Source: an uncultured Caulobacterales bacterium
Lineage (GTDB): Bacteria > Pseudomonadota > Alphaproteobacteria > Caulobacterales > Caulobacteraceae
NCBI GenBank assembly: GCA_903862425.1
Contig: CAIOYC010000008.1
Location: 124,001 to 188,000 of the forward strand
Direction of reading: 5' to 3'
DNA: 64,000 nt
The translations under genes were made by a program, and so were the position numbers. The notes beneath the pieces are model-generated. The model ran no database searches and had not been told where the DNA came from. It worked only from the letters and a program-made list of their open reading frames with translations. This document shows positions 1 to 64,000 of this stretch, one piece after another. Position 1 is the stretch's first letter; each line of letters starts with the position of its first letter.

Positions 1-128
1 CCGACATCGCCGCCCTCTATGCCGGCAAGATCTCCGTCACCCCGCTTCACATCGACCTGACGCACATGCAGACGGTCCATGACCTGAAGCAGAAACTGGG
101 CGGCGCGCCGCCGAAAGCGATCCGCTGA
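1..128 (+). CDS. surE: 5'-nucleotidase SurE, C-terminal end (partial)
   Basis: Only the last 41 codons are inside the window, read from base 3 to the TGA at 126-128. The visible tail contains the stretch [13 protein letters not shown], which is characteristic of the C-terminal region of SurE, the metal-dependent nucleoside monophosphate phosphatase. The stop codon shares one base with the next start (TGATG), so translational coupling with pcm is likely. The surE-pcm-nlpD order, known from many proteobacteria, supports the call. The catalytic N-terminal half is outside the window and cannot be checked. Confidence 0.85.
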
Positions 129-793
129 TGCCGGCGAAGGCCGAGTCCGCCGACCGCGCCGAAGAGAGCGCTCAGCTCATCGCCACCTTGCGCGAGAATG
201 GGGTCAACGATCCCGCCGTGCTGAACGCCCTCGAGAAGACCCCCCGCCACCTGTTCGTGCCTGACCAATGGCAGGAGCGTTCGTGGGAGGACCGGGCCCT
301 GCCCATCGCCTGCGGTCAGACCATCTCCCAGCCCCTGATCGTCGGCCTGATGACCCAGGCCCTGACCCTGGAGCCCCGCTCGCGGGTGCTGGAGATCGGT
401 ACGGGCTCGGGCTACCAGACCGCGATCCTCTCGCCCCTGTCGCGCCTCGTCTATACGGTGGAGCGTTATCGCACCCTGCTCGGCGAGGCGGAGAAGCGGT
501 TCAAGACCCTCGGCTTCACCAACATCATCACCAAGTTCGGCGACGGCGGGGAGGGGTGGAGCTCGCAGGCTCCCTTCGATCGGGTGCTGGTCACCGCCGC
601 CATGGAGAACGAGCCCAAGGCCCTCCTCGCCCAGCTGAAGCCGAACGGCGTACTGGTGGCCCCGATCGGCCGCGGCGCGGTGCAGACCCTGAAACGCTAT
701 GTGGGCGACAACAAGGGCGGCTTTCATCGCGAAGACCTGATGGACGTCCGTTTCGTGCCGCTCCTGCCCGGCGTGGCGCGCAACAACGAGTGA
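128..793 (+). CDS. pcm: Protein-L-isoaspartate O-methyltransferase
   Basis: This 221-residue protein is a full-length PCMT. It transfers methyl from S-adenosylmethionine to isoaspartyl residues that form in ageing proteins, starting their repair. The family signature GQTISQP lies at residues 63-69 and the SAM-binding glycine motif GTGSGYQTA at 91-99, inside the Rossmann-like methyltransferase fold. The ATG overlaps the surE stop codon by one base, so the two genes are probably co-translated. The next gene, an NlpD-like lipoprotein, starts 44 bases downstream; surE, pcm and nlpD are neighbours in many proteobacteria. Nothing is unusual in length or motifs. Confidence 0.95.
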   Translation: MPAKAESADRAEESAQLIATLRENGVNDPAVLNALEKTPRHLFVPDQWQERSWEDRALPIACGQTISQPLIVGLMTQALTLEPRSRVLEIGTGSGYQTAILSPLSRLVYTVERYRTLLGEAEKRFKTLGFTNIITKFGDGGEGWSSQAPFDRVLVTAAMENEPKALLAQLKPNGVLVAPIGRGAVQTLKRYVGDNKGGFHREDLMDVRFVPLLPGVARNNE

Positions 794-837
794 TCGCACC
801 TTCGCGGCGACACCCCGAATAGGGTAAACCCCGGCGC

Positions 838-2040
838 ATGAGTCCTGCCAAGATCGCCGCCCTGCTCGTTCCAATGTCTCTGGCCGCCTGCGCCATGCAG
901 CCTGAATACGCCGTGCGGCCGGGCGAACCGCGCGCCGAGATGCCCAAGCCGACCTACGACATCCGCGAGCCTTCGGCGGAGCAGGCCGCTCCGCCCCCGC
1001 CCGCGCCGTCTGCGCCGCTCCAGCGACCCGCGGGCGAGGACGGCCCGACCTATTACAAGCCCGAGCCGATCACCGGTGCGCCGCCTCCGCCCGACGAAGC
1101 GGGTCCGGCCCTGCGCGGCCACCAGTCGCCCGGTCCCGCCATGCCGGTGCGTTCCGCCCCGCCGCCGGCGCTGGAGACGCCGCGCGAGGTGGTGGTGCGG
1201 CCGGGCGAGAGCATATTCGAGGTGGCCGAGCGGGTGCGCACTCCGATCCGCGCCATCATCGACCTCAACGGTCTGCAACCGCCCTATGACGTGACGCCAG
1301 GCTCGACCCTGAAGATCCCGCCGCCGGTGGTCTATACGGTGAAGGCGGGCGACACCTTCCTGTCCCTGTCGCGGCGCTTCTCCATAGATCCGCGCTCGCT
1401 GGCCAACCTCAACGACCTGACCCTGGAATCGCCGCTCAAGCCCGGCCAACGCCTGGCCCTGCCTTCGCTGGTGAAGGACAAGGCCGCCATTGCGCCATCG
1501 ACGACGATAGCGAGCGCGCCTGCCCACCCCGCCACACCTGGCGTCCTACCGCCCAGGCCCGCCAAGCCGGTCTCCGCGGCGCCGGCCTCGACCGCCCTGG
1601 CCCAACCGGAGCCCGAGCCGCCGCCGGTCAACGCGGTGGCGGCCGGCAAGGGCAGGTTCGCCTGGCCGATCAAGGGCGACATTCTTTCCGCCTACGGCCC
1701 AAAAGGACCGGGCCAGCGCAATGACGGGGTAAACATCGCCGCCAAGGACGGAGAGACCGTGCGCGCGGCGGCGGCGGGCGCTGTGGTCTATGCCGGCAAT
1801 TCGGTGCCGGGCTTCGGCAACCTAGTGGTGGTCAAGCATCCCGGCGGTTGGACCAGCCTCTATGGCAATCTCGGCAAGATGAGCGTCAAGATCGGTAGCC
1901 AGGTGGGGCAGGGCGACCAGGTCGGCGTCGCTGGAACGTCAGGTTCGGTGGATCGTCCGCAGGTCCATTTCGAGGTCCGCTATGCCGCCACGCCGCAGGA
2001 GAAGGCCCGCCCGGTCGATCCGCAAGCCCTGCTGCCCTAA
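838..2040 (+). CDS. nlpD: NlpD-like LysM/LytM (M23) lipoprotein, degenerate peptidase
   Basis: The 400-residue protein starts with a lipoprotein signal peptide ending in a lipobox (SLAAC, Cys near residue 19), so it should be membrane anchored in the periplasm. A Pro/Ala-rich linker is followed by two LysM peptidoglycan-binding modules (about residues 116-160 and 165-209), a second linker and a C-terminal LytM/M23 domain (about 272-395). The zinc ligands of active M23 enzymes are mostly replaced: the His-x3-Asp site reads NDGVN, and the last HxH reads QVH. That pattern resembles E. coli NlpD, which activates an amidase and does not cut peptidoglycan itself. Position after surE-pcm matches nlpD. 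Its last four bases overlap the convergent DUF815 gene. Confidence 0.85.
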   Translation: MSPAKIAALLVPMSLAACAMQPEYAVRPGEPRAEMPKPTYDIREPSAEQAAPPPPAPSAPLQRPAGEDGPTYYKPEPITGAPPPPDEAGPALRGHQSPGPAMPVRSAPPPALETPREVVVRPGESIFEVAERVRTPIRAIIDLNGLQPPYDVTPGSTLKIPPPVVYTVKAGDTFLSLSRRFSIDPRSLANLNDLTLESPLKPGQRLALPSLVKDKAAIAPSTTIASAPAHPATPGVLPPRPAKPVSAAPASTALAQPEPEPPPVNAVAAGKGRFAWPIKGDILSAYGPKGPGQRNDGVNIAAKDGETVRAAAAGAVVYAGNSVPGFGNLVVVKHPGGWTSLYGNLGKMSVKIGSQVGQGDQVGVAGTSGSVDRPQVHFEVRYAATPQEKARPVDPQALLP

Positions 2041-2882
2041 GGCGGCAGAACCGCCCCGCCTTCGCCCGCGAGGTCCTTGATGAACTGCCAGGCGACCCGG
2101 CCCGATCGACCGCCCCGGCGCTGGGCCCATTGCAGGGCGCGGCGATCAAGATTGTCAGCCTTCAGGCCATAACGCGCGGCATAGCCCTGCACGGCGGCGA
2201 GATAGGTAGACTGGTCCATGGGCGGGAAGCCGATCCACAGGCCGAAGCGGTCGGACACCGAGACGGTCTCTTCCGCCTGTTCCGCCGCCGCCAGCATGCC
2301 GCCGCCCTCGTCATGGCGTTCGGGCGCTAGGTGGCGCCGGTTGGAGGTGGCGATGAACAGCACGTTGTCGGGCGGTCCGCCGACCCCACCCTCCAGCGCC
2401 GATTTCAGCGACTTGGCCTGGTCCGCGCCGGCCTCGAACGACAGGTCGTCGCAGAACACCACGAACCGTTCGGGCAGATTGCGCAGCCGGTCGAACAGGG
2501 CGGGCAAGGCGGGGAGGTGATCCCGGTCCAGCTCCACCAGCTTGATCGAGGGGCTCGTCGCCGCCTCCGCCGCCGCGGCCGCCTTGGCCAGCGAGCTCTT
2601 CCCCGTGCCGCGCGCACCCCACATCAGCACGTGGTTGACGGGCAGGCCGCGGGCGAAGCGGTGCATCGCGCCGGTGACCTGCGCTTTCTGGCTATCCACG
2701 CCGATCAGGAGGTCGAGCGGTACGGCTCGGGTTGCAGCCGGGTGGAACCCGCCCGTGGCGTCGTCATAGCGATAGAAGGTCGCTATGGAGAAATCCGTCA
2801 GCGCCGGCTTGGGCGGGGCGATCCGCTCCAGCGCTTCGGCGATGCGCAGGAGGGTGGCGGCGAGGTCTGCAGGCTCGGTCAT
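2037..2882 (-). CDS. DUF815-family AAA-type ATPase
   Basis: A 281-residue protein with a Walker A motif (GARGTGKSS, residues 89-97) and a Walker B-like segment (VVFCDDLSFE, about 141-150). Length and the N-terminal segment ending in YRYDDATGGF match the DUF815 family of predicted ATPases, which are widespread in proteobacteria but lack an assigned role. No signal peptide or membrane segment is seen, so it is probably cytoplasmic. It is transcribed away from yajC and converges with the nlpD-like gene, with a four-base overlap of the coding ends. Function beyond ATP binding cannot be read from the sequence. Confidence 0.8.
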   Translation of the reverse strand: MTEPADLAATLLRIAEALERIAPPKPALTDFSIATFYRYDDATGGFHPAATRAVPLDLLIGVDSQKAQVTGAMHRFARGLPVNHVLMWGARGTGKSSLAKAAAAAEAATSPSIKLVELDRDHLPALPALFDRLRNLPERFVVFCDDLSFEAGADQAKSLKSALEGGVGGPPDNVLFIATSNRRHLAPERHDEGGGMLAAAEQAEETVSVSDRFGLWIGFPPMDQSTYLAAVQGYAARYGLKADNLDRRALQWAQRRGGRSGRVAWQFIKDLAGEGGAVLPP

Positions 2883-2934
2883 CGCCCGCTCAATGGCGCA
2901 AGTTCGGCCGGCAAACCAGCGTCAAACCAGTGGA

Positions 2935-2963
2935 TTGCAAATCGAGGGCGCTGCGCATAGCTT
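2935..2963 (+). promoter_or_regulatory. Candidate promoter of yajC-secDF
   Basis: TTGCAA (2935-2940) and TAGCTT (2958-2963) are separated by 17 bases in the divergent gap between the DUF815 gene and yajC. Transcription would begin near 2970, leaving a leader of about 58 bases with a purine-rich CGGGAG at 3017-3022 before the yajC ATG. Match to the housekeeping sigma consensus is moderate and the call rests on motif and position only. Confidence 0.35.
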
Positions 2964-3027
2964 CCGGCCCTTCGCGCGGAGGCCTTGGGCTGTCCGCGCC
3001 TTACCCATTTCCCCATCGGGAGTTCTC

Positions 3028-3381
3028 ATGGTTCCGACCCCCGCCTTCGCGCAACTCGGCGGCGCCGGCGACGGCCCCCAGGCGCTTATCATGCAGCTGG
3101 CCCTGCCGGCCGTGCTCCTGGTGCTGTTCTATTTCCTGATGATCCGCCCGCAGCAGCAGCGCGCCAAGCAACAGGCGGCCAAGCTCGGCGGCATGAAGCG
3201 CGGCGATACCGTGGTGCTGAACTCGGGCGTCACCGGCCAGATCACCCGTGTAGACGACACCGAGGTCAGCGTGGAGATCGCCAAGGGCGTCGAGGTGCGC
3301 GTGGTCAAGGCCATGGTCTCGGATGTGCGCACCAAGGGAACCCCGGTGCCCGCCAATGACGGCAAGACCGCCAAGATCTGA
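3028..3381 (+). CDS. yajC: Sec translocon accessory subunit YajC
   Basis: A 117-residue inner-membrane protein with one hydrophobic segment (about residues 17-36) directly followed by the hallmark MIRPQQQRAKQ and then a small basic cytoplasmic domain containing GDTVVLNSGVTGQI. YajC associates with SecDF and SecYEG during protein export. The open frame extends upstream to 2785, but the ATG at 3028 has the nearest ribosome site (CGGGAG, 3017-3022) and gives the family's usual length. secDF follows 34 bases downstream on the same strand, the conserved yajC-secD-secF arrangement. Confidence 0.93.
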   Translation: MVPTPAFAQLGGAGDGPQALIMQLALPAVLLVLFYFLMIRPQQQRAKQQAAKLGGMKRGDTVVLNSGVTGQITRVDDTEVSVEIAKGVEVRVVKAMVSDVRTKGTPVPANDGKTAKI

Positions 3382-3415
3382 TCTGCGCCTACCCATAAAG
3401 ACCGCCTGACCCACC

Positions 3416-5965
3416 ATGATTCAGCTTCGTCCCTGGAAGATCGTCCTCGTCGCGCTCGCGGTGGTGTTCGGCCTGCTGTTCTCGCTGCCCAATGCGGTCA
3501 AGCCCGGCGCGCTGCCCGGCTTCCTGCCGCAGCAACGCCTGAACCTAGGCCTGGACCTGCAGGGCGGCTCCTACCTCCTGCTCGAGGTGGACCTGGATTC
3601 GCTGAAGAAGGAACAGCTGACCAACCTGGTGGAGGACGCGCGCCGGACTCTGCAGGACAAGCAGATCCTGTTCACGGGGCTTGCCGTAGCGGGCGATCAT
3701 GTGAGCGTCCACATCTCCGATCCGGCCAGGGTCAACGATGCCTATGATGCGCTCGGCAAGCTCGCCCAGCCGACCCAGGGCGGCGGTCGCGACCTCAACA
3801 TCACGCGCAATCCAGACCAGACCATCTCCCTGGCCCAGAGCGCCGAGGCCCAGCGCACCGCGGGCATCCGTGCGGTGGACCAGTCGATCGAAATCCTGCA
3901 CCGCCGGATCGACGCCCTCGGCACCCGCGAACCGGCCATCACCAAGCAGGGAGCGAGCCGCATCGTAGTCGAGGCCGCCGGCGAGAGCGACCCGGAAAAG
4001 CTTAAGGCCGTCATCGGCAAGACCGCCAAGCTGACCTTCCAGATGGTGGATGACAGCGCCAATCCGCTGGAGGCCAAGTCCAACCCGCTGGCTGTTCCGC
4101 CAGGCGATATCTGGCTGCCCAGTGACGAGAAGTTCGATCCCAACGGTCTTGTGCTGAAGAAGCGCGCCGTGGTGTCCGGCGAGATGCTGACCGGCGCCCA
4201 GCAGGCCTTCGACGAATATGGCAAGCCCTCGATCTCCTTCCGTTTCAACGGACAGGGCGCCAGCAAGTTCGGCGACGCCACCAGCCAGAACCTCGGCAAG
4301 CGCTTCGCCATCGTGCTCGACGGACGGATCGTCTCCGCCCCCACCATCCAGGGCGCCATTACCGGCGGCTCGGGTCAGATCACCGGCAGCTTTACCGCGG
4401 AAGAGGCGTCCAACCTGGCCCTCCTGTTGCGCTCCGGCGCCCTGCCGGCGAAGCTGAACGTCGTTGAACAGCGCCAGATCGGGGCTGAGCTCGGCGCCGA
4501 CGCGGTGCGGGCGGGCGCCATCGCCCTAGCTATCGGCGCGCTTGCCATCTTTGTCTTCATCATCCTCGCCTACGGCCTGTTCGGCGTGTTCGCGGCTGTG
4601 GCGCTGGTGGTGAACCTGCTGCTGCTGTTGGCCTTCATGTCCATCACCCAGGGCACCCTGACCCTGCCGGGCATCGCCGGCGTGATCCTGACTCTGGCCG
4701 TGGCGGTGGACGCCAACGTGCTGATCTATGAGCGGATGCGCGACGAATTCCGTCACGGCCGTTCGCTGATCATGTCGCTGGACGGCGGCTACAAGCTGGC
4801 CATGCCGTCGATCCTCGACGCCAACGTCACCACCATGATCTCCGCCCTGATCATGTACTTCCTGGGTTCGGGTCCGGTGAAAGGCTTTGCTCTGACCCTG
4901 ATGGTCGGTGTGATCACCTCGGTCTTCACCGCCATCCTGATCACCCAGCTGCTGATCGGCTGGTGGTTCAAGCTCGCCAAGCCGAAGGCGCTGCCCATTG
5001 GCAAGGATCGCGGCTGGTGGCCGGTCAGCCGCCTCTTGCCGCACGACACCAAGTTCAGGTTCACCCGCCTGGCGCCCTACGCCGCCATCCTGTCCATCAT
5101 CCTGGTGGTCGGGTCGGTGGGCTCCTTCGGGCTGAAGGGCCTGAACCTCGGCATCGATTTCAAGGGCGGCACCACCATCGAGGCTGTGACTCCCGTCGGC
5201 CAGCCCACGCCCCAGACCCACGATCTGCGCGCCATGGGCCTGCGCGACGCCACGGCCGTACCCTTCGGTACGCCGAACGACGTGATGATCAAGTTCCAGC
5301 CCAACGAGGGGGCCAATCCGACCGACCAGGTCAATGCGGTGAAGGCCAAGCTCTCGCAGCAGTATCCGGGCGTGCAGTTCCGCGCCACCGAAGTGGTCGG
5401 CCCCAAGGTGTCGGGCGAGCTGTTCCGTTCCGGCTTCACGGCGCTCGGCATCGCCATCGTGATGATGCTGGCCTACCTTTGGTTCCGCTTCGGTCTGCAG
5501 CAGGGCCTCGGCGCCGTGCTCGCCGTGTTCCACGATCTGGTGCTGACCGTCGGCCTGCTCAGCCTGCTGCAGATCGAGTTCTCCATGACCTCGATCGCGG
5601 CCCTGCTCACCGTCATCGGCTATTCGATGAATGAGAAGGTGATCACCTTCGACCGACTGAAAGAGAACCTGCACAAGTACCGCCGCACGCCGCTGCGCGA
5701 GGTGATCGACCTGTCGGAGAACGAGCGGTGGTCGCGAACCCTGATCACCGGCACGACCGCCATGCTGGCCCTCGGCGGCATGCTGTTCCTGTCCGGCGCC
5801 AACCTGTTCCCGCTGGCCTTCACCATGGTGTTCGGCATCGTCATCGGCACCTATTCGTCCATCTATGTGGCGCTGCCAGTCCTGCTGTTGTGGGGTGTGA
5901 AGCGCGGCGAGGAAGACGCCAAGCCGATTGCGCCGACGGGCTACGCGCAGCGCAACAAGCGCTGA
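3416..5965 (+). CDS. secDF: Fused protein-export membrane protein SecD-SecF
   Basis: A single 849-residue frame carries both halves of the SecDF proton-driven export motor. The SecD part has an N-terminal membrane segment, the periplasmic opening LNLGLDLQGGSYLL (about 42-55), a long periplasmic domain and a membrane block with VDANVLIYERMRDE. After a short linker near residue 525 the SecF part begins with its own membrane segment and GIDFKGGTTIE (about 578), ending with a five-helix block containing SMNEKVITFDRLKEN; the usual Asn-Asp of SecF reads Asn-Glu here. Separate secD and secF genes are common elsewhere. No stop or frameshift is seen at the junction. It probably forms an operon with yajC and the small gene 3 bases downstream. 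Confidence 0.95.
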   Translation: MIQLRPWKIVLVALAVVFGLLFSLPNAVKPGALPGFLPQQRLNLGLDLQGGSYLLLEVDLDSLKKEQLTNLVEDARRTLQDKQILFTGLAVAGDHVSVHISDPARVNDAYDALGKLAQPTQGGGRDLNITRNPDQTISLAQSAEAQRTAGIRAVDQSIEILHRRIDALGTREPAITKQGASRIVVEAAGESDPEKLKAVIGKTAKLTFQMVDDSANPLEAKSNPLAVPPGDIWLPSDEKFDPNGLVLKKRAVVSGEMLTGAQQAFDEYGKPSISFRFNGQGASKFGDATSQNLGKRFAIVLDGRIVSAPTIQGAITGGSGQITGSFTAEEASNLALLLRSGALPAKLNVVEQRQIGAELGADAVRAGAIALAIGALAIFVFIILAYGLFGVFAAVALVVNLLLLLAFMSITQGTLTLPGIAGVILTLAVAVDANVLIYERMRDEFRHGRSLIMSLDGGYKLAMPSILDANVTTMISALIMYFLGSGPVKGFALTLMVGVITSVFTAILITQLLIGWWFKLAKPKALPIGKDRGWWPVSRLLPHDTKFRFTRLAPYAAILSIILVVGSVGSFGLKGLNLGIDFKGGTTIEAVTPVGQPTPQTHDLRAMGLRDATAVPFGTPNDVMIKFQPNEGANPTDQVNAVKAKLSQQYPGVQFRATEVVGPKVSGELFRSGFTALGIAIVMMLAYLWFRFGLQQGLGAVLAVFHDLVLTVGLLSLLQIEFSMTSIAALLTVIGYSMNEKVITFDRLKENLHKYRRTPLREVIDLSENERWSRTLITGTTAMLALGGMLFLSGANLFPLAFTMVFGIVIGTYSSIYVALPVLLLWGVKRGEEDAKPIAPTGYAQRNKR

Positions 5966-5968
5966 CCC

Positions 5969-6340
5969 ATGTCCACCCCAGGCCTTCGCCAGCCGCCCGC
6001 CGTCGAGGCCTATGGCGGCGGCGGCTTTCTGGTGGAGGGTGCACGGTTTCAGGGCTCGGTTCTGATTTTGGACGATGTGGCGCGGCACTGGCCCGTAGCC
6101 GCTCTGGCCGATCTGACGCCGCCCGACCTGGACGCCGCCATCGCGGCCGGACCGGGTTTGGTGGAGTTCGTGCTGCTCGGCGCCGGTCAAACCATGCTCC
6201 CAGCGCCCAAGGCGGTCCGCGTCGCGCTTCAGGACGTGGGGATCGGCCTTGAGGTCATGGACACGGTCGCGGCTGTGCGCGTCTACAACATGCTCGCCCA
6301 GGACGGTCGCCGAGTCGCAGCCGCCCTCATCGCCGTCTAG
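5969..6340 (+). CDS. Mth938-like (DUF498) domain protein
   Basis: A 123-residue soluble protein of the Mth938/DUF498 fold, recognised from the segment VEFVLLGAGQTM, the downstream conserved GIGLEVMDT and the final VYNMLAQDGRRVAAALI. The family includes mitochondrial NDUFAF3, a complex I assembly factor; bacterial members often sit beside secDF or a squalene/phytoene-synthase-like NDUFAF6 homologue, and here such a homologue lies 0.7 kb downstream (7073). A role in respiratory complex assembly is therefore a reasonable inference, not shown by the sequence. The start is only 3 bases after the secDF stop, so it is very likely co-transcribed. Confidence 0.75.
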   Translation: MSTPGLRQPPAVEAYGGGGFLVEGARFQGSVLILDDVARHWPVAALADLTPPDLDAAIAAGPGLVEFVLLGAGQTMLPAPKAVRVALQDVGIGLEVMDTVAAVRVYNMLAQDGRRVAAALIAV

Positions 6341-6408
6341 CGAGACCGTTGGCATCGCGCTGCAAACGGCTTAGGTTACGCCAAGGGCTGGATTCTCAGG
6401 GGCGCGCC

Positions 6409-7014
6409 ATGGCGGCTATACTTTCAAACTTCCGAACGACCGTACTGATAAGCGTGGTGCTCGCGCTGCTGGTGGTGTTCGCCTACTTCCATCATTATGG
6501 CTCCGCCGACGCCATCTTCTGGCAGGCGGTGCTGCGCCTGTTCCACGTCTTCTCGGGCATCCTGTGGATCGGCCTGCTTTACTATTTCAACTTCGTCCAG
6601 ATACGAGTGATGCCCGCGGTCCCGGCCGAATTGAAACCGGCGGTCTCCAAGTACATCGCGCCCGAAGCCCTTTTCTGGTTCCGTTGGGCGGCGCTCGCCA
6701 CCTGGGTCTTCGGCGTGCTGCTGGCCTGGAACCGGGGCTATCTGCTCGCCGCCGCCACGCTCGGCGCCACCGAGGGTTTCCATTCGCCCCAGCACACCTT
6801 GATCGGCTTCGGCATGTGGATCGCCACGGTCATGTTCCTCAACGTCTGGGGCATCATCTGGCCGAACCAGAAGCGCGCCCTCGGCATCGTCGAGGCGGAC
6901 GCCGACACCAAGGCCAAGGCCGCGCGCATCGCCATGCTCGGCTCACGCACCAATATGCTGCTTTCCATCCCGATGCTGGTCACCATGACCATGAGCCAGA
7001 CGATCTTTGGCTGA
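6409..7014 (+). CDS. Multi-pass membrane protein related to the urate hydroxylase PuuD membrane domain
   Basis: A 201-residue membrane protein with about five hydrophobic segments. The portion FSGILWIGLLYYFNFVQ followed by an FWFRWAAL helix resembles the N-terminal membrane domain of PuuD-type urate hydroxylases. PuuD proper continues with a cytochrome-c domain; this protein ends without one and has no CxxCH motif, so urate oxidation should not be assumed. The frame is open further upstream, but ATG 6409 removes a charged non-hydrophobic extension and is the natural start. A strong terminator hairpin follows at 7035. Confidence 0.65.
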   Translation: MAAILSNFRTTVLISVVLALLVVFAYFHHYGSADAIFWQAVLRLFHVFSGILWIGLLYYFNFVQIRVMPAVPAELKPAVSKYIAPEALFWFRWAALATWVFGVLLAWNRGYLLAAATLGATEGFHSPQHTLIGFGMWIATVMFLNVWGIIWPNQKRALGIVEADADTKAKAARIAMLGSRTNMLLSIPMLVTMTMSQTIFG

Positions 7015-7034
7015 CATCCTGTGATATCGATGCG

Positions 7035-7059
7035 AAGGCCCGCCCACGGCGGGCCTTTT
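7035..7059 (+). terminator. Rho-independent terminator after the PuuD-like gene
   Basis: A perfect 10-base-pair stem (7035-7044 with 7048-7057) closes a three-base loop (CAC) and is followed by a short T tract to 7059. It lies between the membrane protein gene and the next gene on the same strand, so it probably ends the yajC-secDF transcript. The hairpin is nearly symmetric but no gene on the minus strand ends here. Confidence 0.75.
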
Positions 7060-7072
7060 GCGTTTCAGGACC

Positions 7073-7711
7073 ATGAGCGACCCGACCGATCTCACCCTCG
7101 ATGCCGACCTGCACCGGCGCGATCCGGATCGCTGGTTGTCCAGCCGGTTCGTGACCGACCCTGCCCAGCGCGCGCGCCTCGTGGCGCTCTACACGCTTGA
7201 TGGAGAGTGGTCGCGGGTGAAGGCAGCAGCCAAGACGCCGTTGGCGGGGGAAATCCGCTTCGCCTGGTGGCGCGAGGCGCTGGAGCGATTCGCCGCTGGC
7301 GGACCCGCCGACCATCCGGCCATCGGCGCGCTCGGCGCCCGCGCCGCCCAAGACCTTCAGCTCCTGCTGCAACAGGTGATAGACGCCCGCATGGACGAAC
7401 TCGAAGGCGAACAGGGCGCCGCGTCCGATGTCGCACTGATGGCCGCCGCCGCGCGCCTGCTCGACCCCGCCGCGCCGGAAGCCGCCACCCACCACGCCGC
7501 CCGCGCCTGGTTTGCTGCCCGCGGCGGCATGGCGGAGGAGGCGAAACGCAGCCTTGCGACAGCGAGCGTGAGCGTGCGGGCCTTGCCGGTCGCAGCCTTC
7601 CCCGCTGTGGCCCACGTGGCTCTGGCCCCGGCCTATGCCTTGGGTCGTCAACCGGGCGAGTTCGGAAAGCGCCTGCGGATCACCTGGGCGGTATTGCGCG
7701 GCCGCCTCTAG
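7073..7711 (+). CDS. Squalene/phytoene synthase family protein, NDUFAF6-like, probably non-catalytic
   Basis: A 212-residue protein. The segment LVALYTLDGEWSRVKAA then AGEIRFAWWREALE (about residues 40-75) matches the head of the squalene/phytoene synthase fold. It is shorter than true synthases (about 280 or more residues), and the two Asp-rich DxxxD motifs that bind the diphosphate-magnesium substrate are not seen. Such short homologues resemble mitochondrial NDUFAF6, a complex I assembly factor. The Mth938-like gene nearby (an NDUFAF3 relative) makes this reading more attractive. ATG 7073 is preferred over in-frame upstream codons that lie within the terminator hairpin. Its 3' end overlaps the convergent DUF1353 gene by four bases. 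Confidence 0.7.
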   Translation: MSDPTDLTLDADLHRRDPDRWLSSRFVTDPAQRARLVALYTLDGEWSRVKAAAKTPLAGEIRFAWWREALERFAAGGPADHPAIGALGARAAQDLQLLLQQVIDARMDELEGEQGAASDVALMAAAARLLDPAAPEAATHHAARAWFAARGGMAEEAKRSLATASVSVRALPVAAFPAVAHVALAPAYALGRQPGEFGKRLRITWAVLRGRL

Positions 7712-8313
7712 AAGTGCGGCAGGACCTGTTCGGCACGCATCTTCAGATAGGTGGCGCCCTTCATATCCTCGCAGCGCTTCAGCTGGGCGATAATGGCGGT
7801 CCGGGGGCGGGGCGGAGCCTTGACCGGCTTCTGCGTCTCCGGATCGGCGAAGCGCCACTCAGTCATGGCTCCATAGTTCTTGGACCCACCGAACCGCACC
7901 GTCTCGTACATAATCTTGCGGCGGATCGGGTCTACGTGATGCTGGGCCAGAGCGTCGAGCAGGATGGTGTCTGCCTTCTCCCGCTGGCCCGGTTCGCCGA
8001 TGGCGTAGAGGTAGTCGTGGATCACCGCGCCCTCCATGTTGTCGCCCATGGGATCGATGATGCCGGCCGCGGCATAGGGGATGGAGGCAAAGTCGGTCTC
8101 GAACCCCTTGGGCACGCGGATCACCTCGTGGGTCAGCGGATAGCACCAGTAGAAGTCGTCTGTAATCACCGCCACGCGGCGAAAGCCCTCGCGCCGGGCG
8201 TCGCGCTCGATCGCCACGTGTAGCGAGGTCTCTGGCGTCCATTCCGACGCGCAGCCGGCTATCAGAAGGCTGGGGAGCGCCAGGAGCGTGACGAGCAGGA
8301 GCGCCCGCTTCAC
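7708..8313 (-). CDS. DUF1353-domain lipoprotein
   Basis: A 201-residue protein with a signal peptide ending in a lipobox (LIAGC, Cys near residue 21). The mature part contains [12 protein letters not shown] and then AVIHDYLY, the conserved core of DUF1353, a domain found in phage and bacterial proteins without a known activity. The lipobox predicts an envelope location, which is not typical of the phage-encoded members. Its ATG overlaps the trmFO stop (8310-8313), so it is probably transcribed behind trmFO. The DUF1353 assignment is by motif recognition. Confidence 0.7.
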
Positions 8314-9743
8314 GCCGCGACCTCCTCGGCCGCCCGCCCGTTCAGCCAGGCGTCGAGGTCGGCCAGGGCGCGCTGACCCATGATCTTCTTCTTAGCCCGG
8401 CCGCGCTCGGCGGGGTTCATCTTCTTGCCGTCCGAATTGCGTTTGGGTGTTTCGGGCAGGGGCGGGAGCAGTCCGTAATTGATGTTCATGGGCTGGAACG
8501 AACCTGAACCGTGGCCGATATGGCCACCGGTGATGTGGGCGATGAGGGCGCCCAGCGCCGTTGTCGGCGGCGGCGGGGCTAGGTCGTGGCCAAGTCGCTC
8601 GGCGGCGGCGAGCCGGCCGGCGATCAGGCCGATGGCGGCGCTCTCCACATAACCCTCGACCCCGGTCACCTGTCCGGCGAAGCGGATGCGCGGCTCCAAC
8701 TTCAGCCGCAGCCGGCCGTCGAGCAGACGCGGTGCGTTGATAAAGGTGTTGCGGTGCAGTCCGCCCAGCCGGGCGAAAACCGCGTTCTGAAGCCCTGGAA
8801 TGGTGCGGAACACCTCCGTCTGCGCCCCGTGCTTCAGCTTGGTCTGGAAGCCGACCATGTTGAACAGGGTGCCCAGGGCATTGTCCTGTCGCAGTTGGAC
8901 GATGGCATGGGCCTTCTCCATCGGATTATGCGGATTGGTCAGACCGACCGGCTTCATCGGCCCGAACCGCAGGGTTTCCGGTCCCCGCTCGGCCATCACC
9001 TCGATGGGCAGGCAGCCGTCGAAATAGGGCACGCTCTCCCAGTCCTTGAATTCGGCCTTGGGTCCGTCGAGCAGGGCCCGGACGAAAGCGTCGTACTGCG
9101 CCTTGTCCATGGGACAGTTGATATAGGCGGCGGCGTCTCCACCGGGGCCTTCCTTGTCGTAGCGCGACTGGCGCCAGGCGATGGACATGTCGATGCTGTC
9201 GGTCAACACGATGGGGGCGATGGCGTCGAAGAAGGCGAGGGCGTCCTCACCGGTCCGCTCCAGGATGGCGGCGGATAGGGCGGGGGAGGTGAGGGGGCCG
9301 GTGGCGATCACCACGCTGTCCCAATCCGCCGGCGGTAGGCCGGCCACCTCACCGCGTTCGAGGGTGATCAGCGGATGGTTGGTCAGGGCTTCGGTGACGC
9401 GGTCGGAGAAGCCGTCCCGGTCTACGGCGAGCGCGCCGCCGGCCGGCACCTGGCTCAAGTCGCCGCAGCGCATGATGATGGAGTTGCACCGGCGCATCTC
9501 CGCATGCAGCAGGCCGACGGCATTGTACTCCGCGTCGTCCGAGCGGAAGGAGTTGGAGCAGACCAGCTCAGCCAGCCCCTCGGTCTGGTGTGCTGGTGTC
9601 TTCACCACCGGGCGCATTTCGTGCAGCACCACCGGCACGCCCGCCTCGGCGATCTGCCAGGCGCATTCGGAGCCGGCGAGCCCTCCGCCGATCACGTGCA
9701 CCGCCGCCTTGTTGTTTGCAGAAGTCGTCATGGGCGCCACCAT
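8310..9743 (-). CDS. trmFO: Methylenetetrahydrofolate-tRNA-(uracil-5-)-methyltransferase TrmFO
   Basis: A 477-residue flavoprotein that forms ribothymidine at position 54 of tRNA using methylenetetrahydrofolate and FADH2. The FAD dinucleotide motif [15 protein letters not shown] is near the N-terminus, followed by [14 protein letters not shown] and [12 protein letters not shown], all typical of TrmFO, and [15 protein letters not shown] near the C-terminus. Two start codons are possible, ATG 9743 or ATG 9731; they differ by four residues. A divergent membrane-protein gene begins 81 bases upstream. The DUF1353 gene overlaps its end and is probably co-transcribed. Confidence 0.95.
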
Positions 9744-9824
9744 ACCCGGCTCGCCGCGTTGAAAAAATGGCTTGCGGGCGCCGGCGAACCGGCGTTCGGC
9801 TGACTATGGGACGGAGACGACATC

Positions 9825-10634
9825 GTGACGGCAGATATCGGCGCAGCCTTGAAGGCCGCCTTCGCCTTTTGGCGAACGCAGACCCAGCGCGTTCCGGGCG
9901 CCATCATCCTGGTGGTGCTGGCCGGCCTCGCCGCCGCCGTCGAGCCCAGGCTCGGCTGGCCGCCTCTATGGCTCAGCCTGTCAGGTCTGGTGCAGGTGCT
10001 GCTTTCGGTCGTGGCCTATGGCGCCCTGTTCCGCCTGGCGCTGGCGTCCTCTCATCCCGGCGACAAGACCTTCGCCATCGGTCCGGCGGGCCTGCAATGG
10101 ACCATGGTCGAGTGGCGGCTGCTCGGCGCCCTGGCCCTCACCGTCTTCTTCGCTTTCCTGGTGCTGATCTTCCTGGTGTTCGCGGCCTTCCTGGCGGCCA
10201 TCGTCGTCTACGCCATGGAGGGGGCAAAGCCGACCACGCCCGCTGGCTTCTTCACCAGCAGCGGAGGGATCACCCTGATCGGCATCCTGGTGCTGGGCGC
10301 AATTCCATTGGTGTGGGCGCTCGTGCGCCTGTCCCTGGCCATGCCGGCGACGGTGGACCGAGGCCGGGTGCAGGTGTTCGCCACGTGGGACCTGACCAAG
10401 GGCCACGTGGTGGCGATCCTGATCTCAGCCATCATCGTCGGCCTGCCGGTGCTTGTGCTGGGCATGGCGGCCAGCTTCGCCAAACAGAGCGGCATGTACG
10501 GTCTGGCCACAGGATTGCGCCTTGTCACAGCCCTTGTGGCCGGCGGCTACCAGTTCCCCATGGCCGCGGGCCTTTACAGTCACTTCTATGAGGTTTTTGG
10601 CGGGCGCGGCGCGGCGGACACGCCGCACAACTGA
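9825..10634 (+). CDS. Multi-pass membrane protein, member 1 of a four-gene tandem family
   Basis: A 269-residue protein with about six hydrophobic segments and a GTG start preceded by GGAGACGA. Two motifs link it to its neighbours: GPAGLQW-x3-EWRL (about residues 86-97), shared with the next gene, and VRLSLA-x3-T-x4-R followed by W-x-LT-x-G (about 167-195), shared with the genes at 12208 and 13213. That second motif resembles the pattern found in the GPDPase-membrane-domain/YciC-like group of integral membrane proteins. No enzyme active site is visible. Function is unknown; four such genes in a row suggest a membrane complex or family expansion. Confidence 0.8.
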   Translation: MTADIGAALKAAFAFWRTQTQRVPGAIILVVLAGLAAAVEPRLGWPPLWLSLSGLVQVLLSVVAYGALFRLALASSHPGDKTFAIGPAGLQWTMVEWRLLGALALTVFFAFLVLIFLVFAAFLAAIVVYAMEGAKPTTPAGFFTSSGGITLIGILVLGAIPLVWALVRLSLAMPATVDRGRVQVFATWDLTKGHVVAILISAIIVGLPVLVLGMAASFAKQSGMYGLATGLRLVTALVAGGYQFPMAAGLYSHFYEVFGGRGAADTPHN

Positions 10635-10730
10635 CAGGCGCGCTGGGTTGCCTTGCATCCCGCGACGGACGAGAAGTTAACGCGACGCTTGAATCGTGAT
10701 CATACTGCGTTGTCCCAGGGGAAGTCCGCT

Positions 10731-12203
10731 TTGAGCAAACCCGCTCACGTCCGCCTAAGCACCGGCGACCTTATCGCCGAGGGTTCGGACCTGTCGCGCG
10801 AGGCGTGGCGCGACGCCTGGGCGCCCATGCTGCTGGTCATCGCCGGCCACACCCTGATGTTCATGAACCAGCATGTGGCCGCGAGCGATTGGCATGCGGG
10901 GATCTGGACCTTCGTCGGCCCGGCGCTGCTGATTTTCTACGTACCGCTCTACGGCGCGCTTTATCGGGCCGCGCTGGGCGGGCGGGCGATGGAGAGCCAC
11001 GGTCCGGCAGGCCTGCAGTGGAACGGGGTGGAATGGCGGCTGATCACCGTCGGCGTGATCATCGTCTTCCTGGCTGGCCTCGCCATGACGCCCTTCCTGG
11101 CGGTCACGGGCATCGCCGCCCTGATCGTGCGCGGCCCGCCGTTCACGATCAGCTATCTGGGGACCTGGGCGCGCTGGGCGCCGGGCGCAGCGATCATCTG
11201 GGCCTTCTTCTTCTGGATCATGGCGCCGCGCCTGGCCCGGCTGATGCTCGGCTGGCCCTATTCCACCGGGCGGGAGAAGACCGAGCCCTTCGCCGGCTGG
11301 AGCCCGGCCGAGCGGTCGGGCTGGAGCATCGCCTGGGCGCTCGTCGGGGCCTGCATCCCGCTTGCGCTCGGCTATCTCGGCGTGTTCGCCATGACCCTGA
11401 TCGAGGGCGATACGCTGGTGGGCAATTACTGGCCGCTTCCCGAAGCGGTCGGGGCGGGCCTGTTGCTCGGCGCCTTGAAGGCCGCCGTCACCGCCCCCCT
11501 CCTCGTCGGCATTCTGTCCGGCGCCTACTGGCTGCTTGAGGAGCATCGCCTGGCCGAAGAGGCGGCGCATCCGACTGCCGAGCATCACGGACTGCTCGAC
11601 AGCCTGGGCGACGCCGCCAAGGCCGCCGCCGCCGCGCTCGCTGCACGGGAGGCGGGGGTGTTCGGTCATCACGACACAGATCGCCATGTGACCGACGCGG
11701 CGCCATCCCATCCCGACGCCGAGATCGAACCGACGGAGCCCGAGGCGCCCGCCCGCCATCAAGGCTTCCTCGACAGCCTCGGTCCGGCCGCCAAGGCGGC
11801 GATGGCTGCGGCCGCGGCCCTGGCCGTGAAAGAAGCAGCCGAACTCGGCCTACATCCTTCCCAGGTGGATCGTCAGGTCGACGAGCATGAACCTCCCGCG
11901 CCTGAGCCGGACGTCGAGCCGCCGGTGATCGCCGATGCGCATGCGCCGCTGCGCGAAGTTCCGCAGACTGAGCCGTCCGCCGGCGCCGCGGCGCACGAAA
12001 TGGGCATGGAGTCCTATGACGCGCCGGCTGACGCGCGGCATGCGACGCCGGATCACCTCGACGGTCCGCTCTCCATCTGGCCGCACTCGATCCTGCCGCC
12101 ATGGCCCAAGCCGGTCGCCGCCACCACTGCACGGAATCCCGCCGCCACACCCCTTGCCTCCGCCGCCGAACCCGCGCACGCCTCGCCGGAGATAGCGGAG
12201 TAG
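10731..12203 (+). CDS. Membrane protein with long acidic/His-rich tail, member 2 of the tandem family
   Basis: About 490 residues: a six-segment membrane domain (to roughly residue 275) and a 215-residue Ala/Pro/Glu/His-rich C-terminal tail. The membrane part shares YGALYR and GPAGLQW-x3-EWRL with the previous gene. The tail holds two copies of an LDSLG-x-AAKAA unit at about residues 288 and 346, 58 residues apart. The start is chosen as TTG 10731, which has AGGGGAAG at 10717-10724; an upstream TTG at 10653 would add 26 residues. The next gene starts 4 bases after its stop, so they are almost certainly co-transcribed. No known domain is recognised in the tail. Confidence 0.75.
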   Translation: MSKPAHVRLSTGDLIAEGSDLSREAWRDAWAPMLLVIAGHTLMFMNQHVAASDWHAGIWTFVGPALLIFYVPLYGALYRAALGGRAMESHGPAGLQWNGVEWRLITVGVIIVFLAGLAMTPFLAVTGIAALIVRGPPFTISYLGTWARWAPGAAIIWAFFFWIMAPRLARLMLGWPYSTGREKTEPFAGWSPAERSGWSIAWALVGACIPLALGYLGVFAMTLIEGDTLVGNYWPLPEAVGAGLLLGALKAAVTAPLLVGILSGAYWLLEEHRLAEEAAHPTAEHHGLLDSLGDAAKAAAAALAAREAGVFGHHDTDRHVTDAAPSHPDAEIEPTEPEAPARHQGFLDSLGPAAKAAMAAAAALAVKEAAELGLHPSQVDRQVDEHEPPAPEPDVEPPVIADAHAPLREVPQTEPSAGAAAHEMGMESYDAPADARHATPDHLDGPLSIWPHSILPPWPKPVAATTARNPAATPLASAAEPAHASPEIAE

Positions 12204-12207
12204 GGCG

Positions 12208-13161
12208 ATGAGCGAGTTTTCACCGACCGAGGCGGCGCTAGAGGGGCTGCGCATCACGCGTGAGCGTCCGATCGCCGTGCTGTGGTGGTGGGCGGCCTAT
12301 GTGATCGCCGCCCTGGTCCAGATCGGCGTCTCCGCCCTCCCGCCCTTCAACCACCTCGCCGCCGTTCTGCCCGATCTGCAGGCCGCCTCCATCGCCGTGC
12401 AGCAGAACCCCACCGACGCCGCGGCCAGCCAGCACTTCATGGGCCTGATCGGTCGCTCCGCCCCGGCCTTCGTGGCCTTCGCCGCGCTGGTGCTGCTGAT
12501 CCAGATGATCCTCTCCACCGCCGTGCTGCGGGCAGTCCTGCGACCGGCGGAGCGGGCCGCCGGCTATCTGCGCCTGTCGCTGGACGAGGTGCGCCAGCTC
12601 GGCCTCGCCCTCCTCATGTTCGCCGCGTTCGTCGCCTATGCCTTCGTCGTCTCCCTGGCCTCGGGAGTCGTTGTCGGCGTGCTGGGCATGTTCCTTGGCA
12701 AGGCGCTGCCCATCCTCGGTGGGCTGGCCTTCGCCTTGGTCACCGTCGCCTTCATCTATCCGGTGGTGCGCCTTTCGCTCGCCCCCGCCATGACTTTGGC
12801 GGACGGTCGGATCAGCTTTATGAGATCGTGGGCACTGACCCAGGGACGCTTCTGGCCCCTGTTCGGCGCCTACATTGTCGCCTTCATCATCGCCTTCGCC
12901 CTGTGGGCGGCGATCTATACCCTTGTGGCCATCCTGCTGCTCGTCAGCGGTGTGGACGCCAAGGCGGCGGCCGAGAGCGGGGCGGCGATGCGCTTTTCGC
13001 CGGTGTTCGTCGCCCTGCTCCTGGCCAATGGCCTGCTCGGCGCCCTGATCAGCGTGATCGTCACCGCGCCCATGGCCTCGGCCTTCCGCCAGATCACCGG
13101 CCGGGTCGGCGCGCAGCTGCAATCGCGCGCGACCGCAGGCTCGCCATGGGGACAACCTTAG
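12208..13161 (+). CDS. Multi-pass membrane protein, member 3 of the tandem family
   Basis: A 317-residue protein with about six hydrophobic segments. It starts with FSPTEAALEGLR, nearly the same as the FSPSEAAFEGFR opening of the following gene, and carries YPVVRLSLAPAMTLADGR then SWALTQGRFWPLFGAY in its second half. These two blocks are shared with member 4 in the same order and spacing, and weakly with member 1. The start is ATG 12208, 4 bases after the preceding stop. The conserved SW-x-LT-x-G-x-FW-x-LFG string is reminiscent of the YciC/GPDPase membrane domain group. Role unknown. Confidence 0.8.
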   Translation: MSEFSPTEAALEGLRITRERPIAVLWWWAAYVIAALVQIGVSALPPFNHLAAVLPDLQAASIAVQQNPTDAAASQHFMGLIGRSAPAFVAFAALVLLIQMILSTAVLRAVLRPAERAAGYLRLSLDEVRQLGLALLMFAAFVAYAFVVSLASGVVVGVLGMFLGKALPILGGLAFALVTVAFIYPVVRLSLAPAMTLADGRISFMRSWALTQGRFWPLFGAYIVAFIIAFALWAAIYTLVAILLLVSGVDAKAAAESGAAMRFSPVFVALLLANGLLGALISVIVTAPMASAFRQITGRVGAQLQSRATAGSPWGQP

Positions 13162-13212
13162 GCTAGCCTTCGCGCTGGCCGCGATCTGATCGGACCGTCC
13201 GGGGGCAACGGG

Positions 13213-14223
13213 ATGCAGCGCTTTTCACCGTCGGAAGCCGCCTTCGAGGGCTTTCGCGTTATCCGAAATCACCCCGGCGCCGTGCTGGCCTGGGTCGGGG
13301 CCTATCTACTGATCATGCTGGTGGTCGGCGGGCTCGCCCTTGCCCTGTTCGGACCTCAGATCGCGACGATGCAGGCCTATTCAGGCCAGACCGCCATGCC
13401 GCCGGACGTGGCGCTGCGGTTCATCGGCTCCATGGGCCTGGTTTTCCTGATCGCGGTCCCGATCGTGTTGTTCATGGCCGCGGTCTTCATCAACGCCCTG
13501 TTCCGACCGATTCTGCGCCCGGAGGACAGGGGCCTGTTCTATCTCAAGCTCGGCGGCGACGAGGGGCGGCTCGTCCTGCTGATGCTGTGCTGGATGGGGC
13601 TCGGCATCGCGGCGGAGATCGCGTTTGTCATCCTGCTGATCGTCATCGGCCTTGGGACCGGTGCTGCGATGGCGGGACTTCATCCGGGGGCGACGACAGA
13701 TGGGCGTTCCGTCCTGATCGTCGTCGGGCTGATGCTGGCCCTGTTCTGCGTCGGTATCTGGCTGTTCGTCCGCCTGTCCCTCGCCGCGCCGATGACCTTC
13801 GCGGAAAAGCGGGTCAGCGTTTTCGGCTCCTGGCGCGTGACACGGGGTAAATTCTGGTCGCTGTTCGGCTGCTACATCCTGGCTTGCATATTCGCTCTGA
13901 TGATCGGGGTGTTGGGCTGGGTGGTGTCGGTCTGCGCCGGGGCGGTGATCAGCGGCGACTGGACCGCGCTCTCCACTGCGGGCGCCAACCCACAGATGGC
14001 GATGATGAAGAGCAATCTGGGCCTGCTCACCCACCTGTTCACGGCCGGAGCCATCGTCCAGCTTGTCCTGTCGAGCCTGATGGGCGCGATCAGCCGGATC
14101 GTGATGTACGCGCCCCTGGCCGCGGCCTATCGCGACCTGGCCCCCGCAACGCCGGCCGGCTCCATCGGCGGCGACCCGTTCGCAGAGGCGCCGCCGATCC
14201 GCAATTCAGGGCTGGTGCTCTAG
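13213..14223 (+). CDS. Multi-pass membrane protein, member 4 of the tandem family
   Basis: A 336-residue membrane protein, clearly paralogous to the gene at 12208: the shared blocks are FSPSEAAFEGFR at the N-terminus, FRPILRPEDRGLFYLKLGGD in the middle, and VRLSLAAPMTFAEKR with SWRVTRGKFWSLFGCY in the second half. About six to seven hydrophobic segments are present, with a short polar C-terminal tail. It lies 51 bases after member 3, in the same direction, and converges with the GST gene one base away. No catalytic motif is visible. Confidence 0.8.
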   Translation: MQRFSPSEAAFEGFRVIRNHPGAVLAWVGAYLLIMLVVGGLALALFGPQIATMQAYSGQTAMPPDVALRFIGSMGLVFLIAVPIVLFMAAVFINALFRPILRPEDRGLFYLKLGGDEGRLVLLMLCWMGLGIAAEIAFVILLIVIGLGTGAAMAGLHPGATTDGRSVLIVVGLMLALFCVGIWLFVRLSLAAPMTFAEKRVSVFGSWRVTRGKFWSLFGCYILACIFALMIGVLGWVVSVCAGAVISGDWTALSTAGANPQMAMMKSNLGLLTHLFTAGAIVQLVLSSLMGAISRIVMYAPLAAAYRDLAPATPAGSIGGDPFAEAPPIRNSGLVL

Positions 14224-14224
14224 C

Positions 14225-14863
14225 TCAGGCGGCGTCGGCAATCCGGGCGTTGGGCTGGGCGCTCGGGCGGGCCGAGACGCGGGCGCGCCAGGCAGCGAGA
14301 TGCGCGGCGCTTTCGGGGGGCTCCAGACCCGTGAAACTCGCGAAGTCGACCGTACTCTGGGCGCAGATGTCGGCCATGGTATAGGCCTCGCCGACCAGGA
14401 ACGGGCGCCCGTCCGCCAGCGCCCGGTCGATCAGGGTGCAGGCGGCCATATAGAGGTCGCGGTTGGATTCGCCGAAATCCTTATACTGGGTCAGCAGGTG
14501 TGCGGTGTACGGGTGCGCGTGGCGCCAGAACATGCCCACCGGCGTCATCAGGGTCAGCTCGACGCGTCGCGTCCACATCTCCACTTCCGCCTGTTCGAAG
14601 GCGTCGCGACCGAACAGCGGTGGAGTAGGGTGGAGCGCCTCAAGGTATCGGCAGATGGCGACGGTCTCGGAGATCGTTCTGCCGTCATCGAGCTCCAGGG
14701 TCGGGACCTGGCCCCAGGGGTTCTTGGCGCGAAACTCGGGCGCCTTATGCTCGCGGTCGCGTAGGGACACCATCACTTCGGGCATGGCGATGCCCTTCTC
14801 GACCATGAAGATGCGCACGCGGCGTGGATTGGGGGCGGGATCGGGCGCGCTGTAAAGCTTCAT
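14225..14863 (-). CDS. Glutathione S-transferase family protein
   Basis: A 212-residue GST. The N-terminal thioredoxin-like domain contains KLYSAPDPAPNPRRVRIF, the cis-Pro segment WGQVPTLELDDG and the glutathione-binding SETVAICRYLE; the remainder is the all-helical domain. The catalytic position near the N-terminus appears to be Ser/Asn-type, not a clear Tyr, so the class is uncertain. ATG 14863 is chosen because the fold begins right there; the open frame continues upstream into the next gene. It lies 4 bases behind a small secreted-protein gene on the same strand. Substrate unknown. Confidence 0.85.
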   Translation of the reverse strand: MKLYSAPDPAPNPRRVRIFMVEKGIAMPEVMVSLRDREHKAPEFRAKNPWGQVPTLELDDGRTISETVAICRYLEALHPTPPLFGRDAFEQAEVEMWTRRVELTLMTPVGMFWRHAHPYTAHLLTQYKDFGESNRDLYMAACTLIDRALADGRPFLVGEAYTMADICAQSTVDFASFTGLEPPESAAHLAAWRARVSARPSAQPNARIADAA

Positions 14864-14867
14864 CGGG

Positions 14868-15155
14868 TCAGCACCCGCCGGCGGAGCAGGTGTTGGCCTT
14901 GGAGCCCATCTGGCTGGCCTCGAGCTGCGAACGGCCAAACTCACCCATGGCTGCCCACTGGGTCTTGGTGTGGCAGACGCGCGACTTGAAGCGCTGGCCG
15001 GTCTTTTCCTCGTCGCGACAGACCACCTTGTCGCCGTCGGAGGGCTTGCCGACCACCGAGGCGGCGGGCGGCGGCATCTCGATGGCCTGGGCCAGGGCGG
15101 CGCTGGCGGCGGCGAGCCCAAATAGTATGGCGCAAGCCGGAACGGCGGTCTTCAT
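14868..15155 (-). CDS. Small secreted hypothetical protein with Cys-rich tail
   Basis: A 95-residue protein with a Sec-type signal peptide (hydrophobic ACAILFGLAAASAALAQA, cleavage probably after AQA). The mature part of about 75 residues is charged and has four cysteines: one in VVCRDEE, one in RVCHTK and two in the final NTCSAGGC, so disulfides are likely in the periplasm. ATG 15155 has GGGGGA about six bases upstream; ATG 15161 would put that site too close. The GST gene begins 4 bases after its stop. No family is recognised with certainty. Confidence 0.7.
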   Translation of the reverse strand: MKTAVPACAILFGLAAASAALAQAIEMPPPAASVVGKPSDGDKVVCRDEEKTGQRFKSRVCHTKTQWAAMGEFGRSQLEASQMGSKANTCSAGGC

Positions 15156-15229
15156 TGGCATTCCCCCAAGTTTCGGGGAAGCTTAGGCGATCGCCGTCAA
15201 GGCGCAAGCCGTACCGACATTCAGGGCAT

Positions 15230-18200
15230 TCAGGCCGTCTTCTTGGCTTTTGCCGCTTTGGCGGGGGCCGCTTTGGCCGTTTCAGCCTTGGCGACCGGCC
15301 CCTTTGCCTTGGTCGGCTTGGGCGCTTCGATCCTCGCCGGCGGGGCGTGACCGTGGGCCAAAGCGCGGGCGGTGTGTCGGTCCAGCACTTCCTTCAGATA
15401 GCGGCCGGTCCAGCTCTCCTGGCTGGCCGCCACCTGTTCGGGCGTTCCCACGGCCACGATCAGGCCGCCACCGTCCCCGCCCTCGGGGCCGAAGTCGAGC
15501 AGCCAGTCGGCGGTCTTCACCACATCGAGATTGTGCTCGATCACCACCACCGTATTGCCCTGGTCCACCAGCTCGTGCAGCACCTCAAGCAGCTTGCGGG
15601 TGTCCTCGAAGTGCAGGCCCGTGGTGGGTTCATCCAGAATGTAGAGGGTGCGCCCCGTGGCCCGGCGCGACAGTTCCTTCGACAACTTCACCCGCTGCGC
15701 TTCGCCGCCCGACAGGGTCGTGGCCGACTGGCCGACCTTGACATAGCCGAGGCCGACCCGCTTCAGCGTCTCCATCTTGTCGCGGATCGGTGGCACGGCC
15801 TTGAAGAAATCGCCGCCCTCGTCGACCGTCATCTCCAGAACGTCGGAGATAGACTTGCCGCGATACAGGATCTCCAAGGTCTCGCGGTTGTAGCGCTTGC
15901 CGTGGCAGACGTCGCAGGTGACGTAGACGTCGGGCAGGAAGTGCATCTCGATCTTGATCAGCCCGTCGCCCTGACAGGCCTCGCAGCGCCCGCCCTTGAC
16001 GTTGAAGCTGAACCGGCCCGGGCCATAGCCGCGCGCCTTGGACTCCGGCAGCCCGGCGAACCAGTCGCGGATCGGCCCGAAGGCGCCGGTATAGGTGGCC
16101 GGGTTCGAGCGCGGTGTGCGCCCGATGGGCGACTGGTCGATATCGATCACCTTGTCGAAATTCTCCAGCCCCTCCACCCGGTCGTGGTGGGCCGGGGCGT
16201 CGGAGGCGGTGTTCAGCCGCCGCGCCGCCGCCTTGTAGAGGGTCTCGATGGTGAAGGTGGACTTGCCGCCGCCAGAGACGCCGGTGATGCAGGTGAACAC
16301 GCCGACCGGGATTTCGCCGGTTACGTTCTTCAGGTTGTTGCCCCGTGCCCCGATCACCTTGATCGACTTCTTGCCGATGGCGCGGCGATGGCGCGGCACG
16401 GCGATCTCGCGCGCGCCGGTGAGGTACTGGCCGGTCAGGCTCTTGGGCTCGGCCATGATGTCGTCGGGCGTACCCTCGGCCACCACATGGCCGCCGTGGA
16501 CCCCGGCGCGCGGACCCATATCGATCACGTAGTCAGCGGTGAGGATGGCCTCCTCGTCGTGCTCCACCACCAAGACCGAGTTGCCGAGGTCTCGCAGGCC
16601 CTTCAGCGAGGTGAGCAGGCGGGTATTGTCGCGCTGGTGCAGGCCGATTGAGGGCTCGTCGAGCACATACAGCACACCGGTAAGGCCCGAGCCGATCTGC
16701 GAGGCCAGGCGGATGCGCTGACTCTCGCCGCCCGACAGGGTGCCGGACGCCCGCGACAGGGTGAGGTAATCGAGGCCGACCTCCACGAGGAAGCGGAGGC
16801 GGTCGTTGATCTCCTTCAGGATGCGGCGGGCGATCTCGGCCTGCTGGGGCGTGAAGCTGGGCTCCAGCCCGCCGAAGAACTCCATGGCGCGGCGAATGGC
16901 CAGGGTGGAGGCCTCGCCGATATTCATCCCGCCGACGCGCACGGCCAAGGCCTCGGGCTTCAGGCGCAGGCCCTTGCAGGCCTCGCAAGGGGTTTCTGAC
17001 TGATAGCGGCCGAGCTCCTCGCGCACCCAGGCGCTGTCGGTCTCCTTCCAGCGCCGTTGCAGGTTGGGCAGCACGCCTTCGAAGGGCTTGCTGACCTCGT
17101 ACTTCCGCGCCTGATCGTCATAGGTGAACTTCACCTTCTCCGACCCGGTGCCGTAGAGGATGACCTTGCGCGCCGCCTCGTCGAGCTCGAACCACGGCTT
17201 GTCCATGGAGAAGCCGTAGTGGCGGGCCAGGGCCTGCAAGGTCTGGGTGTAGAGCGGGGAGGGGCCGCGCGCCCAGGGCGCTACCGCCCCTTTGTGCAGG
17301 GTCTTGTCCTTGTCCGGCACCACCAGATCCGCGTCGAAGGTCAGCTTCTGGCCGAGGCCGTCGCAGGCGGGGCAGGCGCCGGCCGGCGCGTTGAACGAGA
17401 ACAGGCGCGGCTCGATCTCGGTGATGGTGAAGCCGGAAACCGGGCAGGCGAATTTTTCCGAGAACAGGATGCGGCGCGGCTCTTTCTCACCGTCCTTTAT
17501 GTCGGCCCATTCGGCGGTGGCGATCCCGTCGGCGAGCGACAGGGCGGTGGAGATCGAGTCCGCCAGCCGCTGCTCCTGGCCAGGCTTGGTGATGATCCGG
17601 TCGACCACGATGTCGATGTCGTGCTTGAACTTCTTGTCGAGGGTCGGCGCATCCTCGATGGGATAGAAGATCCCGTCGATCTTGAGGCGCTGATAGCCCT
17701 GGCGCTGCCAGTCGGCGATTTCCTTGCGGTATTCGCCCTTACGGTCGCGCACCACGGGGGCGAGGAGCAGGATGCGCTCGCCGTCGGGTAGGGCGGCGAT
17801 CTTGTCCACCATCTGGCTGACGGTCTGGCTTTCGATCGGCAGGCCGGTGGCGGGCGAATAGGGCACACCCACCCGCGCCCATAGCAGGCGCATATAGTCG
17901 TGGATCTCGGTGACCGTGCCCACGGTAGAGCGCGGGTTCTTGGACGTGGTCTTCTGCTCGATGGAGATGGCCGGGGACAGGCCCTCGATCAGGTCCACGT
18001 CCGGCTTGCCCATAAGCTCCAGGAACTGGCGCGCATAGGCCGACAGGCTCTCCACATAGCGCCGCTGCCCCTCCGCATAGATGGTGTCGAAGGCGAGGGA
18101 CGACTTGCCGGAGCCGGACAGGCCGGTGAGCACCACGAGCTGACCGCGGGGTATATCGACATCGACCCCCTTCAGATTGTGCTCGCGCGCGCCGCGCACC

Positions 18201-18235
18201 TTGATGGCCCCATAGGGGGAGAGGGGGTGGGTCAT
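15230..18235 (-). CDS. uvrA: UvrABC system protein A
   Basis: A 1001-residue UvrA, the damage-recognition ATPase of nucleotide excision repair. It has both ABC ATPase halves: the first Walker A (GLSGSGKSS) is near residue 40 and the second (GVSGGGKST) in the C-terminal half, with LSGGESQR and LSGGEAQR signatures. Zinc-finger modules are visible as CPACDGLG and CEACQGDG...CDVCHG. After the core there is a Lys/Ala/Pro-rich tail of about 50-60 residues, which probably is disordered. A LexA-type operator lies 75 bases upstream of the start (18310-18324), predicting SOS induction. Confidence 0.97.
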
Positions 18236-18309
18236 GAATGGCTCTGGACGCCGACCGCCGCGGCCGGACAGCTACATCATGTAGTAAACCGACTCGCCGT
18301 TGCAGCAAG

Positions 18310-18324
18310 AACATAGTGTGAACG
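18310..18324 (-). promoter_or_regulatory. LexA (SOS) box upstream of uvrA
   Basis: The sequence is GTTC-N7-GTTC on the uvrA strand (GAAC-N7-GAAC on the plus strand), an exact match to the direct-repeat LexA operator known for alphaproteobacteria. It lies 75 bases upstream of the uvrA ATG and 97 bases upstream of the divergent DUF2252 gene. A TTGCTG directly downstream of the box on the uvrA strand could be a -35 element, so a repressor bound here would block uvrA transcription. uvrA is an expected SOS gene. Confidence 0.85.
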
Positions 18325-18421
18325 ATTGTCGCGGCGGTGGATCAGGTGCGTCGGCTTAACGCATGGCATTGCATCCCATCGCCCCGACGGTCGTTATGGC
18401 GCTCCATACTGAGGTATACGG

Positions 18422-19606
18422 ATGAAGCTGCCGTCGCCGGACGATCGCGCCGCACCCTTGCTGGCGCGCCAGCGGACCAAGATGTCGCGCTCGGCCCAGA
18501 CCTATGTGCGCGGCTCCACGGTCAAGTTCTACGAGTGGCTGAACCAGGACGGCCGCGTTCTGCCCGAGGGACCGCCGGTATGGATTTGCGGCGACTGCCA
18601 CTATGGCAATCTTGGCCCCGTGGCCAATGCCAAGGGCGATGTGGCGATCCAGATCCGCGACCTCGACCAGACCGTGATCGGCAATCCGGCCCATGACCTG
18701 ATACGCTTGGCCTTCTCCCTGGCCAGCGCCGCGCGCGGTTTCGATCTGCCCGGCGTCACCACCGCCCGGCTGATCGAGCAGGCGGTGGACGGCTACCAGA
18801 CCGCCCTGACCGCCGGCCATAACGACAACGCCGACAAGCCGCCGGTAATCAAGGGCCTGCTCCGAAGCTCGAAGCAGCGGAGCTGGCGTCACCTAGCCCG
18901 CGAGCGTATCGCGGACCTGGAGCCCGAAATCCCCCTCGGCAAGCGCTTCTGGCCGCTAGCCAAGACCGAGCGCGCTGCGCTCGAGCACCTGGTGGCCGAC
19001 GACCGGATCCGCAGCCTGGTCACCAGCCTGCACGCCCGATCGACCGACGCCCCGGTGACCATGGTGGACGCGGCCTACTGGGTGAAGGGCTGTAGCTCGC
19101 TGGGCCTGCTGCGCTACGCCCTCCTGGTGGAGATCGGCGACAAGAAGAAGCGCGAACTCAGTTTGATCGACGTCAAGGAGGCGGTGAAGGCCAGCGCGCC
19201 CCATGCCGCCAAATCGGGCATGCCCAAGGACAATGGCGAGCGGGTAGTGGAAGGCGCACGACACCTCGCCCCCTTCCTCGGCGACCGCATGCGGGCAGGC
19301 CATGTGCTGGACCGCTCCATCTTCGTGCGCGAACTCCTGCCTCAGGACCTGAAGCTGGAAATCGAGAGCTTGGAGGGAGAAGAGGCGGTCACCGTCGCCC
19401 GTTTCCTCGCCGGGGTGGTGGGCCGCGCCCACGGACGGCAGATGAGCGACGATGACCGCAGCCGCTGGGCCGAGGAACTGGGCCGCCACCGCTCCAAGAG
19501 CCTGGACGCCCCCTCCTGGCTATGGAGCAGCGTGGTGGAACTGATGGCCAGCCACGAGGCCGCCTATCTGGAATACTGCCGCCGTCACGCCCGCGTCGCC
19601 GCCTGA
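18422..19606 (+). CDS. DUF2252 kinase-like protein
   Basis: A 394-residue soluble protein of the DUF2252 family. The core motifs GDCHYGN (57-63) and IRDLDQT (78-84) match the catalytic and metal-binding loops of the aminoglycoside-phosphotransferase-like kinase fold (H-G-D-x4-N and D-x-D), so phosphotransfer is plausible, but no substrate is known for the family. It is transcribed divergently from uvrA, with a LexA box in the shared region. The N-terminus begins shortly before the fold core; ATG 18422 is the natural start. Confidence 0.8.
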   Translation: MKLPSPDDRAAPLLARQRTKMSRSAQTYVRGSTVKFYEWLNQDGRVLPEGPPVWICGDCHYGNLGPVANAKGDVAIQIRDLDQTVIGNPAHDLIRLAFSLASAARGFDLPGVTTARLIEQAVDGYQTALTAGHNDNADKPPVIKGLLRSSKQRSWRHLARERIADLEPEIPLGKRFWPLAKTERAALEHLVADDRIRSLVTSLHARSTDAPVTMVDAAYWVKGCSSLGLLRYALLVEIGDKKKRELSLIDVKEAVKASAPHAAKSGMPKDNGERVVEGARHLAPFLGDRMRAGHVLDRSIFVRELLPQDLKLEIESLEGEEAVTVARFLAGVVGRAHGRQMSDDDRSRWAEELGRHRSKSLDAPSWLWSSVVELMASHEAAYLEYCRRHARVAA

Positions 19607-19714
19607 TACCCGCCCCCACGGCCGGATCCACCGCGCGACGCAAAACCTCCACAAAGCTTGGCCATGACCTTGCGCTGCCAAGTCGCGCTCATGTGGCCGC
19701 ACGGCGTTTGGCTC

Positions 19715-19746
19715 CGCCTCATCTGAGCTTGCCGGAGGGTGAGGCG
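19715..19746 (+). repeat. REP-like palindromic repeat, copy 1
   Basis: A 32-base imperfect palindrome with CGCCTCA and TGAGGCG ends. Apart from one missing base and four substitutions it matches the copy at 19765-19797 read on the opposite strand, including the shared core TGAGCTTG. It lies in the gap after the DUF2252 gene. Confidence 0.65.
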
Positions 19747-19764
19747 AACGCAACGCGGCAAGGC

Positions 19765-19797
19765 GGCCTCGTCCTTCGACAAGCTCAGGATGAGGCC
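19765..19797 (-). repeat. REP-like palindromic repeat, copy 2
   Basis: An 11-base-pair imperfect stem (19765-19775 with 19787-19797, one G-T mismatch) around an 11-base loop. The core TCCTGAGCTTGTCGAAGGA is a repeat commonly scattered between genes of alphaproteobacteria. It is inverted relative to copy 1, 18 bases away. The stop codon of the minus-strand hypothetical gene (19785-19787) is inside it, so the repeat supplies that gene's C-terminus and may also act as a terminator. Confidence 0.75.
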
Positions 19798-20627
19798 GAC
19801 CTGCAAGGATGGGCCGCTCCGTTCTCGTCCAACCCCAGGGTCTCCATGATGGCGCGGCGCAGCTTCACGCCGGTGGGCAGGGGCAGTACGGCGCCGGTGG
19901 AGTCGAACACCCGCGCCCACCAGCCGTCGCGTTGGGCGCGCACGAAGTCGCGGTCGTTGAGGTGGGGCGCCCGGTGATCCTGACGCCAGGCGAACACCAG
20001 GCGCGCGGTCAGCATGGCGGCCTCAGGGTCTGGCGACATCATCTCCATGAACAAGTCCGCCGCCGTGGCGTAGACCGCGTCCATATAGGAGTCCCACGCT
20101 TCGGTCCCCACCGGCATGCCGGCGGCGCGAAACAGCGCCGCGTCCTCGGGCGAGGCGGGCGGCTCGGGATGGACCAGCGGGCCAATCTGCCGGGACAGGC
20201 GCGTCATCCCCTCCGCCGCCTTGATCAGCGAGGCCGCTTCGTCCGGACGCCCCGCCGCCAGGGCCGCCGCCGCACGCCGCGTCGCCGCCTGCACTGCACG
20301 CCGGGGATTGATGGGCGGGTAGGGGGCGGGTTGGGAGAATGGGGCCTCGGGCTCGGGCTCGGGCGCGCGTCCCGCGAGGCTCGCGGCCACGGCGGCGCGG
20401 GGCGTGTGCGCTGCGGATGCCTCCACCGTCGCCCGACCGTAGCGCAGCACCTCGAGCGCCCGCGCCTGGGTCGCCTTGCTCCAATCTTCGCGATAGATGC
20501 GGCCGCGGATGGCGTCCACGGAGGGGCCGAGCCGCTGGGACAGGCTGCGCGCCGTCTCTCCCGCCAGATACCCCTCGCGCGCCAGCGCCCAGATATGCGG
20601 CCCATGAAGGGTTCGTTTGCTGATCAC
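19785..20627 (-). CDS. Hypothetical protein with N-terminal HTH-like segment
   Basis: A 280-residue protein not recognised as a named family. The N-terminal 50 residues (LAREGYLAGETARSLSQRLG then VDAIRGRIYRE) look like a homeodomain-like helix-turn-helix of the kind seen in terminase small subunits or GcrA-like regulators. Residues 80-115 are Pro/Glu-rich; the rest is helical and includes RAAAALAAGRPDEAASLIKA and a Trp-rich patch. The final residues are encoded by the REP-like repeat that supplies the stop, so the ancestral C-terminus may have been changed. DNA binding is an inference from the helix pattern only. Confidence 0.6.
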   Translation of the reverse strand: MISKRTLHGPHIWALAREGYLAGETARSLSQRLGPSVDAIRGRIYREDWSKATQARALEVLRYGRATVEASAAHTPRAAVAASLAGRAPEPEPEAPFSQPAPYPPINPRRAVQAATRRAAAALAAGRPDEAASLIKAAEGMTRLSRQIGPLVHPEPPASPEDAALFRAAGMPVGTEAWDSYMDAVYATAADLFMEMMSPDPEAAMLTARLVFAWRQDHRAPHLNDRDFVRAQRDGWWARVFDSTGAVLPLPTGVKLRRAIMETLGLDENGAAHPCRSASS

Positions 20628-20734
20628 ACCGGCCTCCGTCCGAAGAAGCCGACAGTCTCACCCCACCATCCCCTCCCGAGGAAACAAACCCCTCAAAAAT
20701 CGCGCGAAGGGACTTAAGTCATTGCGCCAAAAGG

Positions 20735-20767
20735 AAATCCGCGCGAAGCGCATCCGCCTGCGGATTT
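20735..20767 (-). terminator. Possible terminator of the arsR-aqpS-arsC transcript
   Basis: An 8-base-pair stem (AAATCCGC with GCGGATTT, 20735-20742 and 20760-20767) closes a 17-base GC-rich loop. On the minus strand it is followed by CCTTTTGG. It lies 50 bases downstream of the arsC stop. The long loop and short T run make this a weak terminator call. Confidence 0.35.
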
Positions 20768-20816
20768 GAGGTGCGCTATCCCCGCATTCGCGCGCCGGCA
20801 TGAAATAATGAGTCTG

Positions 20817-21218
20817 TTAGCCGCCGTTCGTCTGAACGACCTCGCCGTCCTCCTTCGTGAAGTGCGGAAGTGTTTGCTCAAGCAGGCTGAGCACGCGTTC
20901 GGAGGGCCGGCACAGAGCTACGCCTTTTGGCGTCGCGACGATGGGGCGGTTGACTAGGACAGGGTGCGTCACCATCGCTGCGAGGATGGTGGCATCGTCC
21001 ACATCGTCGCCCAGCAAGCCCAGGTCGGCGGCAGGCGTGCCTTTCTCGCGGAGGATGTCGCGTGGGCCAGCGCCCATGACCGCCAGGAGACCGAGAAGTT
21101 GCGGTCTGGTCCAACCCATCTTGAGGTATTCGATCACCGTCGGCGAGTAGCCCGCAGCTTCGATCATCGCCAGCGCGTTGCGGGAGGTTCCGCAGTCGGG
21201 GTTGTGGTGGATCACCAC
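20817..21218 (-). CDS. arsC: Arsenate reductase ArsC (glutaredoxin-linked type)
   Basis: A 133-residue ArsC. It reduces arsenate to arsenite using glutathione/glutaredoxin. The catalytic cysteine is Cys9 in HNPDCGTSRN, and the oxyanion-binding arginines appear in NRPIVATPKG and CRPSERV, equivalent to Arg94 and Arg107 of the E. coli R773 enzyme. It is 10 bases downstream of aqpS and therefore the last gene of the arsR-aqpS-arsC operon. Its product, arsenite, is the substrate expected to leave through AqpS. Confidence 0.93.
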   Translation of the reverse strand: MVIHHNPDCGTSRNALAMIEAAGYSPTVIEYLKMGWTRPQLLGLLAVMGAGPRDILREKGTPAADLGLLGDDVDDATILAAMVTHPVLVNRPIVATPKGVALCRPSERVLSLLEQTLPHFTKEDGEVVQTNGG

Positions 21219-21228
21219 CGGAAAAACA

Positions 21229-21939
21229 TCAGGCAGCGGGGGTCTCCTCTTTCAGCAGCCATGTTGCCGTCCCAAGGGCGGCGCCCATGCCGATGATCTG
21301 AGCGATAATGAACAAAGGCGCTGAAGCAGGCGCGATTCCGGCAAAGGTGTCGGTCAAGGTGCGGGCCAGCGTCACCGCTGGATTGGCGAACGAGGTGGAT
21401 GCGGTAAACCAGTAGGCCGCCGTGATGTAGAGGCCGACGCAGACAGGCGTGAAAGCAGGTCGGAAGCGCAGCGAACCAAGGATTGCCAAGATGAGGCCGA
21501 AGGTCGCCACGGCCTCGGAGACACCTTGCGGCAGGCCCGCTCGGACATGGGTGGAGACCTGGAAAAGGGGAAGACCGAACATTCCGTTGGCGAGGATCGA
21601 GCCGCAGCACGCGCCGATCACCTGGGCGATGGTGAACGCACCGAAGGTTGGCCAAGCCAACTCTCCGCGCAGGGCGAAGGCCGCGGATACCACAGGGTTG
21701 AAATGGGCGCCGGAGATTGGCCCCAGAATGACGATGAGCACAATCAAGGCGGCGCCGGTGGCGATGGCGTTGGCCAGGAGAGCCAGCCCCGCGTTCCCCA
21801 ACGACAGGTGTTCGGCCATGGTCCCGCTGCCTACCACCACGGCCACGAGTAGAGCGGTGCCCAGAGCCTCGGCGGCGATCCGCTTTGCCGCGCTAAACCG
21901 GAGAAGCGGAGGCTCCAGAGCGGCGTCTTGCACCGCCAT
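21229..21939 (-). CDS. aqpS: Aquaglyceroporin of the arsenic operon (AqpS-like)
   Basis: A 236-residue MIP-family channel with about six membrane helices. The first half-helix motif reads GAHFNPVVS (Asn-Pro-Val, 81-83) where NPA is usual; the second is FANPAVT (NPA, 186-188). In Sinorhizobium meliloti the channel gene aqpS takes the place of an arsenite pump in the ars operon, passing arsenite down its gradient; the same gene set is found here. ATG 21939 is used because its A is also the last base of the arsR TGA (TGATG), which suggests coupled translation. The frame is open upstream only through arsR. Confidence 0.88.
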   Translation of the reverse strand: MAVQDAALEPPLLRFSAAKRIAAEALGTALLVAVVVGSGTMAEHLSLGNAGLALLANAIATGAALIVLIVILGPISGAHFNPVVSAAFALRGELAWPTFGAFTIAQVIGACCGSILANGMFGLPLFQVSTHVRAGLPQGVSEAVATFGLILAILGSLRFRPAFTPVCVGLYITAAYWFTASTSFANPAVTLARTLTDTFAGIAPASAPLFIIAQIIGMGAALGTATWLLKEETPAA

Positions 21940-22277
21940 CAGCAGCACGCGGCTTGCTCGACGATCCCGGCAAGAGGTGCGCAAACCTCCGCGCGTCCGT
22001 TGCAGCAATCCTTAACCAGAAAGCCTAGCAAGGCGGCCATGTTGTCGTAAGCCGCCGTGTAGATGATCGATCGCCCTTGCCGGGCGCTCGTCACGAGACC
22101 GGCATGACTGAGAATTGTGAAGCTGGCGGACAGCGTGTTCGGTGCGATCCCGACCTGGCGGGACACCTCGCCCGCGGACATGCCTTCTGGTCCCGCTCTG
22201 ACCAGCTCCCGAAAGATTGTCAGGCGCCCCTGATGCGCCAGGGCTGAAAGGGAATTGACCGCGTGCATCGTTTCCAT
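21939..22277 (-). CDS. arsR: ArsR-family arsenite-responsive repressor
   Basis: A 112-residue winged-helix regulator. The recognition region spans SAGEVSRQVGIAPNTLSASF (34-53), followed by the wing RQGRSIIYTA. There is no Cys in the DNA-binding helix; cysteines cluster at the C-terminus: Cys91, Cys92, Cys99 and a terminal pair at 111-112. A similar C-terminal Cys-Cys...Cys arsenite site is known for the Acidithiobacillus ferrooxidans type of ArsR. It heads the arsR-aqpS-arsC operon and is divergent from arsH, so a site in the 37-base gap could control both transcripts. Confidence 0.92.
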   Translation of the reverse strand: METMHAVNSLSALAHQGRLTIFRELVRAGPEGMSAGEVSRQVGIAPNTLSASFTILSHAGLVTSARQGRSIIYTAAYDNMAALLGFLVKDCCNGRAEVCAPLAGIVEQAACC

Positions 22278-22314
22278 ATTTCAATAATACAGCGAATATG
22301 CGAATGAGCAATCC
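22278..22314. promoter_or_regulatory. arsR-arsH divergent control region with candidate ArsR operator
   Basis: Only 37 AT-rich bases separate the arsR and arsH starts. They include a short direct repeat (GCGAAT at 22292 and 22300) and CATATT (22275-22280) opposite AATATG (22295-22300), giving an imperfect inverted repeat. The gap is too short for two complete non-overlapping promoters, so the promoters must overlap or extend into the coding sequences. The operator itself is inferred. Confidence 0.5.
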
Positions 22315-23040
22315 ATGATGGACCTGCCAGCGCTCGATACTTCCTTCGTTGATCGCCCCACGCCGGATCGCTTCGTTCCAGCGTCCACACCAGCGCACCC
22401 GCCTCGGTTCCTGTTGCTCTACGGTTCGCTGCGAGAACGCTCGTTTAGCCGCTTTATGACCGAAGAAGCCGACCGCCTGTTGCGAGGCATGGGGGCTGAA
22501 ACGCGCATCTACAATCCGCGCGGTCTGCCGCAGCCCGACGATGCATCACCCGACCATCCGAAGGTGAAGGAGCTTCGAGACCTCTCTCTATGGTCAGAAG
22601 GGCATGTGTGGTGCTCACCGGAACGGCATGGAACGATCACCGGCATCTTCAAGTCGCAGATCGACTGGCTCCCTCTGGAAAGTGGCGGCGTGCGCCCGAC
22701 GCAGGGGCGGACGCTGGCGGTCATGCAGGTGAACGCTGGATCACAGTCATTCAATACAGTGAATGCGCTGCGCGTTCTGGGCCGGTGGATGCGGATGATC
22801 ACCATCCCGAACCAATCGAGCGTAGCGAAGGCCTATGAAGAGTTCGACGCGTCCGGGCGGATGAAGCCTTCGCCTTACTACGACCGCCTAGTCGATGTGA
22901 TGGAGGAACTTTTCAAGTTCACCCTACTGACGAGGGGAAACTCAGATTACCTTGTCGATCGATATAGCGAGCGCAAGCTAGACGGCAGGGAAGTTCGCGG
23001 CGCGCTAAGCATTGGCTCACTCCACGGTGTGGCCGATTAG
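22315..23040 (+). CDS. arsH: ArsH NADPH-dependent FMN reductase
   Basis: A 241-residue flavodoxin-fold protein of the ArsH family. The FMN phosphate loop is [10 protein letters not shown] (about 38-47), with downstream [20 protein letters not shown] and the N-terminal PPRFLLLYG strand, all typical of ArsH. ArsH enzymes reduce FMN with NADPH and confer resistance, in some species by oxidising trivalent organoarsenicals. Start could be ATG 22315 or the adjacent ATG 22318. It is transcribed divergently from arsR, presumably under the same repressor. Confidence 0.93.
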
Positions 23041-23151
23041 AATCGCCATCTCCAACACGTGCGAATTACCACGACCACTATCGTGCCTGTCGTCACGCTT
23101 GTCGTGGGTTTGTCGCTGTTGGTATCGGGCGCCGAACGGGGGCGCCTGATC

Positions 23152-25929
23152 TCAGACCAGGGCGCCGTGGCAGTGCTTGAACTTCTTGCCTGAACCGCAG
23201 GGGCACATGGCGTTGCGGGCGGTGCGCTCCCAGCCTTCGGGCAGGGCCGAGGGGGGCAGGCGCTCGGCCTGTTCGGGGGTCATGAAGCCGCCTTCCGTGC
23301 CCAGGGCCGCGCCGTCTCGCTCGTTCTCGCCGGTGGTCGGGTCGAGGTGGACCTCGAACATGGACGGCGGCGTGGGCTGGAAGGCCTCCGGCTCCTGGAA
23401 CTGGAACTCCACGGTCATGACCCAGCGGGTGACGTGCTGGCGCAGGTCCACCAACAGCTTCTCGAACAGGGAGAAGGCCTCGGTCTTGTACTCGTTGAGC
23501 GGGTCGCGCTGACCATAGCCGCGCAGGCCGATCACCTGGCGCAGGTGATCCAGATGCTGAAGGTGTTCGCGCCACACCATGTCGATCATCTGCAGCAGGA
23601 AGTTCTTTTCCAGGCTGCGGGACTGCTCGGCGCCGATCTGGCCCTCGCGGGACTGGGCGCGTTCCTCGGCGGCCTGGGTGATGCGTTCCTGGATGTCCTC
23701 CTGGGTGACGCCTTCTTCTTGGACCCACTGGTCGATGGGCAGGTCCATGCCGAGATTGAACTGGACGCGTTCCTTCAGGCCTTCCGCATCCCACTGTTCC
23801 GCATACTGTTTGGGCGGCAGGTGACGGGAGACGAGGTCGATGATGGTGTCGCGGCGCATCTCGGCCACGATCTCCGACAGGTCCTCGGCCTCCATGAACT
23901 CCTGGCGCTGCTCGAACACGGCCTTGCGCTGGTCGTTCACCACGTCGTCGTATTTGAGCAGGTTCTTGCGGATCTCGTAATTGCGCTGCTCCACCCGGCG
24001 CTGGGCGGTGGCGATGGCCCCGTTCAGCCACTTGTGGGTGATGGCCTCGCCCTCCTGCACGCCGAAGGTGCGCATGATGTTGTCGAGGCGGTCGCCGGCG
24101 AAGATGCGCAGGAGGTCGTCCTCGCAGGAGAGGAAGAACTTGGAGTGGCCGGGGTCGCCCTGACGGCCGGTGCGGCCGCGCAGCTGGTTGTCGATGCGCC
24201 GGCTTTCGTGACGCTCGGTGCCGAGCACGTAGAGGCCGCCGGCGGCGAGGGCCGCCTGCTTGAGGCCCGAAATGTCCGCCTCGACCTCGCGGTGGAAGGC
24301 CAGCGCCTCCTCCGGGGTGGGCTCCAGGCCCATGGCCTTCTGGTCCTGGCGCCACTTGGCGACGCGCATCTCCACATTGCCGCCGAGTTGGATATCCGTG
24401 CCCCGCCCAGCCATGTTCGTGGCGATGGTGACGGCGCCGGGCGTGCCCGCATCGGCGACGATGGCGGCTTCCTGCTCGTGGAAGCGGGCGTTCAGCACAT
24501 TGTGGGGGATGCCCTTGCGGGTCTTGCCCTCGTGTTCGAACTCGTAGGCGTTGAGCAGTTCGGACAGGTGTTCGGACTTCTCGATGGAGACGGTGCCGAC
24601 CAGGATGGGCTGGCCGCGCACATAGCAGTCGGCGATCTGCTTGAGGATGGATTCGTTCTTCTCGCGCTCGGTGCGATAGACCTCGTCATCGTCGTCGATC
24701 CGCTGGATCGGCTTGTTGGTCGGGATTTCGGAGACTTCCATCTTGTAGATGTCGCCGAATTCCGCCGCCTCGGTGGCTGCGGTGCCGGTCATGCCGCTGA
24801 GCTTGCCGTAGAGGCGGAAGTAGTTCTGGATCGTCACCGAGGCCAGGGTCTGGTTCTCGGGCTGGATGTCGGCGTTCTCCTTGGCCTCGATAGCCTGGTG
24901 CAGACCCTCGGACAGGCGCCGCCCGGTCATCATCCGCCCCGTGAACTCATCGATCAGGATCACCTCGCCGTCCTTGACGATGTAGTCCTTGTTCAACGTA
25001 TACAGCACGTTGGCGCGCATCGCCTGGTTCACATGGTGAACTACGGAGATGTTGGCGGGGTCGTACAGGCCTGCGGAGTCCTCGGCGAGATAGCCCCCGG
25101 CCATCAGCATTTCTTCGACCACGTCATTGCCGTGTTCGGTGAGCAGGATCTGCTTCTGCTTTTCGTCGTGGTCGAAGGTGGCGGGGTCCTTGATCAGCTC
25201 CTTCACCACCGTGTCGATGGTGCGATAGAAGTCCGAGCGGTCCTCGGTGGGACCGGAGATGATCAGCGGCGTGCGCGCCTCGTCGATCAGGATGGAGTCC
25301 ACCTCATCGACGATGACGAAGTGGTGGCCGCGCTGCACCATCGAGCCGATGTCGTACTCCAGGTTGTCGCGCAGATAGTCGAAGCCGAACTCGTTATTGG
25401 TGCCGTAGGTGATGTCCGAATTATAGGCCCGCTTGCGCTCGCCCTGGCTGAGGCCGTTGACGATCACGCCCACGGTGAGGCCGAGGAAACCGTAGACCTG
25501 GCCCATCCACTCCGCATCGCGCTGAGCCAGGTAGTCGTTGACGGTGATGACGTGCACGCCCTTGCCCGCGAGCGCGTTCAGATAGACGGGCAGGGTGCCC
25601 ACCAGGGTCTTGCCCTCACCGGTGCGCATTTCGGCGATGCCGCCGTTATGCAGCACCATGCCGCCGACCAACTGGGTGTCGTAGTGGCGCTGGCCGAGAA
25701 CGCGCTTGGCCGCCTCGCGCACTACGGCGAAGGCTTCCTCCAGCAGGTCGTCGAGGGTCGAGCCCTTCGCCAGACGATCCTTGAACTCCTCGGTCTTGGC
25801 CTTCAGCTCCGCATCCGAAAGAGCCGAGATCCTGGGCTCGAGCGCCGTGATCTTGTCCACGCGCGAGCGCATGCCCTTGACCTTGCGTTCGTTGGAAGAG
25901 CCGAAGAGTTTCTTGGCGAGCGCGAGCAT
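23152..25929 (-). CDS. secA: Protein translocase ATPase SecA
   Basis: A 925-residue SecA, the motor that drives preproteins through SecYEG. The start [19 protein letters not shown] is typical of the family; an upstream in-frame TTG at 25944 is not needed. Key motifs are EMRTGEGKT (Walker A), [20 protein letters not shown] (DEAD-like), the C-terminal helicase segment [14 protein letters not shown] and [10 protein letters not shown]. The extreme C-terminus has the zinc-binding [14 protein letters not shown] that contacts SecB and lipids. It is alone on this strand, with arsH converging on its end. Confidence 0.97.
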
Positions 25930-26043
25930 GGACGGTCCGAACAACGAAAGAGCGAAGGAGGTAAGGGCGGCTGGATGGCCCGGCCAAAACCGCTTCGCCC
26001 ACTGGGAATTAGCCGGATTCCGGATGGATTCTGGCGCGCGCGA

Positions 26044-26072
26044 GACTTAGGGGCGGCGCCGGTTCAAGTCAA
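26044..26072 (-). promoter_or_regulatory. Candidate secA promoter
   Basis: On the minus strand TTGACT (26072-26067) and TAAGTC (26049-26044) are 17 bases apart; read with the Caulobacter-type consensus the -10 is CCTAAGTC. Transcription would start near 26037 and leave a leader of about 108 bases. The gene-free stretch 25930-26231 (302 bases) between secA and the divergent ppiC-like gene holds this element and two GATTC sites (26016-26020 and 26027-26031); nothing else is recognised there. Confidence 0.45.
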
Positions 26073-26231
26073 CGCGACCGATGGTGGGCAGGTCTTTCAT
26101 AACACCCTCTCCTGAGGCTAGACCCTAGCGGCGAGCCTTGAGCGCGCTGGCGGCTTGCAGCCGGGCAAGCGGCGAGGCACACCACGCTCTGCCCTCGGAT
26201 CACGCCCGAGGGAGACCAGGACGATAGCGCG

Positions 26232-27197
26232 ATGAGAAGAACCTCGAAGGGAGTGATGCTCGGCATGGCCGCCGTTGCCGCACTTTCCCTCGCCGCCTGT
26301 GGCCAGACGCCGATCATCGGCGGCCCCAAGCCCGAGGCCGGCGACAAGGTGGTGGCCAAGGTGGGGAATGACCCGCTCTGGGCTTCGGATGTCCGGCGCG
26401 AGGCTGTGGCGCAGGGCGCGATCACCGAGGGCGAGCCGCTCGACACCTCGTCGGATCTGTTCCGCCGCACCCTCGACGAACTGGTCGACCAGAAGCTCCT
26501 TGCCAACGAGGCCATTCGCCAAGGACTGGATAAACAGCCCGCCATCCGCCGTCGCCTGCAGGCTGCTCATGACAAGCTGCTCGGCGACGTCCTGGTGGAG
26601 GACATGGTCGGCAAGGCAGTAAACGACGACGCCATCCGCTCGCTCTATCAGGAGCAGCAGCGCCTTTCCTCGCGCTCCGAGGAGATCAAGGCACGCCAGA
26701 TCCTCGTCGCGACCCAGCCGGAGGCGGAAGCGATCAAGAAGCTGCTCTCCGCCGGCGCCTCGTTTGACGCCCTGGTTCTGCAGCGCTCCACTGACAGCAA
26801 TACGCGGTTCAGCGGCGGCGACCTGGGCTACTTCACCCTCGACGCCATGCCAGCGAGCTATGGGACCGCGCTGAAGACCGCCAAGCCGGGCGAGACCGTG
26901 GGGCCGATCCAGACCGACGGCGGCTTCGCTATCGTGCGAGTGGAGGATCGCCGCCCCGAGCAGCCGATCAGCCTGGAGGAGGCGCGCCCGCAGATCGTGC
27001 GCTTTCTCACCTATGACGAAATCCGCACCCTTCTGGCGCGCCTGCGCAGCGCGACCCGCGTGCAGATGATGACGCCCGGTGCAGCGCCCGGCACGGCGAA
27101 GGAGCCGGCCTCTGCCCCGAAGGGCGCGGCTTCGACGCTTCCCGCTGCACCGCCTTCCGCCGCGCCCGTTCCTCCGACCCCAGCGAAGGCCAAATGA
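26232..27197 (+). CDS. PpiC/SurA-type peptidylprolyl isomerase lipoprotein
   Basis: A 321-residue protein with a signal peptide and lipobox (LSLAAC, Cys near residue 23), so probably membrane anchored in the periplasm. The N-terminal helical part (about 40-150) is SurA-like and is followed by a parvulin domain with EEIKARQILVA, FDALVLQRSTD and FSGGDLGYF (about 155-260). It should assist folding of exported proteins by prolyl isomerisation or as a chaperone. The C-terminal 50 residues are Ala/Pro-rich. The argJ ATG lies within its final codons (4-base overlap), an unusual functional pairing but clear in the sequence. Confidence 0.87.
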   Translation: MRRTSKGVMLGMAAVAALSLAACGQTPIIGGPKPEAGDKVVAKVGNDPLWASDVRREAVAQGAITEGEPLDTSSDLFRRTLDELVDQKLLANEAIRQGLDKQPAIRRRLQAAHDKLLGDVLVEDMVGKAVNDDAIRSLYQEQQRLSSRSEEIKARQILVATQPEAEAIKKLLSAGASFDALVLQRSTDSNTRFSGGDLGYFTLDAMPASYGTALKTAKPGETVGPIQTDGGFAIVRVEDRRPEQPISLEEARPQIVRFLTYDEIRTLLARLRSATRVQMMTPGAAPGTAKEPASAPKGAASTLPAAPPSAAPVPPTPAKAK

Positions 27198-28456
27198 CCG
27201 ATACCGCCGCTCCCGGAAAGCCGGGCCTCGCCGTCTCGCCCCTCGCCGTACCGTTTCCGAAGATGGAGCCGGTGGCGGGGGTGGAGCTCTCCACCAGCCG
27301 AGCCGGTTTCTACAAGCACGAGCGGCCGGACGTGGTGCTGATGCGCTTCCATCCGGGCACAGCCGTGGCCGGGACATTTACCCGCCACGCCGTGGGCTCA
27401 GCTCCGGTGGACTGGTGCAAGGGCGCCATCCAGGCCTCGGGCGGGCGGGCGCGGGCGCTGGTGGTCAATGCCGGCTGCGCCAACAGCTTCACCGGCCAGG
27501 CAGGCGCCACGGCGGTGGAGCGCGTCATGGACGCGGTCTCCACCGAACTTGGCTGTCGGCGGGCCGAGGTGCTGATGGCTTCCACCGGCGTGATCGGTGT
27601 GGTGCTGCAATACGGCAAGATCCTCAACGTGCTGCAGGACGCCCTGGTGCGCCTGACGCCCAACGGGTGGACCGATTCGGCCAAGGGCATCATGACCACT
27701 GATACCTTCCCAAAGGGCGCGGTGGCGGAGGCCGTGATCGGGGATCGCACCGTGCGGATCGTCGGCATCTGCAAGGGCTCGGGCATGATCGCGCCGGACA
27801 TGGCCACCATGCTGTCCTTCCTCGCCACCGACGCCGCCATTGCGCCCGCCGCGCTGCAGGCCATCCTGTCGCCCGCCGTGGTGCGCACCCTCAACAGCGT
27901 GACGGTGGACGGCGACCGCTCCACCAACGACACCTGCCTTCTGTTCGCCACCGGCCGCGCCGGCGGGCCGGAGATCACCGACGCCAGTGCGCCCGAACTG
28001 GACGCCTTCAAGGCGGCGCTGGAGGCTGTGCTGCTCGATCTCGGTCACCAGCTGGTGAAGGACGGGGAGGGTGCGCAGAAGTTCGTTCGGGTCGAGGTGA
28101 ACGGCGCGGTGTCCGAGGCCTCCGCCCGCAAGATCGCCCGCACCATCTGCGAGAGCCCGCTGGTCAAGACCGCCATCGCCGGCGAGGACGCCAACTGGGG
28201 CCGCATCGTCATGGCCGTGGGCCGCGCCGACGAACCGGTGGTGCGCGAGAAAATCGCGATCCGCTTCGGCGACCTCGTGGCCGCCCGCGACGGCGCGGTC
28301 TCGGCCGAGTACGACGAGGCGGCGATGAGCGCCTACATGAAGAACGCCGAACTGGCGATCTCGGTGGACGTCGGCGCGGGTTCTGCCTCGGCGGTCATGT
28401 GGACCTGCGACCTCACCCATGGCTACATCTCAATCAACGGCGACTATCGGAGCTGA
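27194..28456 (+). CDS. argJ: Bifunctional ornithine acetyltransferase/N-acetylglutamate synthase ArgJ
   Basis: A 420-residue ArgJ that recycles the acetyl group from N-acetylornithine to glutamate in arginine synthesis and can also make N-acetylglutamate from acetyl-CoA. The autocleavage motif GMIAPDMATML is present; cleavage is expected between Ala204 and Thr205, giving alpha and beta chains with Thr205 as the nucleophile. GIMTTDTFPK and a C-terminal SINGDYRS ending agree with the family. It overlaps the preceding lipoprotein gene by four bases and is followed 3 bases later by a NTF2-like gene, so all are one transcription unit. Confidence 0.95.
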   Translation: MTDTAAPGKPGLAVSPLAVPFPKMEPVAGVELSTSRAGFYKHERPDVVLMRFHPGTAVAGTFTRHAVGSAPVDWCKGAIQASGGRARALVVNAGCANSFTGQAGATAVERVMDAVSTELGCRRAEVLMASTGVIGVVLQYGKILNVLQDALVRLTPNGWTDSAKGIMTTDTFPKGAVAEAVIGDRTVRIVGICKGSGMIAPDMATMLSFLATDAAIAPAALQAILSPAVVRTLNSVTVDGDRSTNDTCLLFATGRAGGPEITDASAPELDAFKAALEAVLLDLGHQLVKDGEGAQKFVRVEVNGAVSEASARKIARTICESPLVKTAIAGEDANWGRIVMAVGRADEPVVREKIAIRFGDLVAARDGAVSAEYDEAAMSAYMKNAELAISVDVGAGSASAVMWTCDLTHGYISINGDYRS

Positions 28457-28459
28457 TCT

Positions 28460-28891
28460 ATGGCCGTGGGAGCGCCTACGCCCGACGATGTGGCCGCGAT
28501 CCGGGCCCTGCGCGCCGAGTCCAATGCCGGCCTCGCGGCTCGTGATGCGGCGAGAGTCACCGCCGCCTTCGCCGAGGACATCCATTCCATCGGCGGCGGC
28601 GGCGAACTGATCGAAGGGCGCGCGGCGGTGACCAAGGTCTATGTCGATCAGCTGGCGCCGCACGGCGACTTCATCTCTGGCCTGCGCACGCCGGGCCGGA
28701 TTGCGGTGAACCGGCCGGGCGATCGCGCCGCCGAACCTGGCCGATGGCGCTGGACGGTTAAGACGCCGATGGGCGAGGCGGCCTTATCCGGCGACTACCT
28801 CGCTGGTTGGGTCAAGCGTGGCGGAACGTGGCGGCTGCAGTCAGAGCTCTATGTCACCACCGGGTGCACCGGTCCCGGGTGTGGACTGTGA
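28460..28891 (+). CDS. NTF2-like (SnoaL/DUF4440-type) protein
   Basis: A 143-residue protein whose pattern AAIRALRAESNAGLAARDA followed by FAEDIHSIGGGGELIEGR is that of the cone-shaped NTF2-like fold found in SnoaL and DUF4440 proteins. The C-terminus has a CTGPGC pair of cysteines, which could form a disulfide or metal site. No catalytic residues can be assigned. Its stop overlaps the mutT start (GTGA), and its start is 3 bases after argJ, so it is co-transcribed with both. Confidence 0.65.
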   Translation: MAVGAPTPDDVAAIRALRAESNAGLAARDAARVTAAFAEDIHSIGGGGELIEGRAAVTKVYVDQLAPHGDFISGLRTPGRIAVNRPGDRAAEPGRWRWTVKTPMGEAALSGDYLAGWVKRGGTWRLQSELYVTTGCTGPGCGL

Positions 28892-29286
28892 AGATGCTGC
28901 TGGTCGCGGCGGCGGCGCTGGTGGACGTGGATGGGCGGGTGCTGCTCTGTCAGCGGCCGCCGGGCAAACAGTTGGCGGGCCTTTGGGAGTTTCCCGGCGG
29001 CAAGCTGGAGCCCGGCGAGACGCCCGAAGCCTGCCTGATCCGTGAACTGGAGGAGGAGCTGGGCATCGAGGTCAAAACCGCCTGCTTGGCCCCGTTCGTC
29101 TTCGCCAGCCACACCTATCCGGACTTCCACCTGCTCATGCCGCTTTACCTATGCAGGCGCTGGGATGGTATGGTGCAGCGGCGCGAACACACCGCTTTGG
29201 CCTGGGTCGAGCCGATGAGGCTGGCCGACTATCCCATGCCCCCTGCCGACGCGCCGCTGGTGGCCTATCTGCGGGACTTTCTCTGA
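28888..29286 (+). CDS. mutT: MutT-type Nudix hydrolase (8-oxo-dGTP diphosphatase)
   Basis: A 132-residue Nudix protein. The Nudix box is complete: Gly38-x5-Glu44-x7-Arg52-Glu53-Leu54-x-Glu56-Glu57-x-Gly59-Ile60, and LCQRPPGKQLAGLWEFPGG before it is typical of MutT. It probably removes oxidised dGTP from the nucleotide pool. GTG 28888, overlapping the previous stop by four bases, is favoured; ATG 28894 would shorten it by two residues. Other Nudix substrates cannot be excluded, but the overall resemblance to MutT is good. Confidence 0.88.
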   Translation: MKMLLVAAAALVDVDGRVLLCQRPPGKQLAGLWEFPGGKLEPGETPEACLIRELEEELGIEVKTACLAPFVFASHTYPDFHLLMPLYLCRRWDGMVQRREHTALAWVEPMRLADYPMPPADAPLVAYLRDFL

Positions 29287-29301
29287 CCTCAGGCCCAGGT
29301 A

Positions 29302-30048
29302 TTAGGCCGGCACGGTTTCGACCTGGAAGCGGAAATAGGCCGGCGGCTGCTTGTCGCCGCGGGCGAGCTCCACCACCGTCGGGACGATCGCTTCGGGCGG
29401 GGGCAGGGTCTCCACATCCTCGCCGGGGAAGGCGGTGGCGCGCATGCGGGTGCGCATGGGGCCGGGGCTGAGCAGGGTGGTGCGCACCGCGGTGTGCTCC
29501 AGCTCGTCCGCCCAGGTGCGCACCAGCGCCTCGAGGCCCGCTTTGGAAGCCGCATAGGCGCTCCAGAAGGCGCGGGGTTCGCGCGCAATGCCGCTGGTCA
29601 GGAAGATGGCGCGTCCCGCCTCGGCCTGGCGCAGCAGAGGCTCCATAGACCGCATCAGGCGGAAATTGGCGGTGAGGTTGACCCCCAGCACACGCTCGAA
29701 GGCGCGCGGCTCCAGATGCCCGGTCGGCATCAGCGAGCCGAGGTCGCCGGCGGCGGAAACCAGGATGTCGAGCCTGCCCCAGCGTTGGAAGATCCGTCCG
29801 CCGAGCTGATCTATGCCATCGCCATTACGGATATCCATGGGCACGAGGGTGGAGTGCTCACCCGTCGCTTTGAAGATGGCGTCGTCCAGGGCCTCCAGGC
29901 CGCCCTGCGTCCGCGCCGTGGCGATCACATGCGCTCCGGCCTCGGCCAGGCCCAGCGCGGCCGCCCGGCCGATGCCTCGTGAGGCGCCGGTCACGAGCGC
30001 GATCTTGCCGGCCAGGACTTGCGCAGGAGTCGTCTTGTCAGTCGTCAT
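29302..30048 (-). CDS. Short-chain dehydrogenase/reductase (SDR) family protein
   Basis: A 248-residue classical SDR. The cofactor motif TGASRGIG is near residue 20 and the catalytic YAASK near 160, with a Ser about 14 residues earlier in IFLTSGIA. Substrate is unknown. ATG 30048 is chosen; an in-frame ATG at 30099 would add 17 residues not typical of the fold. It lies 62 bases downstream of purF on the same strand and converges with mutT. Confidence 0.88.
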   Translation of the reverse strand: MTTDKTTPAQVLAGKIALVTGASRGIGRAAALGLAEAGAHVIATARTQGGLEALDDAIFKATGEHSTLVPMDIRNGDGIDQLGGRIFQRWGRLDILVSAAGDLGSLMPTGHLEPRAFERVLGVNLTANFRLMRSMEPLLRQAEAGRAIFLTSGIAREPRAFWSAYAASKAGLEALVRTWADELEHTAVRTTLLSPGPMRTRMRATAFPGEDVETLPPPEAIVPTVVELARGDKQPPAYFRFQVETVPA

Positions 30049-30109
30049 GGCGGGGGGACATAGCGGCATCGCCGCCGCTTGTCGCCCCGCAGAGTTCACG
30101 CGCCCTGGA

Positions 30110-31609
30110 TCACGCGCTCAGCAAACTCAGCTGGACCTCCACACCCGTTGTGTTCCGGCCCTCGGCGATCTCGCGGTCGAGCAGGCGGGTGGGATAGTCG
30201 CCGGTGAAATAGTGGTCGGTGAACTGGGGATGCACCGGATCGCGCTCGCCTGCGCCCATGGCCCAGTAGAGGCCCTCGACGGACAGGAAGCCCAGGCTGT
30301 CGACCTCCAGCATTTCCTCCATTTCCTTCAGCGTCTTTTGCGCCGCGATCAGCTTGTCGCGGTCGGGCATGTCGATGCCGTAGAAGTCTGGCCACTTGAT
30401 CGGCGGGGAGGCCGAGCGCAGGTGCACCTCCTTGGCGCCCGCATCGCGCACCATGCGCACGATCTGCACGGAGGTGGTGCCGCGCACGATGCTGTCGTCG
30501 ATCAGAACCACCCGCTTGCCCTCCAGCACCGCGCGGTTGGGGCTGTGCTTGCGGCGAACTCCGAGCTCGCGAATGCCCTGGGTCGGCTGGATAAAGGTGC
30601 GGCCCACATAGTGGCCGCGAATGATGCCGAGCTCATAGGGCAGTCCCGAGGCCTGGGCGAAGCCGAGCGCCGCGGGGACGCCTGAGTCCGGCACCGGCAC
30701 CACAACATCGGCGGCGGCGGCGGTCTCCTCAGCTAGGCGCATTCCCATACGCTTGCGCACGTCGTAGACCGAGCGGCCGTTCACCACCGAATCCGGGCGG
30801 GCGAAATAGACGTATTCGAACAGGCACGGTCGGGCGCGGGCGGCGGGGAAGGGGCGCAGGCTCTCCACCCCGTTCTGATCGATCACTACGACTTCGCCAT
30901 GTTCCACATCGCGAACGAACCGCGCGCCGATCATGTCCAGCGCACAGGTCTCGGAGGCCAGCACATATCGGCCGTCGATTTCGCCGAGGACGAGCGGGCG
31001 GATGCCGAGGGGGTCGCGCGCGCCGATCAACTTCTTGTTGGTCAAAGCCACAAGCGCATAGCCGCCCTCGATCTGGCGCAGGGCGTCGATGAACCGATCC
31101 ATCATCCTGGCTTTGCGCGAGCGGGCGATGAGGTGAAGGATGACTTCCGAGTCCGAGGTCGACTGGAAGATGGCCCCATCCGCGACCAGTTGATGGCGCA
31201 GGGTGAGGAAGTTGGTGAGGTTGCCATTGTGGGCGATGGCGATGCCGCCGCTCTCCAGGTCCGCGAACATGGGCTGGACATTGCGCAGCACACTAGCGCC
31301 GGCGGTGGCGTAGCGGGTGTGGCCGATGGCGCTGCGGCCGGGCAGCCGCTCGGTGAGGTCGGGCTGGTCGAAGGCCTCGCCCACGTGGCCCATATGTCGT
31401 TCGGTATGGAAGCGGCGTCCGTCGAAGGCGGCGATGCCGCAGGCCTCCTGGCCCCGGTGCTGAAGGGCGTGCAGGCCGAGCGCAGTCATGGCCGAGGCCG
31501 CCGCGTGGTCCCATACGCCGAACACCCCGCACTCCAGGCGCAGGGTGTCGTCGTCTGGATCCCGCTCTGGAAAAAAGGGGCCGTTGATGCGGCGGGAATG
31601 GTCGGTCAT
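30110..31609 (-). CDS. purF: Amidophosphoribosyltransferase
   Basis: A 499-residue PurF, which makes phosphoribosylamine from PRPP and glutamine, the first step of purine synthesis. The catalytic Cys is Cys27 in LECGVFG, preceded by a 26-residue propeptide that must be removed. The PRPP loop VLIDDSIVRGTT is present. Compared with the Bacillus subtilis enzyme, only the cysteine of CLFEYVYFARPDS is kept; the positions of the other three iron-sulfur ligands read WPDFYGID and QFTDHYFTGDYPT, so a 4Fe-4S cluster is unlikely. It overlaps cvpA by four bases, the conserved cvpA-purF order. Confidence 0.96.
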   Translation of the reverse strand: MTDHSRRINGPFFPERDPDDDTLRLECGVFGVWDHAAASAMTALGLHALQHRGQEACGIAAFDGRRFHTERHMGHVGEAFDQPDLTERLPGRSAIGHTRYATAGASVLRNVQPMFADLESGGIAIAHNGNLTNFLTLRHQLVADGAIFQSTSDSEVILHLIARSRKARMMDRFIDALRQIEGGYALVALTNKKLIGARDPLGIRPLVLGEIDGRYVLASETCALDMIGARFVRDVEHGEVVVIDQNGVESLRPFPAARARPCLFEYVYFARPDSVVNGRSVYDVRKRMGMRLAEETAAAADVVVPVPDSGVPAALGFAQASGLPYELGIIRGHYVGRTFIQPTQGIRELGVRRKHSPNRAVLEGKRVVLIDDSIVRGTTSVQIVRMVRDAGAKEVHLRSASPPIKWPDFYGIDMPDRDKLIAAQKTLKEMEEMLEVDSLGFLSVEGLYWAMGAGERDPVHPQFTDHYFTGDYPTRLLDREIAEGRNTTGVEVQLSLLSA

Positions 31610-32358
31610 CGCGTGCGCTCCACCAGGCTATCGAGCTGGTCTCGGCTGCGTCGGTCATAGCCTTTGCCCTTGCGGGGCGTCGGCCGGGGCGGTGTAGCAG
31701 CAGGCGCGGGAGCGGTCTGCTTTTGATCGGTGGTCGTCGTATCTTGAGTCGGGCCGGCGCTTGTGTCCGCGCTGGCGTCAGGCGTCGTATCTGGGCTCTC
31801 TTCGCCGTTCAACAAGGTCGAAGGATGACCGAAGGCGCGCAGGCTGGTGGGCGCGACCTTTGCGATCATCCGGCCCGAGGCGCTGGACAGGGGGTAGAGG
31901 AAGGCGCCGGTGATCCAGTCGGGTTTCAGGAAGGCCGGCGTGGCGCGGTCGAACACCAGGGCGAACAGGCCGAGCAGGATCAGGGCCCGCACCGCCCCGA
32001 TGCCGAGCCCGAGGGCCCGGTCAGCCCCGCCGAGGATGGACTGCTGATGCAGCTGGGTTGCGACCCAATGGCCGAGGATTTTCAGGCTCAGATAAACCAC
32101 CGCGAAGCCGGCGATCACTCCCGCCGCCACCGCCATCCAATGGGCGTGGAGCAGTGATCCGAACAGTTTGGTGGTGAAAGGCAGCATGACCAGGGTGGTC
32201 AGCGCCGAGACGGCGAAGGCGAACAGACCGACCAGCTCGCGCACCGCCCCGCGCTGGAACCCGAACAGGGCGGAGACGGCGATCACCAGGAGCGCGATGA
32301 GGTCGAACAGCGTCACGCCGAATGCGGCTCCCAGACTTTCCAAGCTGAGATCCAGCAA
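31606..32358 (-). CDS. cvpA: CvpA family membrane protein
   Basis: A 250-residue inner-membrane protein of the CvpA family. About four membrane segments lie in residues 10-130 with the typical LFDLIALLVIAVSALFGFQR and GAVRELVGL blocks; the C-terminal 100 residues are polar, rich in Thr, Pro, Asp and Lys. Its end overlaps the purF start (ATGA), the arrangement known from many proteobacteria. CvpA was named for colicin V production in E. coli; the actual activity is not well defined. Confidence 0.9.
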   Translation of the reverse strand: MLDLSLESLGAAFGVTLFDLIALLVIAVSALFGFQRGAVRELVGLFAFAVSALTTLVMLPFTTKLFGSLLHAHWMAVAAGVIAGFAVVYLSLKILGHWVATQLHQQSILGGADRALGLGIGAVRALILLGLFALVFDRATPAFLKPDWITGAFLYPLSSASGRMIAKVAPTSLRAFGHPSTLLNGEESPDTTPDASADTSAGPTQDTTTTDQKQTAPAPAATPPRPTPRKGKGYDRRSRDQLDSLVERTR

Positions 32359-32472
32359 CGGCGAGCGGAGGGCCGGATCGTCCGGCTCCGTCTAAACCGC
32401 TTTGGCGGCCGAGGCCAACGGGAGAGGTGACGCAGGTCGCGCCATCGCCCGGTCGGGTCCGGTCGCCGGGAC

Positions 32473-33177
32473 TCACCACGGCACGGTGCGCCCGCGGTAA
32501 TCGAGATATTGAAGCCCGGCCGCTCCGGCGACTCCCAGCAGGACGTCCACAACGCCCGGAATGCTGTCCTCGATGGTCAGCGGCGCATCCGGACCGCCGA
32601 GGTCGGTGCGGACCCAACCGGGGGCGATGAGCACCATCGCTCTAGGTCCGTCGGCATGGCGGGCGGCGAAACTGCGCATGAAGGTGTTCAGCGCGGCCTT
32701 GCTACCGCGATAGAGTTCGCGCAGGCCCTGGGTGTTGTTGGCGACGCTGCCCTGGCCAGAGGACATCACCCCGATCACACCCGTGGAGGGGACGAGGTCC
32801 TGCAGCGCCTCGACCGCGCGCATCGGGCTGAGGGCGTTGGTGGTCATCACCCGCACGAACTCGTCCGTGGAGACCTCGGCAAGGGTCTGGTTCGGATGGG
32901 CGTTGGCCGTGCCCGCGTTCACGAACAGCAGGTCAAGCGTCTTGTCGGCCAGACGCGCGCGCAGGGCGGCGACCTGATCCGGCAGATTGATGTCGAGCAT
33001 CTCGATCTCCACGTCGCCTTGGGACCGCGAGGCGAGGTGGTGAAGGGGGGTGTCCGTTCCGCGCGCCGTGCCGATGACGCGCCAGCCGCGCTTGAGGTAT
33101 TCTTCGGCCATGGCGTAGCCGAGGCCGCGCGAGGCGCCGATGATGAGGGCCGTCTTGGTCGGGGATGATGTTGTCAT
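32473..33177 (-). CDS. SDR family oxidoreductase
   Basis: A 234-residue short-chain dehydrogenase. It has IGASRGLG near residue 14, the NAG motif in LFVNAGTANA, a catalytic Ser in GVMSSGQGSV and YRGSK as the Tyr-x3-Lys pair. ATG 33177 is preferred to 33228 because the Rossmann strand begins just after it. It is divergently transcribed from the LysR regulator starting at 33293; that arrangement often means that the regulator controls this gene. Substrate unknown. Confidence 0.87.
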   Translation of the reverse strand: MTTSSPTKTALIIGASRGLGYAMAEEYLKRGWRVIGTARGTDTPLHHLASRSQGDVEIEMLDINLPDQVAALRARLADKTLDLLFVNAGTANAHPNQTLAEVSTDEFVRVMTTNALSPMRAVEALQDLVPSTGVIGVMSSGQGSVANNTQGLRELYRGSKAALNTFMRSFAARHADGPRAMVLIAPGWVRTDLGGPDAPLTIEDSIPGVVDVLLGVAGAAGLQYLDYRGRTVPW

Positions 33178-33292
33178 GGCGGCAGGATGGCGCGGGCGGC
33201 TCCGTGGCGGAAGGCGCAATTCATGCAATCGATACCTGCGCGGAACGCCATGTCATGCGGAACGCGGCGCGCGATCGTGCTAGGGTCGGCAC

Positions 33293-34210
33293 ATGGCTGA
33301 CGCCGATCTGAACCTGCTCGTCGCCTTGGATGCACTTCTGGCCGAGGGAAGCGTGGCAGGTGCCGCCCGCCGGCTGGGTCTCAGCGCCTCGGCCATGAGC
33401 CGAACCCTGGCGCGCCTTCGCGCCGCCACCGGCGACCCGCTGCTGGTGAGGGCGGGCCGCAGCCTGGCGCCCACACCACACGCCGCCGCCCTGCGCGAAC
33501 GCGTGCCGACTCTGGCGCGGGAAGTTCGGGCCTTGCTGCAGCCCGTCGCCCGGGATCTCGATCTCGCTGTTCTGGAGCGCACCTTCACCCTGCGCGCTAA
33601 CGAGGCCTTCGCCCAGGTGTTCGCCGCCGACCTCGTGGCGGCCGTCACCCGTACGGCGCCGCGCGTGCGCCTGAATTTTGCGCCCAAGCCGGACCGGGAC
33701 ACGCGTCCGCTGCGCGAAGGACTGGCAGACCTGGAGATAGGCATTCTCGGCCAGAACGGTCCGGACCTGCGCGTACAGGCCCTGTTCGCAGACCGTTATA
33801 TCGGGGTGGTGCGCGCGGGCCACCCGTTGCTGGCCGGCGAGATCACGCCCGAGCGTTTCGCTGCGTGCGGCCACGTGGCGGTATCAAAACCCGAGCCAGG
33901 CAGACATCCGGTGGACGCGGCGCTCGCCGCCCTGGGTCTGGCGCGCGACGTGACCGTCACGGTACCCAGCTTTCCGGCGGCCCTCGCCGTGGCCGCAGCC
34001 TCCGACCTTGTGGCCTTGATCACCCGCTCCTGCCTCGTTGCCGGGCCCTCTCGATCGCTGGTGGAGGGCTTCGCCTTGCCCGTCACCGCGCCGCAATTCC
34101 CGATCTGCCAGATGTGGCACCCGCGCATGGACGCCGATCCCGCCCACCGCTGGCTGCGCGCCTTGGTGCGGGGTGTCTGCCACCAACGCGCTTCCGGTTC
34201 GATAGCCTGA
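33293..34210 (+). CDS. LysR-family transcriptional regulator
   Basis: A 305-residue LysR regulator. The N-terminal winged helix-turn-helix is clear (DLNLLVALDALLAEGSVAGA, then SASAMSRTLARLR), followed by the periplasmic-binding-like effector domain from about residue 95 (TFTLRANEAF). It is divergent from an SDR gene with 115 bases between the starts, the usual LysR layout. The effector is unknown. A small membrane-protein gene follows 81 bases downstream. Confidence 0.9.
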   Translation: MADADLNLLVALDALLAEGSVAGAARRLGLSASAMSRTLARLRAATGDPLLVRAGRSLAPTPHAAALRERVPTLAREVRALLQPVARDLDLAVLERTFTLRANEAFAQVFAADLVAAVTRTAPRVRLNFAPKPDRDTRPLREGLADLEIGILGQNGPDLRVQALFADRYIGVVRAGHPLLAGEITPERFAACGHVAVSKPEPGRHPVDAALAALGLARDVTVTVPSFPAALAVAAASDLVALITRSCLVAGPSRSLVEGFALPVTAPQFPICQMWHPRMDADPAHRWLRALVRGVCHQRASGSIA

Positions 34211-34291
34211 CCGCCGCGTCCCCGGCCTCAAGTGTCGCAAATTATCTCAAGCTTAGCTATAGAGGCGTCGGGCAGGCTGGCAGGGGGGCGC

Positions 34292-34450
34292 GTGGACGAT
34301 CCGATCCAACTCGTTCTGATCGTGGCGGTCGTGGTCGTCGCAGGCGTGGCGGCGGTTCTGATAAGTCGTTATGGCCTTCGTCGAACGTTGGGTAGAATGC
34401 TTCCAAGGCGATTTCGCAAAAGGTTCGCGCCGCCGCGCAAACCTTTTTGA
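34292..34450 (+). CDS. Small single-span membrane protein, hypothetical
   Basis: A 52-residue product with one strongly hydrophobic segment (PIQLVLIVAVVVVAGVAAVL) and a very basic C-terminal tail (RRTLGRMLPRRFRKRFAPPR). The GTG start at 34292 follows a purine-rich CAGGGGGGCG (34281-34290) that would serve as ribosome site; the same frame is open upstream to 34232. No family is recognised. The positive-inside rule puts the basic tail in the cytoplasm. Confidence 0.45.
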   Translation: MDDPIQLVLIVAVVVVAGVAAVLISRYGLRRTLGRMLPRRFRKRFAPPRKPF

Positions 34451-34474
34451 CTTTGTGCAAATGTTTAACGGGCG

Positions 34475-34843
34475 ATGGTACGGCGTTTCTTCCGGTTTAC
34501 GGCATGGGCCGTCCTTTGCGTGGTGACGGTCAAGTCGTTCGGCCCCGCGTCGTCGACGCCGCCTTCTCATCCTCACCTGCTCCAGCTAGCCTCATTCTTC
34601 GCGCTCGGCTCCTGCTTCGGCGTCGCCTATCCGAGGCACTGGCGAATGATCGGCGCTCTTCTGACCGGCTATGCGGCGGCTTCTGAAATAGCTCAGACGT
34701 TCTTGCCGGCGCATGAGGGCCGATTGCTGGAAGGGGCGCTGAAAATTTGTGGGCTTATGCTCGGTCTGAGTCTGGCCCTGCTCGTGGAGGGGCGCGCGCT
34801 CCGAACCTCTGCGATCACCCCACCTCGAAGTCCAGGTCCTTGA
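34475..34843 (+). CDS. VanZ-like membrane protein
   Basis: A 122-residue protein with about three to four hydrophobic segments. The segment ASEIAQTFLPAHEGRLLEGA, containing the E-x2-Q pair and the following Arg, is characteristic of the VanZ-like family of small membrane proteins. VanZ was named for low-level teicoplanin resistance, but most chromosomal members have no known role. Its last 29 bases overlap the convergent end of radA. Confidence 0.65.
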   Translation: MVRRFFRFTAWAVLCVVTVKSFGPASSTPPSHPHLLQLASFFALGSCFGVAYPRHWRMIGALLTGYAAASEIAQTFLPAHEGRLLEGALKICGLMLGLSLALLVEGRALRTSAITPPRSPGP

Positions 34844-36191
34844 TCCGCTGCAGGGCGTCGGAGAGGCGCCCTGCACTGAGCACGGGAAAACCGAGCCCGG
34901 CGGCGGCGGTGGGCGCCAAAGCACGACCGAAGCCGAGCTTGGCGGCCTCGCGCATGCGTCCCTCCATGCGGCTCACCGGGCGCACATCGCCGGCCAGGGA
35001 AATTTCGCCGAACACCACGCAGTCCTGCGGCAGGGCCTCGCCCACATGGGAGGAGATGAGCGCCGCCGCCGCCGCCAGGTCCGCCGCCGGCTCGGAGATG
35101 CGCAGGCCCCCGGCCACGTTGAGATAGATGTCGCGATCGCCGAAGCCGAGCCCGCATCGCGCCTCCAGAACCGCCAGCACCATGGCCAGCCGCCCGCCGT
35201 CCCATCCCACCACCGCCCGCCGCGGCGTGCCGTAGGCGGAGGGCGCGACAAGGGCCTGCACCTCCACCAGCACCGGGCGCGAACCCTCGATGCCGGCGAA
35301 CACCGCCGCGCCCGCCGCCCGCTCGCCGCCCTCGTTGAGGACCAGGGCAGAGGGGTTCTTCACCTCGCGCAGGCCCGCATCGCCCATCTCGAACACGCCG
35401 ATCTCGTCGGTGGCGCCGAAGCGGTTCTTGGCGGCCCTGAGAATGCGGAACGGATAGCCGCGCTCACCCTCGAAGGAGAGCACCGCATCGACCATGTGCT
35501 CCACCACCCGCGGTCCCGCCACCTGGCCGTCCTTGGTCACGTGGCCCACCAGCACCACGGCCGTGCCCCGCTTTTTGGCGAAGCGCACCAGTTCGCCCGC
35601 CGCAGCCCGTACCTGGCTCACCGAGCCGGGGCCGGACTCCACCTGGTCGCTCCACATCGTCTGGATGGAGTCGATGATGACAAGGTCGAACCGGTCGCGC
35701 TTCAGCCCCTCCATGATCTCGCGCAGGCCGGTTTCCGCCGCCAGCTTTACCGGGGCGTGGCCGAGACCCATGCGCTGAGCGCGACCTCGCACCTGATCGA
35801 TGGCCTCTTCACCGGAGATATAGGCGCAGGACAGGCCGCGCAGCGAGGCTGCCGCCACGACCTGAAGCAATAAGGTGGACTTGCCGACGCCTGGGTCGCC
35901 GGTGACGAGCACGGCGCTGGCCGGCACCACGCCGCCGCCGCACACCCGGTCGAACTCCTTGATCCCGGTGACAAGGCGGGGCGGGGGTGGGGTATCTACG
36001 TCGAGTGTCTCGAATACCAGGCCCGACCGCGCCTTGGCCGAGCGCGAAGGCGCCAGGGAGCCGGGAGGTCGCGAGCCCGAAACCTCCTCCACGAGCGTAT
36101 TCCAGCCCTGGCAGGCGTTGCACTGGCCGGCCCACTTGGTGTGCACCGCGCCGCAGCCCTGACAGGTATAGAATGCGCCGTCGCGGGCCAT
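34815..36191 (-). CDS. radA: DNA repair protein RadA
   Basis: A 458-residue RadA (Sms), a branch-migration ATPase in recombination repair. It begins with a four-Cys zinc finger (CQGCGAVHTKWAGQCNACQG, residues 10-29), then a RecA-like domain with GDPGVGKST and the RadA-specific KNRFG motif, and ends with a Lon-protease-like domain without the catalytic pair. The same frame remains open upstream to 37115 across the opposite YIP1 gene, but the zinc finger defines ATG 36191 as the start. Two GTTC repeats overlap the region just upstream but are 9 bases apart, not the 7 of a LexA box. Confidence 0.95.
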   Translation of the reverse strand: MARDGAFYTCQGCGAVHTKWAGQCNACQGWNTLVEEVSGSRPPGSLAPSRSAKARSGLVFETLDVDTPPPPRLVTGIKEFDRVCGGGVVPASAVLVTGDPGVGKSTLLLQVVAAASLRGLSCAYISGEEAIDQVRGRAQRMGLGHAPVKLAAETGLREIMEGLKRDRFDLVIIDSIQTMWSDQVESGPGSVSQVRAAAGELVRFAKKRGTAVVLVGHVTKDGQVAGPRVVEHMVDAVLSFEGERGYPFRILRAAKNRFGATDEIGVFEMGDAGLREVKNPSALVLNEGGERAAGAAVFAGIEGSRPVLVEVQALVAPSAYGTPRRAVVGWDGGRLAMVLAVLEARCGLGFGDRDIYLNVAGGLRISEPAADLAAAAALISSHVGEALPQDCVVFGEISLAGDVRPVSRMEGRMREAAKLGFGRALAPTAAAGLGFPVLSAGRLSDALQRIKDLDFEVG

Positions 36192-36296
36192 GGTGTTCCG
36201 ATCAAATGTTCTTCTTTTGTACCGGAAGAGTCGCGGCGCTTCAACCTTTGCCGTTTTCGTGCGTTCATGCGGCGGAATCACATCTGGGGGATACGG

Positions 36297-36923
36297 ATGA
36301 GCCTCACCGACAATCCTGAACTGCGCGGCGTCATCGCTCGCGCAAAGGCGCTGATCCTGAAGCCGGCCGCCGAGTGGGACGTGATCGCTCTTGAGCCGGC
36401 GACGGTGCGCGAACTGTTCAGCCGCTACGTGCTGATCCTGGCCGCGATACCGCCGGTCTGCGCCACCATTGGCGCAATCATTTTCGGCTACGGAAGCCTG
36501 TGGTGGTCGTTCCGGCCCTCGCCCCTGTCTCTCGTGATCTCCGGGCTCATTCAATACGGCCTCGGTCTCGCGGGCGTCTATCTGATGGGCCTGATCATCG
36601 AGGCTCTGGCGCCCTCCTTCGGCGGGACCAAGGACCGGATCGCGGCGATGAAGGTCGCCGCCTATTTCCCGACGGCCTTCTGGCTGGCGGGGGTCTTCGG
36701 CTTGATCCCGGCGCTGGGCATCCTGACCGTCGTCGGCCTCTATAGCCTCTACCTGCTCTATCTCGGCCTGCCCAAGCTCATGCGCGTGCCCGCGGACAAG
36801 GCGCTGGTCTACACCACCGTGGTCATCATCGCCGCCATCCTGGTCGAGGCGGTGATCGGCGGTCTGGTGGGCAGCATCGCCGTCAGCCTGCTCACCGGTC
36901 CGAGCAGCCATATCGGGCTGTAA
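36297..36923 (+). CDS. YIP1-family membrane protein
   Basis: A 208-residue protein with about five membrane segments. The N-terminal ILKPAAEWDVIALEP is the typical opening of bacterial YIP1 proteins, in which a tryptophan motif precedes the membrane domain. ATG 36297 follows a GGGGGATACGG stretch (36285-36295). Bacterial YIP1 proteins have no defined activity. It lies between radA and mlaF, divergent from the first and convergent with the second, and is probably monocistronic. Confidence 0.78.
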   Translation: MSLTDNPELRGVIARAKALILKPAAEWDVIALEPATVRELFSRYVLILAAIPPVCATIGAIIFGYGSLWWSFRPSPLSLVISGLIQYGLGLAGVYLMGLIIEALAPSFGGTKDRIAAMKVAAYFPTAFWLAGVFGLIPALGILTVVGLYSLYLLYLGLPKLMRVPADKALVYTTVVIIAAILVEAVIGGLVGSIAVSLLTGPSSHIGL

Positions 36924-36928
36924 GTCGC

Positions 36929-37711
36929 CTAGACGCCGCCGGTAATGGGGCCTGTGGCGCGACCGTGGATGAACTGGTCCACGTAAGGATTGCCGGAATT
37001 GTCGATCTGGCTCGTCGGGCCGCGCCAGACGATATGGCCGTCGTTCAGCATGGCGATCTCGTCGCCGATCTTGCGGGCCGAGGCCATGTCGTGGGTGATG
37101 GAGACCGCGGTGCAACCGAGCCGCTTCACCTGCTCGACGATCAGGTCGTTAATCACGTCGGCATTGATGGGGTCGAGGCCCGTGGTCGGCTCGTCGAAGA
37201 AGATGATGGCCGGTTCGGCCACCACCGCGCGGGCCAGGCCGACGCGCTTCTGCATGCCGCCCGACAGTTCGCCAGGATAGAGGGCCGCCACGTCCGACTT
37301 CAGCCCCACGCGGGCGAGGGCCGCCACGGCGCGCTCGCGGGCCTCTGGGCGCTTGACCCCATCGGCATTGGTCAGGCGGAAGGCGACATTCTCCCAGACG
37401 CTCAGACTGTCGAACAGGGCGGCGCCCTGAAACAGCATGCCGAACTGAGAGGACAATCGGCGCCGTCCCGCGCCGCCGAGCCGTGTCACGTCCTGGCCGT
37501 CCACGAACACCTTACCGGCGTCCGGGCGCATCAGGCCGATGGCGATCTTGAGGGTGACGGACTTGCCCTGCCCCGAGCCGCCGATGATCACCAGCGATCG
37601 GCCGCGCGCCACGGGGATATCCACCCCGGCCAGCACGACCTTGGAGCCAAAGCGCTTCTTCACGCCCTTCAGCTCCAGCTTGGGGCTCTCAATGCTGGGA
37701 ACGGCGCTCAT
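36929..37711 (-). CDS. mlaF: Phospholipid ABC transporter ATP-binding protein MlaF
   Basis: A 260-residue ABC ATPase. Walker A is GGSGQGKSVT (about residue 44), the signature is LSGGMQKR and Walker B reads AIIFFDEPTTGLDP; FGMLFQGAALFDSL is typical of the MlaF subgroup. With MlaE it powers lipid movement between inner and outer membranes, maintaining outer-membrane asymmetry. The start overlaps the mlaE stop by four bases. The usual mlaD and mlaC partners are not present in this window next to it. Confidence 0.9.
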   Translation of the reverse strand: MSAVPSIESPKLELKGVKKRFGSKVVLAGVDIPVARGRSLVIIGGSGQGKSVTLKIAIGLMRPDAGKVFVDGQDVTRLGGAGRRRLSSQFGMLFQGAALFDSLSVWENVAFRLTNADGVKRPEARERAVAALARVGLKSDVAALYPGELSGGMQKRVGLARAVVAEPAIIFFDEPTTGLDPINADVINDLIVEQVKRLGCTAVSITHDMASARKIGDEIAMLNDGHIVWRGPTSQIDNSGNPYVDQFIHGRATGPITGGV

Positions 37712-38481
37712 TTGTGCGAGAACAGGCTGGTGAGCAGGTAGTCGGCGGCGAAGATCAGGATGGCGGCGGAGACCACCGCGTGGGTCGTCGCCCGGCCCAC
37801 GCCGCGCGCGCCGCCGCTGGCGTTATAGCCGTGATAGCAACCCATCAGCGCGACGATGAAGCCGAACACCGACGCCTTGATCAGGCCGGAGCCCACATCC
37901 CAGGCCTGCAGGAAGTCCCAGGTGTTCTTGACATAGATGGAGCCGTTGAAGCCGAGGCTGGCCACCGCCACGCTCCACCCACCGGCGATGCCGATGATGT
38001 CGGCCACGAGGGTCAGCAGGGGCAGGACCAACACGGCGGCCAGGAGGCGCGGCGCCACCAGATAGCGGAACGGGTCGGTGGACAGGGTCTGCAGGGCGTC
38101 GATATGCTCGGTCGCGCGCATGGCGCCGATCTCGGCGGCGATGGCGGCGGAGACCCGGCCCGCCAGCATCAGCGCGGCCAGCACCGGCCCGAGCTCGCGG
38201 GTAATCCCCAGCGCCACGATCTGCGGCATGATCTGCTCGGCGTTGAAGCGCCCGCCGCCGGTATAGATGTTGAGCGCCAGGGCGGCGCCGGTGAACACCG
38301 CCGTCAGCCCCACGACCGGCAGGGAGAAGTAGCCGATCTGCCCGAGCTGGCGCAGGAACTGGCCGAGGAATACCGGCGGCGACAGGGCGGCGGCTACTCC
38401 GCGTCCGGCGAACAAGGTCAGCGCGCCCGCCGTCTGCAGCATGCCGAGGCTGGAGCGGCCGACCGCGCGGACGGGGTTCAT
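37708..38481 (-). CDS. mlaE: Phospholipid ABC transporter permease MlaE
   Basis: A 257-residue MlaE-family permease with about five to six membrane segments; GREL-like ITRELGPVLAALMLAGRVSAAI and EIGAMRATEHIDAL are the family hallmarks. It is the membrane partner of MlaF in retrograde or anterograde phospholipid transport. Four-base overlaps on both sides tie it to alr upstream and mlaF downstream, so these three are translationally coupled. Confidence 0.92.
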   Translation of the reverse strand: MNPVRAVGRSSLGMLQTAGALTLFAGRGVAAALSPPVFLGQFLRQLGQIGYFSLPVVGLTAVFTGAALALNIYTGGGRFNAEQIMPQIVALGITRELGPVLAALMLAGRVSAAIAAEIGAMRATEHIDALQTLSTDPFRYLVAPRLLAAVLVLPLLTLVADIIGIAGGWSVAVASLGFNGSIYVKNTWDFLQAWDVGSGLIKASVFGFIVALMGCYHGYNASGGARGVGRATTHAVVSAAILIFAADYLLTSLFSHK

Positions 38482-39554
38482 CGGGCGCCCACATAGCGGC
38501 GTACGGCGCGGGCGCCGAGGCGCGTAAGCAGTTCGTAGGCGATGGTGCCGGCCGCGGCGGCGGCCTCGTCAACCGGCACGTTGGGACCGACCAGCTCGAT
38601 CATCCGGCCGGCCGCAGCCTCGGCGATGTCAGTGACGTCGAACACGGTGAGGTCCATGGAGATTCGGCCGAGCATGGCGCAGCGCCGCCCGGCCAGGCTT
38701 CCATAGGCTTTTGGCGCGCCTGCCCGCAAGACGCCATCGGCATAGCCGGCGGCGACCACGGCGGCTCGCATTGGCCGGGTGGCGGTGAAGGCCGCGCCAT
38801 AGCCCACCGTATCGCCGGGATGGAGGTCACGGACCTGCAGGATCGGCGCTTCGAAGGTCGCCACGGGGCGGATGCGCGGATCGGGTCGCCCCTCTGGTCC
38901 GCCGCCGTAAAGGCAGATGCCGGTACGCACCATGTGGAAGGTGAAGTCCGCACCCAGGAACAGCCCGTCCGACGCCGCCAGGCTGCGCCGCGCTCCGGGA
39001 AACCGCGCGGCAATGGCGGTGAAGCGCTCACGCTGGCTGCGGTTCATCGGGTGAGCCGGCTGGTCGGCGCAGGCCAGATGACTCATCACCACGGCGAACC
39101 GATCTGGCGGCAGGGTGCACGCCTCGGTGTCCGTGAGGCCGAGCCGGTTCAGACCCGTATCCAGCATCAGCGCCGCTTCCCCGCCGCCTGCCGCATCCCA
39201 GGCGGCCGTCTGCTCGATCGTGTTGAGCACCGGCGTCAGCCGTTCGGCAATCAGCAGGCCAGCCGCGCCATCCGGGCAACCGTCCAGAACGTAGATCGCG
39301 GGTTTTACGCCGAGCGCGGCGCGCAACGAGACGCCTTCGCTCAGCCGGGCGACGAAGAAGCTGCGCGCGCCTTCGGCCATCAATCGATAAGCAACCTCGG
39401 CAGCGCCCAGGCCATAGCCGTTGGCCTTCACCACGGGCGCCACCTCTGCGCCGGAGGCCAGTCGATCCAGGGTCGCGAAGTTGGCGGCCAGGGCGTCGAG
39501 ATCGACGGTCAGGACAGCGCCCGATGGGCTAAGGGAAGGGGAGGGCGAGGACAC
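38478..39554 (-). CDS. alr: Alanine racemase
   Basis: A 358-residue PLP-dependent racemase that supplies D-alanine for peptidoglycan. The PLP lysine is Lys43 in PVVKANGYGLG, and the second catalytic residue, Tyr of VGYGAAF, is in the C-terminal half; the domain end MLGRISMDLTVFDVT is typical. The first 12 residues are a low-complexity Ser/Pro stretch, so a slightly later start is possible. Downstream it overlaps mlaE; dnaB ends 43 bases upstream of its ATG. Confidence 0.95.
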   Translation of the reverse strand: MSSPSPSLSPSGAVLTVDLDALAANFATLDRLASGAEVAPVVKANGYGLGAAEVAYRLMAEGARSFFVARLSEGVSLRAALGVKPAIYVLDGCPDGAAGLLIAERLTPVLNTIEQTAAWDAAGGGEAALMLDTGLNRLGLTDTEACTLPPDRFAVVMSHLACADQPAHPMNRSQRERFTAIAARFPGARRSLAASDGLFLGADFTFHMVRTGICLYGGGPEGRPDPRIRPVATFEAPILQVRDLHPGDTVGYGAAFTATRPMRAAVVAAGYADGVLRAGAPKAYGSLAGRRCAMLGRISMDLTVFDVTDIAEAAAGRMIELVGPNVPVDEAAAAAGTIAYELLTRLGARAVRRYVGAR

Positions 39555-39597
39555 AAAGCTCCCTAACCCGATCCCCCGCGCCGGAGAAGGGGAGGCG

Positions 39598-41091
39598 CTA
39601 ATCGCGGCTTTCGTAGCGGTCCTGGCGGGCCAGATTGCCGAACTTGGTCAGGTCGTCATTGAAGGCGAGGCGGACGGTGCCGATGGGGCCGTGGCGCTGC
39701 TTGCCGATAATCACCTCGGCCTTGCCGCGCACATCGTCCATCTTCTCCTGCCACTCGAAATGCTTGGCCTGATCCTTCACGTCGGGCTCGGCGCGGCCGA
39801 GATAGTAGCTCTCGCGGTACACGAACATGACGGCATCGGCGTCCTGCTCGATGGAGCCGGATTCACGCAGGTCCGATAGTTGCGGACGCTTGTCCTCGCG
39901 GTTCTCCACTTGGCGGGAGAGCTGGGAGAGGGCGATCACCGGCACCGAGAGCTCCTTGGCCAGGGCCTTCAGCCCCTGGGTGATCTGGCTGACCTCTTGC
40001 ACGCGGTTGGCGTTGGCGCCGAGGTCCGAGCCGGTGACCAGCTGCAGGTAGTCAACCACGATGAGATCCAGGCCCGAAGTACGCTTCAGCCGCCGGGCGC
40101 GGGCGGTAAGCTTGGCGATGGACAAGCCGCCCGTAGCGTCGATGTGCAGGGGGCTGTTCTCGATCTCCAGCGCCGCGTCGCGCACGCGGGCGAACTCGCT
40201 CTGGTCGATCTCCCCCTTGCGCAGGCGGTCGGAAGACACGCCCGACACCTCGGCCAGCAGGCGCATGGCCAGCTGCTCGGCGGACATTTCGAGGGAGAAG
40301 AAGGCGACGACGCCGCCGTTGGTGGTCTTCTTGGCCCCGTCCGGCTCCAGCTCGTAGGCGTAGTTGCGCGCCACATGGAAGGCGACGTTTGTGGCCAGGG
40401 CGGTCTTGCCCATGGAGGGGCGCCCGGCGAGGATCAGAAGGTCGGACGGGTGCAGGCCGCCGAGCTTCTGATCCAGGTCGATCAGGCCGGTGGATATGCC
40501 CGCGAGGCCCCCATCGCGCGAATAGGCCTCCGCCGCCATCTCCACGGCGCCATGGAGCGCCTGGGCGAAGGGAACGAAGCCGGTGGAGGCGCTACCGGTC
40601 TCGGCCAGGGTAAAAAGCTGCTGCTCGGCGCTCTCGATCTGGTCGCGAGCGGCCTTCTCCGCGTCCATGGTGGCCACATGGGCGATCTCGCCGCCGATGC
40701 GGATCAGGTCGCGGCGCAGGGCCAGATCATAGACCGTGCGGGCATAGTCCTGCACGTTGGCGGAGGGCGGGGCGTTGTCGATCAGGTTGGCGAGGTAGCG
40801 CACCCCGCCCAGCTCCTCGAACGCAGGGTCGCGCTTGAAGCGGTCGGCCAGCAGGATCGGCTCGGCCAGCTGACCGCGGCGCACATTCTCCTCGACGGCG
40901 GCGAAAAGCCGGCCGTGGAAGGGCTCGTAGAAGTGGCGCGCGCCCAGGGCGTCGGACAACCGCTCATAGACGCCGTTGTCATACAGCAGGATGCCGAGGA
41001 GGGCCTGTTCGGCCTCCACATTGCAGGGCATGTGCTCGATCGGGGGCGCGGCGGGGGCGTGCGGGGTGAAGTCGAAGGCGGCGGAGGTCAT
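39598..41091 (-). CDS. dnaB: Replicative DNA helicase DnaB
   Basis: A 497-residue DnaB, the hexameric helicase that unwinds DNA at the replication fork. The N-terminal domain starts with PCNVEAEQALLGILLYDN; the RecA-like domain has GRPSMGKTALATN (Walker A, about 220) and LDLIVVDYLQLV (Walker B). No intein or insertion is present at the Walker A loop, a common intein site. It is the first gene of a likely dnaB-alr-mlaE-mlaF unit. The 144 bases upstream separate it from a divergent papain-like gene and carry no convincing promoter. Confidence 0.96.
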   Translation of the reverse strand: MTSAAFDFTPHAPAAPPIEHMPCNVEAEQALLGILLYDNGVYERLSDALGARHFYEPFHGRLFAAVEENVRRGQLAEPILLADRFKRDPAFEELGGVRYLANLIDNAPPSANVQDYARTVYDLALRRDLIRIGGEIAHVATMDAEKAARDQIESAEQQLFTLAETGSASTGFVPFAQALHGAVEMAAEAYSRDGGLAGISTGLIDLDQKLGGLHPSDLLILAGRPSMGKTALATNVAFHVARNYAYELEPDGAKKTTNGGVVAFFSLEMSAEQLAMRLLAEVSGVSSDRLRKGEIDQSEFARVRDAALEIENSPLHIDATGGLSIAKLTARARRLKRTSGLDLIVVDYLQLVTGSDLGANANRVQEVSQITQGLKALAKELSVPVIALSQLSRQVENREDKRPQLSDLRESGSIEQDADAVMFVYRESYYLGRAEPDVKDQAKHFEWQEKMDDVRGKAEVIIGKQRHGPIGTVRLAFNDDLTKFGNLARQDRYESRD

Positions 41092-41235
41092 TGGGTTACT
41101 GATAGCTTAAACACCCAGATTGGGGCATCCGTACATCCACCGATCCGACAGGTTACCCCCAGTCAATTGGTCACCTGTGGAACGTCTTGTGCAAGCTTGG
41201 CGTTGGGCGTCGGAAAGCTTAGCCATGGATGGGTG

Positions 41236-41925
41236 ATGACCATTCCCGCCGACGCCCTGGAGCGGTTCAAGCCTCAGCCCTATGACGAGGTTCGCAAGCT
41301 GGTGCAGGATGGAGACCTGTTCCTGTGCCAGGGCCATGACCCGTTCTCCAGGCTGATCCGCTGGTCGACCAAGAGCCCGTGGAGCCATATCGCCATCGCC
41401 TTCCGGATCGACAGTCTGGACGAGGTGATCGTGATCGAGAGCGTGCAGAACATAGGCGTGCGGGCCGTGGCCCTTTCGGAATTCTGCTCCAAGGACTCCA
41501 CCGGCGCGTCGCCCTATCCCGGCAAGATTCTGTTGGCGCGGCATAACGCCTATGGCGGCGGGCCGGAGGACCCCAAGGTGCGCAAAATGGCGCGCTTCGC
41601 CTTCAACCACCTTGGCAATAAGTTCGCTCCGCAGGAGATCACCAAGATCGGCCTGCGCATCGCCGCCGCCCGGCTGATGGGCGCGCGCCACACGCCGCAC
41701 ATGCTGTTGCCCGACGACGAGTTCATCTGCTCGGAGTTCGTGGCCGCAGCCTTCGACGCCGCCAAGGTGAAGATCCCGTGGGACGGCCTCGGCTTCATCG
41801 CGCCGTCGGACTTCGCTATCGACCCGGATATGGAGGCCATAGCCCAGGTGGATGTCAGCAAGCCGCCGCACCCGGATCGCAGCGAGAAACGCAGCGCCAA
41901 GAAAAAGGCGGCCGTCAAACAGTAG
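41236..41925 (+). CDS. YiiX/YebB-like permuted NlpC/P60 (papain-like) protein
   Basis: A 229-residue protein whose order of active-site elements is circularly permuted relative to NlpC/P60. LVQDGDLFLCQGHDP opens the domain, the putative catalytic His is in PWSHIAIAFR (about residue 55), and the Cys is in DEFICSEFVAAAF (about 161). Members include E. coli YiiX and lipid-active permuted papain-like enzymes. No signal peptide is visible. ATG 41236 is chosen as the domain start; the frame is open far upstream only as antisense to dnaB. A Lys-rich tail ends the protein. Substrate unknown. Confidence 0.72.
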   Translation: MTIPADALERFKPQPYDEVRKLVQDGDLFLCQGHDPFSRLIRWSTKSPWSHIAIAFRIDSLDEVIVIESVQNIGVRAVALSEFCSKDSTGASPYPGKILLARHNAYGGGPEDPKVRKMARFAFNHLGNKFAPQEITKIGLRIAAARLMGARHTPHMLLPDDEFICSEFVAAAFDAAKVKIPWDGLGFIAPSDFAIDPDMEAIAQVDVSKPPHPDRSEKRSAKKKAAVKQ

Positions 41926-41928
41926 GGT

Positions 41929-42792
41929 CTAGCCCAGCAGCGCCTTGCGCCCCGCCCAGTCCACGATGACGCGGTTCAGCTCGGGCGAGGCGTCCTCCTG
42001 CACCCAGTGGGATATGCCGGGCAGGCGATGCAGGGTGAAATCCTGCACATAGGCCTCGTTTCCATCGGTGAGGGCGAGGTCGAGATAGGTGTCGTTCTCG
42101 CCCCAGACCAGCAGGGTAGGGGTCTTGATCTGGGTGGTCTGGATCGGGCCAAAACCGAGCTCTGCGGCGTTGGCGCGGTAGTAGTCGATCATCGCCGTGG
42201 CCGCGCCGGGGCGGCAGATATTACGGCGATACAGGGCGAGGCGCTCGGGCGGGAAGTTAGGGGTCGTGGCGGTCAGGCTCCGTTCCACAAGGCGCCCCCC
42301 GCTTCGGGTGAAGCCGTATTCCGGCAGGCCGGGAATCTGAAAGAAGGCGACGTACCAGGAGCGCAGACGCTGTTTCAGCCCTCGGTCCAGCAGGTGGCGA
42401 TAGACCGCCGGGTGGGGCGCGTTGAGGATGATCAGGCCGTCCAGCAGATCCGGCCGGCGGATCGCCACCTGCCACGCGATGACCCCGCCCCAGTCATGGG
42501 CGATAAGTATCCTCCGCCGCGCGCCCAGCGCCTCGAACAGGGCCTCCACATCGGCGACCAGATGTTCGAGGCGGTAGTGCTCGCGCGCCCTGGGCCGGTC
42601 GCTGTCGCCATAGCCGCGCAGATCCGGGGCCGCGGCGCGCCAGCCCAGCGACGCCATGGCTGGAAGCTGTTCGCTCCAGGCCTGCCGCGCTTCGGGAAAG
42701 CCATGCAGGCAGAGGGCGACGGTGTCGCCGTCCCCCGCCTCGTCCACCGCGAAGTTCAGGCCGTTGGCGGCGACGCGGCGGGTGGCGATCAT
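41929..42792 (-). CDS. Alpha/beta hydrolase, epoxide hydrolase/haloalkane dehalogenase-like
   Basis: A 287-residue alpha/beta hydrolase. The nucleophile elbow AHDWGG has Asp100 in place of the usual Ser, the oxyanion motif is HGFPEARQAW, and the general base is His in GISHWVQED near the C-terminus. An Asp nucleophile means an epoxide hydrolase or dehalogenase (fluoroacetate dehalogenase-like) mechanism. The exact substrate is undecided. It is 5 bases upstream of fumC's end on the same strand and converges with the YiiX gene. Confidence 0.85.
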   Translation of the reverse strand: MIATRRVAANGLNFAVDEAGDGDTVALCLHGFPEARQAWSEQLPAMASLGWRAAAPDLRGYGDSDRPRAREHYRLEHLVADVEALFEALGARRRILIAHDWGGVIAWQVAIRRPDLLDGLIILNAPHPAVYRHLLDRGLKQRLRSWYVAFFQIPGLPEYGFTRSGGRLVERSLTATTPNFPPERLALYRRNICRPGAATAMIDYYRANAAELGFGPIQTTQIKTPTLLVWGENDTYLDLALTDGNEAYVQDFTLHRLPGISHWVQEDASPELNRVIVDWAGRKALLG

Positions 42793-42797
42793 GCGGA

Positions 42798-44189
42798 TCA
42801 GCCCGGCGAGATCATCTTTTCGGGACGGACGTATTCGTCGAACTCGGCGTCGGTGAGATAGCCGCCGCCCACCGCTTCCTGGCGCAGGGTCGTCCCGTTC
42901 TTGTGCGCGGTCTTGGCGATCTTGGCGCAGAGGTCATAGCCCAGCTTGCCGTTCAGGGCTGTGACCAGCATCAGCGAGTTGTCGAGGCCGCGCTTGATGT
43001 TGTCGAGGCGCGGCTCGATGCCGACCACGCAGTGCTCGGTGAAGCTTGTCGCCGCATCGGCGAGCAACTGCACCGACTGCAGGAAGGTATAGGCCATGAC
43101 CGGGTTGAACACGTTCAGCTCGAAATGGCCCGAGGCGCCGGCGAAGCTCATGGTCGCCTCGTTACCGAACACGCGGGTGCAGACCATGGTCATGGCCTCG
43201 CACTGGGTGGGATTGACCTTGCCGGGCATAATCGAGGAGCCGGGCTCGTTCTCCGGCAGGCTGAGCTCTCCCAGGCCCGAACGAGGACCTGAGCCGAGGA
43301 AGCGGATGTCGTTGGCGATCTTGAACAGGCTGGAAGCCACGGTGTTGAGCGCGCCGTGGGTGAAGACCATGGCGTCGTGCGCGGCCAGGGCCTCAAACTT
43401 GTTGGGGGCCGTGGTGAAGGCAAGGCCGGTGATCTCGGCGATCTTGGCCGCCACCTGCTCGGCGAAGCCGACAGGGGCGTTGAGGCCCGTGCCCACCGCC
43501 GTTCCGCCCTGCGCCAGCTGCATCAGCATCGGCAGGGTGCTCTCGATGCGGGCGATGCCGTTGGTGATCTGCTGGGTATAGCCGGAGAATTCCTGGCCCA
43601 GCGTCAGCGGCGTGGCGTCCTGAGTGTGGGTGCGGCCGATCTTGATGATGCCCTGCCAGGCTTCGGCCTTGGCCGCGAGAGCGTCGCGCAGGGTGGTCAG
43701 GGCCGGGATCAGATGGCGGACGATCTGCTCGCTCGCCGCCACGTGCATGGCCGTGGGATAGGTGTCGTTGGACGACTGGCTCATATTGACGTGGTCGTTG
43801 GGGTGAACCGGCTTCTTGGAGCCCATCTCCCCGCCCAGCATCTCGATGGCGCGGTTACTGATCACCTCGTTGGCGTTCATGTTCGACTGTGTGCCCGAGC
43901 CGGTCTGCCAGACGGACAGGGGAAAGTGATCGTTGAGCTTACCTTCGATCACCTCGTTGGCGGCCTTGACGATGGTCTCGCCGATCGATGGGTCGAGCTT
44001 TCCGAGCGCCATATTGGTCTCGGCGGCGGCGCGCTTGATGATGCCCAATGCGCGGATCACCGATGCCGGCTGCTTCTCCCACCCGATCTTGAAATTGCCG
44101 ATGCTGCGCTGGCTCTGGGCGCCCCAATAGCGGGACGCGTCCACCTCGATCGGGCCGAAGGTGTCGGTCTCGGTACGGGTGGCGGGCAT
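42798..44189 (-). CDS. fumC: Fumarate hydratase class II
   Basis: A 463-residue iron-independent fumarase of the TCA cycle. The superfamily signature [16 protein letters not shown] (about 318) carries the catalytic Ser; [14 protein letters not shown] and [16 protein letters not shown] are the other two conserved regions. It starts 91 bases downstream of the reductase gene in the same direction and is followed 5 bases later by the alpha/beta hydrolase, so the last two are probably co-transcribed. Confidence 0.97.
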
Positions 44190-44272
44190 GGCGTGACTCT
44201 CCGGCAGGCAAACAGGCGATATTCGGGCGCGCGCGGTGTAGCACGCGGCCCTGCCGGATCAAGGCGGAGCAG

Positions 44273-45280
44273 TCAGGCCAGCTTGTGGGCGATCAGGCTT
44301 TCGGCGCAGTCGAGCACCGTCTGATCCACAGGGCGGGGCGCCCAGCCGAGGATGCGCTCGGCCTTGGCCGAACTGAACTCGCGGCGGCGACCGAGGCCGG
44401 GGACGACCTCTTGCAGATCCTTGTCGAACAGGGCGACGAGACGGAGCACGAGGTCAGGGATCTGGCGCCTGGTGATCCGGTCGCCGTACTTAGCGCGCAA
44501 GGTGTCGGCGATCTGCGTCATCCAGCGAAAATCGTGGGCCGCGATGAAGCGCTCGCCGGCGGCTTCGGGGGCGAGCATGGCTTTCAGGTGCATATCCGCC
44601 ACGTCGCGCACGTCCACCACGTTGAAGCCGAGACGCGGGATACCCGGTATGCGACCGCGCATCAGCCGCTCCACGACCTGCACCGACTCCGAATAGTCGG
44701 GGCCCAGAACCGGGCCGAGCACGAGGGCCGGGTGGACAGTGGCCATGGTGGTCGTGCCGCCCGCCGACGCGATCAGGTCCCATGCGGCCTTCTCGGCCAG
44801 GGTTTTGGACTGCTGATAGGCGCTGACGCCCTTGCCAGCGGGGTTGGTCCAGACCGTCTCGTCGGTGGTCCCTTGGGGGCTATCGTTGGGCGGACTGGTC
44901 GCGGCCACGGAGGAGGTGAGCACCACGCGCTTGACGCCGGCCCTGATGGCGGCGGCCACGGCGCGCTTCGCGCCTTCGCGGGCCGGGGGCACCAGGTCCG
45001 CCACGGTTGCGCCGCCGACGCCCAGCGGCGACGCCACGTGCAGCACGTAGTCGCAGCCCTCTGTCGCTGCGTCCCAGCCGGCGTCGGCCATCAGGTCGGC
45101 GGTATGGAAGGTGAGCTTGTCGGTGGACGTCTGCGTCGCCAGTCGCGCCCGCACCTCCGCCTCGCGCGACAGGTTTCGCACCGTGGTGCGCACCGTATAG
45201 CCCTGTTGCAATAGGGGAATGATGCACCAGCCGCCGATATAGCCGGAGCCCCCGGTCACCAGCACGGTTTCGTTCGCCAT
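44273..45280 (-). CDS. NAD(P)-dependent epimerase/dihydroflavonol-reductase-like protein
   Basis: A 335-residue extended SDR. The dinucleotide motif VTGGSGYIGG is at about residues 7-16 and the catalytic YQQSK lies near 160 with a Ser in VLTSSVAA upstream. The pattern is that of dihydroflavonol-4-reductase-like and ketoreductase-like family members, which reduce aldehydes or ketones with NADPH. ATG 45280 is used; an in-frame TTG at 45295 would add five residues. Substrate is unknown. Confidence 0.85.
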   Translation of the reverse strand: MANETVLVTGGSGYIGGWCIIPLLQQGYTVRTTVRNLSREAEVRARLATQTSTDKLTFHTADLMADAGWDAATEGCDYVLHVASPLGVGGATVADLVPPAREGAKRAVAAAIRAGVKRVVLTSSVAATSPPNDSPQGTTDETVWTNPAGKGVSAYQQSKTLAEKAAWDLIASAGGTTTMATVHPALVLGPVLGPDYSESVQVVERLMRGRIPGIPRLGFNVVDVRDVADMHLKAMLAPEAAGERFIAAHDFRWMTQIADTLRAKYGDRITRRQIPDLVLRLVALFDKDLQEVVPGLGRRREFSSAKAERILGWAPRPVDQTVLDCAESLIAHKLA

Positions 45281-45344
45281 CGCCCAGCCTCGCAACTTTA
45301 CGATGTTCAGATAGCCTGGCGCACCCCTTGAGTCAAAGCGTCTA

Positions 45345-46079
45345 TCAGTGTGGTTTCATGTGCATCAGCGACGCGTCGGGCAGGCAGCCGGTTCCAAAGT
45401 TCGAGCCCGCGCCGGTGCACGGAACGACAAGGTCGGGCATCGTGCCGTCACGTCGTTGACGCTTCTTCTCGTCCGCCGCCGCCTGATCGTCGAAACGGCC
45501 CCGCTTCAGGGGATCGAGGCCGCTGAACGGGGTGGCCTTCCTCGCGGCGTCGCCGAACCGCTGGGCGCAGCGTTCCTGCTCCGCCTTGGTGAGTTGGGCC
45601 GCAGAGCCGTAGTCGCAGCCCACCGTACCGCGCAAGAAGGCGCCCACGCCGCGCTCCGCGTCCGCATAGGGCTCAGGCCCTGGCGCATAGCTTGTTCCCG
45701 GCTTTCCCGCACCCGGCGTCTGGCCGGCGCCGGATGCGCCGGGCGCGGCCAACGGGGAGGGTGGGGCGCTGGGCGCGGGGCGTTCAGGCACATGCAGGTT
45801 CGGCAAGGTGGGCGTGACGGGCGCCTTGCCCATAACCGGCGCCCTTCCAGGCGTGAAGGCGGCGATCGCCGCGCGATGCACGGCCTGGGTCGAGCGCAGG
45901 CGTAGCAGCGATACTTCGATCGGTTGCTGCCGGTCCGGTAGATGAAAGCTCGACTTCGGAGCGTTCAGCCCGATCAGGCCGAGGATCACCAGATGGGCGA
46001 GGGCCGATAGCCCGACCACGGTCCAGCGACGGCGCTGCTCGCGCGGAGTGTGCGTCGCCGCGGCCCAGCTCATGCTCAT
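45345..46079 (-). CDS. TonB-like inner-membrane/periplasmic protein, paralogue A
   Basis: A 244-residue protein with an N-terminal membrane anchor (VVGLSALAHLVILGLIGLNA, about 21-40) as in TonB and TolA, then a Pro/Ala-rich periplasmic linker and a C-terminal domain with four cysteines (155, 171, 221, 232). No TonB C-terminal domain is recognised. The gene at 51229 on the other side of the str operon is a paralogue: ATPFSG-x-DP-x-K, RRDGT and the cysteine spacings (16 and 11) are shared. It is transcribed downstream of the tuf terminator. Function unknown. Confidence 0.7.
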   Translation of the reverse strand: MSMSWAAATHTPREQRRRWTVVGLSALAHLVILGLIGLNAPKSSFHLPDRQQPIEVSLLRLRSTQAVHRAAIAAFTPGRAPVMGKAPVTPTLPNLHVPERPAPSAPPSPLAAPGASGAGQTPGAGKPGTSYAPGPEPYADAERGVGAFLRGTVGCDYGSAAQLTKAEQERCAQRFGDAARKATPFSGLDPLKRGRFDDQAAADEKKRQRRDGTMPDLVVPCTGAGSNFGTGCLPDASLMHMKPH

Positions 46080-46183
46080 ATCAGAACGGTCGATTGGGGC
46101 GCTGTCACGGCGATCCTGCGGCGAGGCCCTATCGGATCGGGAAGCCGGCTCGCCCGTTTGGCTCCTGACACAGGAGATAAGCC

Positions 46184-46393
46184 ATGCCTGCGACGGATCG
46201 AGATCCTGAAAACGAGAATATGAAGAATGGGCTGCCTGAGGCCGCGACGGGAGCAGAGGGCTCCAACAGCGCCAAGACGAAGACCGATCCCGCTAGCGGC
46301 GATACCCAGCGCGCAAGCCATGCCAAAAACAAAAGCGCCGCCGGAACCGAAGCTCCGGCGGCGCAAAAGGATCGTCGAGTTCGCCCCGACTAA
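46184..46393 (+). CDS. Possible small hydrophilic protein
   Basis: A 69-codon frame with ATG 46184 and a good ribosome site, AGGAG, 7 bases upstream (46172-46176). The product would be hydrophilic, low in complexity and rich in Ala, Lys, Asp and Asn, with no known domain. Against it, the last third is encoded across the tuf terminator hairpin on the other strand. It is reported because of the ribosome site; it may not be a gene. The rest of the gap 46080-46423 has nothing else recognisable. Confidence 0.25.
   Translation: MPATDRDPENENMKNGLPEAATGAEGSNSAKTKTDPASGDTQRASHAKNKSAAGTEAPAAQKDRRVRPD
46323..46364 (-). terminator. Rho-independent terminator of the str operon (after tuf)
   Basis: On the minus strand an 11-base-pair GC-rich stem (46364-46354 with 46345-46335, loop of eight bases) is followed by a CTTTTGTTTTT tract (46334-46324). 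It lies 60 bases past the tuf stop and should end the rpsL-rpsG-fusA-tuf transcript before paralogue A. Confidence 0.85.
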
Positions 46394-46423
46394 GGGGTGG
46401 ATCGACGTCTAGGTCGTTATCGC

Positions 46424-47614
<1,191 letters not shown>

Positions 47615-47726
47615 TTTTCTCTAGCTCCGGCCCCAGATCGGGGTCCTCTTCTGGGGGTAATGTAAGGGCCGACGGTTTCTATGAAACCGCCGGGCATTTC
47701 AACAGGCTTTTCCGGACGGAAGAGCC

Positions 47727-49805
<2,079 letters not shown>

Positions 49806-49936
49806 GGGGACGGGCTCTGCGGTCGGGCGTTTAAGCGTAGCGATGGGGGCGGTTCGGGAGGCGCGGGGGGTTTATCGCAAACCCTCCGCATAAGGAAGCC
49901 GCAGACGAATCCGCAACGACCGCCCCCATATAGGGA

Positions 49937-50410
49937 TTACCAGCGATAATGCGAGAAGGCGCGGTTGGCTTCGGCCATCTTGTGGGTGTCTTCGCGCTTC
50001 TTCACCGCGGTGCCGCGGTTGTTTGACGCGTCGAGCAATTCGCCGGCCAGTTTCTCGGTCATGGTGTTCTCGCCCCGCTTGCGCGCGGCGTTGACGAGCC
50101 AACGGATGGCGAGGGCGCGGCGGCGGTCCGGACGCACTTCCACCGGCACCTGATAGGTGGCGCCGCCGACCCGGCGCGAGCGCACTTCGATGGCGGGGGC
50201 GACGTTGTCGAGCGCGGTGTGGAACACGGTGATCACGTCCATGTCGCGGCGCTTGGTTTCGATGATATCGAAGGCGCCATAGACGATGTTCTCGGCCACG
50301 GCCTTCTTACCTTCGTACATGACGTAGTTCATGAACTTGGTGAGGATCAGGTCGCCGAACTTGGGATCGGGCAGGACTTCGCGCTTCTCTGCGCGGTGAC
50401 GACGGGACAT
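49937..50410 (-). CDS. rpsG: 30S ribosomal protein S7
   Basis: A 157-residue S7, an assembly-initiating protein of the small subunit head. [20 protein letters not shown] at the start and the later [16 protein letters not shown] are characteristic. It is 73 bases downstream of rpsL and upstream of fusA. In E. coli S7 can repress the str operon by binding between rpsL and rpsG; no equivalent structure was modelled here. Confidence 0.98.
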
Positions 50411-50483
50411 AGGTTAGTCTTTCTCTCAATCGTTTCGGGATCCCCGCCGACGCGGGGACGATCTGTCGCTTAGAAGCGCCAGA

Positions 50484-50855
50484 TTACTTCGGACGCTTGG
50501 CGCCGTAGTGCGAGCGGCGTTGCTTGCGGTTCTTCACGCCCTGCGTGTCGAGCACGCCGCGCAGGATGTGGTAGCGCACGCCGGGAAGGTCCTTCACGCG
50601 GCCGCCGCGGATCAGCACCACCGAGTGCTCCTGCAGGTTATGGCCTTCGCCGGGGATGTAGCACACCGCTTCGATGCCCGAGGTCAGGCGCACCTTGGCG
50701 ACCTTACGCAGAGCGGAGTTCGGCTTCTTCGGGGTCGTCGTATAGACGCGGGTGCACACGCCGCGACGCTGCGGCGAGCCCTTCAGCGCCGGCACCTTGT
50801 TGCGGTTCGGCTTCGCCTGGCGGGGTTTGCGGATAAGCTGGTTGATCGTCGGCAT
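50484..50855 (-). CDS. rpsL: 30S ribosomal protein S12
   Basis: A 123-residue S12 of exact family length starting [12 protein letters not shown]. The decoding-site loops [16 protein letters not shown] and [13 protein letters not shown] are intact, with the Lys positions known for streptomycin sensitivity unaltered. ATG 50855 is fixed by homology; the frame stays open upstream through the leader to 51059 but this is not coding. It is the first gene of the str operon, with a candidate promoter 231-259 bases upstream. Confidence 0.98.
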
Positions 50856-51079
50856 GGGCCTGAAAGTCGTCCTTCGTGTGTGGGGAGCCTGCGCCGTTGG
50901 GCCGGTCGACTCCGCGTCCTTCTTTTGACTGGCGGCTCCCTGGTGGATGGGCCGGTCGGGTTGGTTCTTGGTCGAACACCAGATAACAGTTTTGGCCGGG
51001 ACGCGCGCTTTGGGCGTTCCGGCGGGCACAGCCCTGGAGTCAGATTGTTTCGCGGTCACAGGCGGACCCGTGTCGAGAG
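50856..51079 (-). other. Long 5' leader of the str operon
   Basis: If the candidate promoter at 51086-51114 is used, the rpsL transcript has a leader of about 224 bases. The gene-free stretch 50856-51228 contains this leader and the promoter, then about 110 bases before the divergent paralogue B gene. No known riboswitch or ribosomal-protein binding motif was recognised in it. Confidence 0.4.
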
Positions 51080-51085
51080 CGGCGG

Positions 51086-51114
51086 CTGATACGCGTAAAC
51101 CCCCCTGGGGTCAA
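51086..51114 (-). promoter_or_regulatory. Candidate str operon promoter
   Basis: On the minus strand TTGACC (51114-51109) and TATCAG (51091-51086) are separated by exactly 17 bases. The start site would be near 51079, about 224 bases upstream of rpsL. No better-placed promoter pair was seen closer to rpsL. Confidence 0.45.
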
Positions 51115-51228
51115 GGCATGGGATTGCAGGGGCCGCCGGGACGCATCGCACAGGCTCGGCCGCGCTTGCGTCGCAGGGCCGACACATTTGCTGACTTATC
51201 CTGAGTTGTGGCTGTGGTTGGAGATTCA

Positions 51229-51939
51229 GTGAGGGCAGGGCGGGTGCGCCGGGCTTGGCCGGCGGCGGCCGTATCGCTCGCCGTGCATCTGGCCGTCCTG
51301 CTCGCCCTCGGGCTGATCGCGCCCAAGACCCGCTACACCTTCATTCCCACCCCGCCGAGCCTGACCTTCAAACTCATGCGCTCCCATGCGGAAGCCTCCG
51401 TGCATGCCGCGCGGACAACGGGTGGCGGCCGCACGTTGGGCGTGGCGAGCCGGCCGCCCTCCGCCCCGCTTCGATTGCACATCCCGCTGACAAGCAAGGC
51501 GGCGGAGCCGAGCGGCGGGTCGGTCGCCGGGTCCGCCGGGGCCGGGGATGGGCCATCGGCCCCCGCGAACCCGATGCGCTTCTACGCCGGCGACTTGGCG
51601 GGCTGCGGGCGAGAGGACATAGCCCTGATGACCGACGAGGAGCGGGCGCGGTGTCGGGCGCGAATCGCCGCCGAGGGGCGGGGCCGCTATCCCGTGGACG
51701 CAACGCCGTTCTCCGGCATCGACCCGGCTAAATCCTCCGCCTGGGCGGCGCAGCAGGCGAAGGACGCGGAGCGGCGTGACGGGACCCAGGCCCAAGCCGC
51801 GCTGAAGGCGCTGCAGGATGCGCGGCCGGCTTTCGAACATAAGGGCACGAAGTTCGACATCACGGTCGGCGTGCGCTGCAAGCTTGTCCTGGCGACCGGC
51901 AAGCTGGACTGTCACGGCGGCAATCCGTGGGAGCCCTAG
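51229..51939 (+). CDS. TonB-like inner-membrane/periplasmic protein, paralogue B
   Basis: A 236-residue protein with an N-terminal anchor (AVSLAVHLAVLLALGLI, about 14-30), a Pro/Ala/Gly-rich middle and a C-terminal domain with four cysteines (126, 142, 217, 228). It shares ATPFSGIDPAK, RRDGT and cysteine spacings of 16 and 11 with paralogue A at 45345, on the other side of the str operon. The GTG start 51229 has GGAG five bases upstream; the frame extends to GTG 51208. It is transcribed away from rpsL. The anchor resembles TonB or TolA, but no TonB domain is present. Confidence 0.7.
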   Translation: MRAGRVRRAWPAAAVSLAVHLAVLLALGLIAPKTRYTFIPTPPSLTFKLMRSHAEASVHAARTTGGGRTLGVASRPPSAPLRLHIPLTSKAAEPSGGSVAGSAGAGDGPSAPANPMRFYAGDLAGCGREDIALMTDEERARCRARIAAEGRGRYPVDATPFSGIDPAKSSAWAAQQAKDAERRDGTQAQAALKALQDARPAFEHKGTKFDITVGVRCKLVLATGKLDCHGGNPWEP

Positions 51940-52148
51940 CGCCGCGCGGCGTTCCCTTCGGCGCGCGACCGGTGCAAAAGGAACCGCTCGCCTTACCCTC
52001 TTCACCCGCCCGACGGCTCGTGACATAAGACCCGCCCAATCGCCGCCGGGGGTCCCTCCGGCGGCTCGTTCCATTTCAAGCGCCGCCCGCTCGCGAAGAC
52101 CGCGACCGGGTAAGTCCCGGATCTCCGGGGCAAGACGGAAGATTCAAG

Positions 52149-53600
52149 ATGTCCATGCAGATCGTTGAAAAGTCGGGCGAGGGCCTGAGCCGCGTGTTTG
52201 GTGTGACGGTACCCGCCGCCACCCTGTCCGAGCGGCTGGACCAGAAGATCGCCGAGATCCGCCCGCAGATGAACATCAAGGGCTTCCGCCCCGGCAAGGT
52301 GCCCGCCGCTCACGTCAAGCGCATGTACGGCAAGTCGCTGATGAGCGAGATCGTCGACGCGGCGGTGAACGAAAGCCAGCAGCAGGCCCTGTCCGGCAAC
52401 CTGCGCGCCGCCGCCTCGCCGGAGATCAGCGTCTCCTCGGACCTCGACAAGGTGCTCGAAGGCGGCGCCGACCTGGCCTTCGACCTTTCCGTCGAACTGA
52501 TGCCCGAGTTCCAGACCATGGACCTGGCCAAGATCGAACTCGAGCGCCCGATACACGAGCCCACCGACGCGGAAGTGGACGAGCAGATCAAGGAGCTGGC
52601 CGAGCAGAGCCAGACCTATGAGCCCAAGACCGGCAAGGCCGTTAAGGCCGCCGAGGGCGATATGGTGGTGGGCGACTTCGTCGGCCGCATGGACGGGGAG
52701 CTGTTCGAAGGCGGCTCCATGGAGAATGCCGAGGTCGTCATCGGCTCGAACCGCTTCATCCCCGGCTTCGAGGAGCAGCTGACCGGCGCCAAGCCCGACA
52801 CCACTGTGACCATCGGCGTGACCTTCCCCGCCGATTACGGCGCGGCGAACCTGGCCGGCAAGGATGCCGAGTTCGAGTTCCAGGTGAAGGAAGTCAAAAA
52901 GCCGAAGACCGCGGAGATCGACGACGAATTGGCCAAGCAGTTCGGCCTCGATAGCCTCGACGCGCTCAAGGAAGCGGTGAAGACCCAGATCCAGCAGGGC
53001 AATACCCAGGCCAGCCGCTTCAAGGCCAAGCGCGCCCTGCTCGACATCCTCGACAGCGGCCACAGCTTAGACCTGCCGCCGAAGATGGTCGAAGGCGAGT
53101 TCGCCACCATCTGGCAACAGGTGGAAGGCGAGAAAGCCTCGGGCCAGCTATCCGACGAGGACAAGGAAAAGACCGACGACCAGCTGAAGGTCGAGTATCG
53201 CAAGATCGCCGAACGCCGCGTGCGCCTCGGCCTGGTGCTGGCCGAGATCGGCCGGGTGAACAACGTCACCGTCGAGGACCAGGAGCTGAACCAGGCTCTC
53301 ATCGCCGAAGCCCGCCGCTATCCGGGCCAGGAGCAGCAGGTGGTGGAGTTCTATCGCCAGAACCCGCAGGCCGCCGCCCAGCTCCGCGCGCCGATCTATG
53401 AGGAAAAGGTCGTCGATCTGATCCTCGAGAAGGCCAAGGTGACCGACAAGGTCGTGACCAAGGCCGAGCTCGAAGCCGAGGACGAACTGCCCGAAGGCTA
53501 CGGCGACACCCCCACCGAAGCCAAGGCCGAAAAGAAGCCGGTCAAGAAGGCGGCTCCCAAGAAGGCCAAGGCGACTGAGGAGCCTGCCGCTGAGGAATAG
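52149..53600 (+). CDS. tig: Trigger factor
   Basis: A 483-residue ribosome-associated chaperone and prolyl isomerase. The ribosome-binding signature is in [11 protein letters not shown] (residues about 40-50), the FKBP-like domain runs about 160-245 ([15 protein letters not shown]), and the C-terminal helical domain follows. A Lys/Ala/Glu-rich tail of about 40 residues ends the protein. The start is ATG 52149; ATG 52155, giving [10 protein letters not shown], is an equally possible start. It precedes clpP, clpX and lon, an order conserved in many bacteria. A strong terminator follows at 53640. Confidence 0.96.
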
Positions 53601-53639
53601 GCGCGGCTCACGCCGCCACCCGTAAGGCTGGAATAGATG

Positions 53640-53667
53640 GGCGGCGGGCAGGTCCCGCCGCCTTTTT
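53640..53667 (+). terminator. Rho-independent terminator of tig
   Basis: A perfect nine-base-pair GC stem (53640-53648 with 53654-53662), a five-base loop and a run of five T (53663-53667). It lies 40 bases past the tig stop, so clpP must be transcribed from its own promoter. Confidence 0.88.
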
Positions 53668-53737
53668 CCTGTCTGCTTCTCCACGGCCATCGAAACGCCC
53701 GGCGTCGGATGAGCGTGTCGCCATTCGCCCCGACGCC

Positions 53738-53765
53738 TTGCAAGTCGCAGCGAACGCTCTGATAT
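53738..53765 (+). promoter_or_regulatory. Candidate clpP promoter
   Basis: TTGCAA (53738-53743) and TGATAT (53760-53765) with a 16-base spacer lie between the tig terminator and clpP. The leader would be about 55 bases and contains a seven-base-pair hairpin (53778-53784 with 53794-53800). Match to consensus is moderate. Confidence 0.3.
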
Positions 53766-53825
53766 CGAGGCATCTTCGCGCGGGCGGGCGTCTCCCGCGC
53801 TCTGCATACGAAAAAGGGTAGGCCT

Positions 53826-54458
53826 ATGGCCGATATGATCGAAAAGACCATGAATCTCGTCCCCATGGTGGTCGAACAGACCAGCCGGGGCGAACGCGCC
53901 TACGACATCTTCTCGCGCCTGCTGAAAGAGCGGATCATCTTCCTCACCGGTCCCTTCGAGGACGGCATGTCGAGCCTGATCTGCGCCCAGCTTCTGTTTC
54001 TCGAATCCGAGAACCCGAAGAAGGAGATCGGCATGTACATCAACTCGCCGGGCGGGGTGGTGACCTCCGCGCTCGCCATCTACGACACGATGCAATACAT
54101 CAAGTGCCCGGTCTCCACGCTCTGCATGGGCATGGCCGCCTCGGCCGGCTCGCTGATTCTCACCGCTGGTGAGAAGGGCAGCCGCATCGCCCTGCCGAAC
54201 TCGCGCATCATGGTCCACCAGCCCTCGGGCGGCTTCCAGGGCAAGGTCTCGGACATCGAGCGCCACGCCGAGGACATCATCGCCACCAAACGCCGGCTGA
54301 ACGAGATCTACGTCAAGCACACGGGCCAGCCCTATGAAGAGGTCGAGAAGACCCTGGACCGCGACCACTTCATGAGCGCCGAGCGCGCCAAGGAGTGGGG
54401 CCTGATCGACCACGTGATCGAAAAGCGCGAAGGCCCGGAAGTCGCTCCGGCCGCCTAA
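53826..54458 (+). CDS. clpP: ATP-dependent Clp protease proteolytic subunit
   Basis: A 210-residue ClpP with the full serine-protease triad: Ser106 in GMAASAGS, His131 in MVHQPSGG and Asp180 in LDRDHF, equivalent to Ser97, His122 and Asp171 of E. coli. It assembles into the 14-subunit chamber served by ClpX. In Caulobacter, ClpXP degrades CtrA and other cell-cycle proteins, so it is probably essential here as well (inference). clpX is 1.7 kb downstream, separated by a TSUP gene and a HAD gene instead of directly adjacent. Confidence 0.97.
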
Positions 54459-54476
54459 ACCTGCTCGCTCGCCGTC

Positions 54477-55220
54477 ATGCTTATTCTTCTGTTGGTGCTG
54501 GCGGCGGGCGTCTGGGCCGGGGCGCAGAACGCCCTGGCGGGCGGCGGATCGTTCATCACCCTACCGACCCTGATCCTTTCGGGCATGGACGCGCGGGCGG
54601 CGAATATCACCTCCTGCGTGGCCCTGTTCCCGGGGCAGATCGCGACGGGCTGGGCGGGCCGCGAAGGCAGGGCGGGGATCGGCGCCCTCTCCTTTCCCTG
54701 GCTGCTCGGCCTCAGCCTGGTGGGCGGGGTGATCGGAGCGGTGCTCCTGTTGCTGACACCGTCGTCCTTCTTTGCGCGGCTGGTGCCCTGGCTCGTTCTG
54801 TTCGCCACGGCGGTTTTCGCCTGGGGCAGTTTCCGCAAGCGGCCAGAGCCGCATCTGGTGGTGCACAAGCCCATCCCGGCGGGCATCGCCCAGTTCCTCA
54901 TCGCCATCTACGGCGGCTATTTCGGCGGCGGCATCGGCTTTCTGATGCTGGCTGCCCTAACCATCTTCGGGCAGACGCAGAAGGCGGCCTACGCCACCAA
55001 GAACGTGCTGGCGGCGGTCATGAACGCGTCCGCCGTGCTGATCTTCATCTTTTCCCCGGACATGCACTGGCGACAGGCGGGGGCTCTAGCGGTGGGGGCG
55101 ATCGCGGGCGGGTTGCTCGGCGCCTGGGCGCTCAAGCGAGTGAACGAGAGGATCCTGCGTGGCCTCGTGGTGCTGATCGGCGTGGGGCTGACGATCGGCC
55201 TGTTCCTGCACCCGGTCTAG
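54477..55220 (+). CDS. TSUP family membrane protein (TauE/SafE)
   Basis: A 247-residue membrane protein with about seven to eight hydrophobic segments arranged as two repeats, the layout of the TauE/SafE transporters that export sulfite or sulfur-containing organic anions. AGGGSFITLPTLILSGMDAR in the first half and IAIYGGYFGGGIGFLML in the second are the duplicated signature. Substrate is not determinable. It begins 18 bases after clpP in the same direction and converges with the HAD gene, inserted between clpP and clpX. Confidence 0.85.
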   Translation: MLILLLVLAAGVWAGAQNALAGGGSFITLPTLILSGMDARAANITSCVALFPGQIATGWAGREGRAGIGALSFPWLLGLSLVGGVIGAVLLLLTPSSFFARLVPWLVLFATAVFAWGSFRKRPEPHLVVHKPIPAGIAQFLIAIYGGYFGGGIGFLMLAALTIFGQTQKAAYATKNVLAAVMNASAVLIFIFSPDMHWRQAGALAVGAIAGGLLGAWALKRVNERILRGLVVLIGVGLTIGLFLHPV

Positions 55221-55229
55221 GCGCGGGCG

Positions 55230-55928
55230 TCAGCCCCGGCGCTTGGACGGATCGCCCACGAACAGGCGCATGAATTTCTGTTCGGAAAGGTCGAGCATCT
55301 CCTTGTCGCCATCGGTGTCGCCATAGGCGGCGGTGAGGAGAACGTCCTCGCCGAAGGCCTCCTTCAGCCGGTACACCTTCTCGGCCCCGCGACAATTGCG
55401 CCCATAAAGCCCGTTGCCCACCCGATCCTCCTTATCGAAGGCGATCTGCGAGGCAATCAGCAAATCAGCGCCGAGGCCTCGCGCAAAGGGGGCCACGATG
55501 GATTCGGGCGAGGCGGAAACGATCACCATGCGCGCGCCGTCGTTGCGATGACGCCGCCAGACCTTCAGGGCGTCGGGCCGCAGCATCACCGGCGCCATCA
55601 CGGTGGCGAACTCGGCGGCCTCCTGCTCCAGCATGTCCCGGGGCAGGCCCTTCAGATAGACACGGATCGCCGCCGCCTTGATCTTCCCCTTGTCGCGGTT
55701 CAGCAGGTAGCGGAACGCCGCGGGGATCATGCGGAACATCTCGCCATAATAGGCGAGCGCCCCGATGCGCCACTTCAGGAAGGCGGTGAAGCTGTCGTGG
55801 GTGGTCAAGGTCCCGTCGAAGTCGAACGCCACCAGCGGCCCCTGGCGCGAGAGGCCAAGGTTCGTCACGCCCGTCTGGGCGGAGACCACCTTCATCTGAC
55901 CCTGGCGATCCTCGGGAGGCGTCACCAT
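55230..55928 (-). CDS. HAD-IB family phosphatase
   Basis: A 232-residue haloacid-dehalogenase hydrolase of subfamily IB (SerB-like). Motif I is FDFDGTLT (Asp nucleophile), motif II VIVSASPES, and motif III/IV YGDTDGDKEML. Related proteins act on phosphoserine or lysophosphatidic acid-type substrates; this one's substrate is not known. The start could also be an internal ATG 11 codons later. It is divergent from clpX, with 259 bases between. Confidence 0.85.
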   Translation of the reverse strand: MVTPPEDRQGQMKVVSAQTGVTNLGLSRQGPLVAFDFDGTLTTHDSFTAFLKWRIGALAYYGEMFRMIPAAFRYLLNRDKGKIKAAAIRVYLKGLPRDMLEQEAAEFATVMAPVMLRPDALKVWRRHRNDGARMVIVSASPESIVAPFARGLGADLLIASQIAFDKEDRVGNGLYGRNCRGAEKVYRLKEAFGEDVLLTAAYGDTDGDKEMLDLSEQKFMRLFVGDPSKRRG

Positions 55929-56187
55929 CTTGATACAACTCCGACCATAGCGAGGACTTATAGCAAAAGCGGCGCCGAAACATCGCTGCGCCTCTTGATC
56001 GCATTCTCGCCATTGTGATCGTATGACAGTTCAAGCTGCGTCAGGGTTTCCGTAAGCCTTGCACGTGATTATCTGTAGTATGGCCTCTCCGAGCCTTTAT
56101 GGTGAGGCCGCTTTGCAGGACGGATTCGTCCGAACTGCGCCATTCGTCGCCCGAGCCAGTCGGGGCGGATGAAGAGTGAGAACGACG

Positions 56188-57450
56188 ATGACCAAGGCCG
56201 CCAGCGGCGATTCCAAATCGACCCTCTACTGCTCCTTCTGCGGGAAGAGCCAGCACGAGGTGCGCAAGCTGATCGCCGGTCCGACGGTGTTCATCTGCGA
56301 CGAGTGCGTCGAACTCTGCATGGATATCATCCGTGAAGAGCACAAGATCACCTTCACCAAGGCCAAGGACGGGGTTCCCACGCCGAAGGAGATCCGCGAG
56401 GTTCTCGACGACTATGTGATCGGCCAGCACCACGCCAAGAAGGTGCTCTCCGTCGCCGTTCACAACCACTACAAGCGGCTGAACCACGCGGCGAAGAACA
56501 ACGACGTCGAGCTGGCCAAGTCCAACATCCTGCTGCTCGGCCCCACCGGTTCGGGCAAGACCCTGCTGGCCCAGACCCTAGCCCGCATCATCGACGTGCC
56601 CTTCACCATGGCCGACGCGACCACGCTCACCGAGGCGGGTTATGTGGGTGAGGACGTGGAGAACATCGTCCTGAAACTGCTCCAGGCCGCCGACTACAAT
56701 GTGGAGCGGGCCCAGCGCGGTATTGTTTACATTGACGAAATCGACAAGATAAGCCGCAAGTCCGATAACCCTTCCATCACCCGCGATGTGTCGGGCGAAG
56801 GGGTTCAGCAGGCTCTGCTGAAGATCATGGAAGGCACCGTCGCCTCCGTGCCGCCGCAGGGCGGGCGCAAGCATCCCCAGCAGGAATTCCTGCAGGTCGA
56901 CACCACCAACATCCTCTTCATCTGCGGCGGCGCCTTCGCCGGCCTGGAAAAGGTGATCTCGGCCCGCGGCCAGGGCGCGTCCAACGGCTTCGGCGCCAAG
57001 GTGTCGGATCCCGATGAGCGGCGCACGGGCGACATCCTGCGCAGCGTGGAGCCGGACGATCTGCTGCGCTTCGGCCTGATCCCTGAATTCATCGGCCGCC
57101 TGCCGGTGATCGCCACTTTGGAGGATCTCGACGAGGTCGCACTGGTGAAGATCCTCACCGAGCCGAAGAACGCCTTCGTCAAGCAATACCAGCGCCTGTT
57201 CGACATGGAGAACACGGCGCTGACCTTCACCGACGACGCCCTGCGCGCCATCGCCAAGAAGGCCATCCTGCGCAAGACCGGCGCACGCGGGCTGCGCTCC
57301 ATCCTCGAGGCCATCCTGCTCGACACCATGTACGAGCTGCCCACCTATCAGGGCGTCGAGGAGGTGGTGGTCAACGGCGACGTGGTAGAGGGCCGTACAC
57401 AGCCCCTGCTGATCTACGCCGAGAAGCGCGACAAGGGCGGCGCCGCCTAA
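56188..57450 (+). CDS. clpX: ATP-dependent Clp protease ATP-binding subunit ClpX
   Basis: A 420-residue ClpX unfoldase. The N-terminal zinc-binding domain has Cys15, Cys18, Cys37 and Cys40; the AAA+ domain has Walker A GPTGSGKT (118-125), Walker B IVYIDEID, and the pore loop GYVGED. ATG 56188 gives the standard length; an in-frame GTG lies 12 bases upstream. It presents tagged substrates to ClpP. The downstream ClC gene ends 6 bases past its stop on the other strand. Confidence 0.97.
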
Positions 57451-57455
57451 CCTTT

Positions 57456-58799
57456 CTACACGCTCGAATTCGGGAGGGCCGGGGCGGAAGCTTCGGCCTT
57501 TTCCGTTTCGGGGTGAGCTGTCTGCGGCGGGGCGAACGCCTTGGCGAGGCCGTGATAAAGGCGCTCGGGCGAGATCAGCTTGGCCACGGCGTCGGCGACG
57601 ATGGCGGCGGCGAACAGCGGCATCAGCATGGCCCGGTCGGCGGTCATCTCGGACACGATCACCACGGCCGTCAGGGGCGCGCGGACCACGCCGGTGAAGT
57701 AGGCGATCATGCACAGGGTCGCCACGGCGCCCGGCGAATCGTGCGGAAACAGGGTTGACACCCAGCCGCCCACGCCCGCTCCCACCGCGAGGGACGGCGC
57801 GAAGATGCCGCCGGGGATACCCGACAGGCTGGTGGCGATGGTCGCCAGAAACTTGGCGGGGGCGAAATACAGCGGCTGACGACCGCCTTCCACCAGGGTG
57901 CGCGCGGCATCGTAGCCCGTGCCCCAGGTGAGGCCGCCGGACGCCACACCGATCACCGCCACGATCAGACCGCAGGCGACCGCAGCGAGCACAGGGCGGG
58001 TCCGGAGCGGCGCGATCCACTTGGCCCCGTCTAAAAGCAGACGCGAGAAGACCCCGCCCATGGCCCCACCCACCAAGCCGGCGACCACGGCGACGAGAAG
58101 CGCCCGTAGCACCGGCAGGGTCTGAGTTACCGTGCCGAAATAGACATAGTCGCCGGCGATGGAGAGCGAGACGAAGCCGGAGATCATCACCGCCGCCATC
58201 ACCAGCATGGCCAGGCGCTGTTCATAGGCGGCGGCCAGTTCTTCGATGGCGAAGGCCACCCCGGCAAGCGGCGTGTTGAAGGCCGCGGACACCCCGGCCG
58301 CGCCGCCGGCAATGGCGACGGCGGGCGTCAGCGGAACCTTGATGAAGCGGTGCGCGGCCGCCATGATCGCCGCGCCCACCTGCACCGTCGGCCCCTCGCG
58401 CCCCACCGATCCGCCCACGCCGAGAGCGACAACCGTGGCGACGACCTTGAAGGCCGCGGTCTTCAGCGTGATCAGGCCCCGGTCGATCCCGCCCTGCATG
58501 TCGTTTGTGGCCGCCAGCACCTGGGGAATGCCCGAGCCGCGGGCAGCGGGCGCAAAGCGGCGCGTCGTCCAGGCCAGCAGGCCGAAGGCGACAGGCGTGA
58601 TCACCAGCGGCGCATAGGGCCAACGGCCAACCACCAAGTGGAAGTCCTTCATCGCCTGATCGGCGACCCAGGCGAAGGCCAGCGCCACGAGCCCTAAGGC
58701 GAGGGCGCCGGCCGCAGCCGCCAATCGGCTCTTCCACAGAGGGCCGAGCCGCTCGCGCCAACGCGTCTGGATCCTCGTCCTGAAATCGGGTGTGTCCAT
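57456..58799 (-). CDS. ClC family chloride channel/antiporter
   Basis: A 447-residue ClC protein with roughly a dozen or more hydrophobic segments. The selectivity motifs are present: GSGIPQ, GREGPTVQ (with the gating Glu) and GGIFAPSL. Whether it is a Cl-/H+ exchanger or a channel depends on a second Glu that cannot be settled by eye. The frame continues upstream to a TTG at 58889; ATG 58799 is preferred. It lies between clpX (convergent) and lon (divergent); the gap 58800-59116 holds the lon promoter region. Confidence 0.9.
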   Translation of the reverse strand: MDTPDFRTRIQTRWRERLGPLWKSRLAAAAGALALGLVALAFAWVADQAMKDFHLVVGRWPYAPLVITPVAFGLLAWTTRRFAPAARGSGIPQVLAATNDMQGGIDRGLITLKTAAFKVVATVVALGVGGSVGREGPTVQVGAAIMAAAHRFIKVPLTPAVAIAGGAAGVSAAFNTPLAGVAFAIEELAAAYEQRLAMLVMAAVMISGFVSLSIAGDYVYFGTVTQTLPVLRALLVAVVAGLVGGAMGGVFSRLLLDGAKWIAPLRTRPVLAAVACGLIVAVIGVASGGLTWGTGYDAARTLVEGGRQPLYFAPAKFLATIATSLSGIPGGIFAPSLAVGAGVGGWVSTLFPHDSPGAVATLCMIAYFTGVVRAPLTAVVIVSEMTADRAMLMPLFAAAIVADAVAKLISPERLYHGLAKAFAPPQTAHPETEKAEASAPALPNSSV

Positions 58800-58954
58800 G
58801 GCCAGCTTGTGAAGCGTCGCCGCGCCCGTATCAAGGCCAGGGCGTGCATCGTGCGCCAGCTCCGCACCCGGTTGAGGCGACGTTGACAAAATGCATCTCC
58901 CCTGACCTCAGCTGTGCATAAGTGTGCGGCGCATCGCCCTGCGGCCCAGTGGCG

Positions 58955-58986
58955 CTTGAACCTGTCGCATTGCACCGCCACATAAT
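58955..58986 (+). promoter_or_regulatory. Candidate heat-shock (sigma-32) promoter of lon
   Basis: CTTGAA (58955-58960) and CCACATAA (58978-58985) are placed with a spacing inside the sigma-32 range (16 bases after CTTGAAC) and resemble the CTTGAAA/CCCCATNT consensus. Initiation near 58991 gives a leader of about 125 bases. Heat-shock control of lon is known in other bacteria including Caulobacter, which supports the call. The rest of the 317-base gene-free region 58800-59116 shows nothing further. Confidence 0.45.
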
Positions 58987-59116
58987 CGTCACGACGGAGT
59001 CGGCAGCGCCGCCTGATAGGGACGCCGCCTCAACTCCCGGCCCGGGGATGGGCTCTTTCCATCCCGGACCGTAGCCGGCCGGACGCAGTCGTGCGTCGGC
59101 CAAGGAGCGTAAGAAA

Positions 59117-61513
59117 ATGTCGGATATCAGGACTCTCCCTGTTCTTCCGCTGCGGGACATCGTGGTGTTCCCGCACATGGTCGTGCCTCTCTTTGTCGGA
59201 CGCGAAAAATCGGTCCGGGCGCTCGAAGAGGTAATGCGCGGCGACAAGCAGATCCTTCTGGCCACCCAGAAGAACTCGTCGGACGACGATCCCCAGCCGT
59301 CCGGCATCTATGACGTGGGCGTCATCGCCACCGTGCTGCAGCTGCTGAAGCTGCCCGACGGCACCGTAAAGGTGCTGGTCGAGGGCAAGAGCCGCGCGGC
59401 CCTGCTGAAGTTCACGGACCATGCGGACTATTACGAAGCCGAGGCCGCCGACCTCGACGAGGACGGCGCTGACGCATCGGAAGCCGAAGCCCTCAGCCGC
59501 GCCGTGGCCGAGCAGTTCGAGAACTACGTCAAGCTGAACAAGAAAGTGCCGCCTGAGGCCCTGGCTTCGATTCCCCACATCACCGAGCCAGGCAAGCTCG
59601 CCGACTCCATCGCCGCGCACCTTGCGGTGAAGATCGCCGACAAGCAGCAGCTGCTGGAGATATTCAATGTCGCCAAGCGACTGGAGCGCGTCTACGCCCT
59701 CATGGAAGGCGAGATCAGCGTCCTGCAGGTAGAGAAGAAGATCCGCAGCCGCGTGAAGCGGCAGATGGAGAAGACCCAGCGGGAATACTATCTCAACGAA
59801 CAGATGAAGGCGATCCAGCGCGAGCTGGGCGAGCAGGACGACCAGCGCGACGAACTGCTGGAGCTCGAAAAGCGCATCAAGAAGACCAAGCTGTCGAAGG
59901 AGGCCCGCACCAAGGCCGATGCGGAGATGAAGAAGCTCCGCAACATGAGCCCCATGTCGGCCGAGAGCACCGTGGTGCGCAACTATCTCGACTGGCTGCT
60001 GTCCATCCCGTGGGGCAAGGCGAAGACCAAGCCCATCGACCTGGGCCTCGCCGAAGACATCCTGGATACCGACCACTTCGGCCTCGACAAGGTCAAGGAA
60101 CGGATTCTCGAATACCTCGCCGTGCAGTCGCGGGTGGGCAATCTGAAGGGGCCGATCCTTTGCCTCGTCGGACCTCCGGGCGTCGGCAAGACCTCGCTCG
60201 GCAAGTCCATCGCCAAGGCGACCGGCCGCGAGTTCGTGCGTCTGTCCCTCGGCGGCGTGCGTGACGAGGCCGAGGTGCGTGGTCACCGCCGCACCTATAT
60301 CGGCTCCATGCCCGGCAAGATCATCCAGTCGATGAAGAAGGCCAAAACCACCAACCCCTTCTTCCTGCTGGACGAGATCGACAAGCTTGGGGCCGACTGG
60401 CGGGGCGATCCGTCCTCGGCCCTGCTCGAAGTGCTGGATCCGGAACAGAACAACACCTTCGCCGACCACTATCTGGAAGTGGACTACGACCTGTCGCAGG
60501 TCATGTTCGTCACCACGGCGAACAGCCTGAACATGCCGCAGCCGCTGATGGACCGGATGGAGATCATCCGCATCCCCGGCTATACCGAGGATGAGAAGGT
60601 CGAGATCGTGAAGCGCCATGTGCTGCCGAAGATCATCGGGAACCACGGACTGAAGGACGGCGAGTTCGTTGTGCCGGACGACAGCATCCGCGACCTTATC
60701 CGCTACTATACCCGCGAAGCCGGGGTGCGGACGCTGGAACGGGAAGTGGGCAACCTGGCGCGCAAGGCCGTTCGCGACCTGATGCGCGGCAAGGATACGT
60801 CGATCACCGTCGACGCCGAGCGCCTCGCCAAATATGCGGGCGTGCAGAAGTATCGCTACGGCGAGACCGACGAGGTGGACCAGAAGGGCATCGTCACCGG
60901 ACTGGCCTGGACCGAGTTCGGCGGCGACATCCTGACCATCGAAGCCGTCAAGATGCCGGGCAAGGGTCGCATGACCGTAACCGGCAACCTGAAGGACGTG
61001 ATGAAGGAGTCGATCTCGGCAGCGAACTCCTATGTCCGTTCGCGGGCCCCGGCCTTCGGCATCCATCCCTCGACCTTCGACAAGGTGGATGTGCACGTGC
61101 ACGTGCCCGATGGCGCCACGCCCAAGGACGGTCCGTCCGCCGGCGCGGCCATGGTCACCGCGATCGTCTCGGTGCTGACCGGCATCCCGATCCGCAAGGA
61201 ACTCGCGATGACCGGCGAGATCACCCTGCGCGGCCGGGTCACCGCCATCGGCGGCCTGAAGGAAAAGCTCCTCGCCGCGCTCCGCTCGGGCGTCAAGACC
61301 GTGCTGATCCCCAAGGAGAACGAGAAGGATCTTGCCGACATCCCGGATAACGTGAAGTCGGCCCTCGAGATCATCCCGGTCGGCCATGCGGACGAGGTGC
61401 TGGCGCACGCCCTCACCGGTCCGCTGACGCCAATCGAATGGAGCGAGGACGAGGCGCCCACACCGGCGGTCGTGCCCGACGACATCGATCCGAACGCTTT
61501 TATGACTCACTAG
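59117..61513 (+). CDS. lon: ATP-dependent protease Lon
   Basis: A 798-residue LonA. The N-terminal substrate domain starts [20 protein letters not shown]; the AAA+ domain has GPPGVGKT at 352-359; and the protease domain has the catalytic dyad Ser674 (in [10 protein letters not shown]) and Lys717 (in [10 protein letters not shown]). It degrades misfolded and specific regulatory proteins. In Caulobacter Lon degrades CcrM and DnaA (established for that genus). A terminator follows at 61546 and hupB is next on the same strand. Confidence 0.98.
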
Positions 61514-61545
61514 AGCGCAGAAGCTTTCAAAATCGACCCTGCTTG

Positions 61546-61579
61546 AGGCGGCGCGGTTCTCCGCGCCGCCTTTCGTTTT
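61546..61579 (+). terminator. Rho-independent terminator of lon
   Basis: A perfect 11-base-pair stem (61546-61556 with 61561-61571) with a TTCT loop, followed by TTTCGTTTT. It lies 33 bases after the lon stop. The end of its T tract overlaps the candidate -35 element for hupB. Confidence 0.88.
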
Positions 61580-61606
61580 GACCTCAATGGAAAGGCGGGC
61601 CAATAC
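61578..61606 (+). promoter_or_regulatory. Candidate hupB promoter
   Basis: TTGACC (61578-61583) followed, 15 bases on, by GCCAATAC (61599-61606) fits the Caulobacter housekeeping pattern (TTGACGS-N10-14-GCTANAWC) in six of eight -10 positions. It sits directly on the lon terminator and 64 bases upstream of hupB. Confidence 0.4.
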
Positions 61607-61669
61607 TCCGTATAAGCGAACTGCCGCAGGGTTAGGACGGCGGGCGCTCCAAGGGTTGGGAGACATCAC

Positions 61670-61942
61670 ATGACCAAGGCTGAGCTGATCACGGCCATCT
61701 CGGAAAAGTCCGGGCTCAACAAGAACCAGTCGAAGGATGCACTTGAGGCGTTCCTCGACACGGTGACGACGTCGGTGAAGGCCGGGTCGGAAGTGCGTAT
61801 CGTGGGGTTCGGGAGTTTCGTCCCAGTCGACCGCGCCGCCGGCATGGCTCGCAATCCACGTACCGGCGCCCAGGTGGCGCGCCCCGCCTCCAAGACTGTG
61901 CGGTTTCGGCCGGGCGAAGGCCTGAAGACCGCCCTCAATTAA
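61670..61942 (+). CDS. hupB: DNA-binding protein HU
   Basis: A 90-residue HU-family nucleoid protein. It opens MTKAELITAISEKSGLNK, and the DNA-binding arm has GFGSFVPVDRAAG and NPRTGAQV; the length is standard. It follows lon, a long-conserved neighbour in proteobacteria, and precedes tRNA-Val. It probably has its own promoter because a terminator separates it from lon. Confidence 0.96.
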   Translation: MTKAELITAISEKSGLNKNQSKDALEAFLDTVTTSVKAGSEVRIVGFGSFVPVDRAAGMARNPRTGAQVARPASKTVRFRPGEGLKTALN

Positions 61943-62024
61943 GAGCGGCCAGATTTTCGGCAGGGCTCGTCCGCACCGATTCAGCGTGCTATAGGCCGCG
62001 CCCTTCAACGCGACCCTAGGGCGC

Positions 62025-62099
62025 GGGCGGCTAGCTCAGCGGTAGAGCGGCTCCTTTACACGGAGCGGGTCGGGGGTTCGATCCCCTCGCCGCCCACCA
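62025..62099 (+). tRNA. tRNA-Val (anticodon UAC)
   Basis: A complete 75-base tRNA with encoded CCA. Acceptor GGGCGGC (62025-62031) pairs with GCCGCCC (62089-62095); the D arm starts GCTC, the anticodon stem GCTCC/GGAGC closes a TTTACAC loop with anticodon TAC (62057-62059), and the T arm has TTCGATC. The discriminator is A. It lies 82 bases after hupB. Confidence 0.97.
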
Positions 62100-62126
62100 C
62101 TACTTTTAGATGGCCGAGGTCGCGGC

Positions 62127-62318
62127 CTAGTGGCGGGTGTGCTTCCCGCGACCGGACCCGCCTTCTTTCTTGCCGCCGCCGTCGTCCTTGTTGACGGTCG
62201 CCCAGGCGCGCCGCTCGGCTTCCTCTTCGCTCGCGCCGCGATCCTCATAGCCCTCGGCGATGTGGTCGGCCTTGCGCTCCTGCTTGTCGGTGTACTTCGA
62301 CTTGTCTCCACGGGGCAT
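62127..62318 (-). CDS. Small basic/acidic protein of the family often labelled plasmid stabilization protein
   Basis: A 63-residue highly charged protein: MPRGDKSKYTDKQERKADHI, then a Glu-rich helix GASEEEAERRAWATVN and a Gly/Lys-rich tail. I recognise it as a small family common in alphaproteobacterial chromosomes and often named plasmid stabilization protein without experimental basis. ATG 62318 follows a GGAGG ribosome site. The start is 31 bases downstream of a candidate EcfG-type promoter (GGAAC...GGTT) shared with the divergent DUF3175 gene, so stress induction is likely (inference). Confidence 0.72.
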   Translation of the reverse strand: MPRGDKSKYTDKQERKADHIAEGYEDRGASEEEAERRAWATVNKDDGGGKKEGGSGRGKHTRH

Positions 62319-62345
62319 GGCTTGCCTCCTCCATGTTGCCGGTGG

Positions 62346-62373
62346 GGAAACCGGTCCGCCCGCCATCCGTTCC
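62346..62373. promoter_or_regulatory. Candidate overlapping divergent EcfG (sigma-T)-type promoters
   Basis: On the plus strand GGAAA (62346-62350), 17 bases, CGTT (62368-62371); on the minus strand GGAAC (62373-62369), 16 bases, GGTT (62352-62349). Each matches the alphaproteobacterial general-stress consensus GGAAC-N16/17-CGTT in eight of nine positions. They occupy the same 28 bases between two small divergent genes, so one EcfG-like site may serve both. Confidence 0.45.
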
Positions 62374-62461
62374 GGCGACGGCAGAGCGAAATTCAACCAT
62401 ATCAAAGGTTAAGCGACGCCGCTCTCTCTCTGGCGGAATACTGTTCGTGAAGGAGATCGCC

Positions 62462-62749
62462 ATGGCGGCGAAGAAGAAATGGTCTCAGGACGTGACCGAG
62501 CATTCGGATGCGCTCGATCTTGAAAAGAACCTATTCGAGAAGGACGATCCCAAGGCCATCGCCCAATCGCTGAAACGTTCGGCCGAGCACTCGCATCGCA
62601 AGAAGGGCACGCCGTTTCAGTCAGCGATGTCGATGCTGACCTTTTACATCAACCGCGCGGGCAAGGGCCTTTCGCAGGAACGCAAGGACACGCTGGAGCG
62701 GGCGAAGGACGAATTGCGCGTCCTGTTCGACCGGCCCAAAAAGGCCTGA
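62462..62749 (+). CDS. DUF3175 domain protein
   Basis: A 95-residue protein of the DUF3175 family: KKKWSQDVTEHSDALDLEKN at the N-terminus, PKAIAQSLKRSAEHSHRKKG in the middle, and SAMSMLTFYINRAGKGLS-type helix toward the end. ATG 62462 has an AAGGAGA ribosome site seven bases upstream. No activity is known for the family. It is divergent from the small 63-residue gene, with the candidate EcfG promoter pair between them, and ends 28 bases before the tRNA-Asp gene, which lies on the opposite strand. Confidence 0.8.
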   Translation: MAAKKKWSQDVTEHSDALDLEKNLFEKDDPKAIAQSLKRSAEHSHRKKGTPFQSAMSMLTFYINRAGKGLSQERKDTLERAKDELRVLFDRPKKA

Positions 62750-62776
62750 TCACGAACAATTGGAAGGGAGGGGGAA

Positions 62777-62853
62777 TGGCGCGAGCGACGGGACTTGAAC
62801 CCGCGACCCCCGGCGTGACAGGCCGGTACTCTAACCAACTGAGCTACGCCCGC
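62777..62853 (-). tRNA. tRNA-Asp (anticodon GUC)
   Basis: A 77-base tRNA on the minus strand with encoded CCA (62779-62777). The acceptor GCGGGCG (from 62853) pairs with CGCTCGC with one G-T pair; D arm GCTC/GAGT, anticodon stem CGGCC with loop TGTCACG and anticodon GTC; T arm GCGGG-TTCAAGT-CCCGT. The discriminator is G, the usual identity base for Asp. Confidence 0.97.
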
Positions 62854-63012
62854 GCATTCCGGGACCCCGAAGCAGCCGGGGCCGCGCGGGGAGGGCGCTG
62901 AATAGGTCCGCCCTCTTGAGGTGTCAAGCGGACATGGCGCGGCTTTCGGTATTCCGCTCCCGATGAGGCCCAACCGCTGGCGGCGCGCGCTGGGGAAGCC
63001 TATGCAGGCAGT

Positions 63013-64000
63013 GTGTCCAGACCGCCCCGACGCCGCAAGCCCTCCGCCCCTGCAACACCGCGCAGCCCCGCGAAGCTCGACCGGCTGCCCGCCGGATTGC
63101 CAGCACGTGAGGCGCTGGAAGATTTCATCCGCACGGCGGGCGAGACCGATGTCGCCGCCATCGCTGCGCATTTCGGCCTGAAGGGCAAGGACCGGGCGGC
63201 GCTCCGCCATGTGCTGAAATCTATGCAGGGCGAGGGCGGCCTGGCCAAGCGCGGCCGCAAGGGTGTGGCGCAGCGCGGCGCGCTTCCCCCCGTGGGCGTG
63301 GCCGACGTGGTCGACCGCGACGCCGACGGCGAACTCTATGTGAAATTGGCCAAGGCCGACGATGCCGAACCGGTGCGGCTGGCGCCCGACAAGGACGAGG
63401 CGCGGATCGGCGCGCCAGGCCTCGGCGACCGGGTGCTGGTCCGCTTCGAGCGGCTGGAGAGCGGCGAGGTCGAAGCCCGCCTGATCCGCCGCCTGGGCGA
63501 GGCCGCCCCGCGCGTGCTCGGCGTAGTGCGCAAGGGCAAAGGCCCCAGGAATGGCCGCGAAGTGCGCATCGAGCCGGTGGATCGCAAGGCCAAGGAAAGC
63601 TTCATCGTCCCGGAGGCCGAAGGCGCGCCCCTGCGCGACGGCGACCTGGTAGTGGCCCAGGCCATGGAGTCCGGCCGCCGCTATGGGCCGAAGACCGCCA
63701 AGGTGCTGGAGATCATCGGCCGCGAGGATCATCCCCGCGCCGCCTCCCTCATCGCCATGCACACGCACGGCATCAAGACCGGCTTCTCCGAACAGGCGGA
63801 AGCCGAAGCCAATGCCGCGAAGAAGCCGACCCAGGCCGGGCGCGAGGACCTGCGCGATCTGCCGCTGATCACCATCGACCCGCAGGATGCCCGCGACCAC
63901 GACGATGCTGTCTATGCCCAGCCCGACGAGGACCCCAAGAACCCCGAGGGCTGGATCGTCTGGGTCGCCATCGCCGACGTGGCGGTTTACGTGCGGCAGG
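63013..64000 (+). CDS. rnr: Ribonuclease R (partial, C-terminus beyond the window)
   Basis: The frame is open from GTG 63013 to the window edge (329 codons). The N-terminal basic segment MSRPPRRRK is followed by a winged-helix region (DFIRTAGETDVAAIAAHFGL), cold-shock-like domains with LGVVRKGKGPRNGREV, and the start of the RNB catalytic domain with ITIDPQDARDHDDAVYA, the metal-binding Asp cluster. RNase R degrades structured RNA. No ATG fits the frame; GTG 63013 is the probable start, with a weak ribosome site. The end of the protein is not in the window. Confidence 0.88.
   Translation, partial: MSRPPRRRKPSAPATPRSPAKLDRLPAGLPAREALEDFIRTAGETDVAAIAAHFGLKGKDRAALRHVLKSMQGEGGLAKRGRKGVAQRGALPPVGVADVVDRDADGELYVKLAKADDAEPVRLAPDKDEARIGAPGLGDRVLVRFERLESGEVEARLIRRLGEAAPRVLGVVRKGKGPRNGREVRIEPVDRKAKESFIVPEAEGAPLRDGDLVVAQAMESGRRYGPKTAKVLEIIGREDHPRAASLIAMHTHGIKTGFSEQAEAEANAAKKPTQAGREDLRDLPLITIDPQDARDHDDAVYAQPDEDPKNPEGWIVWVAIADVAVYVRQ

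Follow-up and report, generated by a model that had tools for sequence, protein, structure and literature searches.

CysZ mediates sulfate flux in reconstituted systems, according to the available part of PMC5967866. For YciC, the accessible text of PMC10299036 reports that overexpression lowers intracellular D-alanine. In the available sections of their study, Nel et al. (PMC13160678) call the CTL fold unusual and apparently incompatible with transport, observed no transport of choline for the CTL proteins and suggest a non-transport role for the fold. They describe a larger ligand of unidentified nature, with lipid- or sterol-like densities in the groove. The same sections present CysZ as an unexpected CTL look-alike whose proposed topology is hard to reconcile with the CTL fold.

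The window, the whole 64,000-nucleotide stretch analysed here, contains four neighbouring + strand genes of a single family. Class I comprises the short member g1 (9825..10634, GTG start, 269 aa) and g2 (10731..12203, TTG start at 10731, 490 aa), which has a long C-terminal tail. Class II comprises g3 (12208..13161, 317 aa) and g4 (13213..14223, 336 aa). The divergent flank on the − strand is an ORF with a GIDA domain (8310..9743; PF01134, E 1e-93), a match from which the name trmFO is inferred. The convergent flank is a glutathione S-transferase ORF (14225..15121, − strand; PF13409 at residues 97-162, E 5.1e-16), whose real start probably lies inside the annotated ORF, followed by uvrA (15230..18235, − strand; PF17755/PF17760). 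A promoter scan of the array found none, and the six terminator-like sites all lie within g2 and g4. The operon-like spacing is compatible with a putative hetero-oligomeric complex.

A sequence-only reading of this DNA had proposed a tandem paralogous family of membrane proteins, and all the motifs it quoted are present. The g3 and g4 proteins open with FSP(T/S)EAA(L/F)EG(L/F)R and carry VRLSLA...SW-x-(L/V)T-x-G-x-FW-x-LFG; g1 has VRLSLA...W-x-LT-x-G. Sequence and model place the g4 block VRLSLA...SWRVTRGKFWSLFG (13768..13869, + strand) at the end of helix 4 and in the third amphipathic helix. GPAGLQW-x3-EWRL occurs in g1 (10080..10121, + strand), at the position of the second amphipathic helix in the alignment, and in g2 (11001..11042, + strand). 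It shares one alignment position with YLRL(G/S)xDExR of g3 and g4.

Such likeness could reflect chance or the common composition of membrane proteins, and g2 and g3 indeed cannot be aligned directly. Pairs were scored by Smith-Waterman alignment against 200 local shuffles preserving the hydropathy profile. All-against-all, five of the six pairs score higher than every one of their own shuffles (z 16.8 for g3-g4, 8.4 for g1-g2, 7.6 for g1-g4, 7.5 for g2-g4 and 5.3 for g1-g3), whereas g2-g3 has no similarity detectable by this test (z -0.8). Best local BLAST alignments give 25-33% identity among the window paralogues, with nothing of note for g2-g3. A held-out profile, built without the window proteins from 74 relatives that had been collected by iteration from g3 and g4, recovers g1 (E 1.4e-22), g2 (9.1e-8), g3 (1.4e-56) and g4 (1.6e-75), against 0.52 for the best non-family ORF. 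With 11 class I rows left out as well, the profile recovers g4, g3 and g1; g2 is not listed at E<=10. Together with the common predicted fold of g2 and g4 and the conserved synteny described below, the profile and shuffle controls refute chance or compositional resemblance, which retains next to no probability. The four genes fall into one family rather than into unrelated ones, and their proposed origin by local duplication is supported by the BLAST identities, the class relationships and the profile and shuffle tests. Our confidence in the family, the array and the fold as proposed is high.

The g2 ORF extends from 10653 or 10731 to 12203, encoding 516 or 490 aa. Gene 2 of the congener G357 starts at the position aligned with 10731 (MAKRAAARLTVSELIAEASDFSREAWR versus LSKPAHVRLSTGDLIAEGSDLSREAWR), so the TTG at 10731, already chosen in the sequence-only reading, is the better start. 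In the family alignment (A1), g2 has a longer N terminus that is probably wrong, and the ORF starts of relatives, over-extended in some regions, were left untrimmed when the family was gathered. The 207-aa tail (11580..12200, + strand) is rich in Ala, Pro, Glu and His, has a pI of 4.8, is modelled at low pLDDT for the most part and is expected to be cytoplasmic. It holds two copies of LDSLGxAAKAA and the short motif WPHSILPPWP (12078..12107, + strand), which reads WPHSVLPPWP in G357.

None of the four genes scores over any Pfam cut-off. All stay below the gathering cut-off of PF10110, GPDPase_memb (29.6 bits; best E 0.96), the window's own genome has 0 PF10110 matches at E<=0.01, and no glycerophosphodiester phosphodiesterase domain appears among the Pfam matches of the array at E<=10. 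PF10110 reaches E<=1 with 10 of the 78 family members, its best E being 6.2e-5. Profile-profile comparison of A1 with a PF10110-picked set gives E 6.3e-18 over 246 columns and a score of 128, against 14.4-14.7 for three membrane families encoded by neighbouring genes, used as negative controls. The comparison confined to PF10110 proteins without an A1 match of their own yields E 1.2e-7 over 39 columns. At E<=1e-3 the A1 profile matches 17 of the 27 PF10110-picked proteins. Genome G241 encodes two proteins that lie above the PF10110 cut-off, at 32.6 and 30.4 bits, and the A1 profile finds the same two at E 5e-37 and 5e-24. The comparison sets comprised 30/30 CysZ, 13/13 YciC and 27/28 PF10110 proteins (one of <150 aa was dropped), trimmed to their last 360 residues.

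Against the 13 YciC proteins picked with PF06790, A1 reaches E 2.3e-6 (probability 89%) over only 62 columns (188-249 of the model), located around the third of the short helices. Class-level relatives extend this to E 1.8e-10 (97%, 180 columns), and the link to YciC through the PF10110 set has E 3.9e-14. No PF06790 match is listed for the four genes, for their own genome or for four other genomes of the order, and the single E. coli sequences of YciC and CysZ score no better against the A1 profile than shuffled copies. The affinity to the YciC/GPDPase membrane group suggested earlier thus gains support from profile comparison and intermediate sequences. On sequence grounds, the array would best be explained as ancient paralogues that belong to a so far undescribed branch within the GPDPase_memb/YciC superfamily. 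Other matches are weak. The BPSS1780 family (NF041043, cut-off 90 bits) aligns with g4 residues 8-96 at E 5.7e-4 with a score of 19.2 bits, and matches 3/78 members at E<=1. Among others, Pfam adds DUF898 (4/78, best 1.1e-4), DUF7847 (1/78, 5.4e-4) and DUF4013 (3/78, best 0.06), and NCBIfam adds DrpB for g1 (E 0.019) and FlhB for g4 (E 0.082).

Comparison of A1 with CysZ gives a profile score of 17.4, near the negative controls, while CysZ control pairs reach 26.9. PF07264 (CysZ/EI24) has no match in the window's own genome and matches 3/78 members at E<=1 (best 0.032). CysZ proteins are marked by a GLR sulfate-site motif and by QYxDYPxDNHK. QYx(D/A)YP occurs in 0/78 members (15/30 CysZ proteins) and an N-terminal-proximal G(L/I)R in 4/78 (21/30); g3 is the one array gene with the latter. 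These profiles and motifs give no ground for placing the array proteins in the CysZ family.

The predicted cores of g4 (pLDDT 88.9) and g2 contain six long helices each. Each member would consist of three long-helix hairpins, each preceded by short, probably amphipathic helices. The g4 model matches CysZ (3tx3) at Z 12.9 (218 aligned, rmsd 4.1) and yeast PNS1 (9f63) at Z 11.4 (267 aligned, rmsd 6.6), the next row being at 7.3. The g2 model matches CysZ at Z 11.8 (201 aligned, rmsd 4.6), PNS1 at 8.7 and human CTL1 (7wwb) at 7.7, the next row being at 4.7; Z-scores below about 13 can be common among helical bundles, and the two models are not fully independent because alignment rows were shared. 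PNS1 ranks within the top four structures with either model, and CTL1 takes fifth place with g2. Foldseek returned no match at E<0.001; ABC transporters headed its list, at low TM-scores, and for CysZ it gave E 0.53-1.7, with TM-scores normalised to query length of 0.3-0.4. The models point to the fold of CysZ and the CTL/SLC44 proteins, a relationship absent from the sequence-only reading. The three sequence matches in the PDB, one to a designed protein (E 0.0037) and one each to a pair of chemoreceptor chains (0.066 and 0.068), are taken as chance. Scores for a threefold repeat were 27.4 over 86 columns for units 1-3 (reversed controls 22.8-23.4), 20.1 over 34 columns for units 2-3 (12.0-12.2) and 11.0 for units 1-2 (9.3). 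An internal threefold sequence repeat is not claimed, since the reversed controls come close to the unit 1-3 score. R98 and R187 (g4 numbering) are conserved.

Duplication can give rise to gene pairs of opposite topology. CysZ crystals contain inverted subunits, according to the available part of PMC5967866, and the paralogues could likewise insert in opposite orientations and form antiparallel hetero-dimers. Against this stands the charge distribution. K/R residues are in excess on the side of the amphipathic helices in 78/78 members (mean 12.3 vs 2.1; 0.132 vs 0.034 per residue), and the bias is reversed in none. In the window, a second alignment gives 9 vs 3 for g1, 9 vs 2 for g2, 12 vs 3 for g3 and 13 vs 2 for g4; a first one, in which the tail misaligned g2, gave 11 vs 8 for that gene. 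With a bias this uniform, all the paralogues probably share one orientation in the membrane, which makes antiparallel pairs unlikely. In the same-orientation arrangement, both termini, the short helices and nearly all K/R would face the cytoplasm.

Of 120 genomes sampled from the order, 119 contain the family; 35 of the 120, the window's own included, had contributed rows to the profile. A single match was found in 34 genomes and at least two in 85, as counted from the match table, the copies not all being adjacent. Among the 40 regions fetched, 34 have trmFO and/or uvrA close by and 27 have both, with one to four family copies per region. Tandem members are common at the locus in the order, so that the refuting condition named in the sequence-only reading, no tandem arrangement in relatives, did not arise. 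The exact four-gene order varies across the order: of two congeners, one carries the complete set in this order, and two Caulobacter loci (L047, L048) carry the two classes in a different order. As a single query against named relatives, a Caulobacter homologue finds 15 loci and g4 none; plasmids searched with g4 gave no match.

The variable copy number, the single-match genomes and the lineage-specific duplications seen in the family would suit redundant paralogues doing the same job, kept by dosage or drift without any hetero-complex. However, classes I and II coexist in three bacterial families and the window paralogues show low identity, with g2 and g3 beyond direct alignment. Specialisation is therefore likely, and redundancy appears improbable.

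CysZ/EI24 is rare in the order (13/120 genomes at E<=0.001, 12 over the cut-off) and found in 0/25 sampled genomes of the window's own bacterial family, while it is common in a sample of the phylum (124/150). This low frequency is suggestive of replacement. Yet CysZ/EI24 occurs together with the array family in 11 genomes of one bacterial family (f3) and two of another (f2), so simple replacement is unsupported.

The explanation we slightly favour combines ancient paralogues, the CysZ/CTL fold and same-orientation oligomeric units that move a solute. The proteins would most likely assemble in the inner membrane, as homo- or hetero-oligomers, into units for the passage or export of a small polar solute; the copies would have specialised once duplicated, and the tail of g2 would serve as a cytoplasmic binding arm. 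Analogues are CysZ with sulfate and E. coli YciC with reported D-alanine; solute passage, taken by itself and by analogy, falls somewhat short of an even chance. A CTL-like role, in which a lipid is bound in the membrane and organised or sensed and no solute is moved, is a possible but weaker alternative. It is in line with the structural rank of PNS1 and CTL1, with the findings of Nel et al. on CTL proteins, including no choline transport, in the available text (PMC13160678), and with the Pfam title of PF10110, glycerophosphoryl diester phosphodiesterase membrane domain, which names a lipid-derived substrate class. Against it, CysZ is the closer structural match and carries sulfate flux, and YciC lowers D-alanine inside cells (accessible parts of PMC5967866 and PMC10299036, respectively). 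A wider proposal is speculative and doubtful: CysZ, CTL/SLC44 and GPDPase_memb/YciC might be one fold superfamily, and the array a same-orientation hetero-oligomer in which g2 docks a cytoplasmic partner through WPHS[IV]LPPWP.

No study of the array is recognisable from titles and abstracts in the literature search, for which the Caulobacter locus tags were guesses. An uncharacterised array in the order that contains Caulobacter now gains a predicted fold and testable roles. As a widespread bacterial family with a predicted CysZ/CTL fold and a uniform charge bias, it offers a tractable model of fold-function relationships and orientation.

Compared with known systems, the family is homologous by profile comparison to YciC/UPF0259, but the four genes lack a PF06790 match. 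Its homology to GPDPase_memb, supported by profiles and intermediates, includes members that share both profiles (G241); the array differs in consisting of tandem stand-alone genes without a phosphodiesterase domain. CysZ matches both models structurally over nearly their whole length (Z 11.0-12.9), whereas the family proteins are longer, have six long helices and mostly lack the CysZ sequence motifs. CTL/SLC44 proteins are eukaryotic, CTL1 and PNS1 have 10 transmembrane helices against six long helices in the family cores, and CTL1 has a large extracellular domain; in the available text of PMC13160678, their helix pairs surround three amphipathic helices, as in the family models.

The four tandem plus-strand membrane-protein genes at 9825, 10731, 12208 and 13213 (g1–g4) constitute one paralogous family, as a sequence-only reading had proposed. 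A profile built from 74 relatives, excluding the window's own proteins, matched all four genes (weakest g2, E 9.1e-8), and the best non-family ORF reached E 0.52. Once 11 class I rows (class I includes g1 and g2, class II g3 and g4) were also left out, g2 dropped from the listing. In the all-against-all comparison, five of the six pairs (g1-g2, g1-g3, g1-g4, g2-g4 and g3-g4) exceeded all 200 local shuffles for each pair; the exception was g2-g3, whose direct similarity did not rise above its 200. The YLRL(G/S)xDExR motif of g3/g4 and the GPAGLQW..EWRL block of g1/g2 are the same element, and R98 and R187 (g4 numbering) are nearly invariant across the 78-row family alignment. The tandem family is real and widely kept, and ordinary as an uncharacterised membrane array.

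The array (9825–14223, plus strand) is flanked on the g1 side by trmFO (8310–9743, minus). Its spacing is 96 nt from g1 to the TTG at 10731 (g2), 4 nt between g2 and g3, and 51 nt between g3 and g4; a convergent glutathione S-transferase (GST) ORF (14225–15121, minus) follows g4, with uvrA (15230–18235, minus) beyond. These gaps, with a convergent gene next, fit a single operon; a promoter scan found no sigma-70-like promoter. Since the array is operon-like, putative hetero-oligomers of the paralogues are plausible. In the GST ORF, about 85 residues precede the GST domain, and its true start is probably internal (MKLYSAPDP...). Four genomes of a Caulobacter-like genus (regions L045, L046, L050 and L051) place an opposite-strand GST gene between array members, not after the array. 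On the g1 side, beyond trmFO, the window also carries a SecDF-like gene, DUF498, a Urate_ox_N-like membrane protein, a squalene/phytoene synthase-like gene and DUF1353. The DUF1353 protein (7708–8313, E 1e-24) is a probable lipoprotein, judging from a signal at its N terminus and the lipobox-like LLIAGC in its sequence.

Within the Caulobacterales sample, the family profile, to which 35 of the 120 genomes had contributed rows, matched 119/120 genomes and 29/29 genera, with at least two matches, not all adjacent, in 85. As single queries, g4 found relatives in 94 of these genomes, g1 in 27 and g2 only in its own (4/41 among near relatives, own genome counted). In the class sample, 66/240 genomes matched, three of them from the order, and some loci outside the order also lie near trmFO or uvrA. 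Conservation of the arrangement held in part: among 40 fetched regions, chosen for holding family matches, 31 carry at least two members and 16 at least three, but only six carry four. There, tblastn found uvrA in 33, trmFO in 28, both in 27 and either in 34; region maps show them mostly adjoining the array, with other genes intervening in some. Named examples whose regions hold both include Caulobacter endophyticus, C. radicis and C. zeae. The full g1–g4 order recurs in congener G357, with trmFO on one side and uvrA on the other, whereas in congener G358 a g2-like and a g3-like gene come after trmFO without an intervening g1, and uvrA was not found up to the contig end.

A quick maximum-likelihood tree (SH-aLRT support only) separates class II from 13 class I rows, which cover g1, g2 and representatives of three bacterial families (support 86, not starred). 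Class II paralogues mostly cluster by bacterial family (37 rows in the window's own, support 95), as repeated local duplication would give, which favours the duplication suggested earlier. Some long branches, g2 included, are unsurely placed.

None of the window's genes reached a Pfam or NCBIfam cut-off, and GPDPase_memb (PF10110) appeared at E ≤ 1 in 10/78 family members (best 6.2e-5). Profile comparison nonetheless upheld the supposed resemblance to the YciC/GPDPase membrane group: E 6.3e-18 (score 128) against a PF10110-picked set, E 1.2e-7 (39 columns, score 58) against ten such proteins that the profile does not match singly, and E 2.3e-6 (probability 89%, 62 columns, score 49) against YciC. 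Three unrelated membrane families scored 14–15 in the same comparison. Two bridge proteins in another genome (G241) exceed the PF10110 cut-off and match the family profile at E 5e-37 and 5e-24.

Lys/Arg residues average 12.3 on the amphipathic-helix side versus 2.1 on the other, in the same direction in 78/78 members. Under the positive-inside rule, the cytoplasmic side would hold the short helices along with the N and C termini and the g2 tail, and all paralogues would share a single orientation. The same bias in CysZ is described in its authors' reply to reviewers (PMC5967866). The g2 tail (11580–12200) is 207 aa long, acidic (pI 4.8) and rich in Ala, Pro, Glu and His. Within it LDSLGxAAKAA occurs twice, and a WPHS[IV]LPPWP motif recurs in G357, whose counterpart tail has 337 aa and pI 4.2.

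AlphaFold2 models of g4 (pLDDT 88.9, pTM 0.83) and g2 (pLDDT 74.5, pTM 0.66; core mostly >85, tail mostly <60) each show six long helices per core. Foldseek gave weak E-values, with ABC transporters leading its rows. In VIA-align, CysZ and yeast PNS1 lead for g4 (Z 12.9, 12.6, 11.7, 11.4; next row 7.3), and CysZ, PNS1 and human CTL1 for g2 (Z 11.8, 11.5, 11.0, 8.7, 7.7; next row 4.7). The main ground for favouring a CysZ/CTL fold is that two distant members both rank these known folds first, well clear of the rows that follow. A likeness of PNS1 to CysZ was reported independently by Nel et al. 2026 (DALI Z 9.7; PMC13160678).

Precedents point in two directions. CysZ carries sulfate flux (PMC5967866) and YciC lowers intracellular D-alanine (PMC10299036); passage or export of a solute is the likeliest role for family members, though short of an even chance. 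CTL proteins are described as associating with lipids, with choline transport absent (PMC13160678), and CTL-like lipid binding in place of solute passage is somewhat less likely.

CysZ/EI24 is rare in the order (13/120 genomes; 124/150 in the phylum sample) and did not turn up in the window's own family, from which 25 genomes were sampled. The family shares the predicted CysZ fold but without its motifs or sequence signal (profile score 17.4 versus up to 26.9 for CysZ control pairs). No earlier statement linking the GPDPase_memb/YciC group to the CysZ/CTL fold came up in searches of open-licence PMC papers. With CysZ and CTL/SLC44 proteins (PNS1 and, for g2, CTL1) as the leading structural matches, interest lies mainly in joining that group with this fold.
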